Positions 1-44,879 of a DNA stretch of 44,879 nt are shown here, piece after piece. A program made the position numbers and the translations under genes. The notes beneath the pieces are model-generated. The model was not told the origin of the DNA and did not search any database. It worked only from the letters and a program-made list of their open reading frames with translations. This DNA comes from Patescibacteria group bacterium. GTDB lineage: Bacteria; Patescibacteriota; Patescibacteriia; UBA1558; GWA2-36-10. The stretch spans positions 1 to 44,879 of the forward strand of contig JAQUKX010000007.1 of the NCBI GenBank assembly GCA_028718865.1, in the 5' to 3' direction. The first letter of the stretch is position 1, and the number at the start of each line of letters is the position of its first letter.

Positions 1-316
1 CACCGATAAAAGCCACTTTTTCCTGAGGCAGACAAACATCACCGCTCTCTGACAAAATACTAAGCGCAATAGGCAGATCATAAGCTCCGCCTTCTTTTCT
101 GATTTGAGCCGGCGCCAAATTGACCACTACTTTTTGACGGGGAAAACGAAAACCGCTATTTTCAATAGCGGCCCAAACCCTTTCTTTGGCTTCTTGAACA
201 GCAACGTCCGGTAAACCGACAATAATTATTTTAGGTAAATGACGGGAAAGATTACTTTCTACTTCCACCAATATTCCTTTTAAGCCCCAAGGGGCAACAC
301 TATAAATTTTGGCCAT
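1..316 (-). CDS. comM: ComM/YifB-family Mg-chelatase-like ATPase, N-terminal part
   Basis: The first 105 codons of a gene that runs off the left edge. The protein opens MAKIYSVAPWGLKGILVEVE and continues with a PKIIIVGLPDVAVQEAKERV segment and NLAPAQIRKEGGAYDLPIAL, which is the conserved ChlI-like N-terminal domain of the YifB/ComM family. Members are AAA+ proteins; ComM is known as a helicase that helps branch migration during natural transformation, so a link to DNA uptake through the type IV pilus genes in this window is plausible but inferred. The ATPase core lies outside the window. The ATG directly follows a seven-T run on the coding strand and has no Shine-Dalgarno sequence. That run is the tail of an intrinsic-terminator hairpin, so expression probably depends on readthrough (see the leader entry). 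Confidence 0.85.
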   Translation of the reverse strand, partial: MAKIYSVAPWGLKGILVEVESNLSRHLPKIIIVGLPDVAVQEAKERVWAAIENSGFRFPRQKVVVNLAPAQIRKEGGAYDLPIALSILSESGDVCLPQEKVAFIG

Positions 317-353
317 AAAAAAACGCTTTTCTTTTCAAACGCTAAGAAAAGCG
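317..353 (-). terminator. Intrinsic terminator directly before the comM start codon
   Basis: On the minus strand CGCTTTTCTT (344-353) pairs perfectly with AAGAAAAGCG (324-333), a 10-bp stem with a 10-base loop, followed by seven T (317-323) and then immediately the ATG of the ComM-like gene. Its 5' arm is also the 3' arm of an alternative long stem with 445-459, so the two structures exclude each other. Confidence 0.8.
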
Positions 354-459
354 ATCTAGCCTTATCTTTTCTCAAGGCCCCACGCCCCAGAGAAAAAATA
401 AAAACTAACCGTGCCTAACCGTCAATCGCTGACGGCGCTCTCTTATCGCTTTTCTTAGC
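317..459 (-). promoter_or_regulatory. Leader RNA with alternative terminator/antiterminator folds upstream of comM
   Basis: A transcript starting near 459 (7 bases past the -10 box) would begin with GCTAAGAAAAGCGAT (445-459), exactly complementary to ATCGCTTTTCTTAGC (341-355). This 15-bp closing stem encloses about 90 nt with further helices: CCGTCA/TGACGG (420-436), AGAGA/TCTCT, and GCCTT/AAGGC. Forming the closing stem uses up the 5' arm of the terminator at 324-353, so the layout is that of a transcription attenuator or riboswitch in which a stable folded domain keeps the gene on. No start codon for a leader peptide is seen, and I do not recognise the fold as a known riboswitch class. It could instead be a short standalone sRNA ending at the terminator. 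Confidence 0.65.
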
Positions 460-465
460 TTTTCT

Positions 466-494
466 ATATTATTCCTCTGGCCAAAAATTGTCAA
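466..494 (-). promoter_or_regulatory. Sigma70-type promoter for the comM leader
   Basis: On the minus strand TTGACA (489-494) and TAATAT (466-471) are separated by exactly 17 bases. The -35 box overlaps the stop codon of lspA. The predicted start is near 459, the first base of the 15-bp leader stem. Confidence 0.75.
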
Positions 495-991
495 GCTTTT
501 TTATCACTATCAAAATTATCCTCCTCTTTATCCTTGTCTGCGGGACCACTGGCCAAATCGCCTGCCGGGCGATAAAACCAAAGATACCAGATTATCCAAA
601 CCACTGCTACAGAAATATATAAATCCGCCAGATTAAATACTGAGGCGAAGGGCAATTTGAGATTGATAAAATCAATCACGCCGCCATAACGCCAGCGATC
701 AAGCAAATTGCTCAAGGCACCTATAATAATCAATCCCCAGGGCCAAATCAAGTAGCTTTTGGCTTGCTGGCTTTTGCGCCACTGCCAAAGCAAAAAAAAT
801 AAAATCAAAAAAATCAAAGGATAAAGCAAAAAATAATCCAAAGGCAGAGAAAAGGCAATATTTTTATTCAAAACCAAAGAAAAAAAGCCCTGCGTCTTTT
901 CACTGATATCAGCCGGACTCAAAAAAATCAAAGTTTTGGTCGTTCTGTCCAGTAAAAAAAGCAGAGCAATGACAAAAAAATATCTAAACAT
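491..991 (-). CDS. lspA: Lipoprotein signal peptidase (signal peptidase II)
   Basis: A 166-residue inner-membrane aspartyl protease that removes signal peptides from lipidated prolipoproteins. Four hydrophobic segments fit the family, and both catalytic aspartates are visible in their usual settings, GALSNLLDRWRYGGVIDF and FNLADLYIS. The C-terminus is a short charged tail. I chose the ATG at 991: it lies 2 bases after the stop codon of the upstream zinc-finger gene, which suggests translational coupling. A more upstream ATG at 1024 would overlap that gene by 31 bases and adds no conserved sequence. A lipoprotein with a clear lipobox lies at 7887-8804. The length is normal for LspA. Confidence 0.93.
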   Translation of the reverse strand: MFRYFFVIALLFLLDRTTKTLIFLSPADISEKTQGFFSLVLNKNIAFSLPLDYFLLYPLIFLILFFLLWQWRKSQQAKSYLIWPWGLIIIGALSNLLDRWRYGGVIDFINLKLPFASVFNLADLYISVAVVWIIWYLWFYRPAGDLASGPADKDKEEDNFDSDKKA

Positions 992-993
992 TT

Positions 994-1356
994 CTAAAGA
1001 GACTTTTTCTTGCAATCCATGCAAGAAGTGGCTGAAGGAAAAGCCTTTAACCTGTCAGGATTAATTACTGAATTGCATTTTTCGCAAATACCGTAATTAC
1101 CTTCTTCTATTTTTTTCAAAGCTTTATTGACATTATACAAAGACACTTCCAGAGTCTTTTCCAAAGACAAGTTTTTTTCAAAAATCGCCACCTCGGCCGC
1201 GTTTTCATCATCTTTGTCGCCCAAATCAACAAACTTGGCGCTATAATCATTATCGGCCACTTGCACCGTGCCTTCAGTCAATTCCTTGAGCAGCTCTTCT
1301 TTTCTTTTGAGCAGCTCTTCTTTTCTTTCTGCCAAAAATTTACTATCCAGTTTCAT
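994..1356 (-). CDS. DksA/TraR-family C4 zinc-finger protein
   Basis: A 120-residue protein with a charged, helical N-terminal half (heptad-like EELLKRKEELLKELTEG) and a C-terminal four-cysteine zinc finger, CEKCN...SCMDCKK, spaced C-x2-C-x17-C-x2-C. This is the DksA/TraR architecture; DksA itself binds the secondary channel of RNA polymerase and works with ppGpp. The length suits the short RNA-polymerase-binding or YteA-like group, so the exact role is open. It is followed 2 bases later by lspA, forming a two-gene unit. A promoter at 1386-1414 (TTGATT, 17 bases, TAAAAT) lies just upstream. Confidence 0.85.
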   Translation of the reverse strand: MKLDSKFLAERKEELLKRKEELLKELTEGTVQVADNDYSAKFVDLGDKDDENAAEVAIFEKNLSLEKTLEVSLYNVNKALKKIEEGNYGICEKCNSVINPDRLKAFPSATSCMDCKKKSL

Positions 1357-1385
1357 CTCTTTTTTTTAGCCTATTTAACCTTTGT

Positions 1386-1414
1386 ATTTTAGCAAAAAAC
1401 CCCCTAAAAATCAA
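1386..1414 (-). promoter_or_regulatory. Promoter for the DksA-like gene and lspA
   Basis: Minus-strand TTGATT (1409-1414), a 17-base spacer and TAAAAT (1386-1391), 30 bases before the ATG at 1356. Confidence 0.6.
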
Positions 1415-1418
1415 GCTG

Positions 1419-1848
1419 TTGGCAAAAAATTTGCCAAATGGAAAAGGCGCACGTCCGTGGCCCGTTCTTTTGAATTCTAGGCTGGAGTGGTGCGCCTTCG
1501 GCGCCTTTGTGAAAAGATTAGATCAACTTTTTAGTTGAAATTGGCTATACTAATACTATTTTCATAAAGGCGTTGTTACGCCCATCTTGACTCAGGGCTA
1601 CTGTCTACTCCACCATTTTATGGTGTATATCTCTTCTGACGCTGCGAAGCTGCCCGCTAAATCAGCTTAACGGCCAATTTCACAGCGTAGAAAGGATAAC
1701 CCTTTTTATATTTTTATTTTTGTTTTTGTTTGTGAAGCAGTCAAGGTGCTTCATTTTTACAAAACAGTGAAGTAGAAAGGATTAACTGCTAAAAATTAAC
1801 AGGCAATCCTTTTGTGGATAATTTATAAAGAGCAAAATACTTATCAAC
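1419..1848 (-). ncRNA. Candidate structured non-coding RNA of unknown family
   Basis: This gene-free stretch sits downstream of a near-consensus minus-strand promoter (1855-1883) and contains no credible reading frame. It holds many perfect or near-perfect stems: 1776-1783/1805-1812, 1733-1739/1747-1753 (TGAAGCA), a 10-bp stem 1639-1648/1679-1688, 1611-1616/1620-1625 (CACCAT), 1569-1573/1578-1582 (GGCGT), 1523-1528/1533-1538 (TCAACT), 1446-1452/1490-1496 (GGCGCAC) and a final 8-bp palindrome 1419-1426/1430-1437 that may act as terminator. The size (about 430 nt) suits a housekeeping RNA, but I do not see the RNase P GAGGAAAGTCC box, the tmRNA ends, or the SRP RNA GGAAGCAGC loop, so no family is assigned. 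It could be several separate elements. Confidence 0.5.
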
Positions 1849-1983
1849 ATGTTTAGTATATCATATATTGAGGTGTCTGTCAATCAGTTTTCTATGCTAA
1901 TATTAAATAAAAAAATGAATTTTAAAATTCATTCTTGACAAATATTAATTAAAATATTCCAAAATATAAACAAGTTATCCACA
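1813..1983. other. Cluster of DnaA-box-like 9-mers in AT-rich DNA
   Basis: Perfect consensus TTATCCACA occurs at 1975-1983 (plus) and 1813-1821 (minus), with TTATCAACA at 1841-1849. The intervening DNA (about 1850-1975) is very AT-rich. This is the sort of arrangement seen at replication origins, but there is no dnaA or dnaN gene in the window and three boxes are few. A DnaA-titrating or regulatory site, or chance in AT-rich sequence, remain possible. Confidence 0.35.
1855..1883 (-). promoter_or_regulatory. Strong promoter of the candidate ncRNA
   Basis: Minus-strand TTGACA (1878-1883), exactly 17 bases, TATACT (1855-1860). Transcription would start near 1848. The only thing downstream before the DksA-like gene's own promoter is the structured stretch to about 1419. 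Confidence 0.7.
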
Positions 1984-1989
1984 ACCTTG

Positions 1990-3312
1990 TTAAAAACAAA
2001 CTCTAACCCCAGAAAAATCACTTTGATAATAGGCAAAAGCCCTAAAATAATCTATATTTTGGCTTAAAAATAAATTTTTTAAAGAATTTCCATCATCAAT
2101 TTTAGCTGTTTTTAGCCAAAAAAAATCACTAATCAACAAGTTCTGGGTTTTTCCACAGGCTAATAAGTTTTCTAAATAGCGCGGATTAATAATCAATTCT
2201 TTGGCAAAATCTTCTTGATTGGTCAAATAATAAAAATCTCCTAGCTCCAAACTGTATATATCGCCAAATTGCCTATAAACTCGGCCTTTGAGTTCATGCT
2301 CGGCAAAAGACTGCTCTTTATCGGCTACTAGTTCGTAATAAGGCGTGCCATCCGGCAAAATTTTGGCTACTTCTTTAACTACCAAAACATTGAGAAAGCG
2401 CAAAATATCAATAACTGCTTCTGACTCCCCGGCCAACAACCAGCCATTATCCTTGGCCAAAAGCGCTTTTGGGGCTGAGACTATATCTGCCAAACCCTGC
2501 CCTGCCAGACTATGATAAGGTAAAGACCCGACAGTTTGTTTGAGTAATTCTGCAAAAAAATCTTTTGTATCAAGCAAATCGGAAAAAGCCAGAGCAAAAT
2601 CAGTGTCAGCAATTGCCCTAAGGCCAGAAAAATCCCTGGTAGCTACTGATCTTGCAGTCCGACCAAAATCTATCTGGCGGCCATCAGGAGAAACAAAAAC
2701 CATGATGGCATCATCGCTTTGCCAAGCGGATAAAATATCAGCCAAAGGGAGCAAAAACTCCGGCCAAGCAAGTATAGAGCCATAAAAACTAAAAAATGGC
2801 TGCTCAGAAGAATTTGGCTGATAAAAATATTTTTGACCAAAAGCAAAATCCTCTGAATCTTGCGGGACAACTAGCAAAATATGCCTACCAACTGACTGCC
2901 AACGGTAACCACTATGCTCTGCCTGCCATTTTTTAAGATAGCTTTTGTCCGGCAAACGGGAAAAATAAAGCAAAAAATTATCTGCTCTCTGGCTATCACC
3001 TGTTTTAAATAAAATGATTTTTTCCAAACGAGAAAAATAAGGCCCCCATTGTTCAAATTGCTCCTGATGCAGATTATCTAAAGACTGCAAGTCAAACCAA
3101 TGGTAAGCTCCTTGAATATCTTGCGCCCAAAAATCAGTATCCAATTCCAAATAAAAAGAAACCCCCTCCGGTAAATAATAACTAAGGGGCAAGGCTTCTT
3201 TTTTGGGATAAAGAAAAAGAGAAAAAGGCAAGGCAAAAACTATGATTGCCGGTACGATAAGCCAAAAATATGCTTTTGGCTTATTTTTTTTTATTGCTAA
3301 TGCTAATCCCAC
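1990..3312 (-). CDS. Membrane-anchored DUF3352-like protein
   Basis: A 440-residue protein with a short basic N-terminus, one transmembrane anchor at about residues 16-35 (YFWLIVPAIIVFALPFSLFL) and a long extracytoplasmic part. The start of that part, LPLSYYLPEGVSFYLELDT, resembles the opening of DUF3352 proteins, in which a predicted exported domain follows a single anchor. No catalytic motif is visible. It lies 14 bases downstream of pnp on the same strand and may be co-transcribed with it, though a link to RNA turnover is not implied. The family assignment is tentative and the function unknown. Confidence 0.55.
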   Translation of the reverse strand: MGLALAIKKNKPKAYFWLIVPAIIVFALPFSLFLYPKKEALPLSYYLPEGVSFYLELDTDFWAQDIQGAYHWFDLQSLDNLHQEQFEQWGPYFSRLEKIILFKTGDSQRADNFLLYFSRLPDKSYLKKWQAEHSGYRWQSVGRHILLVVPQDSEDFAFGQKYFYQPNSSEQPFFSFYGSILAWPEFLLPLADILSAWQSDDAIMVFVSPDGRQIDFGRTARSVATRDFSGLRAIADTDFALAFSDLLDTKDFFAELLKQTVGSLPYHSLAGQGLADIVSAPKALLAKDNGWLLAGESEAVIDILRFLNVLVVKEVAKILPDGTPYYELVADKEQSFAEHELKGRVYRQFGDIYSLELGDFYYLTNQEDFAKELIINPRYLENLLACGKTQNLLISDFFWLKTAKIDDGNSLKNLFLSQNIDYFRAFAYYQSDFSGVRVCF

Positions 3313-3326
3313 TTTTAAACTCTTAT

Positions 3327-5531
3327 TTATCGACGAGAAAATCTCTTGTTAAAAGGCTTGCGAGGCGGTCTTTTTTCTTCTACATAGCCCTCTGGCTTAG
3401 GCAGAAGATCTTTGATGGACAAACTGACGCGGTTTCTTTCCTTGTCTATGTCCACAACTTTGACTTTGACTGTATCACCGATTTTGATGACATCGCTGAT
3501 TTTGTCTATGCGCTTATAAGACACTTGGGAAATATGCACCATGCCGTCTTTGCCGGGCAAGAGCTGGACAATAGCGCCAATTTCATTGCCATTGTTTTTA
3601 TCAGCCACAATACTGACCACTTCTCCTTCATAAATTTCTCCGACTTCCAGCTCCTTGACTATATTTTCAATCCAAGCTTTGGCTTTGAGGGCGCCTTCTT
3701 CCCCTACCGAGGTGATCATCACCAATCCGTCTTTTTCAATATCAATACTGACATTGCAGGCATCAATAATCTCATTGATAATTTTGCCGCCCGTACCGAT
3801 AACCTCCCTGATTTTATCCGGATCAATGCGTAAAGTAGTAATGCGGGGCGCATAAGGCGACAATTCCTGCCTAGGCTCGGCAATGGCTTGGCTCATCACT
3901 TCCAAAATTTTGACTCTAGCTGTTTTGGCTTTGGCCAAAGCTTCTTCAACTATTTTATAGCTTATCCCGCCCAGCTTGATATCCAGCTGAATAGCGGTGA
4001 TGCCCTGGCTAGTACCGGCTACTTTGAAATCCATATGACCGGCATGGTCTTCTATGCCTTGGATATCCGTCAAAATCTGATAATTATCTTTGTTGTCATC
4101 ATCCAAAACCAAGCCAATAGCCACACCGGCCACTGCTGATTTGATAGGCACGCCGGCATCCATCAGAGACAAGCTGGAACCGCAGACCGACGCTTGAGAA
4201 GAAGAGCCATTGGATTCCAATACTTCTGAAACCACCCGAATAGTGTAGGGAAATTGCTCGTCTTCTGGCAAAACCGGCAAAAGAGCTTTTTCTGCCAAAG
4301 CGCCATGGCCGATTTCCCGTCGGCCTGGACCGCGCAGAGGTTTGACCTCTCCCACGCTAAAGCCGGGAAAATTATAATGGTGCATGTATTTTTTGGTGCC
4401 GGATTCTTCCATGGTATCGAGAGTCTGCTCATCGCCAGGCGAGCCCAAAGTCACTACTGACAGCACCTGCGTTTCACCGCGGCTGAACAAAGCACTGCCA
4501 TGAGTACGAGGCAAAAGAGCTACTTCGGCCGCTAGGGCTCTGATTTCATCAAACTGCCGGCCGTCAGGACGCTTGCCGTCTTGAAGAACCAATTTCTTAA
4601 AAGCTTTTACCAAAGCCTCATCGAGCATAGCCAGGCCCATGGCTCGCATGTCTTTGGACACTTCATTGTCTTCTTTGAGGGCTTGGTTTATATTTTCTTC
4701 AATTTGCAAAAGCGCTGCTTTCATTTTGGCTTTATCGGGATTAAAACAATCGGCCAAATCATAAGTTGACAAAAGATCGTTGACCTTTTTGGCTACCAAT
4801 TCACGGTCTGATTGGACTTCCTTATCAACACTTATTTTTTCTTTTGGCCGACTACATTCTTTGACCACGCTTTCTACAAAAGACAAAATCTTTTTGATGT
4901 GCTTGCCGGCAAATTGTATAGCTTCAAACACCTCGCTTTCAATAACTTCTTTGGCGCCCAATTCTATCATTATCACTTCTTCCTGCGAGCCGGCCACAAA
5001 AAGATCCAAATCGCTTTTTTTCTTGGCTTCCACTGTGGGATTGAGGACAAAATTGCCTTCTACCCGGCCGATTTGGACGCCGGCCAAAGGCCCGCCCCAG
5101 TCAATAGGGGAAATGCCCAGAGCAATGGACGCGGCAATCAAGCTAGGAAAATCCGGTTCATTGACGCCGTCATAAGACAAGACTGTTACTACCACCTGAA
5201 CATCATTGCGCTCGCTTTCCTTAAACAAAGGTCGAATGGAACGGTCAATCAAACGAGCTGTAAGCATGGCCTCGTCAGTAGCTCGGCCTTCTCTTTTGAT
5301 AAACCTAGACCCTTTGATTTTTCCGGCGGCATACAGCTTTTCCTCATAATCAACCATCAGCGGAAAATAATCCACTCCGTCGCGCGGGCCGGCGGCCATC
5401 ACCGCCGTAGCCAAAACCACAGTATCACCATAAGTAACTGTGCAGGATCCATGGGCTTGTTTGGCCAATTTGCCGATTTCCACTTTTAACTCGCGGCCGG
5501 CAAACTCCAAACTAAATTTTTTTACAGACAT
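3327..5531 (-). CDS. pnp: Polyribonucleotide nucleotidyltransferase (PNPase)
   Basis: A 734-residue phosphorolytic 3'-5' exoribonuclease that degrades RNA and can add 3' tails. Domain order is standard: first RNase PH domain (residues 1 to about 210, with IKGSRFIKREGRATDEAML), the helical linker, the second catalytic RNase PH domain (about 300-540, with FSRGETQVLSVVTLG and MDFKVAGTSQGITAIQLDIK), a KH domain (about 550-610, VIGTGGKIINEI) and a C-terminal S1 domain (about 620-700, GKDGMVHISQVS). The C-terminus is basic (KPFNKRFSRR). A Shine-Dalgarno AAGGAG precedes the ATG. It follows rpsO, the classic rpsO-pnp order, with a hairpin between them. Confidence 0.97.
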   Translation of the reverse strand: MSVKKFSLEFAGRELKVEIGKLAKQAHGSCTVTYGDTVVLATAVMAAGPRDGVDYFPLMVDYEEKLYAAGKIKGSRFIKREGRATDEAMLTARLIDRSIRPLFKESERNDVQVVVTVLSYDGVNEPDFPSLIAASIALGISPIDWGGPLAGVQIGRVEGNFVLNPTVEAKKKSDLDLFVAGSQEEVIMIELGAKEVIESEVFEAIQFAGKHIKKILSFVESVVKECSRPKEKISVDKEVQSDRELVAKKVNDLLSTYDLADCFNPDKAKMKAALLQIEENINQALKEDNEVSKDMRAMGLAMLDEALVKAFKKLVLQDGKRPDGRQFDEIRALAAEVALLPRTHGSALFSRGETQVLSVVTLGSPGDEQTLDTMEESGTKKYMHHYNFPGFSVGEVKPLRGPGRREIGHGALAEKALLPVLPEDEQFPYTIRVVSEVLESNGSSSQASVCGSSLSLMDAGVPIKSAVAGVAIGLVLDDDNKDNYQILTDIQGIEDHAGHMDFKVAGTSQGITAIQLDIKLGGISYKIVEEALAKAKTARVKILEVMSQAIAEPRQELSPYAPRITTLRIDPDKIREVIGTGGKIINEIIDACNVSIDIEKDGLVMITSVGEEGALKAKAWIENIVKELEVGEIYEGEVVSIVADKNNGNEIGAIVQLLPGKDGMVHISQVSYKRIDKISDVIKIGDTVKVKVVDIDKERNRVSLSIKDLLPKPEGYVEEKRPPRKPFNKRFSRR

Positions 5532-5655
5532 ATTTCAACTCCTTTTTCTGCTTGGAAACTGAGCTGATATGGCAAACCCTAGGATATCAGTTTTAAATAC
5601 CCTAATGCTTACCTACCAGCTAATTTCTTTGCTTATTTAATTATTACACAAATTC

Positions 5656-5686
5656 GGGCTCGCCGAATTAAGATCAGCGAGCCCGA
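5656..5686 (-). terminator. GC-rich hairpin between rpsO and pnp
   Basis: CGGGCTCGC (5656-5664) pairs perfectly with GCGAGCCCG (5678-5686), just after the rpsO stop codon. No strong T-run follows, so it may be an attenuator, RNA-stabilising or processing hairpin rather than a full terminator. AATTCGG/CCGAATT (5652-5658/5664-5670) can form a competing stem. Confidence 0.6.
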
Positions 5687-5702
5687 TAAAATATTATACT
5701 AT

Positions 5703-6050
5703 CTATTCTTCGTTTTCTTGCTCAACTTCTTCTTCAGCTTCTTTTTCCACTACTTCGTCTAGCATGTCTTGGCGATCTTTCTTGCTTATTTTTAATTTGA
5801 GATTCTTAACCAGCTTATCAAATCTTTTTTCATCTTCTCTTTCTAAATAGCGCAAGAGGCGGTGGCGCAAAGACACTTTGGCCAAAAGGCCGCGTCGAGA
5901 GGAAAAATCCTTCTTATGCTCGCGCAAATGCTTGGTCAAATCTTTGATTTCTTCGGTTAAAATAGCGATTTGCACTTCTGGCGAGCCAGTGTCATTTTTG
6001 TGGGTCTTGAATTTTTCCATGACCCGTTGCTTCTTTTTTTTGTCCAACAT
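5703..6050 (-). CDS. rpsO: Ribosomal protein S15 with acidic C-terminal extension
   Basis: A 115-residue small-subunit protein that binds 16S rRNA near the central domain junction. The S15 signature is plain: THKNDTGSPEVQIAILTEEI, LREHKKDFSSRRGLL and RHRLLRYLEREDEKRF. The usual length is about 89 residues; here the conserved part is followed by an unusual acidic tail of about 20 residues rich in Glu (EVVEKEAEEEVEQENEE). The ATG at 6050 is preceded by GAAAGGAAC as ribosome-binding site. It heads an rpsO-pnp unit. The upstream region holds the divergent promoter of the repeat-membrane-protein cassette. Confidence 0.95.
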   Translation of the reverse strand: MLDKKKKQRVMEKFKTHKNDTGSPEVQIAILTEEIKDLTKHLREHKKDFSSRRGLLAKVSLRHRLLRYLEREDEKRFDKLVKNLKLKISKKDRQDMLDEVVEKEAEEEVEQENEE

Positions 6051-6196
6051 AATTGTTCCTTTCCCTGATTTCTAAGCCAAGACTCAAGTTGAACTTGTTT
6101 TTGGTCAGTCTAAGCCGAGAAATAGGTTAATAATTAATAATAGGCTAAAGCTAACATTTTTTTGGTCAAAAGTCAACCTAACCCGACGGGTTGAGT

Positions 6197-6225
6197 TTGA
6201 CAAAAAATCAAAAATATACTAATAT
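6197..6225 (+). promoter_or_regulatory. Consensus promoter of the repeat-membrane-protein gene
   Basis: TTGACA (6197-6202), 17 bases, TAATAT (6220-6225). The palindrome AACCCG-A-CGGGTT ends 5 bases before the -35 box and could bind a regulator. Confidence 0.75.
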
Positions 6226-6241
6226 TTAACGTTAATTCACT

Positions 6242-6262
6242 GCAGGATATGCTATATCCTGC
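6242..6262 (+). promoter_or_regulatory. Perfect palindrome in the 5' leader
   Basis: GCAGGATAT (6242-6250) and ATATCCTGC (6254-6262) form a 9-bp stem with a 3-base loop about 10 bases after the predicted transcription start. It may be an operator or a stabilising 5' hairpin. Confidence 0.55.
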
Positions 6263-6296
6263 TTCTGTTCTGTCCCTTGTCATAGGAGGAGAAGTC

Positions 6297-6923
6297 ATGA
6301 CAAATAAGCAATTCCAACTGATGTGGCGCTGGTCTTTGACCAGTGCTCTCTTGATTGCCCTGCTCTGGGCGATTTACTACCTGATCGTTGGGGCCATGCC
6401 AGAAGTCCCCCGTTCGGGTAGGACTGTCTACCTGCCTTTCACTCTGTCCCGCTGGTGGGACATTTTGATTGGGCCGATCTATTCCATTATCGTCATTACT
6501 TTCTTCTCCTCTAATAGTGTGAGAAGGGATAAGAATCTTATCGGGAGCATCCTTGTGTTCTTCGGCCTGATCGCCGGTCTTCTGATCTTCGGTCTGGCCA
6601 TCGATCTAAGCCTTGTTCTGACCATCGGTCTGACCATCGGTCTGATCGCCGGCCTGATCTTCGGTCTGATCTTCGGCTTGGGATTCAGTTCTGCTTTCAG
6701 TCTGATCTTCAGTCTTGCTTTCAGCCTGGGATTCAGTCTGTTTGTCAGCCTGGGATTCGGTCTGACCGCCGGCCTGATCGCCGGCCTGATCGCCAATCTA
6801 GGGTTCGGCCTTGGATTCGGCCTAGCTTTCAATCTAGTTTATGGTCTAAAGTCCGTTCTGAAATTCATTTTCTCCAAAAAAACCTGGACCAGATACTGGA
6901 ACTGGCTTATGGTCCGCGACTGA
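6297..6923 (+). CDS. Membrane protein built of tetrapeptide GxxxG/SxxxS repeats
   Basis: A 208-residue protein of unknown function. After a short polar start (MTNKQFQLMWRW) there are a first hydrophobic segment (about residues 13-32), a loop, a second (about 53-70), and then from about residue 85 to 190 an almost unbroken period-4 repeat of the form (G/S/N)-L-x-(F/A/I): GLIFGLIFGLGF, SLIFSLAFSLGF, GLTAGLIAGLIA, GLGFGLAF. This places a small residue every fourth position, an extended GxxxG helix-packing pattern through several membrane helices. The DNA shows matching 12-bp units such as GGTCTGATCTTC. The start at 6297 is set by a strong AGGAGG site; an in-frame ATG at 6249 lies within the hairpin leader. 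Codon use and GC content differ from the neighbours, suggesting transfer. Confidence 0.75.
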   Translation: MTNKQFQLMWRWSLTSALLIALLWAIYYLIVGAMPEVPRSGRTVYLPFTLSRWWDILIGPIYSIIVITFFSSNSVRRDKNLIGSILVFFGLIAGLLIFGLAIDLSLVLTIGLTIGLIAGLIFGLIFGLGFSSAFSLIFSLAFSLGFSLFVSLGFGLTAGLIAGLIANLGFGLGFGLAFNLVYGLKSVLKFIFSKKTWTRYWNWLMVRD

Positions 6924-6940
6924 GATCATGCATCCTCCTC

Positions 6941-6990
6941 TACCCGGCCTCTTGGCAAACAAGCCAAATAAGAGGCCGGGTATTTTTATT
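6941..6990 (+). terminator. Strong intrinsic terminator of the cassette gene
   Basis: TACCCGGCCTCTT (6941-6953) pairs perfectly with AAGAGGCCGGGTA (6970-6982), a 13-bp stem, followed by TTTTTATTT. Confidence 0.9.
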
Positions 6991-7024
6991 TCAACCCGTC
7001 GGTTTTTTATGTTAAAATATAGCC

Positions 7025-7813
7025 ATGGACAAAGAAATATCCAGTTACAAAAAATACTTGCGTTCTACTGGCTTGAAAAACAGCACTATCACCAACTATC
7101 TCTGGCATTTGGAAAAATTCCAACTCTGGCTGGGGCAAGAAAAGCTAAGCGAAAAAAAACTAAAAAAATATTTTGCTTTTTTGCTGAAAAAATATCCGCA
7201 AACCAGCTCCATAAATCTGCGTTTGATTATCCTCAACAATTTTCTGGCTTATTTGGGAAAAAGATTTCGCTTTGACCTGCTAAGCCAAGAAAACAAAGAT
7301 CTCAAAATACTAAAAGCAAGTCAATTGGAAGAATTCTTGGACGCGCCTTTGACTGACAAAAGCATCATTGGACTAAGAAACAAAGTTATCTTGGAACTGC
7401 TCTACTCCAGCGGCCTGAAAGTCGGCCAACTGATAAAAATAAAAACCGGACAAATAGACTCTATAAAAAAAGAAATAATCTTTGGTCCTAGAAATACTCT
7501 GGCTATCAACCCGACTACTTGGTTTTATCTGTCTAAATATTTGGATAAAATTAGCCCGGAAACTGACTGGCTTTTTATCAACTTTGACCGATCGCAGAAA
7601 TCAGAAAAAAGACAATTGAGTGTTCGCTCTGTAGAGAGAATTATTGCCAAATATGCCAAAATCGCTGATCCCGCACTAATAATCAACCCGCAAATTTTGA
7701 GAAATACTCTGGCCTGGAACTTAAAACAAGAAGGGGCCGACCGCTATGAACTAAAAAAATCCCTGCATTTTCAAACTATAGTTGGAGCCAAAAATTATCT
7801 ACAAAAAATTTAA
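7025..7813 (+). CDS. Degenerate tyrosine recombinase-like protein
   Basis: 262 residues with the layout of XerC/XerD-type recombinases: an N-terminal SAM-like DNA-binding domain (about 1-85, YKKYLRSTGLKNSTITNYLW) and a C-terminal catalytic-type domain. The active site is eroded. The arm arginine normally found in a GLR motif is Lys (YSSGLKVGQL); the HxxR box reads NPQILRN, keeping the Arg but not the His; the LGH box reads LHFQT, lacking the His or Trp at the usual place; the terminal Tyr is present (KNYLQKI). It may therefore bind DNA without recombining, or be a divergent enzyme. It begins 23 bases after the right inverted repeat of the cassette. A weak AT-rich promoter may lie just before the ATG. 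Confidence 0.7.
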   Translation: MDKEISSYKKYLRSTGLKNSTITNYLWHLEKFQLWLGQEKLSEKKLKKYFAFLLKKYPQTSSINLRLIILNNFLAYLGKRFRFDLLSQENKDLKILKASQLEEFLDAPLTDKSIIGLRNKVILELLYSSGLKVGQLIKIKTGQIDSIKKEIIFGPRNTLAINPTTWFYLSKYLDKISPETDWLFINFDRSQKSEKRQLSVRSVERIIAKYAKIADPALIINPQILRNTLAWNLKQEGADRYELKKSLHFQTIVGAKNYLQKI

Positions 7814-7827
7814 AAAACAAACTAATA

Positions 7828-7873
7828 AAGCCGCCCACCCGCCACTGCATTTGCAGGGCGAGGCGGGCGGCTT
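7828..7873. terminator. Bidirectional GC-rich palindrome (REP-like copy 1)
   Basis: AAGCCGCCC...GGGCGGCTT flanks CCGCC and CTGC/GCAG inner stems between two convergent genes. Its minus strand shares a 26-base core (two mismatches) with the palindrome at 18169-18202, so it is a dispersed repeat as well as a likely terminator. Confidence 0.7.
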
Positions 7874-7886
7874 ATTTAATTTTAAA

Positions 7887-8804
7887 TTATTGGTCAAAAC
7901 ACTGATTGCCCAAATTGGCATTGGCGCAGACATTGTTGATACATAAACAATCTTCAGTCTTATAAGCTGCTTGGCAGTCAAATAACTGGGTGCAAACTTC
8001 AGGCTGAGTATAGTTACCGGCAAATTCGGCGTTTATGCATTGACGCGGATGACAACCAGGCATAGGCACGCAATCGGCATCGCTCTGGCAATAAGTCAGC
8101 CCTTCTGACTGGCTGTTATCACTGACAAATTCAAAGCTATTCAAAAATTTTTCATAAAGGGGCCGGTCTTGCCTGTCATTACTATGCAATAAAGTAATTA
8201 AAAAAAGTTGCTTACCTTTTATAAAATAGTAATGATCAGCTGCGTAGGCTTGAGGAGTTTTTGGTTGAACAAAATGCAGAGCTGGCAATCCAGCAATTGT
8301 TCTGTCTATTCCCTGCTCATAACCCGGAAACATCTTGACCCATTCCTTGACATCAGTGCCTAGTGACGGACGATAAAAATCACTCTGATAATGAAATACC
8401 GATAAACGCGGCCAATTCTCTCCGTCAGTCATCGATCCGACAAATTCTACACTTTGATTGGGATCATCGGTCAGCGCATTGGTGATACCAGGATAATTCA
8501 GTTGATAGCCAAAATAATCATTGCTGTAATCGCGCCAAGAAACCTGATCAGCGATGCTGGCAAATTCCCCAAGCCTTTGACTCTGATTAGCATCGGACGA
8601 AGGAGATACGGTTTCCTGATCCAGTATCCCTTCCTCGTTTTCTGGGCTATTTTCTTCACTGCCATTTTGCTCTTCAATAATAGTATTATAATCTTCATCA
8701 GCCTGATAAGGCGTAGTGCTTCTAAAACAGCCCGTCAGGGTAAATAATAGAAAAAAAGCCAAAAATCCCCAGGTGATTTTTTTGTAATTATTAGAATTTT
8801 TCAT
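7887..8804 (-). CDS. Secreted lipoprotein with cysteine-rich C-terminus
   Basis: 305 residues. The N-terminus MKNSNNYKKITWGFLAFFLL FTLTGC has a basic start, a hydrophobic stretch and a lipobox LTGC, so it should be lipidated and processed by the LspA found in this window. After an acidic linker rich in Glu and Ser comes a globular part (about 70-225) that I cannot assign; WRDYSNDYFGYQLNYPG resembles openings of secreted stress or surface proteins. The C-terminal 65 residues hold ten or more cysteines (CQSDADCVPMPGCHPRQC ... CTQLFDC ... CLCINNVC), probably disulfide-bonded. The ATG at 8804 was preferred over a TTG at 8810. Function unknown. Confidence 0.75.
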   Translation of the reverse strand: MKNSNNYKKITWGFLAFFLLFTLTGCFRSTTPYQADEDYNTIIEEQNGSEENSPENEEGILDQETVSPSSDANQSQRLGEFASIADQVSWRDYSNDYFGYQLNYPGITNALTDDPNQSVEFVGSMTDGENWPRLSVFHYQSDFYRPSLGTDVKEWVKMFPGYEQGIDRTIAGLPALHFVQPKTPQAYAADHYYFIKGKQLFLITLLHSNDRQDRPLYEKFLNSFEFVSDNSQSEGLTYCQSDADCVPMPGCHPRQCINAEFAGNYTQPEVCTQLFDCQAAYKTEDCLCINNVCANANLGNQCFDQ

Positions 8805-8883
8805 AAGCAAACAGATTACTGATTAACTCTTTTTATTATTAACTTTTGGCAATTTTTTGTCAAGAAAAAAATAGGCCGATAAT

Positions 8884-9837
8884 TCATGGAATCAACTCCT
8901 GCCACAGACAATTGGCAATATGTTGATTACAAGCATAGCGAGCTTTTTTGCTGGAGTGAGAACCAGCGGCCGTAGCCTGAATATTGGCATTGCATTGCAA
9001 GTCACTGTCGCAGCCTTCTGGCCAAGGAGTAATAACCAATGAAGTATCAAAAAATCTAAAATTAAATCCTGATTCCACTGTATGCCTTTCGGCAAAATAA
9101 ATATCAATAATATTATCACCGGCGCTTAAAAAAATAGTGCCCGTCTTGGTGAAAGCCGCGTGCGTGCCGCTATTATTGACCACTACCAATCCATTGCGCA
9201 AAACCCAACTGTCGTCATCAGAAGCTAAGCTATAATCATAATAATCGTTTGCTGGAGCTGTCACCTTGGCTCGCCAGCGAATAGTAAAATGATAATCGTG
9301 AGCAAAGCCTTCCTTATCTTCCCAAATAGTGCCATCATAAGGAAACCACATGCTCACTGGAAAATTCAAATTGGGATCTATTTGCTCATGAGTCTTGTAA
9401 ATATCATCATACCAGTCATGCTGATGGGGAGAGGCCGTCGGACCGGGATAAGGATTGACCTCCATGTCTGGATGATTGACTGAAAGATTGAAATACTGAG
9501 CCCACCAGCCGCTGCCTTCCTCAAATTGGCATTCGGGAATAATCTGGCAAACACCGCTGGTCTCAATAAATTGAGTTTCTACTGCTATATCATCAACCTG
9601 AAAATCCGCAAAAATATAATTAGTATGATTTTTGCGCAACTGATAAAGCGCCTCGCCTACTCCGGCTTCTGCTGCGTAAAAATTACGAGACGACTGCTTA
9701 AAAGACAAAACGCTTTCCCTCATATTTAAAGAAATAAAAAGCAGAGAAATAATCACCGAAAATAAGCCAGCGGAAAAAATAATGGATGAAACCAGCACTG
9801 CTGCGCCTTCCTGTGATTTTTTTATCTTCTTTATCAT
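8884..9837 (-). CDS. PilX-like minor pilin with PA14/fibro-slime domain
   Basis: 317 residues. The N-terminus is a pilin-like membrane helix (EGAAVLVSSIIFSAGLFSVI) followed by NFYAAEAGVGEALYQLRKN, the stretch typical of PilX-type minor pilins; there is no Glu at position 5. Residues about 100-265 match the PA14 family in its fibro-slime form: WWAQYFNLSVN, HFTIRWRAKVTAP, YDYSLASDDDSWVLRNG and GDNIIDIYFAERH. PA14 domains bind carbohydrate or act in adhesion, so this is probably a pilus-associated adhesin. It is the last gene of the pilus operon and overlaps the previous one by 4 bases. Confidence 0.8.
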   Translation of the reverse strand: MIKKIKKSQEGAAVLVSSIIFSAGLFSVIISLLFISLNMRESVLSFKQSSRNFYAAEAGVGEALYQLRKNHTNYIFADFQVDDIAVETQFIETSGVCQIIPECQFEEGSGWWAQYFNLSVNHPDMEVNPYPGPTASPHQHDWYDDIYKTHEQIDPNLNFPVSMWFPYDGTIWEDKEGFAHDYHFTIRWRAKVTAPANDYYDYSLASDDDSWVLRNGLVVVNNSGTHAAFTKTGTIFLSAGDNIIDIYFAERHTVESGFNFRFFDTSLVITPWPEGCDSDLQCNANIQATAAGSHSSKKARYACNQHIANCLWQELIP

Positions 9838-10373
9838 CGCAAGCTTATATAAATGCTAAAAGGCTTACTCTTATAACCAAAAGCATCGCTAGATTGGCCG
9901 GTGGTCAAAATAAAATCTATTTTAATGCCTTGATGGCTGTTGCCTTGGCTGTCGGATATGGCTGTCAAAAACAAATCCTCTACTGTCACCGCCTCACTGC
10001 TCAAAGGCACGGCCACACCAGCTGACTGATCGGGAAAACCTTGTCCGACATTCTCTGTCTGGCGATAAAATAGTCGGCCTTGGTCAACAAAAATATCAAA
10101 ACGCTTATCCGGCAAATCATAAAAAATATATTGGGATTGAGAAAAATCCTCGATAGATTCCACATTGCGCAAACGGTTGTGTAAAAAATTGGCAATAAAG
10201 CGAGCGTCATTATAAACCCGATAAGAAGCCATGGCTTGCTTGCGGGCATTGAAAATATTTAGAAAAAGACTGGTAATGGTCATAAGAATTACTGTCATGA
10301 CAAAAACATAAACCATGGTTTCAATAAAAGTGAAACCTCGGCGATTGATATTTTTATCTTGCAAAAACTTCAT
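9834..10373 (-). CDS. Type IV prepilin-like protein (PilW/GspJ-like)
   Basis: 179 residues with a prepilin peptidase site, RRG followed by FTFIETMVYVFVMTVILMTI, including Glu5 of the mature protein, and a single N-terminal helix. The rest is a small globular domain (YFIFYDLPDKRFDIFVDQGRLF-type beta structure). Its size and its position between other minor pilin genes suggest a PilW- or GspJ-like minor pilin that helps start the pilus. The start overlaps the preceding gene by 4 bases, indicating coupled translation. Confidence 0.8.
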   Translation of the reverse strand: MKFLQDKNINRRGFTFIETMVYVFVMTVILMTITSLFLNIFNARKQAMASYRVYNDARFIANFLHNRLRNVESIEDFSQSQYIFYDLPDKRFDIFVDQGRLFYRQTENVGQGFPDQSAGVAVPLSSEAVTVEDLFLTAISDSQGNSHQGIKIDFILTTGQSSDAFGYKSKPFSIYISLR

Positions 10374-12253
10374 TGATTTGAGTAGCTAATGGTCACTTTT
10401 TCCAAGAGCGGCACTTCCAAAGAACTGCTGCTTTCCAAAAATAATTTATAACGAAAATAGCGCTGATTGAGATGATGGTTATAATTGATAAATTCCTGAG
10501 CAGATTGAGTATAATAGCTAGAATTAGTGCCATCTGGCCCGACAAAATTCCAAGGCCCGTCATTATTGCTGCTACTAGCCAGCTGAAAACGTATCTGCGT
10601 GCCAACTGGCCAAACACCACTCCAAGCAATCCAATTGTAAACCACTTGGTCAACGCCAGTATCAAAAGTAGATGACTCCAAAACGCCAGCGCTGGCATAG
10701 CCGCAATCCGTCTCTTCTGTAGAAAATATAACGAATTCTCTGCCAGTGTTGGAAGTCAGGGCATAAATATTTGAGCAATTAGCGGTCATGGCTCTGATAT
10801 AGCCTTCCCAATCATAACCAGCCGCTTTGTTGATAGTAGCCGGAAAACTGACATCAATCACTGTCAGCTCTTCACTGCTGGAATTAGCCGCCAACAAGGC
10901 ATAGGGACCGACTACAGTGAAATTATCAACATTGACCCCTCTCTCATAAGAGCCTAAAAACATAATATTATAAGGATCGCTCACGTCCAAAACAAAAAAC
11001 TCTCGGTCGCTATTGGCGCTGGCCGACACATAAGCCCTGTTGCCGTAAACATAAATATCTCTAGCGTCAATGCTACCGGGTAAATTATAAATACCAGCCG
11101 CTTCCATATTGGCTGGGTTGATAACATTGAAAACTTGCACTTCCCGGCTGCTGGCATTACTAGCCACATAAATATAACTGCCGGCCAAAAATATTGACCT
11201 GGCTGTAGTGCTAATAGCCAAATCATGCAAAAAAATCGGGCTGGCCGGATTGCTAATATCAAAAGAATAAAGCCGATTGCTTCTCATAACATAAAGCTGG
11301 GACTCATTAACTGCTATATCCAAAGCGTCATCAGATCCGGAAAGATCATAACTGGCTACTACTGTAATGCTATAAGGATTGGAAATATTAAGTATCAATA
11401 CTTCTGCCGAATTGCTGGCTGAGGCCAAAAAAGCATAATCTCCTTTTACTTTGACTGCATTGATAGTACTGCCTACCTCACGAGTCCCCAAAAGAATCGG
11501 ATTATAAATATCGCTGACATCAAAAATATAAAACTCTGGGCCAGCGTTGTTATTACTACTAACTATATAAACCTTATTCCCTGATTGAAAAATATCCGTA
11601 GGCGAAGCTGTTCCCGGCAAATTATAAAAAGCTGTTGTTGTGCCATTATTCCAATTTAAAAATCCTGAGCGCAAAGTCACCATGCCGGAAAAACTCACGT
11701 CTATCCCCCAGTCGCTGCTAAAAAATCTATCCGCGTACACCCCGCTTTCCTGTCCAGCTCCGCCGGACCAATCCTCTTGGCTTAGTCGCTCCGCCCGCCA
11801 ACGATGCAAATAAGTGCTTATCCTCTCTTCTTCTATTGCTCCAGCAAAAGGCCAGTTGACTATCACTGATACTTTTTTTGTGTCTGGATCCAGGTAGCCG
11901 CCGCTAGTGACAATCTGGCCATAAACATGGCCGTTGCTGTAATTTTCTCTATAAACATCTTCAATATCTATCCAACGGCTGTAGCGACCAGCTAAAAGCT
12001 CGCTACCCATTGCCAATTGCCAGCTATTGCCTGACAAATAAGGATAATACTGCCCGCTATTTAACTCGTTCCAATCAAATACTCTCATTGCTTCCATTGC
12101 TTCGCTGGCATTAAAAAAAGCGCTAATCCTATCCTCGTTCATTTTGAGAATTTTGCTATTGAAGGAGCCCATGGCCAAAATCAAAATAATAATAACACTA
12201 ACAAAAGAAATGGCCACTAAAAGCTCTATTATGGAAAAACCCTTATTTTTCAT
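10370..12253 (-). CDS. Giant prepilin with LVIVD beta-propeller domain
   Basis: 627 residues, far longer than an ordinary pilin. The N-terminus MKNKGFSIIELLVAISFVSV is a standard class III prepilin signal with Glu5. From about residue 205 to 530 there are repeated blades of the form GDYAFLASASNSAEVLILNI, YVMRSNRLYSFDISNPASPI, GNRAYVSASANSDREFFVLD and YALLAANSSSEELTVIDVS, which are LVIVD-type repeats expected to fold as a beta-propeller. The last 100 residues form a separate beta-rich domain. This suggests a minor pilin that displays a large binding head at the pilus tip or along the cell surface. It lies between GspH-like and PilW-like prepilin genes. Confidence 0.8.
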   Translation of the reverse strand: MKNKGFSIIELLVAISFVSVIIILILAMGSFNSKILKMNEDRISAFFNASEAMEAMRVFDWNELNSGQYYPYLSGNSWQLAMGSELLAGRYSRWIDIEDVYRENYSNGHVYGQIVTSGGYLDPDTKKVSVIVNWPFAGAIEEERISTYLHRWRAERLSQEDWSGGAGQESGVYADRFFSSDWGIDVSFSGMVTLRSGFLNWNNGTTTAFYNLPGTASPTDIFQSGNKVYIVSSNNNAGPEFYIFDVSDIYNPILLGTREVGSTINAVKVKGDYAFLASASNSAEVLILNISNPYSITVVASYDLSGSDDALDIAVNESQLYVMRSNRLYSFDISNPASPIFLHDLAISTTARSIFLAGSYIYVASNASSREVQVFNVINPANMEAAGIYNLPGSIDARDIYVYGNRAYVSASANSDREFFVLDVSDPYNIMFLGSYERGVNVDNFTVVGPYALLAANSSSEELTVIDVSFPATINKAAGYDWEGYIRAMTANCSNIYALTSNTGREFVIFSTEETDCGYASAGVLESSTFDTGVDQVVYNWIAWSGVWPVGTQIRFQLASSSNNDGPWNFVGPDGTNSSYYTQSAQEFINYNHHLNQRYFRYKLFLESSSSLEVPLLEKVTISYSNQ

Positions 12254-12265
12254 GTATATAAAATT

Positions 12266-12736
12266 CTATCTTATCTGGCCAGAAGAAAAAACTTCCACAT
12301 TCCTTATCCAGGTAGGATCGCTGGCCAGCCTTATCCTGATTAGCCCGACATTATCGGTGGTGCCTTGATATTTTCTAAAAACCACATCTGGAATATACCC
12401 ATCGCCTCCATCGCTAAAAATAGACTCCGGCTCAATAATCTCCACTCCGGACAGTTGCCAAGAAATATTTTCCGGATCATTTTGATTATAAAAAGTGCCA
12501 GCAAACAAAGTATAATTACCTTCTTCAAAACGCACGCCCCAGTCACTGCTTTTAGCAGCAGCCGTTGCTAGTTGCTGGGCTCGAATAAGGACACTCTTTA
12601 TCTCATCGGCCGTATTGACTAGCTTGGACTGCTTTTGCCAATTGATATAAACAGCCACTCCCATGCCAGTCAAAGCGCTAACTATAAAGATAGTGATGAT
12701 GATTTCAATAATTGATATTCCTTGTTTGTTTTTCAT
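12266..12736 (-). CDS. Type IV prepilin-like protein (GspH/FimT-like)
   Basis: 156 residues starting MKNKQGISIIEIIITIFIVS, a prepilin signal cleaved after Gly with Glu at position 5. The body contains LIRAQQLATAAAKSSDWGVRF, a stretch typical of GspH/FimT minor pilins, and a beta-rich C-terminus. The ATG at 12736 lies 4 bases after the pilC stop codon; a TTG at 12751 would overlap pilC and give an odd leader. Confidence 0.8.
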   Translation of the reverse strand: MKNKQGISIIEIIITIFIVSALTGMGVAVYINWQKQSKLVNTADEIKSVLIRAQQLATAAAKSSDWGVRFEEGNYTLFAGTFYNQNDPENISWQLSGVEIIEPESIFSDGGDGYIPDVVFRKYQGTTDNVGLIRIRLASDPTWIRNVEVFSSGQIR

Positions 12737-12740
12737 ATTT

Positions 12741-13988
12741 TTAGGGAGCAAACGAACTGGTTAGTTCATACATCGGCCCAATCACCGACAAAGCAATAAA
12801 GCCCACGGCCACTCCTACTACTACCAATAGCACCGGCTCAATGATAGTGGACAAATTGCTCAAAATATTATTAACCCTGTCTTCATAAAACTTGGAAATT
12901 TTGCGCAAAATATTTTCTAGTTCCCCAGTACTTTCACCCACTTGGCAAAGCTGAATAGTCAAAGACGGAAAAAGAGTCGGCCTATGCGCCATGGATTTTG
13001 ACAAAGGCACGCCTTTTTCCAATTCCTCTGACATCTTTAAAATTTCTGTTCTATACCTAGTGTTACCCAGGGTCTTAGCCACGATTTTCATAGACTGAAC
13101 TATAGCCAGACCAGCGGCCAAAAGCGCCTGTAAGCTGCTGCTAAAACTAGCTAGAGAAATTTCCTGAATCAAACGGCCAGCAAAAGGAATTTTCAAATAA
13201 AAACTATGCAAAGCTAATTTTGGCTTGGGGAAATGAAAAATAATTTTCCAAATAATCACCAGTAAAATCAGAATGCCTACTGCATAAAAAGAATAATTGG
13301 TTAAAAAGAAGCTCACGCTTTGCACTGCCAGAAGCACAAAAGGCAAATTGACTCCGGCGGCTTCAAATAAATCAATCAACTGGGGAAATATCGATAGTGC
13401 TAGAAACAAACTCACGCCGATCAAAGCCAAAAGCACTATCACTGGATACATCAAAGCACTGACAACTTTGCTTCTCAACTTATGCTGAGCTCTCAAAATA
13501 TCCGCCAGATGGCCAAAAGAATCAGCCAGCATGCCGGTATTTTCCCCCACTTCCACTGTTGCTATTACCATTTCCGAAAAAACATTGGGATAAGCAGCCA
13601 TACCTTTGGACAACACTTGGCCGTTTTCCACGTATCTATGCAAATAATCCACTACATTGGCAAAATATTTATTTTTTATTTCTCTTCTCAAAGTGGCCAG
13701 AGCTGGCGACAGAGCCAAGCCAGCTTTGAGCATAGTGGACAAATTATCCATAAACATCATTTTTTCAGTCAGAGATACCCGACCTAGAGTAAACCTCTTT
13801 TTCACCGGCAGCTTGATTTCTTTTTCCACTTTAGCCGCTTGGCTAGCAGCTTTGGGATTATAAAGTTTAAAAGAACTCATCTTGGCTTTTTGAGGAACCT
13901 TGGTAAGCTCGCCATCGGCCTGCAACTTTTCCAACTGGAGAGCAGCCGTATTATCTATCTTGCGACTTTTGTTGTCTAAATATTCCAT
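12741..13988 (-). CDS. pilC: Type IV pilus inner-membrane platform protein PilC
   Basis: 415 residues of the PilC/GspF family, which anchors the assembly ATPase at the inner membrane. Two homologous cytoplasmic helical domains are visible (about 80-180 and 285-385), each opening with the typical FxxxLxxLLxAG pattern (FMDNLSTMLKAGLALSPAL and FSSSLQALLAAGLAIVQSM). Each is followed by membrane helices (ALMYPVIVLLALIGVSLFLA; PVLLVVVGVAVGFIALSVIG). The gene lies 3 bases after pilB. Confidence 0.93.
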   Translation of the reverse strand: MEYLDNKSRKIDNTAALQLEKLQADGELTKVPQKAKMSSFKLYNPKAASQAAKVEKEIKLPVKKRFTLGRVSLTEKMMFMDNLSTMLKAGLALSPALATLRREIKNKYFANVVDYLHRYVENGQVLSKGMAAYPNVFSEMVIATVEVGENTGMLADSFGHLADILRAQHKLRSKVVSALMYPVIVLLALIGVSLFLALSIFPQLIDLFEAAGVNLPFVLLAVQSVSFFLTNYSFYAVGILILLVIIWKIIFHFPKPKLALHSFYLKIPFAGRLIQEISLASFSSSLQALLAAGLAIVQSMKIVAKTLGNTRYRTEILKMSEELEKGVPLSKSMAHRPTLFPSLTIQLCQVGESTGELENILRKISKFYEDRVNNILSNLSTIIEPVLLVVVGVAVGFIALSVIGPMYELTSSFAP

Positions 13989-13991
13989 ATT

Positions 13992-15722
13992 TTATTCTCT
14001 TTTTATGCGCAAAACTTCTTCAATAGTAGTGATGCCCAGCAGGGCTTTTTGCATACCGTCTTCAAAAATATTGACCATGCCGTCGGCCATAGCTTGTTTT
14101 TCCAAATCTGTCGAAGAAGCATTGGCTACTATCATCTCCCTTACTTTTTCGGTGTTTTCCAAAATCTCCAAAACACCAATGCGCTTGCTGTAGCCTGCCC
14201 CATTGCAACGCGAACAGCCCTTGCCGCGATAAAAAGTCAGCTCAGAAAAAGACTTGGCTCCGTGTTCGACAATTTTCAGCTTCTGGAAACGCTCAAGCAT
14301 TTCCTCCAAATTGAATTCTTTGGCCAAGCTGGCCAAGTTTTCTTTATTGAGGCTATAGCTTTCTATGCAATTGAGGCATATTTTTCTTACCAGACGCTGG
14401 GCAATGACGACATTGAGGGTGGAAGCCACCAAAAAAGGCTCCACTTCCATATCCAGAAGCCGCGGCGGGGCGCCACTGGCGTTATTGGTATGCAAGGTGG
14501 ATAAAACCAAGTGGCCGGTCAAGCCAGCGCGAACTGCAATTTGGGCTGTTTCATTATCACGGATTTCTCCTATCATGATGATATCAGGATCCTGGCGCAA
14601 TAAAGCTCTTAGTCCAGTGGCAAAATCATAGCCGGCTTTTAGATTGAGCTGGGTTTGATTTACGCGATTTATACCATATTCTATTGGATCCTCAATGGTG
14701 GAAATATTGACTTCTTCGGTGTTTAAAATGTTAAGAATTGAATACAAAGTAGTGGTTTTGCCTGAGCCAGTTGGTCCAACAACCAAAATCATGCCAAAAG
14801 GCTTTTTTATCTGCCGCTGCATGATTTTGATATTGTGCTCCAAAAAACCCAAATCTTCCAAGCTCATATTCTGCGCATCGTCGGTCATTAGTCGCATCAC
14901 TACTTTTTCCCCGTAAAAAGCTGGAATAACTGATACTCGGACTGATTCCTCTTCATCCTCTATTTTGAAAGAAAAACGACCGTCTTGAGGCACGCGATGC
15001 TCATCAATACGCAAATTAGACAAAATCTTTATTCTGGCTACCAGTGCATCGTGAATTGAAGAGGGCAACTCCACTCTATCGCTTAAGTCGCCGTCAATCC
15101 GAAAACGTACCACCACTGAATCTGGCAATGCTTCAATATGGATATCCGAAGCTTGCTCAAACATAGCCGCTTCCAAAATAGCGTCAATTATCTTTATTAC
15201 CGGCATTTCTATTTCCGCTATTTGATTGTCTGTCTTGGCTAATTTTTCATTGAGTATTTTATTGAGCTCTTCTTGGATATCTTTGCGATAAAGACGCGAG
15301 GCATAGACAAAATTCTTATAGCTAGTGAGGAAAACTTCAATTTTGCGCCTACTAGCTTCTTTGATCAAAGCTAGCCTTTTTTTGTCTTTGGGATAGACAA
15401 AAGCCACTTTAAGCACCTGGCCGTTTAGATCAAAAGGAATGGCTTTGGCCTCTCGGACTATTTTTTCATCCAATTCAGCCAAAATTTCTTGGTCTAGTTT
15501 TCTTTTGCGCAAATTAACATAAGGGACATTTATTTTGTCTCCGATAATCTCGTACAAATACTGCAAATTTATAAAACCTCTCTCTATTAGAATTTCTTCA
15601 ATGCTGCGGCGGCGGCGATGGGCATTGTCCTGAGCCGAAATCCAATCTTTTTCTCCTACTATTTTGGATTTGAAAAGCAGCTCTTTGAGCTCCTCTTTAG
15701 AAATAGGCAATTTACTGTTCAT
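13992..15722 (-). CDS. pilB: Type IV pilus assembly ATPase PilB
   Basis: 576 residues, GspE/PilB family. It has the N-terminal MshEN-like domain (about 1-150), Walker A GPTGSGKTTTLYS near residue 320, the Asp box IEDPIEYGINRVNQTQL, Walker B DPDIIMIGEIRD, the His box LVLSTLHTNNA, and a C-terminal four-cysteine zinc site CLNC...CSRCNGAG. It powers pilus extension from the cytoplasm. It is the first gene of a six-gene run (pilB, pilC, then four prepilin-like genes). No pilT, pilM or prepilin peptidase is in the window. Confidence 0.95.
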   Translation of the reverse strand: MNSKLPISKEELKELLFKSKIVGEKDWISAQDNAHRRRRSIEEILIERGFINLQYLYEIIGDKINVPYVNLRKRKLDQEILAELDEKIVREAKAIPFDLNGQVLKVAFVYPKDKKRLALIKEASRRKIEVFLTSYKNFVYASRLYRKDIQEELNKILNEKLAKTDNQIAEIEMPVIKIIDAILEAAMFEQASDIHIEALPDSVVVRFRIDGDLSDRVELPSSIHDALVARIKILSNLRIDEHRVPQDGRFSFKIEDEEESVRVSVIPAFYGEKVVMRLMTDDAQNMSLEDLGFLEHNIKIMQRQIKKPFGMILVVGPTGSGKTTTLYSILNILNTEEVNISTIEDPIEYGINRVNQTQLNLKAGYDFATGLRALLRQDPDIIMIGEIRDNETAQIAVRAGLTGHLVLSTLHTNNASGAPPRLLDMEVEPFLVASTLNVVIAQRLVRKICLNCIESYSLNKENLASLAKEFNLEEMLERFQKLKIVEHGAKSFSELTFYRGKGCSRCNGAGYSKRIGVLEILENTEKVREMIVANASSTDLEKQAMADGMVNIFEDGMQKALLGITTIEEVLRIKRE

Positions 15723-15793
15723 TTTTCAAATAAAAATTGACTAGTATATTATTAAAATTATACCAAAAAACCGCAAAAAAATAAAATAATTCC

Positions 15794-16378
15794 TTAACTT
15801 TTTCGAGATTTAGAACCCGATCGATTTAGCTTGACCTTGGCTTTTTTAACTGAGACAAGTTTTACTTTTTTCTTAATACCAAAAGAAGCTAAAGCGGCGT
15901 TTTCCAAACGAATAAAATCCTTGACTGAGAGCTCTACTGAATAATTAAAGCTATCAGAGGCAAAAACTGCCTTTTTGACTTTCAGCAAAGCCCTGTCTAT
16001 AAACAAAGGCTTGCGATAAAGGCCGGCAAAAGCCGAAAGAGACTCGTCTTTTTTTACTTTGAGAGTTTCCTTAATAATTTTTTCATTGGGGATTTTCAAA
16101 ACCTTGACTTTGCTTTTTCTTTCCCGAGAAATAGCTGTCTTGAGTTTTTCCAAATCCAAATTTTGCTCTGCCGACACCAATACCAGATAATAATCCCTGT
16201 CCGCTTTGACCAACAAAGTTTTGGCTACTTCGGAAAATTTTCGTTTCATGGTTTTGGCGGCATCAAAAGCCGTATAGACTGTCTTATGCTCAATCAGACT
16301 ATGCTTCAAGCCGGCTTTATCCAGGTATTTAATCACCTTGGCCGGCAACTTTGCTTTTGCTTTCTTATTTTTTGGCAT
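15794..16378 (-). CDS. YbaK/EbsC-type aminoacyl-tRNA deacylase domain protein
   Basis: 194 residues. The core matches the YbaK/ProX fold that hydrolyses misacylated tRNAs: AGLKHSLIEHKTVYTAFDAA, EVAKTLLVKADRDYYLVLVS with the conserved lysine, SRERKSKVKVL, and the glycine region FAGLYRKPLFIDRALL. Both ends are lysine-rich (PKNKKAKAKLPAK at the N-terminus and a basic C-terminal tail after residue 170), longer than usual and possibly RNA-binding. The exact tRNA substrate cannot be read from the sequence. It stands alone between pilB and a small membrane protein gene. Confidence 0.85.
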   Translation of the reverse strand: MPKNKKAKAKLPAKVIKYLDKAGLKHSLIEHKTVYTAFDAAKTMKRKFSEVAKTLLVKADRDYYLVLVSAEQNLDLEKLKTAISRERKSKVKVLKIPNEKIIKETLKVKKDESLSAFAGLYRKPLFIDRALLKVKKAVFASDSFNYSVELSVKDFIRLENAALASFGIKKKVKLVSVKKAKVKLNRSGSKSRKS

Positions 16379-16411
16379 ATGTTTATATTTTATTTAATTA
16401 AAAAATAAATT

Positions 16412-16768
16412 TTAAAACCACCACAATCTTTTATTCAAAATAATTTGCCAAAAAACCCCAAAAATCAAAACTGTCCAGACCAAAAAATGGGAAAAATATT
16501 TTTTGACTTTTTTGGGATCAGTTTTGAGGCCCATCTTTTTAAAATAATAAGCGTAAAAGCTCATCTCCAAATGATGAATATCGCCTTTAGCTCCCAGCTG
16601 AGCTTTGGTCAAAACACAATTTTTGAACAACTCGCCTTGCAGATAATGCAAGATCAATATTAAAAAAATAAAAGGCCAAGGCAGATAAAAAGGCGTTAAA
16701 ATAAAAACTATAATCGCCGCCAAATGCAACCAGAAAATAACACCAAAATCATGATCAATTTTTCCCAT
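16412..16768 (-). CDS. Small multi-pass membrane protein, unknown
   Basis: 118 residues with three predicted membrane segments: FWLHLAAIIVFILTPFYLPW, an adjoining FIFLILILHYL, and a C-terminal FLVWTVLIFGVFWQIIL. The segment between carries FKNCVLTKAQLGAKGDIHHL. I do not recognise the family. The ATG at 16768 lies 6 bases beyond the stop codon of the SDR gene; a TTG at 16777 overlapping that stop is the alternative. Probably co-transcribed with the SDR. Confidence 0.6.
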   Translation of the reverse strand: MGKIDHDFGVIFWLHLAAIIVFILTPFYLPWPFIFLILILHYLQGELFKNCVLTKAQLGAKGDIHHLEMSFYAYYFKKMGLKTDPKKVKKYFSHFLVWTVLIFGVFWQIILNKRLWWF

Positions 16769-16773
16769 AAAAA

Positions 16774-17577
16774 TCAACTCAAAAGATAAGCGCCGTCAAC
16801 CACTATCATTTCCCCGACTATATAAGCTGAGGCTTCGCTGGCCAAAAACAAAGTAGGCAGAGCAATATCATCAGGCAGACCAAAACGACCCAAGGGTATG
16901 CGAGCAGTAAAATTCTTGATAGTTTCCTGATTGGTTGAGCCCGCCTTAACTGCGCCTTGGGTCATTTTTTCCACTCCCTCGGTGCTCACTCCGCCGGGAG
17001 CAATGGCATTGACTCGAATACCGTATTTGATTACTTCCAAAGCAAAATTCTTAGTAAAGCCCCAGACACCATGCTTGGAAGCATCGTAGGCCGCCAAACC
17101 AACGTTGCTGGGATGAAGAGCGTCAATGGAAGCAATATTGATAATATTGCCATTGCCTTTATCTTTCATCAATTTGGCTGCTTGGCGCGAGCAGAGAAAA
17201 ACTCCCCGCAGATTTATAGCCTGGATTTTTTCCCACAAAGCTAAATCCATATCCAAAACCGGTACTGAAGGAAAAATACCCGCATTGTTAACCAAGACAT
17301 CTACTCCGCCAAAGTGCTTTTTGGCCTGCGTAAAAAGCTTTTCAACTGATTTTTCACTACTGACATCAGTTTTGACAAAAAGCGCCGGCTGACCAGCTTG
17401 GCTCAAAGCAGAGGCTTTTTTCTTGCCCTCCTTGTCGTCAAGATCGGCAATTACCACCTTGGCGCCAGCTTGGGCAAAACGCTCTACTATGCCATAACCT
17501 ATGCCCATAGCCCCGCCAGTCACCACCACCACTTGCCCGCTAAAATCAAATAATTCGCTAATACTTTTATTTTTCAT
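16774..17577 (-). CDS. Short-chain dehydrogenase/reductase (SDR)
   Basis: 267 residues of the classical SDR family. The NAD(P)-binding TGGAMGIGYGIVERF motif is near residue 20, the NNAG box near 97, the catalytic serine in NIINIASID, and the YDASKHG (YxxxK) pair near 165; the C-terminus has PDDIALPTLFLASEASAYI and GEMIVVDGAYL. An Asp at the end of strand 2 (VVIADLDD) favours NAD over NADP. The 3-oxoacyl-ACP reductase or glucose dehydrogenase type is closest in look, but the substrate is unknown. A TATAAT box lies about 30 bases upstream of the ATG. Confidence 0.9.
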   Translation of the reverse strand: MKNKSISELFDFSGQVVVVTGGAMGIGYGIVERFAQAGAKVVIADLDDKEGKKKASALSQAGQPALFVKTDVSSEKSVEKLFTQAKKHFGGVDVLVNNAGIFPSVPVLDMDLALWEKIQAINLRGVFLCSRQAAKLMKDKGNGNIINIASIDALHPSNVGLAAYDASKHGVWGFTKNFALEVIKYGIRVNAIAPGGVSTEGVEKMTQGAVKAGSTNQETIKNFTARIPLGRFGLPDDIALPTLFLASEASAYIVGEMIVVDGAYLLS

Positions 17578-17678
17578 ATTTTTATAATTTTAACTTGCTT
17601 AACCTGTTTATTATAGCACTTTTGGCTTTTTTTAAAAAATGATAAAATACTTCTATAATCATTTAAAAATAAAACAAT

Positions 17679-18155
17679 ATGAAATATTGGCTGGCATTAT
17701 CCCGTATTGCCCTGGGCAGTATATTTTTCTGGGCTTTTTTGGATAAGCTTTTTGGCTTAGGCATGGCTACGACTCGAGAACAAAGCTGGCTTAGTGGCGC
17801 TTCTCCTACTCTTGGGTTTTTGAATTTTGGCACTAGCGGACCTTTTAAAGAAATTTTTCAAAACCTAGCTGACCAACCTTTAATTGATTGGCTTTTTATG
17901 TTGGGACTTGGCTTTGTTGGCCTCGCTCTGCTTTTGGGTCTAGCCCTTAGGCTGGCGGCCTATCTTGGCTCTTTAATGATGCTCCTGATTTATCTAGCAG
18001 TTTTACCCAAAGAGCATCATCCCTTTATTGATGAACATATTATTTATATTCTCCTGCTAAATATTTTGCCTTTAGCTGACGCTGGTAATTTTATTGGTCT
18101 AGGAAAATGGTGGGCAAAGACAAAATTAGTAAGCAAATATCCTATTTTAAAATAA
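17679..18155 (+). CDS. DoxX-like membrane protein
   Basis: 158 residues with four membrane segments. The start WLALSRIALGSIFFWAFLDKLFGLG and the later LLGLALRLAAYLGSLMMLLI fit the DoxX/TQO small-subunit family, some members of which take part in thiosulfate:quinone oxidation or other redox roles at the membrane. Conserved His residues occur in the loop KEHHPFIDEHIIY. The specific role is unknown. A TATAAT box at 17654-17659 precedes the gene; the -35 is weak. Confidence 0.75.
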   Translation: MKYWLALSRIALGSIFFWAFLDKLFGLGMATTREQSWLSGASPTLGFLNFGTSGPFKEIFQNLADQPLIDWLFMLGLGFVGLALLLGLALRLAAYLGSLMMLLIYLAVLPKEHHPFIDEHIIYILLLNILPLADAGNFIGLGKWWAKTKLVSKYPILK

Positions 18156-18168
18156 AATAGAAAAAAAT

Positions 18169-18202
18169 CCGCCCGCCCTGCAAACGCAGTGGCGGGCGGG
18201 CT
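18169..18202. terminator. Bidirectional GC-rich palindrome (REP-like copy 2)
   Basis: CCGCCCGCC (18169-18177) pairs with GGCGGGCGG (18191-18199) and CTGC with GCAG inside, between two convergent genes, with A/T runs on both sides. It shares a 26-base core with 7828-7873. Confidence 0.75.
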
Positions 18203-18223
18203 AAAAAAGGATGATTTTTATTT

Positions 18224-18622
18224 TTATTCTGTTGGCTGATTTTTATCTATCCTATTTTCAAATTTAGGAAAGCCCATTTTAAAACCTCTTTTAAACTCAT
18301 TGCCTCTTTCTGGTAAACCAAGCTCCTCTCTTATTTTTTGAGCTTCTTCATAATTACCCTCCAGAAGATAATTCTTCATTTCAACAAATTTATCAAAATT
18401 CTCTTCTGTGATAGAGCTTTCCTTAAGACAACGTTCGCTGGCCATAGCCTTCCAGGATTCAAAATCCCCCTGCTCAAAAACTTCTGCCATTTCCCGATGT
18501 CTTTCTCGATCAAAAAACCTTTCTTTTACTTCCGAAGAAGCAGAGGCTAGAGCCGAAACCGTCAAAGTGGTTATAGCTAGCCCCAAAACTGCCACTGAAA
18601 AATAAAATCTATTTTGCTTCAT
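18224..18622 (-). CDS. Small secreted helical protein
   Basis: 132 residues. The N-terminal signal peptide MKQNRFYFSVAVLGLAITTL ends near ALASASS. The mature part is charged and helical (ERFFDRERHREMAEVFEQGD; ITEENFDKFVEMKNYLLEGN) with one Cys. It recalls small periplasmic proteins of the Spy/CpxP style by size and character only; no motif is shared for certain. It lies just downstream of the ECF sigma and membrane-protein pair, separated by three hairpins, and could be a target of that sigma factor (inference). Confidence 0.6.
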   Translation of the reverse strand: MKQNRFYFSVAVLGLAITTLTVSALASASSEVKERFFDRERHREMAEVFEQGDFESWKAMASERCLKESSITEENFDKFVEMKNYLLEGNYEEAQKIREELGLPERGNEFKRGFKMGFPKFENRIDKNQPTE

Positions 18623-18640
18623 ATTTTTTTGTATTTAACC

Positions 18641-18698
18641 CCTTAAGTTAAAACTTGAGGAGTTCGCTAATGCGAAATTATTAGATAAGCTTAAGCTT
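18641..18698 (-). repeat. Three consecutive hairpins upstream of the secreted-protein gene
   Basis: CCTTAAGTT/AACTTGAGG (18641-18649/18652-18660), TTCGC/GCGAA (18663-18667/18672-18676) and AAGCTT/AAGCTT (18687-18692/18693-18698) follow one another between 18714 and 18622. The last, with its A/T run, may end the sigma operon; the first may be an operator or 5' UTR structure of the next gene. Confidence 0.5.
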
Positions 18699-18713
18699 TT
18701 TTTAAAAGCGCTT

Positions 18714-19466
18714 TCACCTAATAATACGCATGGGCATTATTTTTCTTTCATCTGGCAAAGGGGGGCGCATCCACCGCATACCCCTTAGTGGCAAAATACA
18801 ATCAGCCTCAAAAGATTGACTGTCAATTTTTTTGCCCAAAATCCTTAAAGCATCTCCTTCTACTATAGGTAAAGGCGGACACCTGAAATTATCTGCTTTT
18901 AGTATCTGCCAGTTATGCCCGTCTACATCCTCAACTACTATTTGTTTGTCATCAACTGCCACAACAAAAGCCGCCATAAGTCCTCGGTCCACCTGTCCCC
19001 AGATTCTTTTCCGCTGGTTGAACATTTCGTTATATAAAGGAAAATCCCTATTGAAAGAATCCTCAACCTTATGAGCTAAGCCCAGGCTATAAAACAAAAA
19101 GCCAAAAATCAAACTAAAAAAAATATTTAATAAAATTACCTTATAAAAAGGAAATTTATAGCCTTTTTTTGTATTTTTAAAATTATAATAAGCTGCCAAA
19201 ATAAATAGAGCCAAAAATGTAAACCAAAAATAAGGCAAAGTAATAATAATAAATTTCAAAAAACTATTGCTTATTTCCCTGTATATATCCCAATCATTGT
19301 TAATTAAAGTATAGAAAACTACTGCCAAAGCCAAGCTGCCTAGTAATAAAGAAATCAAGCCTAGAAACCAAATCACGTAATCCTTGATTAGAAAATGCCA
19401 ACGCGGCTTGGGTTTTTTTTCTTTTATTTGCTCAAAAACTTTTTCACTGATATTTTGTTCCGACAT
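18714..19466 (-). CDS. Membrane protein paired with ECF sigma factor (candidate anti-sigma)
   Basis: 250 residues: a short cytoplasmic N-terminus (about 30 residues), four membrane helices (about 30-140) and an extracytoplasmic C-terminal domain (about 150-250, GLMAAFVVAVDDKQIVVEDV, beta-rich and perhaps OB-like). It starts 4 bases after the sigma gene's stop codon, so the two are almost certainly co-transcribed. Genes in this position are often anti-sigma factors that hold the sigma at the membrane until a signal arrives; here the N-terminus lacks an obvious zinc anti-sigma HxxxCxxC motif, so the role is inferred from position only. Confidence 0.6.
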   Translation of the reverse strand: MSEQNISEKVFEQIKEKKPKPRWHFLIKDYVIWFLGLISLLLGSLALAVVFYTLINNDWDIYREISNSFLKFIIITLPYFWFTFLALFILAAYYNFKNTKKGYKFPFYKVILLNIFFSLIFGFLFYSLGLAHKVEDSFNRDFPLYNEMFNQRKRIWGQVDRGLMAAFVVAVDDKQIVVEDVDGHNWQILKADNFRCPPLPIVEGDALRILGKKIDSQSFEADCILPLRGMRWMRPPLPDERKIMPMRIIR

Positions 19467-19470
19467 ATAT

Positions 19471-20052
19471 TTAAAATTTAATATCGCTATCTTTTAATTT
19501 TTCCCTAAACTGTTTTTTAGCTCGACTAATTAAAGTGGCTACTGTTCCCATTGGTTTTTTTAAAATATCGGACATTTCTTTATAATCTTTTCCTTCAAAA
19601 AACTTAAAAATCAAAACCTCTCTATACTTAAAATCCAAAATATTCATAATTCTTGTTATCTTTTCTTTTAAATATTCTTTGTCTATTTCTCTGTCAATAT
19701 TAAAATCCACCATGATTCCTTCTATTACTTTATCATTGTAGTTGCTATAAATATTTTGAGGGCGAGTTTTTGTTTTACGGTAAGAATCAATTAACTGATT
19801 ATGACAAATACGATAAATCCAAGAAGAAAATTTCAAAGATTTGTCAAAGTCATTCAAATTATAATAAGTTTTAATAAATGTTTCTTGCAACACATCTTCT
19901 GCTTGATCAGGGTCAAAATTAGAAAGACGTTTGATATAAAATAAAAGCGGCTGTTGATAGCGCTTCATTAAATACAAAAAATTTTCCTGACTTTTTAAAG
20001 TCAAATCAACTAGTTCTTGATCACTCAAGTTTTCTACCTTTAATTCAGGCAT
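19471..20052 (-). CDS. ECF-type RNA polymerase sigma factor
   Basis: 193 residues. Region 2 is clear (YLMKRYQQPLLFYIKRLSNF, DPDQAEDVLQETFIKTYYNL, FSSWIYRICHNQLIDSYRK) and region 4 has the helix-turn-helix (KYREVLIFKFFEGKDYKEMS, GTVATLISRAKKQFREKL). No region 1.1 or 3 is present, so it belongs to the extracytoplasmic-function group. It is followed by a membrane protein gene that is its probable partner. A TATAAT lies only 3 bases before the ATG, too close to serve this start as a normal -10. Confidence 0.93.
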   Translation of the reverse strand: MPELKVENLSDQELVDLTLKSQENFLYLMKRYQQPLLFYIKRLSNFDPDQAEDVLQETFIKTYYNLNDFDKSLKFSSWIYRICHNQLIDSYRKTKTRPQNIYSNYNDKVIEGIMVDFNIDREIDKEYLKEKITRIMNILDFKYREVLIFKFFEGKDYKEMSDILKKPMGTVATLISRAKKQFREKLKDSDIKF

Positions 20053-20148
20053 TAATTATAGTACTTTTAACCGGCTGATATATCTAATACGTATCTTTTG
20101 AAATTTTTTTTCAATTTTCAGTAAATACCTAAATTATTAAGAAAAAAA

Positions 20149-21609
20149 TTAACGATGAAAACTTTTCAAAATGCTAGCCAAAAATTCAACAAAAATAGGT
20201 CCGATTTGCTCATTGGCCAGTTGATTGGGCAGAGGTTCCGGCCAATTATGGCTGAGCTCATAATCATTTTTTAGATATAAGCCGTCATCGGACAAATAAG
20301 CTCTTAAATCAAAAACATAGGCATTGGCTCGATTGGGATTATTTTCTTTGGGCCAGTAATTATTGAGCCAATTACTGAATTCTCTGGCTCGAAAGGCCGT
20401 ATTGGCAGCCAAGTCAATCTCCGGACTAAAAAGCCTATGCCGCGGCGGCAAAGTCAAAGCAATAAAAACGGTTTTGGGATGTTGATCAAAAAGATCTCGC
20501 AAAGCCCGATACTGCAATTTGTAATTTTCTGCTGACTGGCGCTGGGAAGCAGCTGAAGCTACTGCGCCTCCCAAATCAGCCAAAAGATCAGCTGCCTGAT
20601 AACTGTGCTTGAAAACTATCATGTCATAATCTGCTGCCAAAGATTCCAAGCACTGAGCGCCAAAAAAATCTTGGCAAGCGCCCTCTACCCACAAATTCCA
20701 AAAATCATAAGGATGATTGGAAAAAACATAAGGAGTAGAAGGATAAAATCTAAATTCCAAATTGAACTCCGTATTATGGCGCCGATTGTAAGCCTCTAGC
20801 CACCTCTGCATCTGTCCCTGTTCATACAAATTGGCGCCCAATTGACCGGAAAGAAAAAGAATTTTTTTGCTTGGATCTGAAACAGGCGGCAGAACGATTA
20901 TTTCCTCTTCTTCGAAAAAAAACTGGTTTTGCCAGGGATTAAAATGAGCAATAGCTTCTTCTATGTCTAGGATAAAAGGCCCATCTGGATAATCAGCCAG
21001 CGATAAAACCGACCGTATGTTGACTGGATCAAAATTATTTTTCAAAACTGCGGCCAGATCAGCAAATCTTCTTTTTTGTCCTTGGGCAATATAATAGTAA
21101 TAACCACTGCTTTCTTCTCTGGCCACTGTGCCGTCGGGCAACTTGTCTGACAGATCACTGCCTTTGCTGTAACTGGAAGAAAAATATCCCGGAATGACAT
21201 CATAAACCAACTCCGGCCAATTCGAACCATAAAGTTTGGAAGCCACTGACTGACTTGGTACCCAACGCAAAACTCCGCCCGGCTCTACCGCATAAATTCT
21301 AGCTGTGTTCTGATGAGTAAGCAACTTGGTGCCAGGCCTATAAGTGACTGCTCCGCCGTCAGGATATTTGTCCAACTCTTCCACTGTCACTCGCCTGACT
21401 TCGCTGAAATCAGCGTACCAGCTATAATAAGTCTTGGCGTCGGGAAAGACATATTTGCGTCCATCGGCGGCAATATAATAAACAGCCGCATCCGTCACTC
21501 CCGATAAAGCTAAAAGAGAGCCGGCGGCCTGCGGACTTTGGGCTTTAGCTGATAAAGCCAACGTAGAACTAAAAAAATATATAGCCAAAAAAATAAAGAT
21601 TTTTTTCAT
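20149..21609 (-). CDS. Secreted protein with CPR-type repeats and SGNH-like domain
   Basis: 486 residues. A signal peptide (MKKIFIFLAIYFFSSTLALS, cleavage near AKAQ) is followed by three related repeats of about 45-60 residues, each with a form like VYYIAADGRKYVFPDAKTYY / IYAVEPGGVLRWVPSQ / YYYYIAQGQKRRFADLAAV, common in secreted CPR proteins. The C-terminal half (about 245-486) begins KKILFLSGQLGANLYEQGQM and has ADYDMIVFKHSYQAADL and HPKTVFIALTLPPRH, looking like an SGNH/GDSL-type hydrolase fold, though the catalytic Ser is not in a standard GDSL block. The substrate is unknown; cell-surface glycan or lipid esterase is a guess. Confidence 0.65.
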   Translation of the reverse strand: MKKIFIFLAIYFFSSTLALSAKAQSPQAAGSLLALSGVTDAAVYYIAADGRKYVFPDAKTYYSWYADFSEVRRVTVEELDKYPDGGAVTYRPGTKLLTHQNTARIYAVEPGGVLRWVPSQSVASKLYGSNWPELVYDVIPGYFSSSYSKGSDLSDKLPDGTVAREESSGYYYYIAQGQKRRFADLAAVLKNNFDPVNIRSVLSLADYPDGPFILDIEEAIAHFNPWQNQFFFEEEEIIVLPPVSDPSKKILFLSGQLGANLYEQGQMQRWLEAYNRRHNTEFNLEFRFYPSTPYVFSNHPYDFWNLWVEGACQDFFGAQCLESLAADYDMIVFKHSYQAADLLADLGGAVASAASQRQSAENYKLQYRALRDLFDQHPKTVFIALTLPPRHRLFSPEIDLAANTAFRAREFSNWLNNYWPKENNPNRANAYVFDLRAYLSDDGLYLKNDYELSHNWPEPLPNQLANEQIGPIFVEFLASILKSFHR

Positions 21610-21666
21610 AAACCGTCGCTAAATATATTAGCTATAGTCAATATATTATAACATTTAAAAAAACAA

Positions 21667-21746
21667 AAAACCACACGACCCTTGCGCCCCCCCTTCGGTT
21701 ATTTTAATCAACCGATAAAAGCAGGCAAAAAAGGCCGAGTGGTTTT
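21667..21746. terminator. Long structured terminator after the 34-residue microprotein gene
   Basis: AAAACCAC (21667-21674) pairs with GTGGTTTT (21739-21746) and the stem continues imperfectly inward; CGGTT/AACCG forms an inner hairpin (near 21695-21713). A/T runs on both sides suit termination from either strand. The region 21610-21974 otherwise contains only the small gene at 21765-21869. Confidence 0.65.
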
Positions 21747-21764
21747 CTGTTGGAAAAAATAATC

Positions 21765-21869
21765 TTATCTCATCAATCCCCAAATGTAGACACCGGCAAT
21801 AAACATGATAGAAACAAAGACAAGGACTACTAGTATTTCCAAAGGATTATAAGCTTGTTTTTTGGCCAT
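21765..21869 (-). CDS. 34-residue single-pass membrane microprotein
   Basis: The reading frame gives MAKKQAYNPLEILVVLVFVS followed by IMFIAGVYIWGLMR and a TAA stop. It has a short basic N-terminus and one membrane helix of about 22 residues. AAAGG precedes the ATG at 7 bases, and a large structured terminator follows, so the gene has its own complete expression unit. Family unknown. Confidence 0.6.
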   Translation of the reverse strand: MAKKQAYNPLEILVVLVFVSIMFIAGVYIWGLMR

Positions 21870-21974
21870 GACCTTTAGCTTAATTATTATTGTTTTTATT
21901 ATAGCATTTTTTCAAATTATAGCCAAATAAAAATCTTCAAGCTAAAGATCGGTCAAGGATGATCTGGCTCCGAA

Positions 21975-22739
21975 CTAGTGTCCGTGCGGCACAACTTGTC
22001 CAGCCAAATATATCAAAATAACGCCGGCAAAAAGCCAAAGGGAATTCAAAAAAACTTTTTTAGAGCTTTTTTCATGATGCAATTCGGGAATAAGGTCAGC
22101 TGCCGCCAAATAGATAAAATTACCAGCGGCAAAAGCCAGCATGATAGGCACGGCTCCTTCGATAAATTGCCCGAAGAAATAAAAAGTAATTGCCCCTAAA
22201 ATTGCTACAATGGCCACCAAAAAATTGGCCAAAAGCGCCTTGGTCTTAGAAAGGCCGGCATAGAGCAAAACCCCGAAATCAGAAATTTCCTGAGGTATTT
22301 CATGCAAAATAACCGCCAAAGTAACTAAGATTCCCAGATTAAAATCCGTCAAAAAAGCCGAAGCAATCAAAATACCATCAACAAAATTATGAATTGCGTC
22401 GCCGGTTAGATTAATGGCGATTAAATTATTTTTATTTTCCGAGCTAGGCTTGCCATGCTCCTGACAGCGGCAATGATGCCAATGGAATAATATTTCCAAA
22501 ATAAAGAAAAATAAAATACTGCCCAAAACAACGGCAAAAATAACATGCGGATCAAAAGCTTCCGCCTCTATCGCCTCCGGCAAAAGATCAAAGAAAGAAA
22601 CTGCCAAAAGAGCGCCGGCCGCTAGGCTGATCAAAGCCCGCAAAAACTTGGCTTTATTTTTTTGTTTAAATAAAATAAATATGCCCAAAAGAGAAATTAA
22701 GCTGACGATAAGAGTGGCAAAAACAATGATTATTAGCAT
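21975..22739 (-). CDS. ZIP-family metal transporter
   Basis: 254 residues with eight membrane helices and the two ZIP metal-binding helices: NLTGDAIHNFVDGILIAS (helix IV) and VILHEIPQEISDFGVLLYAG (helix V). A His-rich loop (HWHHCRCQEHGK) lies between helices III and IV. ZIP proteins import Zn2+ or other divalent metals into the cytoplasm. It lies 32 bases downstream of a Fur-family gene and is probably under its control; together they look like a zinc or iron uptake unit. Confidence 0.9.
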   Translation of the reverse strand: MLIIIVFATLIVSLISLLGIFILFKQKNKAKFLRALISLAAGALLAVSFFDLLPEAIEAEAFDPHVIFAVVLGSILFFFILEILFHWHHCRCQEHGKPSSENKNNLIAINLTGDAIHNFVDGILIASAFLTDFNLGILVTLAVILHEIPQEISDFGVLLYAGLSKTKALLANFLVAIVAILGAITFYFFGQFIEGAVPIMLAFAAGNFIYLAAADLIPELHHEKSSKKVFLNSLWLFAGVILIYLAGQVVPHGH

Positions 22740-22771
22740 AATTTGTTTTTAATTTTTAATTATAAATTAAT

Positions 22772-23146
22772 TTAATGAGCGCACTTTTTACACAAGCCGC
22801 TGATAGTCATCTTGTGTTCTATGGCGCTAAAATTTTTTATTTTACTGAAAAAATGGGTGCAGGGCAGGCATTGAGAAAGACCACAAACCCGGCAGACTAT
22901 ATGATGATGCTGTTTTTTGGCGGCGTAATAAAGACTTTCCTTTTCTCCGGGCTCTTCAAAAATCAAGCCGACTTCCTGCAAAACTGCCAAAACTCGGTAA
23001 ACCGTCACTTTGTCTATCTTAGCTTTTAGCGCCCGATAAATCTGATTGACTGAAGCCGGCTGGGAACGCCGGCTAAAAAAATCCAAAATCAGCTGCCTGG
23101 GCTTGGTCAATTTATAACCTTGTTCTTTTAAAGATTTTTTTTGCAT
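22772..23146 (-). CDS. Fur/Zur-family metal-responsive repressor
   Basis: 124 residues. The N-terminal winged helix (KLTKPRQLILDFFSRRSQPA, VNQIYRALKAKIDKVTVYRV) and the C-terminal dimerisation and metal domain (KQHHHIVCRVCGLSQCLPC, GLCKKCAH) are typical of Fur proteins. Two CxxC pairs give the structural zinc site. Because a ZIP transporter follows, a Zur-like zinc sensor is likeliest, but Fur or another specificity cannot be excluded. A candidate operator lies upstream at 23177-23197. Confidence 0.9.
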   Translation of the reverse strand: MQKKSLKEQGYKLTKPRQLILDFFSRRSQPASVNQIYRALKAKIDKVTVYRVLAVLQEVGLIFEEPGEKESLYYAAKKQHHHIVCRVCGLSQCLPCTHFFSKIKNFSAIEHKMTISGLCKKCAH

Positions 23147-23165
23147 AACAAAAACAGTTTAGCAG

Positions 23166-23197
23166 ATTATAAAAATAAATGCAAGTCAGTTGCTTTT
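23166..23197 (-). promoter_or_regulatory. Promoter -10 and candidate Fur/Zur operator
   Basis: TATAAT (minus; 23166-23171) precedes the repressor gene by about 20 bases. Just upstream, AAAtGCAA (23177-23184) and TTGCtTTT (23190-23197) form an inverted repeat with a 5-base centre. Its overlap with the promoter suggests autoregulation. Confidence 0.5.
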
Positions 23198-23234
23198 ACC
23201 TTTACAAACAATGGGACTAGTCTTTTATTAAAGA

Positions 23235-23774
23235 TTATTTTCTATTGTCACAGGCCAAAGGATTGGCGATTTTTTTGGTCAAAAGATATATGGAAAATAA
23301 AAGCGTCAAAACAGCCAAGACTCCTATTTCCGCTCCTTGAAAAGGAAAACGAGCCAGCCAAAGCGAGCCAGCCAAACCGAAAAATGAAGCAATAATAACC
23401 GAGCCGCAAGAAGCGCAGCCAATTCCCAAAATTCCCAAAACAGAGCCGAAAATCCCCAAGCCAAAATCATGAGCTATTTGCAAACGCCTTTTCAAATAAT
23501 AAACAAACAGGGAAAAATTGATGCTGCTTAACAAGGCAATAACTGGAGACAAAGCCATAGATAGCGGACTGGAATTCATTTGGTAGAAAAGCAAGCTTTC
23601 GTTTATAATCGCCAGTCCAGCAAAGCCCCTAGTGATAATAATCAGTGAAAGCAAAGATCTGTCTGATAGCCAGACCATCAAGCTGAAAAAAGCTAGCAAA
23701 AAAGCCAAGGCTAAAAAAATATAGCTCGGTCGCCTAAACACCAGCCCGAAAGACTGCCAGGCAATTTTAGACAT
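23235..23774 (-). CDS. Membrane protein with GCASCG motif
   Basis: 179 residues with five or so membrane segments. A striking GIGCASCGSVIIASFFG places a CxxC pair in or next to a membrane helix, which could bind metal or take part in thiol exchange. I do not recognise the family. The ATG at 23774 lies 22 bases after the YibE/F stop codon; a longer frame reaching 23894 would overlap that gene by about 100 bases and is not credible. It ends the metal-related run and probably shares the YibE/F transcript. Confidence 0.6.
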   Translation of the reverse strand: MSKIAWQSFGLVFRRPSYIFLALAFLLAFFSLMVWLSDRSLLSLIIITRGFAGLAIINESLLFYQMNSSPLSMALSPVIALLSSINFSLFVYYLKRRLQIAHDFGLGIFGSVLGILGIGCASCGSVIIASFFGLAGSLWLARFPFQGAEIGVLAVLTLLFSIYLLTKKIANPLACDNRK

Positions 23775-23796
23775 ATATAAATAAATTAAAAATAAA

Positions 23797-24915
23797 TTAT
23801 GTTTCTTTTTTAACTGGCAAAAAATAACTGGCCAGATAATTGGCGATGGGAATAGAAAAAATAATACCCACGCTGCCCAAAAGAGTGCGGACAATCTCTG
23901 TGGCTATTATCTCGTTGTTTATTGCTTGGACAAAATTAAGCCCCAAAATATCGCTGTTGACAAACAAAATCAAGAGCGGCAAGGAAGCACCGGCATAAGC
24001 AAAAAACAAAGTATTGATCATAGAAGTAATATGGTCTATCCCCACCTTGAAACTCATACCATAAACCTGGCGCTTGCTTAGATTAGGATTAGCTTTTTTG
24101 ATTTGCTCCACTGCTGAAATCTGGCTGACTATCACATCGTCTAGCACTCCCAAAGTACCGATCAAAATTCCCGCCAAAAGCAAACCTTCTAAATTGATAC
24201 TACCGGCTCCCAAATCCAAAAGATAAATGGTCTCTTCGCCGGCATAGCCGCTCAATTTGGCTGCCTTGGTAAAAAACAGCGACAAAAAAGCGGAAAAAAG
24301 CAAAGCTAGGCTTAAAGATAAGTTGGCAATATGAGCTTTGGGACTGAATCCTTGGGTAAGATAAATAGCAAAAAACAGAATCGCTATGCCGCCAATAACG
24401 CTAATCAAAATCGGATTGGCGCCGGAGAGAATCTGCGGGATGATAAATTTCAAAATCACCAAAAAACTGGCCACCAAAGCAATCAATGACCTTAATCCTT
24501 TTAAGCGCCCGGTAGCCAGTACAGCCAAGACAAAAATCAAGGCCAGATAAAACATAGGCCGACTGCGGTCATAGCCCAAAACATAAAAATTCTCTCGACC
24601 TTCGCTATCCAAGTGGTAAGAAACTATTACTTTATCTCCATTTTTATAAACATTGCTTGAGAGCACATGTAAATCCCCTATTCCTTCAAAAATCACTTCC
24701 TGGCCTTTTAAACTGCCTTCCAAAATCTCCAGTCTTAGATTCTGCTGAATTAATACCTGACTCAGATTATCATCAAGCTCTCTTTGTTCAACCACCTCCT
24801 GCACCCTGGCCTTAAACATTTCTTCTTGAGCTGATGCTGGCATAGCTGCCCAAAAAACCAAGAGCAAAAAAATAGGTATTAAAAACAATCTCTTATTATT
24901 TTTTCTTTTATTCAT
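23797..24915 (-). CDS. YibE/F family membrane protein
   Basis: 372 residues. A signal-anchor-like N-terminus (RLFLIPIFLLLVFWAAMPAS) is followed by a small beta-rich exported domain (about 30-125) and then seven or eight membrane helices with the conserved GVLDDVIVSQISAVEQIKKA and SMINTLFFAYAGASLPLLIL, which define the YibE/F family. Its function is unknown in any organism. The ATG at 24915 was chosen over one at 24948. A TATAAT at 24923-24928 places the predicted transcription start almost on the ATG, so the mRNA could be leaderless. It lies after copA and may belong to metal or redox homeostasis by association. Confidence 0.85.
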   Translation of the reverse strand: MNKRKNNKRLFLIPIFLLLVFWAAMPASAQEEMFKARVQEVVEQRELDDNLSQVLIQQNLRLEILEGSLKGQEVIFEGIGDLHVLSSNVYKNGDKVIVSYHLDSEGRENFYVLGYDRSRPMFYLALIFVLAVLATGRLKGLRSLIALVASFLVILKFIIPQILSGANPILISVIGGIAILFFAIYLTQGFSPKAHIANLSLSLALLFSAFLSLFFTKAAKLSGYAGEETIYLLDLGAGSINLEGLLLAGILIGTLGVLDDVIVSQISAVEQIKKANPNLSKRQVYGMSFKVGIDHITSMINTLFFAYAGASLPLLILFVNSDILGLNFVQAINNEIIATEIVRTLLGSVGIIFSIPIANYLASYFLPVKKET

Positions 24916-24922
24916 AGTGCTT

Positions 24923-24928
24923 ATTATA
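24923..24928 (-). promoter_or_regulatory. -10 box implying a leaderless yibE-like mRNA
   Basis: Perfect TATAAT ending 8 bases before the ATG at 24915; the -35 region is T-rich and weak. Transcription would begin about 1 base before the start codon. Confidence 0.4.
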
Positions 24929-24987
24929 GCAAATAAATCCAAAAACAAAAAAACCGGAAATAATCAGGCTTTTTTGAATTTAAATTT

Positions 24988-27138
24988 TTAAATTTTAATT
25001 TTCTTTATCCGCAAACTATTAACTACTACCGATACGCTGCTTAGACTCATAGCTAGGGCTGCTATCATTGGATTAAGCAAGCCAAAAGCTGCCAGAGGAA
25101 TAGCAGTAGTGTTGTAGAAAAAAGCAAAAAATAAATTCTGGGCAATAGTTTTAAAAGTCTTTTTAGACAATTTGACAGCACTTAGTACTTTGAGAGGATC
25201 GCTGGACATCAAAACAATATTACCGCTTTCCATGGCAATGTCTGTGCCCTCGCCCATGGCAATCCCCAAATCCGCCTGAGTAAGCGCCGGAGCATCATTG
25301 ATGCCATCCCCAACAAAAGCCACTGTCTTGCCTTGAATTTGTAATTTTTTTATTTCCTCTACTTTTTGATCGGGCAAAACTTCGGCAATCACTTTTTCTA
25401 TGCCCAATTCCCGAGCAATGACCTTGGCTGTCAAATGATGATCGCCAGTGAGCATGTAAACCTCTAGATTTTTTTTGAGCTGAGACACTGCCTGCTTGGC
25501 GCTTGGCCTAACGACATCGGCAACAGCCAAAACTCCTTTGACCTTATCATCTATCACAAAATAAACCGGGGTCTTACCTTGGCTAGCATAGTTTTCAAAT
25601 ACAACTTGAAATTTGCCCGCCTCAATAGCCAGCTCTGTCAAAAGCCGACTATTGCCTAGATAAACCGGCTGATTATTGACCAGGCCTTTGATTCCTCGGC
25701 CTTTTAAGGCTTCGGTTTGTTTAACTGGCAAAAGTTCCAATTTATTTTCCTTGGCATAGTTGGCAAAAGCCACCGCCAAAGAATGCTCGCTTCCTGCCTC
25801 TACTGAGCAAGCCAAAATCATCATTTCCTTGACTGACAATTGTTTGTCCGCTGTTTCCATAGCAGCGATAGTTGGCTTGCCTTGAGTCAAAGTGCCGGTT
25901 TTATCAAAAACCAAAACATTGACTTTATGGGCTATTTCCAAACTCTGAGAATCTTTGATCAAAATTCCATTGCCCGCTCCTTTGCCTGAGCCAACCATAA
26001 TAGCTGTCGGCGTTGCCAAGCCTAAAGCACAAGGGCAGGCTATGACCAAAACTGCCACTGCATTGAGCAGACTGGTTTCTATCCCAACGTTGATTATAAA
26101 AAACCAAACACTAAAAGTAATCAGGGCTATTAAAATAACTACGGGAACAAAAATGCCGGAAATCTTGTCTACCAATTTTTGAATTGGCGCTTTAGAAGCC
26201 TGAGCTTCTTCTACCAGTTTGATAATCTGAGACAAAACCGTGTCTTTGCCTACTTTTTCTACTTGGATTTTTATCAGTCCTTGATTATTTATAGTTGCTC
26301 CAAAAACCCTGTCGCCCGGCTTTTTATCAACCGCAATACTTTCACCGCTGAGCATAGACTCGTCAAGAGAAGTCTCTCCTTCCACTATCTTAGCATCTAA
26401 AGGCACTTTTTCCCCTGGCCGCACCAAAAGAATATCGCCCACTTTTATTTCCCCTATTTCTTTTTTTATTTCCTTGCCTCCTTCTATAAGAGAAGCTTGC
26501 TTAACGCCCAAGGACAAAAGCTGCTTGATAGCGGTCGAAGCTCGTCCTTTGCTTTTTTCTTCAAAATATTTACCTAGTAAAATCAGTGTAATAATCACTG
26601 CCGCTATTTCAAAATAAACATGAATATCGGCAAAAACCGCGTATAGACTATAGAAAAAAGCCGCCATGGTGCCTATCGATATCAAGCTATCCATATTGGC
26701 CCGCCATCTTTTCAGTTGCAAAAACATGCCGCGATGAAACTGCCAGCCAAAAACAAAAACTACTATTGCGGTGAGCACTGCCATCAGCGTCATGGATAAA
26801 GTCATGCCCAAAATCATGCTGGGGTCAAAAAACATTGACAAAAAAAGCGGCCCAGTTAAAATAGCTGCTCCCAAAAACTTTTTATAAGCTTTTTTCACTA
26901 TTACCAAATCTTGATCAGCCTCGGCGTCCTCTAGCACTTTGTAATCACCAGCCTCTTTTACTGCCTGACTTATAACTTCCAATGATGTTTTTTCCGGATC
27001 AAATTCAACTCGAGCTGAGTTATTGGCATAATTGACGCTAGCTCCGGCCACACCAGACTTTTTCTTGATGCTTTTCTCAATATTGACCGCGCAAGAAGCG
27101 CAATGCATGCCCGCTATTTTGACAGTTATATTTTCCAT
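24988..27138 (-). CDS. copA: Copper-translocating P-type ATPase
   Basis: 716 residues, P1B-type. One N-terminal heavy-metal domain with GMHCASC (about 10-16), paired membrane helices, the actuator domain (LDESMLSGESIAVDKKPGDR), the membrane CPC motif (ACPCALGLATP), the phosphorylation site DKTGTLTQG, the HP motif (SEHSLAVAF) and the hinge VAFVGDGINDAPALTQADLG. It should export Cu+ from the cytoplasm. The ATG at 27138 lies 17 bases after the stop codon of the DsbD-like fusion; an in-frame start at 27198 would overlap that gene. It is the third gene of the csoR operon and hence probably copper-induced. Confidence 0.95.
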   Translation of the reverse strand: MENITVKIAGMHCASCAVNIEKSIKKKSGVAGASVNYANNSARVEFDPEKTSLEVISQAVKEAGDYKVLEDAEADQDLVIVKKAYKKFLGAAILTGPLFLSMFFDPSMILGMTLSMTLMAVLTAIVVFVFGWQFHRGMFLQLKRWRANMDSLISIGTMAAFFYSLYAVFADIHVYFEIAAVIITLILLGKYFEEKSKGRASTAIKQLLSLGVKQASLIEGGKEIKKEIGEIKVGDILLVRPGEKVPLDAKIVEGETSLDESMLSGESIAVDKKPGDRVFGATINNQGLIKIQVEKVGKDTVLSQIIKLVEEAQASKAPIQKLVDKISGIFVPVVILIALITFSVWFFIINVGIETSLLNAVAVLVIACPCALGLATPTAIMVGSGKGAGNGILIKDSQSLEIAHKVNVLVFDKTGTLTQGKPTIAAMETADKQLSVKEMMILACSVEAGSEHSLAVAFANYAKENKLELLPVKQTEALKGRGIKGLVNNQPVYLGNSRLLTELAIEAGKFQVVFENYASQGKTPVYFVIDDKVKGVLAVADVVRPSAKQAVSQLKKNLEVYMLTGDHHLTAKVIARELGIEKVIAEVLPDQKVEEIKKLQIQGKTVAFVGDGINDAPALTQADLGIAMGEGTDIAMESGNIVLMSSDPLKVLSAVKLSKKTFKTIAQNLFFAFFYNTTAIPLAAFGLLNPMIAALAMSLSSVSVVVNSLRIKKIKI

Positions 27139-27155
27139 AAATTTATAATAAAAAA

Positions 27156-28481
27156 TTATTCTACAATAAATTGTCCTCGCACCATGCCCATCCCACAACT
27201 AAAAGCAATAGTACCGGCTTTATCTGGTAAAAATTCCACGACATTTTCTCCAGATGAAATTTTCTGGCTTAGCCCTAGGCTAGGAACAATAATTTCATTG
27301 GTGCAGCCGGAAACCTGCTGGCCATCTATCAACCATTTGACTGGTAGGCCTTTTTTTAGATAAAAAACATTGGGAGTAAAGCCCCGATAATCAACTACCA
27401 TATTGATAATCTGATAATCTCCCTGCTCCACAGTCTGGCCAATGCTTTTTTGACGGAAAAAATCAATATTTAATCCGGCTAGAGCCAAAGCGGAAAAAAG
27501 AGTATAAAAAGCAAAAAGAAATATTAAGATGCCTATAACTTTTTTCCATAAAGAAGAGCGAAAATCTTTAATTTTTCTGGTGCTGATTCCCAAAAGCAGC
27601 AAAACTGGCACAGTGCCCAAAGCAAATAAAAATAAGCTAAGACCGCCTGTCCAAAAACTACCTGAAGACAAAGCTAAAAGCTGCATGCTCTGCGTAAAAC
27701 CGCAAGGCAGAAAAAAGGTCAAAGCACCCAGCAAAGCTGGCGCCAAAAAATGATTGGAATCCCTCAAGCTATGCCAGAAGCCCAAAAACTTTGCTGGCGT
27801 TTTCAAGCCAAAGGAAGCCAAAGAAGGCAAAAATCCCAAGATATTAAAAGATAAGTAAAGTAAAACCAAAGCAACCAAAAAAGTAAAAATAGCATTAAAA
27901 GTTTGAGAAAATCCCAGCCAAGATCCGGCTAGTCCCAAAAATCCGCCCAAAAGAAAAAATGACGCTAGCCTGCCCACATGAAAAAAAAGATGAGGACGCA
28001 GGCTACTTTGGAAAAAATTTCCCTGAGCCTGATATTTGGCGGAAAAAGACATTACTACTGCTCCCACTACCACCAGACAAGTGGACAAAGAAGCGGCCAC
28101 TCCCGTCAAAAAAGAAGCGCCATAATTAAGACTGCTACTACCTATCTCCAACCAAGAAAAAAGTCCTATCCAGACTAGATATCTATAAACCAAATAAAAA
28201 CCAAAAACTATTAAAAGAGCATAAAGCCAATGAGAAAAACTAGCCTTTTGTCTTTTGTCTTTAGCAATCGGTTCTAAAGAAGGATTATAGCCCAGTTTTT
28301 TTATTCTTTCAAAAACAGCAGTCAGGGGTAATTCTCGACCATAATAGACAATCTCCAGCTGCCCGTTCTGATGACTGATTTTTTTTACTTTTAAATCCTT
28401 GATTTCTCTCAAGGTGTCGCCAATAGCTAACTCGCAAGCTTGGCAATGCATCCCCTCTATATATATTTGTCGCTTATCCAT
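27156..28481 (-). CDS. HMA-DsbD/TauE-type membrane-cupredoxin fusion
   Basis: 441 residues in three parts. Residues 1-65 form a heavy-metal-associated domain (GMHCQACELAIG). Residues about 85-325 give six membrane helices of the DsbD_2/sulfite-exporter-like fold (GASFLTGVAASLSTCLVVVG; LLGALTFFLPCGFTQSMQLL, with paired Cys). Residues about 350-441 form a cupredoxin-like domain (FTPNVFYLKKGLPVKWLIDG, SGCTNEIIVP, FSCGMGMVRG) that offers Cys and Met ligands for copper. The order suggests copper or reducing-equivalent handover across the membrane near CopA. It starts 10 bases after csoR. Confidence 0.88.
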   Translation of the reverse strand: MDKRQIYIEGMHCQACELAIGDTLREIKDLKVKKISHQNGQLEIVYYGRELPLTAVFERIKKLGYNPSLEPIAKDKRQKASFSHWLYALLIVFGFYLVYRYLVWIGLFSWLEIGSSSLNYGASFLTGVAASLSTCLVVVGAVVMSFSAKYQAQGNFFQSSLRPHLFFHVGRLASFFLLGGFLGLAGSWLGFSQTFNAIFTFLVALVLLYLSFNILGFLPSLASFGLKTPAKFLGFWHSLRDSNHFLAPALLGALTFFLPCGFTQSMQLLALSSGSFWTGGLSLFLFALGTVPVLLLLGISTRKIKDFRSSLWKKVIGILIFLFAFYTLFSALALAGLNIDFFRQKSIGQTVEQGDYQIINMVVDYRGFTPNVFYLKKGLPVKWLIDGQQVSGCTNEIIVPSLGLSQKISSGENVVEFLPDKAGTIAFSCGMGMVRGQFIVE

Positions 28482-28491
28482 AAAATAAAAA

Positions 28492-28773
28492 TTATTTGCT
28501 GGTCATTTTACTCAATTGTAAAATTTCTCCAATCATTTCTTTTTGTTTATTTACATTACTAGACTCCATTGCTTTTTTAAAGCAACTGTTGAGATGATTA
28601 GCCAAGAGCTCTTGATTGGTGGCTTTGAGTAGTCCAATAACTGCCAAATTTTGTTGCATAATATCCACGCAATAACGTCCTTCCTCTTTCATAGCAATAA
28701 TTTTGGCCAATAGACTCTGAGCTTTTTTAAGAGCAATCAAAGTTTTGTCGCTTGTTTTAATTTCCGTTTTCAT
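28492..28773 (-). CDS. csoR: CsoR-family copper-sensing repressor
   Basis: 93 residues, all helical, DUF156/CsoR family. The Cu(I) ligands of the family are in place: Cys in GRYCVDIMQQ, His and Cys in ANHLNSCFKKAM (C-H-C). CsoR leaves DNA when copper binds, releasing the export genes. It is the first gene of csoR, DsbD-like fusion, copA, and the palindrome next to its promoter is the obvious site for feedback. Confidence 0.93.
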   Translation of the reverse strand: MKTEIKTSDKTLIALKKAQSLLAKIIAMKEEGRYCVDIMQQNLAVIGLLKATNQELLANHLNSCFKKAMESSNVNKQKEMIGEILQLSKMTSK

Positions 28774-28798
28774 TATTTTTTATTATTAATCTTTTCTA

Positions 28799-28850
28799 AC
28801 CTATACCTATGGTATAGGTACATAATATAATTTTAAAAAATAGTTGTCAA
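28799..28850 (-). promoter_or_regulatory. csoR operon promoter with palindromic operator
   Basis: Minus-strand TTGACA (28845-28850), 17 bases, TATTAT (28822-28827). Directly downstream of the -10 lies the perfect inverted repeat ACCTATACC-TAT-GGTATAGGT (28799-28819). Binding there would block transcription start. Confidence 0.85.
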
Positions 28851-28876
28851 ATCAAATAATCCTACATCAATAGTTA

Positions 28877-28905
28877 TTGACAAAAAGAAATAGAGATTAT
28901 ATAAG
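28877..28905 (+). promoter_or_regulatory. Promoter of the 67-residue protein gene
   Basis: TTGACA (28877-28882), 17 bases, TATAAG (28900-28905), divergent from the csoR promoter. Confidence 0.75.
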
Positions 28906-28953
28906 TTAATATACGCTCTTTTCACTTCCCTTTCTCTAACAGGAGGTTTAGTC

Positions 28954-29157
28954 TTGGCCAAGCAAACTTATCTGATTTGGTACCCAATTTATGATGAAAA
29001 GGGAAATCAAACGAAAAAAAAGATAGGCTATGTTACTGCCAGTAGCCCCAAACAAGCTTTTTATATGTTTAGCAGAGGCTGGGGGCGCCATATAGTCCCC
29101 GGAGCAATGCAATTAGCCTCTATCCGCGACCGCCTGCAGGCCGAAGCTATCAAATAG
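28954..29157 (+). CDS. Small standalone protein, unknown
   Basis: 67 residues, starting at TTG after a perfect AGGAGG site with a 7-base gap. The protein (KQTYLIWYPIYDEKGNQTKK ... ASSPKQAFYMFSRGWGRHIV) is soluble, basic and rich in aromatic residues; it looks like a small beta-alpha fold. It has its own promoter and terminator and no same-strand neighbours. Its layout (strong promoter, AGGAGG, tight terminator) is like that of the gene at 6297-6923. Function unknown. Confidence 0.75.
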   Translation: MAKQTYLIWYPIYDEKGNQTKKKIGYVTASSPKQAFYMFSRGWGRHIVPGAMQLASIRDRLQAEAIK

Positions 29158-29173
29158 CTTCGGCTTTCTTTTT
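29140..29173 (+). terminator. Intrinsic terminator overlapping a stop codon
   Basis: GCCGAAGCTAT (29140-29150) pairs perfectly with ATAGCTTCGGC (29154-29164), loop CAA, then TTTCTTTTT. The gene's stop codon lies inside the stem. Confidence 0.9.
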
Positions 29174-30104
29174 AGGCCAAACCAATAAACGAAGCCCAAA
29201 AAGGCAAAGAAAATATTGATAAAATAGTACTCAAAACCACAGCTCGGGCAATAAATTTTTTATCCAAGCCGAATTTGTCTGCCAAAGCAAAAGGGCTAAT
29301 AGCCAAAGGCATGGCTGCTTCCAAAATAGAAGGCGTATATTTTTCTATAGAAAGCCCAAATATATTTACGCCCAAAAGAAAAACCCAGGGCAATAAAAAT
29401 AAAGTCAAAATAGCAAAAGCCAAAACCGGTAGCCATTCCTTGAGACGACCGATTTGCGAGTTGCCCATAAACAGACCCATAGCCACCAAAACCATAGGAA
29501 TAACCGAAGCTGCCAAAAGATCCACTGCTTCAATTACCATCGTTGGCAAAGGTAAATCCAAAAGCCAAACCAAAAGTCCTAGAAAAATAGCAATCAGTAA
29601 TGGATCGCTTTTAAAGCTAGAAAATATTTTTCTAAAAACATGCTGATGGTCAGCCTGACGACTGTATTCCAAAAAGCCCAAACCAAGAGTAAAAACCCAA
29701 AAAAGATAAACTGCAATTATTAAACTAAGTGACGGTAATATCTCCGGCCCCATAATCCGAGTAATAGTAGGAATGCCCATATAAGCAATGCTGCCAAAGG
29801 CAAAACAAATGAAAAAAGTCCGTAGAGCTTTTTGAGAAAAGCGCAAAAGTCTAGCCACAATATAAGCAAAAATAAAGCTAACGACCAAAAAAATAGAATT
29901 AGCTACTATAATTCCGCTTTCCTGAGCAAAAGAAAGATCTAACTTGGACAAAGAGGAAAATATCAAAGCCGGCAAGCCAACATTGAGGGCAAAGGCATTG
30001 AGCACCTTTGACCACTCTGGTCCAACTTTTTTTATTTTCTGGAAAATCGCGCTAACAAAGATTATCAAAAAAAGCGGTGCAATCACCAATAATATATCTA
30101 ACAT
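29172..30104 (-). CDS. AEC-family transporter
   Basis: 310 residues with ten membrane helices, of the auxin efflux carrier (AEC) family: FALNVGLPALIFSSLSKLDL near residue 40, FGSIAYMGIPTITRIMG near 110, VIPMVLVAMGLFMGNSQIG near 210 and AMPLAISPFALADKFGLD near 280. Members export or import organic anions such as malate; the substrate is unknown here. It ends against the terminator of the convergent small gene. Confidence 0.88.
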   Translation of the reverse strand: MLDILLVIAPLFLIIFVSAIFQKIKKVGPEWSKVLNAFALNVGLPALIFSSLSKLDLSFAQESGIIVANSIFLVVSFIFAYIVARLLRFSQKALRTFFICFAFGSIAYMGIPTITRIMGPEILPSLSLIIAVYLFWVFTLGLGFLEYSRQADHQHVFRKIFSSFKSDPLLIAIFLGLLVWLLDLPLPTMVIEAVDLLAASVIPMVLVAMGLFMGNSQIGRLKEWLPVLAFAILTLFLLPWVFLLGVNIFGLSIEKYTPSILEAAMPLAISPFALADKFGLDKKFIARAVVLSTILSIFSLPFWASFIGLA

Positions 30105-30159
30105 ATAAAAAATATTAAAAATTAACTAACTAAATTATAGCAAAAAATTCCACTGGCGT

Positions 30160-30194
30160 AAAAAAATAAAAACGCCCAATTTTCTTAAAGGCGC
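30160..30194 (-). terminator. Terminator of the 40-residue gene
   Basis: On the minus strand GCGCC pairs with GGCGT (30190-30194/30172-30176) and a long T-rich run follows (30157-30171). Confidence 0.55.
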
Positions 30195-30206
30195 TTTTAT
30201 TATAAA

Positions 30207-30329
30207 TTATTTTTTGCTCTTTTTCTTGGCCTTGGCTTCCAGCATCAACTTTTTTGCTTCCAGTCTTTTTTTGGTTTTCTTGGAGCTGGTTTTTTGCTTA
30301 CGACCAACTGCATGTCTTCTTTTTGCCAT
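30207..30329 (-). CDS. 40-residue lysine-rich microprotein
   Basis: The frame gives MAKRRHAVGRKQKTSSKKTK then KRLEAKKLMLEAKAKKKSKK and TAA. About half the residues are Lys or Arg, as in small ribosomal or nucleic-acid-binding proteins. It has a terminator directly downstream and sits alone between the AEC and YbjQ genes. It is not assignable to a known ribosomal protein by eye. Confidence 0.6.
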   Translation of the reverse strand: MAKRRHAVGRKQKTSSKKTKKRLEAKKLMLEAKAKKKSKK

Positions 30330-30400
30330 ATGAATTTTGTTTGTAAATAATAAAAATGATTTTAGCTGATTATAAGGATAAAATCAAGTTATCAATAATC

Positions 30401-30733
30401 CTAAATCTTATCTTTTATTTTGACTGCTGTTCCATAAGCCAGCATTTCTGAAGCCCCGGACATTACCATGGAAGTGGTAAATCTTATACCAATAATCGCA
30501 TCTGCTTCCATTTCCAAAGCTTCGTTGACCATTCGGTTGTAAGCTTCATCTCTGGCATCTTTGGTCATTTCACTATAGGTTTTTATTTCTCCGCCCGTAA
30601 TGCTTCTGATAGATGCACCAATGTCTCGACCTATATTCCTAGTTCTGACCGTATTGCCTTTGACAATACCCAGGATTTTGATAATTTCTTTTCCCGGAAT
30701 ATCATTTCCGCTTGTAATAATTATGTTTTCCAT
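30401..30733 (-). CDS. YbjQ/UPF0145 family protein
   Basis: 110 residues. The start IIITSGNDIPGKEIIKILGI VKGNTVRTRNIGRDIGASIR and the later EMEADAIIGIRFTTSMVMSG match the YbjQ (UPF0145, 'heavy-metal-binding domain') family, which forms pentamers of unknown function. Length is typical. It lies 33 bases downstream of a small membrane protein gene and may be co-transcribed. Confidence 0.9.
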   Translation of the reverse strand: MENIIITSGNDIPGKEIIKILGIVKGNTVRTRNIGRDIGASIRSITGGEIKTYSEMTKDARDEAYNRMVNEALEMEADAIIGIRFTTSMVMSGASEMLAYGTAVKIKDKI

Positions 30734-30766
30734 ATTTTTTTAATATTCTAAAAATTTTTTAATTAA

Positions 30767-30970
30767 CTACTGCTTTGGTTTTTTTATTTTTTCAATCTCG
30801 TCTTCTTTTTTGTTGAAAAAAATAAAGATGCCTAAAATCAGAAAAAAGACACCGATAACAATGGCCGGATAATCAACTCCCGGGCCATCTATAAAGCCGA
30901 CAAAAATAATAAACCAAATAGACAAAGCCCCCATAATAATACCGGAGATTGTTCTGCTTAATGTGTTCAT
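30767..30970 (-). CDS. Small two-helix membrane protein
   Basis: 67 residues with two membrane helices (ISGIIMGALSIWFIIFVGFI; AIVIGVFFLILGIFIFF) and a charged C-terminal tail (NKKEDEIEKIKKPKQ) facing the cytoplasm. Family unknown. It precedes the YbjQ gene. Confidence 0.6.
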   Translation of the reverse strand: MNTLSRTISGIIMGALSIWFIIFVGFIDGPGVDYPAIVIGVFFLILGIFIFFNKKEDEIEKIKKPKQ

Positions 30971-31040
30971 TTTTTTATTTTAATAACACATTTATTATAC
31001 CACAAAACAAAAAAATCTAGAATTAGCTCATTCTTTGACC

Positions 31041-31076
31041 ACGTCCCGTGGCTACACAGTAGCTATACGGGATGTG
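31041..31076. repeat. Imperfect palindrome next to the HIT gene
   Basis: CCCGT...ACGGG with inner GCTAC...GTAGC forms a hairpin between about 31045 and 31073. There is no T-run, so a terminator is doubtful. It adjoins the 31081-31099 repeat. Confidence 0.5.
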
Positions 31077-31080
31077 CCCT

Positions 31081-31099
31081 ATTCGGACCTTGGTTATAA
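31081..31099 (-). repeat. 19-bp repeat, copy 1
   Basis: ATTCGGACCTTGGTTATAA; a second copy with one change (A for G) is at 31567-31585. Both overlap or abut the 3' end of a minus-strand gene. Confidence 0.7.
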
Positions 31100-31480
31100 C
31101 TTAGGCCTTTTATTACTCTCCTGCTTAAAAGCATATCTAATGCCCTTACCAGCCAAGGGTTCATCTTTGAATCTGGCAATCACGTGCAAATGGGCATGGC
31201 TAATATTTTGGCCAGCAGCTTGGCCTATATTCCAACCAATATTATAACCGTCCGGTTTAGATCTATCTAATATAGCTTTGACAAGCAAAAACAATTCTTT
31301 GATAGCCAGCCACTCGTCGTCGTTAAAATCCCAAGGACTTTCTACATGTCTTTTGCTAATAATCATGCCGGAATTATTCAAAACCGAATCTATAGACTCT
31401 ACAAAATAGCACAAATCATTTTGAGCTAGTATCTCGCCTTTTAAAATATTATTTTCCAAACAAAATGGGCAATTTTTCAT
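31094..31480 (-). CDS. HIT-family nucleotide-binding hydrolase
   Basis: 128 residues. The histidine triad appears as ISHAHLHVIARF near residue 105, with an upstream PKSIDSV/ISKRHVESPWDF-like substrate region (SGMIISKRHVESPWDFND). Two Cys of CPFCLEN at the N-terminus may bind zinc, as in HinT/Hit relatives. HIT proteins split nucleoside phosphoramidates or dinucleotides. It stands alone between two copies of a 19-bp repeat. Confidence 0.9.
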   Translation of the reverse strand: MKNCPFCLENNILKGEILAQNDLCYFVESIDSVLNNSGMIISKRHVESPWDFNDDEWLAIKELFLLVKAILDRSKPDGYNIGWNIGQAAGQNISHAHLHVIARFKDEPLAGKGIRYAFKQESNKRPKL

Positions 31481-31527
31481 GTTAATATATTAGCATAAAA
31501 ATAACACGAGGGAAATTGTAAAAAACA

Positions 31528-31555
31528 AAAATAACTTTATTTCTAAAGTTATTTT
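31528..31555. terminator. AT-rich bidirectional terminator
   Basis: AAAATAACTTTA (31528-31539) pairs perfectly with TAAAGTTATTTT (31544-31555), with A or T runs at both ends. Confidence 0.75.
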
Positions 31556-31566
31556 TATGGGGTCCC

Positions 31567-31585
31567 ATTCGGACCTTAGTTATAA
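31567..31585 (-). repeat. 19-bp repeat, copy 2
   Basis: ATTCGGACCTTAGTTATAA, one mismatch to 31081-31099. Here the minus strand also forms a small GGTCC/GGACC hairpin just after the stop codon of the next gene. Confidence 0.7.
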
Positions 31586-31594
31586 AATAATGGA

Positions 31595-33091
31595 TTACTT
31601 GGGAAAATTAAGCACATTATTAAATAATTCCAATAAGCGTTTCCTTGTTAATTCTTTTTCGTCCCGATCTCTACCTTTATAATCAATTTTCTCTAAATCA
31701 TCTATGGCGCTTTTAATGGCATTTTGCTCAAAGACGCTAGGAAAAATTGTCCTAGCAAGTTTAATTGAGTTGTTTATATATTCTTTCTGAATTTTACCAA
31801 AATCTTTCTCAATATCATTAAAACTGGCCACTATTCGACCTATAAAGCCAAACCCTTTTTTATATTCAACAAGTGTTTTTAATTTATTTTCAGAATCATA
31901 AGGCAATACTACATATAATAACAAATATGACCAAGAAATTGGGTCAATCTCGGGAAAAAGATTATAGGTTATACTATCTAAATTTTTATCGAACCGTCCT
32001 TGGTTTTTACTAAATCTTATACGCTCTATAGACCAATTAAAATATTCTACAAAAATAATGCGAATAATATTATTTCCACTCAACCAGCCTTCATAAGTCA
32101 CTTGCCAATCTTTTAAATAATTTTTAAATATTGACGATCCTAAATCAGATTCTACAATTTCATCAAATAAATGATTACTCACAAACAAATGCATCAAATC
32201 TTCTAAATATTTTTTATCTTTACCCTTTAAATGAGAATTAACGATATGACAAAATTGATATTCCCCATTATTCTTAAATGCTATTGTTTTTATTTCAACA
32301 ATAATTTTTTCTAAAATATTATAAATGTCGTATCTATTTGAACTTACAATAACACTTTTCCCATCTTTATATTTATAAAAATAATCCAATAATTTTAAGT
32401 AAGTGTCTTCTTGTAGTAAAAAAAATACATTTCGTTTTTTTAGGTTTCTATAAAATATTAAAATAATATTTTTTTTAACATTATCATCCATACTTGATTC
32501 TATCTTCTTATAAAAGACCTCGAAAAAACGACGCTCTGTCAAATAATCTAAATTATCGCATTGCCACACGGACTGCCAAGCTTCTATGTTTTTATCATCG
32601 ATAATTTGCTCTAAAAATTTATATCTAATATCAAGTAATCCTCTGTTATTCTTATCTGCAGAAAATCCAAGCCATTTAATAAATCCAATGACAATGCCTA
32701 GTAATTTAAATACACCTAAACAAAAAATTGATACTATTAATAATTTAATAATATCAATGCCCTCATATATCAATGATGCTCTCCAAAAAAATGCTGGGAG
32801 AAAAATCATTCCAAAATAAGACAGTAATTTCTTATAATAAAAATACTTATGCAATATAATCTGTAAATCAAGTTTTGCGAAATTTTTTCCTTTTTCGTTT
32901 CGTAAAGCGTATATCCAAAAAGGTATTAGAAATGCAATCAAGGCCATACCCAAATTATGCATTAAATTGGGCGAATCAGTATTTACCTGCAATAATTTTA
33001 CTATGAAAACAATAGAAACAATAGAAAACAAAATTAAATAAGGTAAAAAGAACCCTTTAAAGAACTCTGTTTTATTATTAATATTCAACAT
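31595..33091 (-). CDS. Unknown membrane protein of the AT-rich block
   Basis: 498 residues. Four membrane helices lie in the first 155 residues (FFLPYLILFSIVSIVFIVKL; MALIAFLIPFWIYAL; GMIFLPAFFWRASLIY; LLIVSIFCLGVFKLLGIVIG) and are followed by a long, helical cytoplasmic part (about 160-498) rich in Lys, Asn and Ile. I see no enzymatic motif and do not recognise the family. The very AT-rich codon use differs from the housekeeping genes on either side, which suggests an acquired block together with the next three genes. Confidence 0.6.
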   Translation of the reverse strand: MLNINNKTEFFKGFFLPYLILFSIVSIVFIVKLLQVNTDSPNLMHNLGMALIAFLIPFWIYALRNEKGKNFAKLDLQIILHKYFYYKKLLSYFGMIFLPAFFWRASLIYEGIDIIKLLIVSIFCLGVFKLLGIVIGFIKWLGFSADKNNRGLLDIRYKFLEQIIDDKNIEAWQSVWQCDNLDYLTERRFFEVFYKKIESSMDDNVKKNIILIFYRNLKKRNVFFLLQEDTYLKLLDYFYKYKDGKSVIVSSNRYDIYNILEKIIVEIKTIAFKNNGEYQFCHIVNSHLKGKDKKYLEDLMHLFVSNHLFDEIVESDLGSSIFKNYLKDWQVTYEGWLSGNNIIRIIFVEYFNWSIERIRFSKNQGRFDKNLDSITYNLFPEIDPISWSYLLLYVVLPYDSENKLKTLVEYKKGFGFIGRIVASFNDIEKDFGKIQKEYINNSIKLARTIFPSVFEQNAIKSAIDDLEKIDYKGRDRDEKELTRKRLLELFNNVLNFPK

Positions 33092-33125
33092 ACTTAAATA
33101 CCAAAATATAAAAATACTAACTTAT

Positions 33126-34001
33126 TTACCATCCTGATGGTGGGAAAGGCTCTTTGCTTAAGTAATACGCCTGAACAATCGCTGGCTCACCTAACAAATT
33201 CTTGAATATACTTATATTAACTTCCGTTGATAACTTATCTATATTAATAAGCATTTTCTCTTTGCTCAAATTTTTCTGGGTTGATTTTAACACCCTGACC
33301 TGTATATCGTCTGGACCAAATTGTGTTCCATTAAACTCATATCTTGAACCTAAAAGTGGTGATGTAACTACATATGTATTGATTAATGCTTTATTTCTAA
33401 ACTCATTAACATCAGGGTCATCAAGGTTTGCGCTATCAACATTACGCCTACCAGGTGGCACCACTAAATCTGTATTACTATCACTATCAAGGCCTAAAAA
33501 ACCGGCTCCCGCTAATGCAAATATATAAGTTTGGTAATACCCTGGATTGCCAAAGTAATACTCCTCGCTATAATAAAAATTATGTGCCCCTAAAAAAGAC
33601 CTGACCCATTCCGGTTCTTGGTCAAATTCATCTAACTCAATAAATCTATTCTCACCCAATGTAATATCATAACCAATGGGTAAATGTAGGGTTGGGTTAA
33701 AATCGCCTTCTCTGTTAGTGACTGCATAAATAATTACTTTATCGTCTGAATCGGTTATTGCTTGGATATAAGCGTAATCATTTACAAACAAATACTCCAT
33801 AAGGCTAGTTTCGGATGTGAAATCATTGGTAACCAAAGTATCAGCGACTATATTATTATCACCAACGATACTTACTGACTCGTCTTTACTATAATCATTT
33901 ACAGTAGCGTCACTTCCGAATAAAAACTTAGATATCCCAGCAGTCATAACACCTAAAACTATTATTCCTATTATAGTATTTTGCCATTTTATCTTCTTCA
34001 T
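33126..34001 (-). CDS. Membrane-anchored protein, unknown
   Basis: 291 residues with one N-terminal membrane anchor (TIIGIIVLGVMTAGISKFLF) and an exported or cytosolic globular domain. The latter includes EYLFVNDYAYIQAITDSDDK, GYDITLGENRFIELDEFDQE and AGFLGLDSDSNTDLVVPPGR. Family unknown. It sits in the AT-rich block, 34 bases before the 498-residue protein, and may be co-transcribed with it. Confidence 0.55.
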   Translation of the reverse strand: MKKIKWQNTIIGIIVLGVMTAGISKFLFGSDATVNDYSKDESVSIVGDNNIVADTLVTNDFTSETSLMEYLFVNDYAYIQAITDSDDKVIIYAVTNREGDFNPTLHLPIGYDITLGENRFIELDEFDQEPEWVRSFLGAHNFYYSEEYYFGNPGYYQTYIFALAGAGFLGLDSDSNTDLVVPPGRRNVDSANLDDPDVNEFRNKALINTYVVTSPLLGSRYEFNGTQFGPDDIQVRVLKSTQKNLSKEKMLINIDKLSTEVNISIFKNLLGEPAIVQAYYLSKEPFPPSGW

Positions 34002-34118
34002 TTTTTTAAAATAATTAACCGGCTAGCCACTGCATTACAAAATAAATAATTATAGTAGTTATTTTTGTAAAATTTAAAATATTTCCTCTCAGACTTATCG
34101 TGCTATGATTTCTAGTAG

Positions 34119-34754
34119 TTAAAACCTCGCGACAAGCTGTGTACAGGCATTCTTAGCTTCTTTCATTTCCTCCGGTCGAATAATGCTAATACCTGAGAAT
34201 TGATCCGGTTTCAATTTTAATACCCGAGAACGATTATTTTCATCTGTCGTCGCAAAAATAACAAAATCATTATTTTCATAAATACTGCAAAGTGTACCTG
34301 TCTGAAATGGCAATTTATTTCCCTCATTATCTTTGTTTAGAGTATTAAAATTTCTTAAAAAATCTATTTGCTCTTTGGTGCCGATCAATGAGATTGGTAA
34401 TGGCTGAGCCCCTCCTAAATATTGAGGAATACGAGGAAAAATTATGGGCGTAAATATACATATATTAAAAATCAATGAAAATACTACAAAAAATATAATT
34501 TTATAGTTTGTTTTGAATAACTTGCTATTTTTAATCTTAGAAATAACCGAAAATAATCGATACAAAAATATAATAACCACTAAAAAACAACCTAAAAATA
34601 AAATCCCTGCTGATAAATATCTTGTCTGTAAAATATTATACTCAAAAAAACCAAATCTGGACAGAAAACTATTCCAGGCTAAAAAACCATAAAAATATGC
34701 CACCAATAAAAAGAAAGGAGTATATTTAATTAGTTTAGATAGTAATTTTTCCAT
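34119..34754 (-). CDS. Three-helix membrane protein, unknown
   Basis: 211 residues with three membrane helices (FFLLVAYFYGFLAWNSFLSR; AGILFLGCFLVVIIFLYRLF; YKIIFFVVFSLIFNICIFTP) and a C-terminal soluble domain (about 120-211, ending NACTQLVARF). Nothing identifies a function. The first part, GFFEYNILQTRYLSAGILFL, recalls small membrane proteins of accessory regions. It lies 10 bases after the DUF3761-like gene. Confidence 0.55.
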   Translation of the reverse strand: MEKLLSKLIKYTPFFLLVAYFYGFLAWNSFLSRFGFFEYNILQTRYLSAGILFLGCFLVVIIFLYRLFSVISKIKNSKLFKTNYKIIFFVVFSLIFNICIFTPIIFPRIPQYLGGAQPLPISLIGTKEQIDFLRNFNTLNKDNEGNKLPFQTGTLCSIYENNDFVIFATTDENNRSRVLKLKPDQFSGISIIRPEEMKEAKNACTQLVARF

Positions 34755-34764
34755 ATAATTATAT

Positions 34765-35193
34765 TTAATACCAAACTACTACTCCACCGTGATGCGAACA
34801 CGTCCCTCTTCTACTTTGGCTAAAACTATAACTCCCGTCCCTACATTTTGCACTTACGCCTGTTGGAATGGCGTCATATTGCGTTGGAGACTGCACTGTA
34901 TTGCCCTGACTATTTTCATAATACTTTATTGGTTCTAATGGTTTCGCAATATTAACATTAGTATCTTCATATTTATCATTAACTATAGAATTAATAACAT
35001 CTGACGATTTATTGACGCTTGGTTCAACAAATTTTTTTTCTGGTAATACTAAGCCAGACTTTACTGACTCGCCTAAAACCTGTTGCTGAGTAGCGTTAGA
35101 ATAGTTAGTATTAGTGTTGTTTCCTCCCTGACCATAATTACCTATTATGGTAAAGAAAACAAAAACTAAACCTATAAATAATGCCTTTTTCAT
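34765..35193 (-). CDS. Secreted protein with DUF3761-type C-terminal domain
   Basis: 142 residues. A signal peptide (MKKALFIGLVFVFFTIIGNY) is followed by a low-complexity Asn/Ser/Thr linker and a short C-terminal block, AKCRDGSYSFSQSRRGTCSH HGGVVVWY, that matches the DUF3761 pattern (C...SYSxSxxRxGTCSHHGGV). The domain is often found at the end of secreted proteins and may bind metal through its Cys and His. The ATG at 35193 was chosen because it starts a proper signal peptide; a frame opening at 35244 is less likely. Confidence 0.75.
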   Translation of the reverse strand: MKKALFIGLVFVFFTIIGNYGQGGNNTNTNYSNATQQQVLGESVKSGLVLPEKKFVEPSVNKSSDVINSIVNDKYEDTNVNIAKPLEPIKYYENSQGNTVQSPTQYDAIPTGVSAKCRDGSYSFSQSRRGTCSHHGGVVVWY

Positions 35194-35280
35194 AATTGCC
35201 TGTTTAATTACTTTGATATTAGCGTAATAATAAGAATAATTCAATGGCGTTATAGAAACCCTCTAATACGCTATATTCCT

Positions 35281-35316
35281 AAAAAAATAAAAACACCTCT
35301 TTGGATAAAGAGATGT
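35281..35316 (-). terminator. Terminator after the tRNA pair
   Basis: CTCTTT (35297-35302) pairs with AAAGAG (35307-35312), extended by ACA/TGT across one mismatch, followed on the minus strand by a T-rich run (35281-35293). It ends transcription after tRNA-His. Confidence 0.8.
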
Positions 35317-35321
35317 CCTTA

Positions 35322-35398
35322 TGGGGTGGCAGATGGGGCTCGAACCCACGACCGCCGGAACCACAATCCGATGCTCTACCAACTGAGCTACTACCACC
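35322..35398 (-). tRNA. tRNA-His (GTG)
   Basis: Minus-strand cloverleaf with the extra 5' G (G-1, position 35398) that marks tRNA-His, acceptor stem GTGGTAG/CTGCCAC, anticodon GTG in GATTGTGGTTC, T-arm GTGGGTTCGAGCCCCAT and an encoded CCA end (35322-35324). Confidence 0.96.
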
Positions 35399-35427
35399 AT
35401 GAAATATTAACTAATAATTAATTTACG

Positions 35428-35502
35428 TGGTACCCCGGCCAGGAATCGAACCTGAATCTAGAGCTTAGAAGGCTCCTATTCTATCCGTTGAACTACCGGG
35501 GC
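35428..35502 (-). tRNA. tRNA-Arg (TCT)
   Basis: Minus-strand cloverleaf: acceptor GCCCCGG, D-arm AGTTCAACGGATAGAAT, anticodon TCT in GAGCCTTCTAAGCTC, T-arm CAGGTTCGATTCCTG, and encoded CCA (35428-35430). A TATAAT box lies at 35529-35534, about 27 bases upstream. Confidence 0.96.
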
Positions 35503-35541
35503 ATAAAAAATTATGCTTTATTGATTTTATTATACAAAGTA

Positions 35542-35617
35542 CTATCCGTTGCCACTGCCGACGCGCAAAGCGCTTTGGCGGGGTCCCGTCACAGGCGGGA
35601 AACTACCGGGGCATAAA
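35542..35617 (-). pseudogene. Partial tRNA-Arg copy split by a 49-base insert
   Basis: CTATCCGTTG (35542-35551) and AACTACCGGGGCATAAAA (35601-35617, allowing one base) repeat the 5' part of tRNA-Arg and its upstream flank (35481-35508) in the same order, but separated by 49 GC-rich bases (35552-35600). The insert holds inverted repeats (GCGCAAAGCGC; CCCGTCACAGGCGGG) and, like the palindromes at 7828 and 18169, the motif CCACTGC. Confidence 0.75.
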
Positions 35618-35669
35618 ATATAAAAAACAAAGACAAATATAACAAAAAAATGTATTTTGGTCAACCCTT

Positions 35670-37421
35670 TTAATTATTATTAGCAACTGACTGCTGTCTC
35701 CACAAAGCCGCGTAAAGACCGTTTTTTTTCAACAACTGATCATGAGAGCCCTGTTCAATTATTTTTCCTTTTTCCAAAACATAAATATCTTTGATATGAG
35801 TAATAGTAGACAGCCTATGAGCAATACTAATAGTCATCATCTGGGGATGCTCTTGGGAAATTTTTTGGATTGTGTTGCTAATTTCTTTTTCAGTCAAAGA
35901 ATCCAAACTAGAAGTAGCTTCATCAAAAATCAAAATCTCCGGATTCCTTAAAAGTGCTCTGGCTATTGCCAAGCGCTGTCTTTCGCCACCGGACAATTTC
36001 ATTCCCCCTTCTCCTATCACCGTGTCCAGACCCTTGTCGCCTCTTTGGATAATACCCAAAACAGAAGCTGACTCCAAGGCTTTCAGACAATCCTCGTCGT
36101 TAGCTGTCGGACTGACAAACAAAAGATTTTCTCTGATGCTACCGGAAAAAAGCTGAGTCTCTTGAGAAACAAAGCCAATTTTTTTCCGAAAATTTTCCAG
36201 CTCAAAATCTTGATAAGTAATTTTATCATTAACCAAAATTTTTCCTGCACTGGGTTTGTATAAACCTAGTAAAAGCTTGATCAAAGTAGTTTTACCTGAG
36301 CCAGAAGGGCCGACAAAAGCGATTTTTTCTCCGGCTTTTATTTTGAAACTAATATCATAAAGTGCTCCTTTATCACTATGCTGATAGGCAAAAGAAACTC
36401 CTGTAAAATCAATTGCCTCTATCTTTTCCAGTTTTATAGGATTGACTGGTTTGGGCTCAGGGGCAATACTCAAAATTTTATTGAGCTCTTCATTGCTTGA
36501 TTTAGCCTGTTGATACTGCTCCGCCACGACACTAAGCTCGGCCAGAGGATTGAATAAAAAGAAAGAATAAAACAGCAAAGAAAAAAATTGACCTAGGCTC
36601 AACTGACCGTCAAAAATCAGCCAAAGCATAATCAGCATAATCAAAGCTCTAAGTGCATTGAGCAAAGTGCCTTGGATAAAACTAAGAGTTCTAATTAATT
36701 TTATTCGCTTAAGATCTAGGGCTAAAATATGTTCATTAGCTTTGTTGAGTCGCTCTATTTCCTGAGCTTCCAAGCCTAGACTTTTGACTAGTTCCACATT
36801 GCGCAAAGTCTCGGTAGTGTACCCAGCCAAATTAGCTTGCTCTTGAATAACTGCTAATTGTACTTTTCTAATCCGACGACTAATTAAAAATATAGTAATA
36901 GCCAAAGACGGTACTATCAAAAAAATCGTCAGGCCAATTATCCAATTAACCCAAAAAGCATAAATCAAAACAAAAATAATGCCGACTAAATAAACAAAAA
37001 CCAAGCCAATTAAACTTTTAATCAAATCCTGAATATTATCGCGAGCTTTTTGCATTCTCTGTAGTATCGCTCCTGAGCTTTGATCTTCAAACATCTGATA
37101 AGGCAAGGACAAAGAATGCTCTATGCTCTGAGCATAAAGACGAGTACCCAGACGATGAGTAATGACACTGGTATAATAATCCTGAAAATTTTTGGCTATC
37201 CGCGATATAAGAGCTACGCCCACAAAAGCCAAAAGTAATAGTCCTACTCCTTTGATGAATTCACCTCTTTCCAGCTCGTTGGCTCTAACAGCATAATTAT
37301 CTATCAGCATCCGAAAAATCTGCGGATCTAGAAGAGAAAATATCTGATTGACCGCTCCCAAGGCTAAAACTCCGGCCAAAAGTTTTTTGTAATCTCTAAT
37401 ATATTTAACTAAAAATTTCAT
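35670..37421 (-). CDS. ABC exporter, fused permease-ATPase (MsbA-like)
   Basis: 583 residues. An ABC type 1 membrane domain (residues 1 to about 315, six helices) is followed by a nucleotide-binding domain: Walker [20 protein letters not shown] near 366, Q-loop [10 protein letters not shown], signature [16 protein letters not shown], Walker [15 protein letters not shown] and H-loop SIAHRLSTI. It should work as a dimer exporting lipids, peptides or drugs; the substrate is unknown. It lies between the tRNA region and the divergent rpiB-rpe pair. Confidence 0.93.
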
Positions 37422-37525
37422 AATTTATATTTTAGGAGCTAATTTTAACATTTTGGCTATTTTATATCAATCTCAAAATATGCTAAACTTAAATCAAATA
37501 GTCAAATGGCTAATAACATAATTAT

Positions 37526-37981
37526 ATGAAAAAAAACTTAAAAGCAAAATCAGTCTATTTAGGGGCTGACCACAATGGCTTCCGACTAAAAGAACTCTTG
37601 AAAAACTACCTAAGCGAGAGAAATTACCTAGTGCGCGACCTGGGCAACCTAAAATTTGATCCCCAAGACGACTATCCTGACTACGGTAAAAAAGTAGCTC
37701 GGGCTGTAGCCAAAGACAAGGGATCGCTGGGCATCCTGCTTTGTGGCAGTGGCCAAGGTATGATGATAACGGCCAACAAATTTACTGGCATCCGCGCTAC
37801 CTTTGGCTATACCCAATCAGCTGCCAAACTATCCCGCCATGATAATGATAGCAATGTCCTCTGTTTACCAGCTTGGCAACTCAAATCAAGTCAAGTCTTG
37901 CGAATAGTTAATACTTTTCTCAAAACCGAATTTTCTCAAATAGAACGCCACAAGCGAAGAATCAAAAAAATGAAAGCCTAA
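37526..37981 (+). CDS. rpiB: Ribose-5-phosphate isomerase B
   Basis: 151 residues, RpiB/LacAB family. GADHNGFRLKELLKNYL at the N-terminus, DDYPDYGKKVARAV, the active-site LLCGSGQGMMITANKFTGIRA with the catalytic Cys, and LSRHDNDSNVLCLPAWQL. It interconverts ribose 5-phosphate and ribulose 5-phosphate in the cytoplasm. rpe follows 6 bases later, making a two-gene pentose phosphate unit. Confidence 0.9.
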   Translation: MKKNLKAKSVYLGADHNGFRLKELLKNYLSERNYLVRDLGNLKFDPQDDYPDYGKKVARAVAKDKGSLGILLCGSGQGMMITANKFTGIRATFGYTQSAAKLSRHDNDSNVLCLPAWQLKSSQVLRIVNTFLKTEFSQIERHKRRIKKMKA

Positions 37982-37987
37982 AAATAA

Positions 37988-38638
37988 ATGCCCAAAAAAC
38001 CTGTAAAAATTATTCCTGCTGTTTTAACTAAGGATTTTAAAAATTTCAAAAAACAGTGGACAAAAATAGCTAAGCAGTTTAATTATGTCCAAATAGATAT
38101 TATGGACGGAATTTTGGTCAAAACCAAAAACGATATTTCTCCGACCCAAGTTAAAAAAATCACTCAAAATCATACTCTGGAAGTCCATCTAATGGTCAAA
38201 GATATCGCCAGCTATATAGCCAAATGGCAAAAGCTGAAAAATGTCAAAAAAATCATCTGGCACTACGAAGCTGAAACCGACACTGAAGCCATAATCTGTC
38301 TGGCTAAATATTTGCAAAAAAAGAAAATCAAAGCCGGACTAGCTATTAATCCGCCAACGCCACTGGCCAAAATAATCCCCGTTTTGCTTTATTTTGATAC
38401 TATTCAAATAATGGGAGTAACTCCGGGAAAACAAGGACAAAAATTTCAAAAATCAGTGCTGAAAAAAATAAAGACTCTGCGCGCCAAACATCCCCAGCTC
38501 AATATTACCATTGATGGCGGAGTAGATAACCAGAATTTTACCGCTATCAAAAAAGCCGGAGCAAATATTATTGCTATCGGCTCTTATTTCCAAAAATCAA
38601 AAAAGAATATTGAAGAGCTAATCAATAATTTAAACTAA
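37988..38638 (+). CDS. rpe: Ribulose-phosphate 3-epimerase
   Basis: 216 residues, a TIM barrel interconverting ribulose 5-phosphate and xylulose 5-phosphate. Visible are QIDIMDGILV, LEVHLMVKD, GVTPGKQGQKF and NITIDGGVDNQN with the catalytic Asp. An oddity: the first metal-ligand His, normally in HIDVMDG, is Gln (VQIDIMDG), and the following DGHFVPN block is changed. The other His (EVHLM) and both Asp are kept. It overlaps no neighbour and ends at a convergent terminator. Confidence 0.88.
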   Translation: MPKKPVKIIPAVLTKDFKNFKKQWTKIAKQFNYVQIDIMDGILVKTKNDISPTQVKKITQNHTLEVHLMVKDIASYIAKWQKLKNVKKIIWHYEAETDTEAIICLAKYLQKKKIKAGLAINPPTPLAKIIPVLLYFDTIQIMGVTPGKQGQKFQKSVLKKIKTLRAKHPQLNITIDGGVDNQNFTAIKKAGANIIAIGSYFQKSKKNIEELINNLN

Positions 38639-38650
38639 ATTATTTTTACT

Positions 38651-38678
38651 AAAAGACTAGCCTAAGCTCGTCTTTTTT
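38651..38678. terminator. Bidirectional terminator between rpe and the surface-protein gene
   Basis: AAAAGAC (38651-38657) pairs with GTCTTTT (38670-38676), with AGC/GCT inside across one mismatch, then a T-run. Its plus-strand arm overlaps the last codons of the convergent gene. Confidence 0.75.
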
Positions 38679-41577
38679 TGTATAAGAAAATTCCCAAAAT
38701 GATAATCACTAAAGCTAAAAGAGAAGCCCAGAATATATAAGAGGAAAAAATATAAGAATAAGACGCCAAAAACGATGCTTCATCTTCGCTGGCTCTGGCT
38801 GAAGCTGGGCTCTCGCCAAAATACTCACTAGCTGACAAAGCCATTGCTCCTTGGACAAAGAAAGAGACTGGCCGGGACTGCCTAACTATCTTGCCTGTAT
38901 TATCATTGACTGTAACATAAGCTTTATGATAACCGTCATTTAGGGGTTTTTCCAGATTATAAGACCAGTTGCCACTGACATCGGCCTTGGCCAAAAGCAC
39001 CATAGGCAAATCACTATAGAGATAAACCAAAATCCAAGTGCCAGCTTCTGCTTGGCCGGATAAACGTATGCTGTCTTGCAGGTTTTCCAAGTTAGCCAAA
39101 GCTAAATCATCACTTATTCGCGAAGATCTAAGTTGCGGATGTTCCAAAGGAATTTGATCAAACAATAACTCATCAAAAAACAATCTTTCTTGCAAAAGCA
39201 GTCCTTCTCCTAAAGGATTATAATTATTCATCACTTCCAAGCCATCAAGGTATCCGTCGCCGTCAGTATCGGGATTAAAAGGATCAGTGCCATAATAAAG
39301 CTCCAGATCATCGGGTAAGCCGTCGCCGTCACTGTCTAACATCATCAAACCGCCGCTGACAACTGTCAAAATATCTTCATTATATAAAATGGTCTGACTG
39401 GCTGCTTTGGCCAAAAAAACCTTGGTTTCTTGCCGCGGCGCTAGAGAAAGCAGTTCTTTATTTAATCCTACGCTTTCTATTTTCTGACCCAATTCCTCGG
39501 TACTGACTGTTCGACCAAACAAAGAATCGATAATGTTTTCTATCTCCGCTTGATTTTTTTTAGCCATTACCAAACGATTAAGATGCTTGTTTCTCAAAAC
39601 ATCCGTGCAAAGCAAGCTGTCGGCCAGCCGGCAATCCACTGCGCCGGCATATTTTTCCAAAAGATAATCTTTGCATCTTTCCGGCTCAAAAATTCCTGCT
39701 GCTTGGCATTCCAAATCCACCTTTAGTCTTCTTAAATAATCTTCACAAGCCATGCCGTCAAAAATGGATTGAGACAAACAACGCTGATCCAGAGACTGAG
39801 CCATAGACATAAAACGACGGCATGTGTTTTCGTCTTTGATGCCCAAATCCAAGCAAGTTTCATGTTGATAAATCAAAACTTTTCCACTCATTTGTAAGCT
39901 ATCCGGCGCCGAAGTATCAATCGCCACCGGCCTGTCAGTAAGCTCTACTTCTCTTTCTTCAATTTGCTGCTGATCTTCTGCTTGACTCTGGCTGTCAATA
40001 GTATTGAAAACGGAAATCAATTTTTCTGTTGCTGAAAAATTGGGATTTAAATTATTTTTTATTATTAAACGATAATTGCCATTGGCCAAACGACTGCTGT
40101 CTAAAGTAGCCAGATAAGCATGAGGGGTGTTAGAAAAATCACTCTGCTTAAATCCCCAGGCCAAGAGCGTTTCCCAAATGGCTCTGGCCATTGGTAAATT
40201 TATTTTTTCTTCTTGATTGATACTGCTGATAATTTCCAAATAAATATCAGCTGAAGAAAAATCAAAACTGCTCAAAACTACCGGAAAAACCGTACCGGAA
40301 ATGTTTGTTTCTAAGTTTATAATTTTAAACTCTATTGTATCAGGGTCAAATAAAAATTCATTGGATCCCAAAGTCAGTAAAAAATCAAAGCTTTCTGAAT
40401 ATAAAACTGCGTTATTTTCACCCAACAACGAAATGTTCAAAATATAATCTCCATTGACAAAACTATTGTCTAGATGAATAGCCTGTGTCCAGTGATAGCC
40501 GTCAAAATAAGAAATCAAAATATCACCGGTGCTAATTGCCGGATCATTTTGTTTATAAAACTGCGCTCTTACTTGGGAACCAGACAAAGCTGTGTTCAAG
40601 CTGAGCAAAAAATCTCTGTCTGTAATCGGCTCTCCCGGCAGCGGACTGAGCAACATCAAATCAGCCGAAGCTTCTTCTACTTCCTCTATTGTTTCATTAC
40701 TTATGCTAAAATTGACCGCTCCCAAAGAAAATAATTCTTGATTATCAGCGCCCAGAACAAAAAACTCGCAATTATAAGCGCCGTTGGGGTAAAGCCTTTG
40801 GCCGTCTTGAATTAAGCTAGTATCAAAGCTGCGGCTATGAACCAGGCCCTGGGCATTGCTGGTGAGCTGAAAACGAAAAGACAAATCGCTGTCCTGGTTT
40901 TTTATATCGGCCGCAATCAGCGCCTCTCCTTTAGCAGGATTCAGCTCCCGATTCAAAGATATCTGTAAAAATAAATCGCCGCTGATATTTTGGCTCGGGC
41001 TTGGCGAGTTGATCAATCCGCTCAAAACAATTTCTTCTTCAGCAACAACTTCTCCCAATTCACTTTCCTCCGAAATAGGTGGCAAAACTTCGTCAGACTG
41101 GCTCTTGTTTTCATCTATGTCAAGCTCTAAAGCTGCTTGATAATCTCCGCCGGCAAAGAAGCTCTGCGGCCTAGACTTATAAATCTGCCGCTTATCATCC
41201 TGATAGACTTGTGCGTTGGCCCAAATGAAATATTGACCGCTGGGGATTCCACTAATTTCCCAAGAAGCCAATGATCGCCAAGTTCCTGCTTGGCTATAGC
41301 TGGCCTCAAAATTCATCTCATAATTCAGATTTTCATTTACCACACTGAAATAAACTAAGGAAAAATCTCTTTCTCCTTTGGGTCCTTCCAAGTAAGCTTC
41401 CAAAAATAAAGGTTCCTGCTCTGCCGGCAAATAACCGGACATCGGCTCAACAAAAGCCAAAGACAAATATTCCTGTTTATCCCTAGCGCCCACAGCTACA
41501 AAAACCAAAGCTTGAGTAAAAAGCAGTAGCAGTAAAAATAGCAACTTGGAATAAGACTCAATTTTTTGCCAAAACAT
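38662..41577 (-). CDS. Large surface protein with Ca-binding repeats and C-terminal anchor
   Basis: 971 residues. Signal peptide (YSKLLFLLLLLFTQALVFVA) then Ig-like beta domains (about 30-520; GQYFIWANAQVYQDDKRQIY, ANGNYRLIIKNNLN). A Cys-rich stretch (about 565-680) has spaced Cys pairs (CLDLGIKDENTC, CEDYLRRLKVDLEC). Two thrombospondin-type-3/EF-like calcium loops lie near 742-785 (DSDGDGLPDDLELYYGTDPF, DTDGDGYLDGLEVM). Another beta domain and a C-terminal membrane helix (FWASLLALVIIILGIFLY) with basic KKRRA follow. It is probably a surface-displayed protein of the kind CPR bacteria use for attachment; no enzymatic motif is seen. Confidence 0.8.
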   Translation of the reverse strand: MFWQKIESYSKLLFLLLLLFTQALVFVAVGARDKQEYLSLAFVEPMSGYLPAEQEPLFLEAYLEGPKGERDFSLVYFSVVNENLNYEMNFEASYSQAGTWRSLASWEISGIPSGQYFIWANAQVYQDDKRQIYKSRPQSFFAGGDYQAALELDIDENKSQSDEVLPPISEESELGEVVAEEEIVLSGLINSPSPSQNISGDLFLQISLNRELNPAKGEALIAADIKNQDSDLSFRFQLTSNAQGLVHSRSFDTSLIQDGQRLYPNGAYNCEFFVLGADNQELFSLGAVNFSISNETIEEVEEASADLMLLSPLPGEPITDRDFLLSLNTALSGSQVRAQFYKQNDPAISTGDILISYFDGYHWTQAIHLDNSFVNGDYILNISLLGENNAVLYSESFDFLLTLGSNEFLFDPDTIEFKIINLETNISGTVFPVVLSSFDFSSADIYLEIISSINQEEKINLPMARAIWETLLAWGFKQSDFSNTPHAYLATLDSSRLANGNYRLIIKNNLNPNFSATEKLISVFNTIDSQSQAEDQQQIEEREVELTDRPVAIDTSAPDSLQMSGKVLIYQHETCLDLGIKDENTCRRFMSMAQSLDQRCLSQSIFDGMACEDYLRRLKVDLECQAAGIFEPERCKDYLLEKYAGAVDCRLADSLLCTDVLRNKHLNRLVMAKKNQAEIENIIDSLFGRTVSTEELGQKIESVGLNKELLSLAPRQETKVFLAKAASQTILYNEDILTVVSGGLMMLDSDGDGLPDDLELYYGTDPFNPDTDGDGYLDGLEVMNNYNPLGEGLLLQERLFFDELLFDQIPLEHPQLRSSRISDDLALANLENLQDSIRLSGQAEAGTWILVYLYSDLPMVLLAKADVSGNWSYNLEKPLNDGYHKAYVTVNDNTGKIVRQSRPVSFFVQGAMALSASEYFGESPASARASEDEASFLASYSYIFSSYIFWASLLALVIIILGIFLYKKRRA

Positions 41578-41631
41578 CTTTAAAAATCAAATATTAATTA
41601 TTTTTATTATAACACAAAAACCCAATAAATT

Positions 41632-41664
41632 AAAAACACATCTGACTGAGCAAAATGTGTTTTT
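41632..41664 (-). terminator. Terminator of the Gln5 pilin gene
   Basis: AAAAACACA (41632-41640) pairs with TGTGTTTTT (41656-41664), followed on the minus strand by a T-rich run. Confidence 0.75.
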
Positions 41665-41686
41665 GTTAATTTAAAGATTAAACTAA

Positions 41687-42451
41687 TTAAAGGCAAGGAC
41701 AAATATTAAACATTGCCCAGTCTGCCTGATTACAGTCTATCGGGTTATTCTGATAATAACATTCTGAAAAGTCGTCTGAACGCCAAGGAGGATTATTACC
41801 AGAAGCAGCTGAACAGCTTTCGCAAGGCATTTCACTAAAAGGAATATTTAAAAGGCAGGTATTGGTATCCGGTCCATACTTGGCCCAACTGACACATTCT
41901 TTATTTATACTTTGACAAAAATTACTACAAGTTTGATTTTCATCAGCCAAATACCAGCAATGGCCGCCGCCATAGACTGTGCAATTGACTGCTATAGTAG
42001 TGGTCTGATTTATTGCTTCTTCTCCGTAGCTTGAGCAAGCGCCTATTATCAGCTTATCATTGTCGTCTTTTTGCAGATAATAGCCGCTATCAGCAGCGCT
42101 GTTTTTGTCTGGATCAACTGGCAAAGCCGGCAAATAACGGGAAAAAAAATCATTATCATCAGCCAGCAAACAATATTCTTCATCTTCGACGCAAGTAAGC
42201 GAAGCCACTGTAGAACAAAGAACCTTTTTACTGCTATTTATCTCCCCTAAAACAGGCAAAGCTCCTTGATGTTGACGAGCATACTCGCTAAAAGCTGCTT
42301 GTAAAACTACTATGTCCTGCTTTCTTTTGGCATCCTTGGCCACGCCTATTCTAGCCAGAGGATCCAGCCAGAGCAAAACCGCGGCTGATAAAACTAGCAT
42401 TATTGAAACCGCTACAATCAACTGAGACAAAGAAAATCCTTGTTTGTTCAT
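41687..42451 (-). CDS. Type IV pilin-like protein with Gln at position 5
   Basis: 254 residues. The N-terminus MNKQGFSLSQLIVAVSIMLV is a class III prepilin signal, but the mature residue 5 is Gln, not Glu. The body has an alpha-helix leading to KDAKRKQDIVVLQAAFSEYA, LPALPVDPDKNSAADSGYYL (a GspG-like calcium/loop block) and a Cys-rich C-terminus with about eighteen Cys (CTVYGGGHCWYLADENQTCS, CESCSAASG). It is outside the pil operon and may be a pseudopilin or a stand-alone adhesive pilin. Confidence 0.8.
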   Translation of the reverse strand: MNKQGFSLSQLIVAVSIMLVLSAAVLLWLDPLARIGVAKDAKRKQDIVVLQAAFSEYARQHQGALPVLGEINSSKKVLCSTVASLTCVEDEEYCLLADDNDFFSRYLPALPVDPDKNSAADSGYYLQKDDNDKLIIGACSSYGEEAINQTTTIAVNCTVYGGGHCWYLADENQTCSNFCQSINKECVSWAKYGPDTNTCLLNIPFSEMPCESCSAASGNNPPWRSDDFSECYYQNNPIDCNQADWAMFNICPCL

Positions 42452-42469
42452 AAATTAATTTTTTATTCC

Positions 42470-43363
42470 TTAGGCAAACTCTTTCATTAATTTTTCAATC
42501 TTGCGGACGAGCATTTTGCGCTTGACCAGTGCCTGGCCTTTTAGCTGAGGCAAATGATCGCCGTAGCTGGGACGCCTGTCCTGATAAAACAAACCATAAG
42601 GTATCTTATCGCCCCAAAGCAAGGATTCTCTAAAAGCTGCTTGCAAATCACTTTTGTCATAATCCGTTTTTTCATCTAGATTATACAAGCGATCAAAATA
42701 ATATTTGAAGGTATTTGTGTGGTTGAAAGTAACGCAAGGCTGAAACACGTCAACCAGAGAAAAACCCTGATGCAATATCGCCTTTTTAAACAATTCCTTC
42801 AAATGCTCGGCATTGCCCGAAAAGCCGCGCGAGACAAAACTTCCACCGGCTGACAAAGCCAGAGACATAGGATTGGCAGCTACTTCTATCAAGCCGTCCG
42901 GCGTGGACTTAGTCTTGGTGCCTTTGTCTGAAGTAGGAGCGGATTGACCAGTGGTCAGAGAATAAAGTTTGTTGTTGTGCGTGATATAAGTAATGTCGGC
43001 ATTGCCTCTGACGCCGTGGATAAAATGCCCCATGCCCTCGCCGTAGCCATCGCCATCGCCGGCCATGACTATCACGGTCAAGTCTTTGTTGGCTAGCTTG
43101 GCGCCGACTGCTGTCGGTAGAGTCCGGCCATGCAACGAATGCCAAGCATAAGTTTTAATAAAATTGACTGCATTGCCGGAACAACCTATGCCATAAACGA
43201 GCAAAATATTTTCTGGTTTCAAGCCGAGTTCCGTCAAAGCTTTTTTCAGGGCAATCATGATGCCAAAATTACCGCAGCCCGGACACCAGGTGCATTGATA
43301 ATCTGTGTTAAAATCTTTTTCCTTTACCCTGTTGGAAATTCTCTTTTGTTTTTCTATGCCCAT
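42470..43363 (-). CDS. 2-oxoacid:ferredoxin oxidoreductase, beta subunit
   Basis: 297 residues, thiamine-diphosphate-binding subunit. CTWCPGCGNFGIMIALKKAL near residue 25 provides conserved Cys, VYGIGCSGNAVN and the TPP/Mg site MAGDGDGYGEGMGHFIHGVR near 95, followed by THNNKLYSLTTGQSAPTS. It decarboxylates a 2-oxoacid (pyruvate, 2-oxoglutarate or a branched-chain type; not decidable here) to acyl-CoA and reduces ferredoxin. It is followed and controlled together with the alpha-subunit gene. Confidence 0.93.
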   Translation of the reverse strand: MGIEKQKRISNRVKEKDFNTDYQCTWCPGCGNFGIMIALKKALTELGLKPENILLVYGIGCSGNAVNFIKTYAWHSLHGRTLPTAVGAKLANKDLTVIVMAGDGDGYGEGMGHFIHGVRGNADITYITHNNKLYSLTTGQSAPTSDKGTKTKSTPDGLIEVAANPMSLALSAGGSFVSRGFSGNAEHLKELFKKAILHQGFSLVDVFQPCVTFNHTNTFKYYFDRLYNLDEKTDYDKSDLQAAFRESLLWGDKIPYGLFYQDRRPSYGDHLPQLKGQALVKRKMLVRKIEKLMKEFA

Positions 43364-43417
43364 ATAAAGTAAAATTATCTTATATATTCGATTTTCCCTG
43401 TTTTAGATAAATTTTTG

Positions 43418-44879
43418 CTATTTACCATTAGCCATACGCCATAAGCCATCTATTATCTCCTCTTGAAAAAATGGCCGGCCATCGTATTTGAGTAATTTAT
43501 TTTCCAGCTTAATGCCGGTTTCTTGAGCCAGTAAATTAGCAAGCTGGCCATTGCTATTATTTTCAATCAACAAGACATTTTTGGGCTTGGCCAAAATCTT
43601 TTTGCTAAACTGTTTGGCCAAAGGCCACAAATACTGATATTGCACTATCTTGAGTTTCTTTTTGGTTTTTTCATCTAGCCGGTTATAAGCATCAAGCACC
43701 ACGCCTTTGGTCGAGCCCCAAAGTACAACTGTTTTTTTGGCTCTGGGATTGCCATAGACCAAAGGTAAAGGCATCTTGGTGGCAAAAGTCTCCAATTTTC
43801 TATGCCTTTTATCCACTTGCTCTACTCTATTTTCTGCTGTTTCCCAAGAAAATCCATAAGCATCATGCTCATCGCTGTTGGCAATAAATAGACCGCCTTT
43901 CATTCCAGGCAAAGCTCGCGGCGAAATGCCGTCGGCCGTCAATTGATAACGGCGATAATTTTTTATTTTATTAAGCTGAGCCTGGCTCAATAATTTCCCT
44001 CGGTTTATCTTTATGCCTTTGGCACTGAATTTTTCTACTGTGGTATTGCCCTCACCAATAAACTTGTCTGACAAAATAATCACCGGCAACTGATAAATTT
44101 CCGCCAGATTAAGAGCCTCGGCTCCCAGATAATATGCTTCTTTGGCATCGCCTGGGGCAATGATAATGCGAGGGAAATCCCCTTGAGCGGCGCCAAGCAT
44201 AAACTGCAAATCACCCTGCTCGGTCCAAGTGGGTAGTCCGGTAGCTGGCCCAGGACGCTGGACATTGACCAGTACCAAAGGTGTTTCTGTCAGAGAATTA
44301 AGCCCCAAAGATTCAGTCATCAAAGCAAAGCCGCCGCCAGAAGTGCCGACCATGGCTCGCGCGCCAACATGAGCTGCTCCCAGTGCCATATTGGCTACAG
44401 CAATTTCGTCTTCGGCATGCTTGACCACTATGCCTGTTTCTTTGGCCAGTGCCGCCAAGTAATGCAAAATTGATGAAGAAGGGGTCATCGGGTAAGCCAC
44501 ATAAAAATTCAAGCCGGCGGTCAGCGCACCCAAAGCCAAGGCTTCATTGGCGGCAATCAAAATTTTGTCCTGAGCCGGCAAAAGCGGCAATTGGCAGACA
44601 AATTCTTCATTTTTATTTTTACGGACAAAATCATAGCCCGCCTGCAGAGCGGAAAAATTTTCCGCAACTACTGCTTGGCCTTTTTTGCCAAAATTTTCTC
44701 TGATTACTTTTTTGGCAATAGCCAGATCCTGACCGACCAAAGCCAAAGTTGCTCCCAAAGCCGCTACATTTCTCATCAGCTCGCCGCCGGCTTCTTTAGC
44801 GAAAGAAGAAAGCGGCAAGGCCAAAGCCAAAATTTCTTTTTCTTTAATTTTGTCCGGCGCTAAACTAACTTTTTCTTTT
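43418..44879 (-). CDS. 2-oxoacid:ferredoxin oxidoreductase, gamma-alpha fusion, partial
   Basis: The frame is open through the right edge. The visible part (487 codons) starts in the end of the gamma domain (LALPLSSFAKEAGGELMRNV, AALGATLALVGQDLAIAKKV), so gamma and alpha are fused as in many 2-oxoglutarate or pyruvate oxidoreductases. The alpha part follows (AANEALALGALTAGLNFYVA YPMTPSSSILHYLA, HAEDEIAVANMALGAAHVGA, GTSGGGFALMTESLGLNSLT) and ends with the C-terminal domain (KNVLLIENNSNGQLANLLAQ). A TTG at 44830 opens a frame but is internal, because coding continues upstream. Confidence 0.92.
   Translation of the reverse strand, partial: KEKVSLAPDKIKEKEILALALPLSSFAKEAGGELMRNVAALGATLALVGQDLAIAKKVIRENFGKKGQAVVAENFSALQAGYDFVRKNKNEEFVCQLPLLPAQDKILIAANEALALGALTAGLNFYVAYPMTPSSSILHYLAALAKETGIVVKHAEDEIAVANMALGAAHVGARAMVGTSGGGFALMTESLGLNSLTETPLVLVNVQRPGPATGLPTWTEQGDLQFMLGAAQGDFPRIIIAPGDAKEAYYLGAEALNLAEIYQLPVIILSDKFIGEGNTTVEKFSAKGIKINRGKLLSQAQLNKIKNYRRYQLTADGISPRALPGMKGGLFIANSDEHDAYGFSWETAENRVEQVDKRHRKLETFATKMPLPLVYGNPRAKKTVVLWGSTKGVVLDAYNRLDEKTKKKLKIVQYQYLWPLAKQFSKKILAKPKNVLLIENNSNGQLANLLAQETGIKLENKLLKYDGRPFFQEEIIDGLWRMANGK

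Follow-up and report, generated by a model that had tools for sequence, protein, structure and literature searches.

A conserved comM leader in Patescibacteria is probably a transcription attenuator controlled by a trans-encoded small RNA with further targets among the competence genes

The window, by which we mean the whole stretch of 44,879 nucleotides of contig JAQUKX010000007.1 from a Patescibacteria group bacterium, carries at one end the 5' part of a ComM/YifB gene (comM). The part in the window shows the N-terminal ChlI domain (PF13541, E=3.9e-30), and the comM orthologue of a related genome (G011) has ChlI, Mg_chelatase and Mg_chelatase_C. The untranslated leader between lspA and comM is the subject of this analysis (Table 1). 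A sequence-only reading had described here a consensus promoter, a transcript whose first 15 bases pair exactly with a segment further downstream, and a 10-bp intrinsic terminator formed by that same 3' arm, with a seven-U tail touching the start codon of a ComM-like gene; every one of these elements was found again. Arms A and B are exact reverse complements of each other over 15 nt, and the terminator stem pairs CGCTTTTCTT (353-344, within arm B) with AAGAAAAGCG (arm C) over 10 bp. The leader has a predicted folding energy of -56.9 kcal/mol, against -37.1 +/- 3.3 kcal/mol for shuffled sequences (z = -6.0; 0 of 200 shuffles).

Table 1. Elements of the comM leader in the window.
Feature	Position	Strand	Remarks
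-35 hexamer TTGACA of the comM promoter	494-489	minus	relatives have TTGACA at the equivalent place before comM
-10 hexamer TAATAT	471-466	minus	17-nt spacer to the -35 hexamer; consensus in relatives TAAGAT
Arm A, GCTAAGAAAAGCGAT (RNA form AAGAAAAGCGAU)	459-445	minus	forms the antiterminator as its 5' strand; first of two predicted sRNA target sites
GAGAG	442-438	minus	complementary to CUCUC immediately 5' of the sRNA seed
Conserved core, CGGUUAGUUUUU	411-400	minus	complementary to the sRNA 5' arm GAGACUAACC
Arm B, ATCGCTTTTCTTAGC	355-341	minus	shared by both folds, as 3' strand in the antiterminator and as 5' strand in the terminator; identical in sequence to the sRNA seed
Arm C, AAGAAAAGCG	333-324	minus	forms the terminator as its 3' strand; second of two predicted sRNA target sites; adjoins the start codon
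U7 tract of the terminator	323-317	minus	abuts the comM ATG at 316-314
comM (YifB/ComM-like), 5' part	2-316	minus	ORF cut by the contig end

The leader is kept upstream of comM in about 13 of the 17 comM-bearing genomes of the family (Candidatus Komeilibacteria, Patescibacteria), with the elements in this order: promoter, arm A, variable hairpins, the core GGCAYGGGUUAGUUUUUU, a hairpin, arm B, arm C and the start codon. Both stems are conserved in these relatives. The A:B stem is paired in 98.3% of the cells of the family alignment, with three pairs altered on both sides, and the B:C stem in 96.5%, its changes being mostly wobbles. The compensatory changes that the sequence-only reading had suggested looking for are thus present in the antiterminator, while covariation in the terminator was not in excess of shuffles. 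A covariance model of the leader gave strong matches solely before comM, one per genome, and solely in this family; its weak class-wide matches (G073, G118, G297 and others) stand without a downstream comM, resemble chance hairpins and were discarded. When 85k genomes were scanned for the exact pattern of the core, eight matches fell in Parcubacteria/Komeilibacteria-type contigs and seven in unrelated taxa, the latter judged from taxonomy to be chance; there was also a single viral match. On these comparative grounds, we conclude that the leader before comM is genuine and conserved, an RNA switch with an on and an off state.

Departures from this layout were also seen. Three genomes (G003, G014 and G017) have lost the leader and have a short 5' UTR with arm C alone, as if the stretch from A to C had been deleted; the leader of G013 has lost arm B. 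Neither the number nor the sequence of the spacer hairpins that separate arm A from the core is fixed across leaders. In G001, G004 and G019 (L041, L038 and L040), hairpins of the form CCCGC...GCGGG are inserted between arm A and the core, and G001 has a further copy 3' of arm C; they look like a mobile small repeat. Between the core and arm B, a G-rich GCGGG(G)GCU hairpin loop (375-395 in the window, minus strand) is conserved in most leaders and is not accounted for by the pairing with the sRNA described below. A mini-ORF reading of the core (AUG-GGU-UAG) was dropped because several leaders carry ACG, and interpreting its GG...UUUUUG as a transcription-pause signal, though conceivable, is unnecessary. 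Elsewhere in the order, families f4-f6 have comM with another leader or without any of these sites; in families f3-f6 (L051, L053-L057), the comM promoter is followed directly by a different hairpin and a U-tract. Attenuation of comM may therefore be older than the present leader.

It was through weak matches of the leader model beside ssb that arms A and C were recognized as copies of a motif spread over the genome, AAGAAAAGCGAUUUU. The motif is also present where comEC, dprA, comFC, ssb, a Xer-like recombinase and a small number of further genes begin. Exact copies of GAAAAGYGATTTT number one to six in most genomes of the family, with almost none for the reversed control. The exact motif sites fall into two classes: gene start regions and, on the opposite strand, a small gene divergent to ssb. 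Among 30 exact sites examined outside that small gene, 29 are in the sense orientation, between -20 and +100 nt of an ORF start, and one lies within the same distance of an antisense ORF start. The start-site class comprises dprA (AUGAAAAGCGAUUUU, MKSDF), comFC, the Xer-like recombinase, a secreted LTD protein, a CHAP protein, RayT-like Y1 transposases, and GIY-YIG and DUF559-like proteins (these last two and comFC named by eye). Since the sites lie in different reading frames, before or after the AUG, they do not reflect a protein motif. A scan of the nearly complete 877-kb genome to which the window belongs (G000) placed seed-complementary sites at comM, ssb, dprA, comEC, the Xer-like gene, the LTD protein and RayT; the Pfam names obtained for targets were ComEC (PF03772), DprA, SSB, Xer-type integrase, LTD and Y1_Tnp. 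Six start regions of this genome match the motif with two mismatches or fewer, whereas 500 permuted motifs gave 0.42 on average and never more than 4; the dprA and RayT sites are left out of the six solely because the start caller missed them. In the family as a whole, a site with no more than one mismatch was found at comEC in 11 of 18 genomes (shuffled mean 0.06) and at dprA in 14 of 17 (shuffled mean 0.03).

Several of the genes bearing such sites deserve mention. In G000, comEC is split into two adjacent genes (C1:76767-78921), one with the Competence domain and the other a metallo-beta-lactamase-like ORF recognized by eye; the first half bears the seed site AAGTAAAGCGATTTT. Downstream of ssb (C3:45597-50535; L133, L201), the same genome encodes a C39-like peptidase lipoprotein, a pair of short membrane proteins and a large secreted protein with LTD/PKD, and seed sites stand at the starts of C39-like, membrane and LTD/PKD genes 3' of ssb in many relatives. 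These proteins are possibly unrecognized DNA-uptake or DNA-binding surface factors. An exact seed site was also observed at the start of small genes of mobile appearance, namely RayT-like genes (L135, L137, L144, L145, L162), a GIY-YIG gene (L151), a DUF559-like gene (L155) and genes that by eye resemble four-helix bundles (L224, L226, L227), as though selfish genes had placed themselves under the competence sRNA.

The small gene divergent to ssb is an unannotated RNA gene of about 75 nt, made up of a promoter, a 5' hairpin, a seed and a terminator. In G000 it is located at C3:44849-44772 (minus strand), the comM leader being on C7. Alignment of 15 family genomes showed an exact TTGACA in all 15, a -10 box, the 5' hairpin, the invariant CAAAAUCGCUUUUC and the terminator hairpin. 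The seed, about 15 nt long and invariant, is single-stranded between the 5' hairpin and the terminator, and the motif of arms A and C is its exact complement. Twelve of 20 base pairs change on both sides, a number reached in 0 of 500 shuffles. The covariance model built from this alignment recovered the gene in G004, G015 and G011, which had not been used in training, bringing the total to 18 family genomes, and also matched beside ssb in other families of the order; in a sample of the rest of the phylum it had no match at E <= 0.001. Weak class-wide matches (G233, G338, G153 and others) were without the seed and were set aside. An Rfam scan of the locus gave no match. The FinO/ProQ domain (PF04352) was found in 0 of 35 genomes of the order, in a search that did find the E. 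coli positive control. The sequence-only reading had offered, as an alternative, an sRNA ending at the comM terminator; that is not the main story, the sRNA being encoded on another contig (C3).

Leader and sRNA fit each other at more than the seed. The sRNA seed of G000 pairs with arm A over a 12-bp core, and the duplex of seed plus GAGAG reaches -29.9 kcal/mol; the conserved core of the leader (GAGAG…GGGUUAGUUUU) can pair with what remains of the sRNA 5' part. The sRNA 5' arm GAGACUAACCU pairs with the leader core over 10-13 contiguous bp in 12 of the 12 genomes that have both partners, and the sRNA CUCUC with the leader GAGAG. In several genomes the two partners have changed together. In G013 both are altered (leader AAUGUUAGU, sRNA GCUAACAUU), and the own pair scores -11.7 kcal/mol against -7.7 to -9.0 kcal/mol for foreign ones; the GAGAG site changes together with the sRNA in G012 (GAGGC/GCCUC), in G009 (GGGGGC/GCCCUC) and also in G011. 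A genome of another family, G021, has its own complementary pair, at -18.5 kcal/mol against -12.8 or weaker. Summed over genomes, cognate energies were matched by 7 of 5000 permuted pairings; the seed side drives this result (8 of 5000) and the arm-core side alone is weak (388 of 5000), and since the genomes are related, neither these nor the covariation counts are independent. When arm A and the core were masked in silico, arm C, otherwise free or in weak pairs, joined arm B to make the terminator in the minimum-energy fold of 11 of 11 leaders. The two stems, the sRNA gene, the shared motif, its complementarity to the seed and the covariation in trans are all features of the sequences themselves.

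From these data we propose, with a probability of roughly 0.8, that the comM leader is an attenuator operated by a trans-encoded sRNA that also targets other competence genes. When the sRNA is absent, arm A of the nascent transcript would capture arm B immediately on its synthesis, so that no terminator forms and comM is transcribed. When it is present, its seed and 5' arm would bind arm A, GAGAG and the GGGUUAGUUUU core; arm A is synthesized first and B about 90 nt later, which provides a time window for sRNA action, and given the high stability of the A:B stem, action would depend on the sRNA binding in time. Arm B, thus freed, would form the B:C terminator, and RNA polymerase would halt immediately before the start codon, leaving the terminated leader transcript as a by-product. 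Arm C, beside the AUG, would offer the seed another site. It resembles in this the sites at comEC, dprA, ssb and comFC, at which a duplex covering the start codon would block translation. We infer that the sRNA is expressed and that termination takes place in the cell, and the sign of control is taken to be repression from the position of the target sites and the logic of the folds. As the seed matches the comM leader as well as the starts of comEC, dprA and comFC, one sRNA probably silences natural transformation in these bacteria. We also consider it likely, if with somewhat less assurance than the attenuator, that a single ssb-adjacent sRNA is a master silencer of transformation throughout this patescibacterial order, blocking the start codons of uptake and recombination genes and reaching comM through a chromosomal leader that has evolved an internal copy of the seed and with it an intrinsic terminator responsive to an RNA encoded in trans, maybe with no need of a ProQ-type chaperone.

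Other explanations were weighed. The sRNA might act at translation only, on arm C and the other start codons, with the A:B/B:C switch otherwise regulated or unregulated. A start-codon site alone is what most targets have, and some comM genes (those of G003, G014 and G017) have kept just arm C; however, the extended complementarity through GAGAG and the core is found at arm A, not at arm C, and covaries with the sRNA, so that we regard this explanation as unlikely. The sequence-only reading had favored a riboswitch or an attenuator of a type it did not recognize. The attenuator is upheld by the conservation, the covariation and the mutually exclusive folds. As a metabolite or ion riboswitch, the leader would have its aptamer in the domain from A to B, with the ligand stabilizing A:B and turning comM on, and indeed a conserved core lies between the closing stem and the terminator, and a P1 3' strand shared with the terminator is the layout of an ON switch. 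The Rfam scan of the leader, however, gave nothing above threshold (the best match was PyrR, at 20.6 bits against a threshold of 54; the weak PyrR, PyrG_leader and microRNA matches reflect topology or composition only). Moreover, the core elements match the sRNA and change alongside it in G013, G012 and G009, the spacer hairpins are free to vary, and the arm motif is shared with genes that do not have the domain. Because no Rfam family reached threshold and complementarity to a trans-encoded RNA explains the supposed aptamer, the riboswitch idea is unsupported and in our view very unlikely; a metabolite is probably not what controls the switch.

It is just as improbable that GAAAAGCGATTTT is the site of a DNA-binding repressor near competence promoters. 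Genes that share a motif usually form the regulon of a transcription factor, and the motif is close to several promoters, but it lies downstream of them with no constant spacing, overlaps start codons or falls inside them in different reading frames, and is almost always in the sense orientation relative to its target; it is also non-palindromic, and a repressor would leave both arm B and the complementarity of the core to the sRNA 5' arm unexplained. Finally, an ordinary bidirectional or lspA terminator combined with chance repeats, as the location between lspA and comM and the commonness of terminators might suggest, is scarcely credible given the leader's own promoter, the three arms conserved family-wide, z = -6 and the complementarity in trans.

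The proposed sRNA-operated attenuator recalls two known strategies. In Legionella pneumophila, the sRNA RocR pairs with the 5' regions of the ComEA, ComEC and ComF mRNAs and thereby silences natural transformation (PMC7973641). RocR is 66 nt long, carries a 6-nt antisense sequence in its 5' stem-loop and needs RocC, a protein with a FinO/ProQ domain (PMC7973641, PMC9674577). Like RocR, the sRNA described here would be a single multi-target RNA complementary to the 5' regions of com mRNAs, its predicted targets being comEC, comFC, comM, dprA and ssb. Unlike RocR, it has a seed of about 15 nt, exposed between two hairpins rather than in the 5' stem-loop, comes from an order in which ProQ was not detected, and would act at comM through an additional attenuator. 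Its seed layout, and a search of 35 genomes of the order that found no ProQ, place it outside the RocR family.

Attenuators switched by antisense RNA are known mainly as cis-antisense plasmid systems and devices of synthetic biology. In those of the pT181 type, the leader is ON by default, and an antisense RNA binding its 5' part causes a terminator to form before the gene (PMC3753616, PMC8383071). RnaG-icsA and RNA-beta are further antisense attenuators (PMC3753616, PMC8383071), RnaG being a chromosomal or virulence example that is cis-encoded (PMC8383071). The comM leader resembles the pT181 type in its mutually exclusive antiterminator and intrinsic terminator. It differs in that the antisense RNA of the pT181 type comes from the opposite strand of its sole target, whereas the sRNA here comes from another locus and has many predicted targets, and in that arm B of the leader copies the sRNA seed. 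With the sRNA encoded elsewhere, the system falls outside the cis-antisense attenuator class. In pneumococcus, the CiaR-controlled csRNAs restrain competence via a competence mRNA, comC (PMC4507080). Their target is a signal-peptide gene, while the targets predicted here belong to the uptake machinery. We know of no comparable attenuator among the csRNA targets.

Many Patescibacteria carry competence genes (PMC6744442), and Saccharibacteria have been shown to undergo natural transformation (PMC10633639). A literature search on Patescibacteria, competence and small RNA found no paper on sRNA control of transformation in this group. The present analysis names a candidate repressor and supplies its seed and a list of targets, all open to testing, and the list hints at possible new DNA-uptake factors among the secreted LTD, C39 and CHAP proteins. 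In our best model, the comM system works like RocR and a pT181-type attenuator combined, and is a member of neither class. If this is true, the RocR strategy would have originated independently in a very distant lineage, and the comM leader would be a case, on a natural chromosome, of an attenuator that responds to an RNA encoded in trans.
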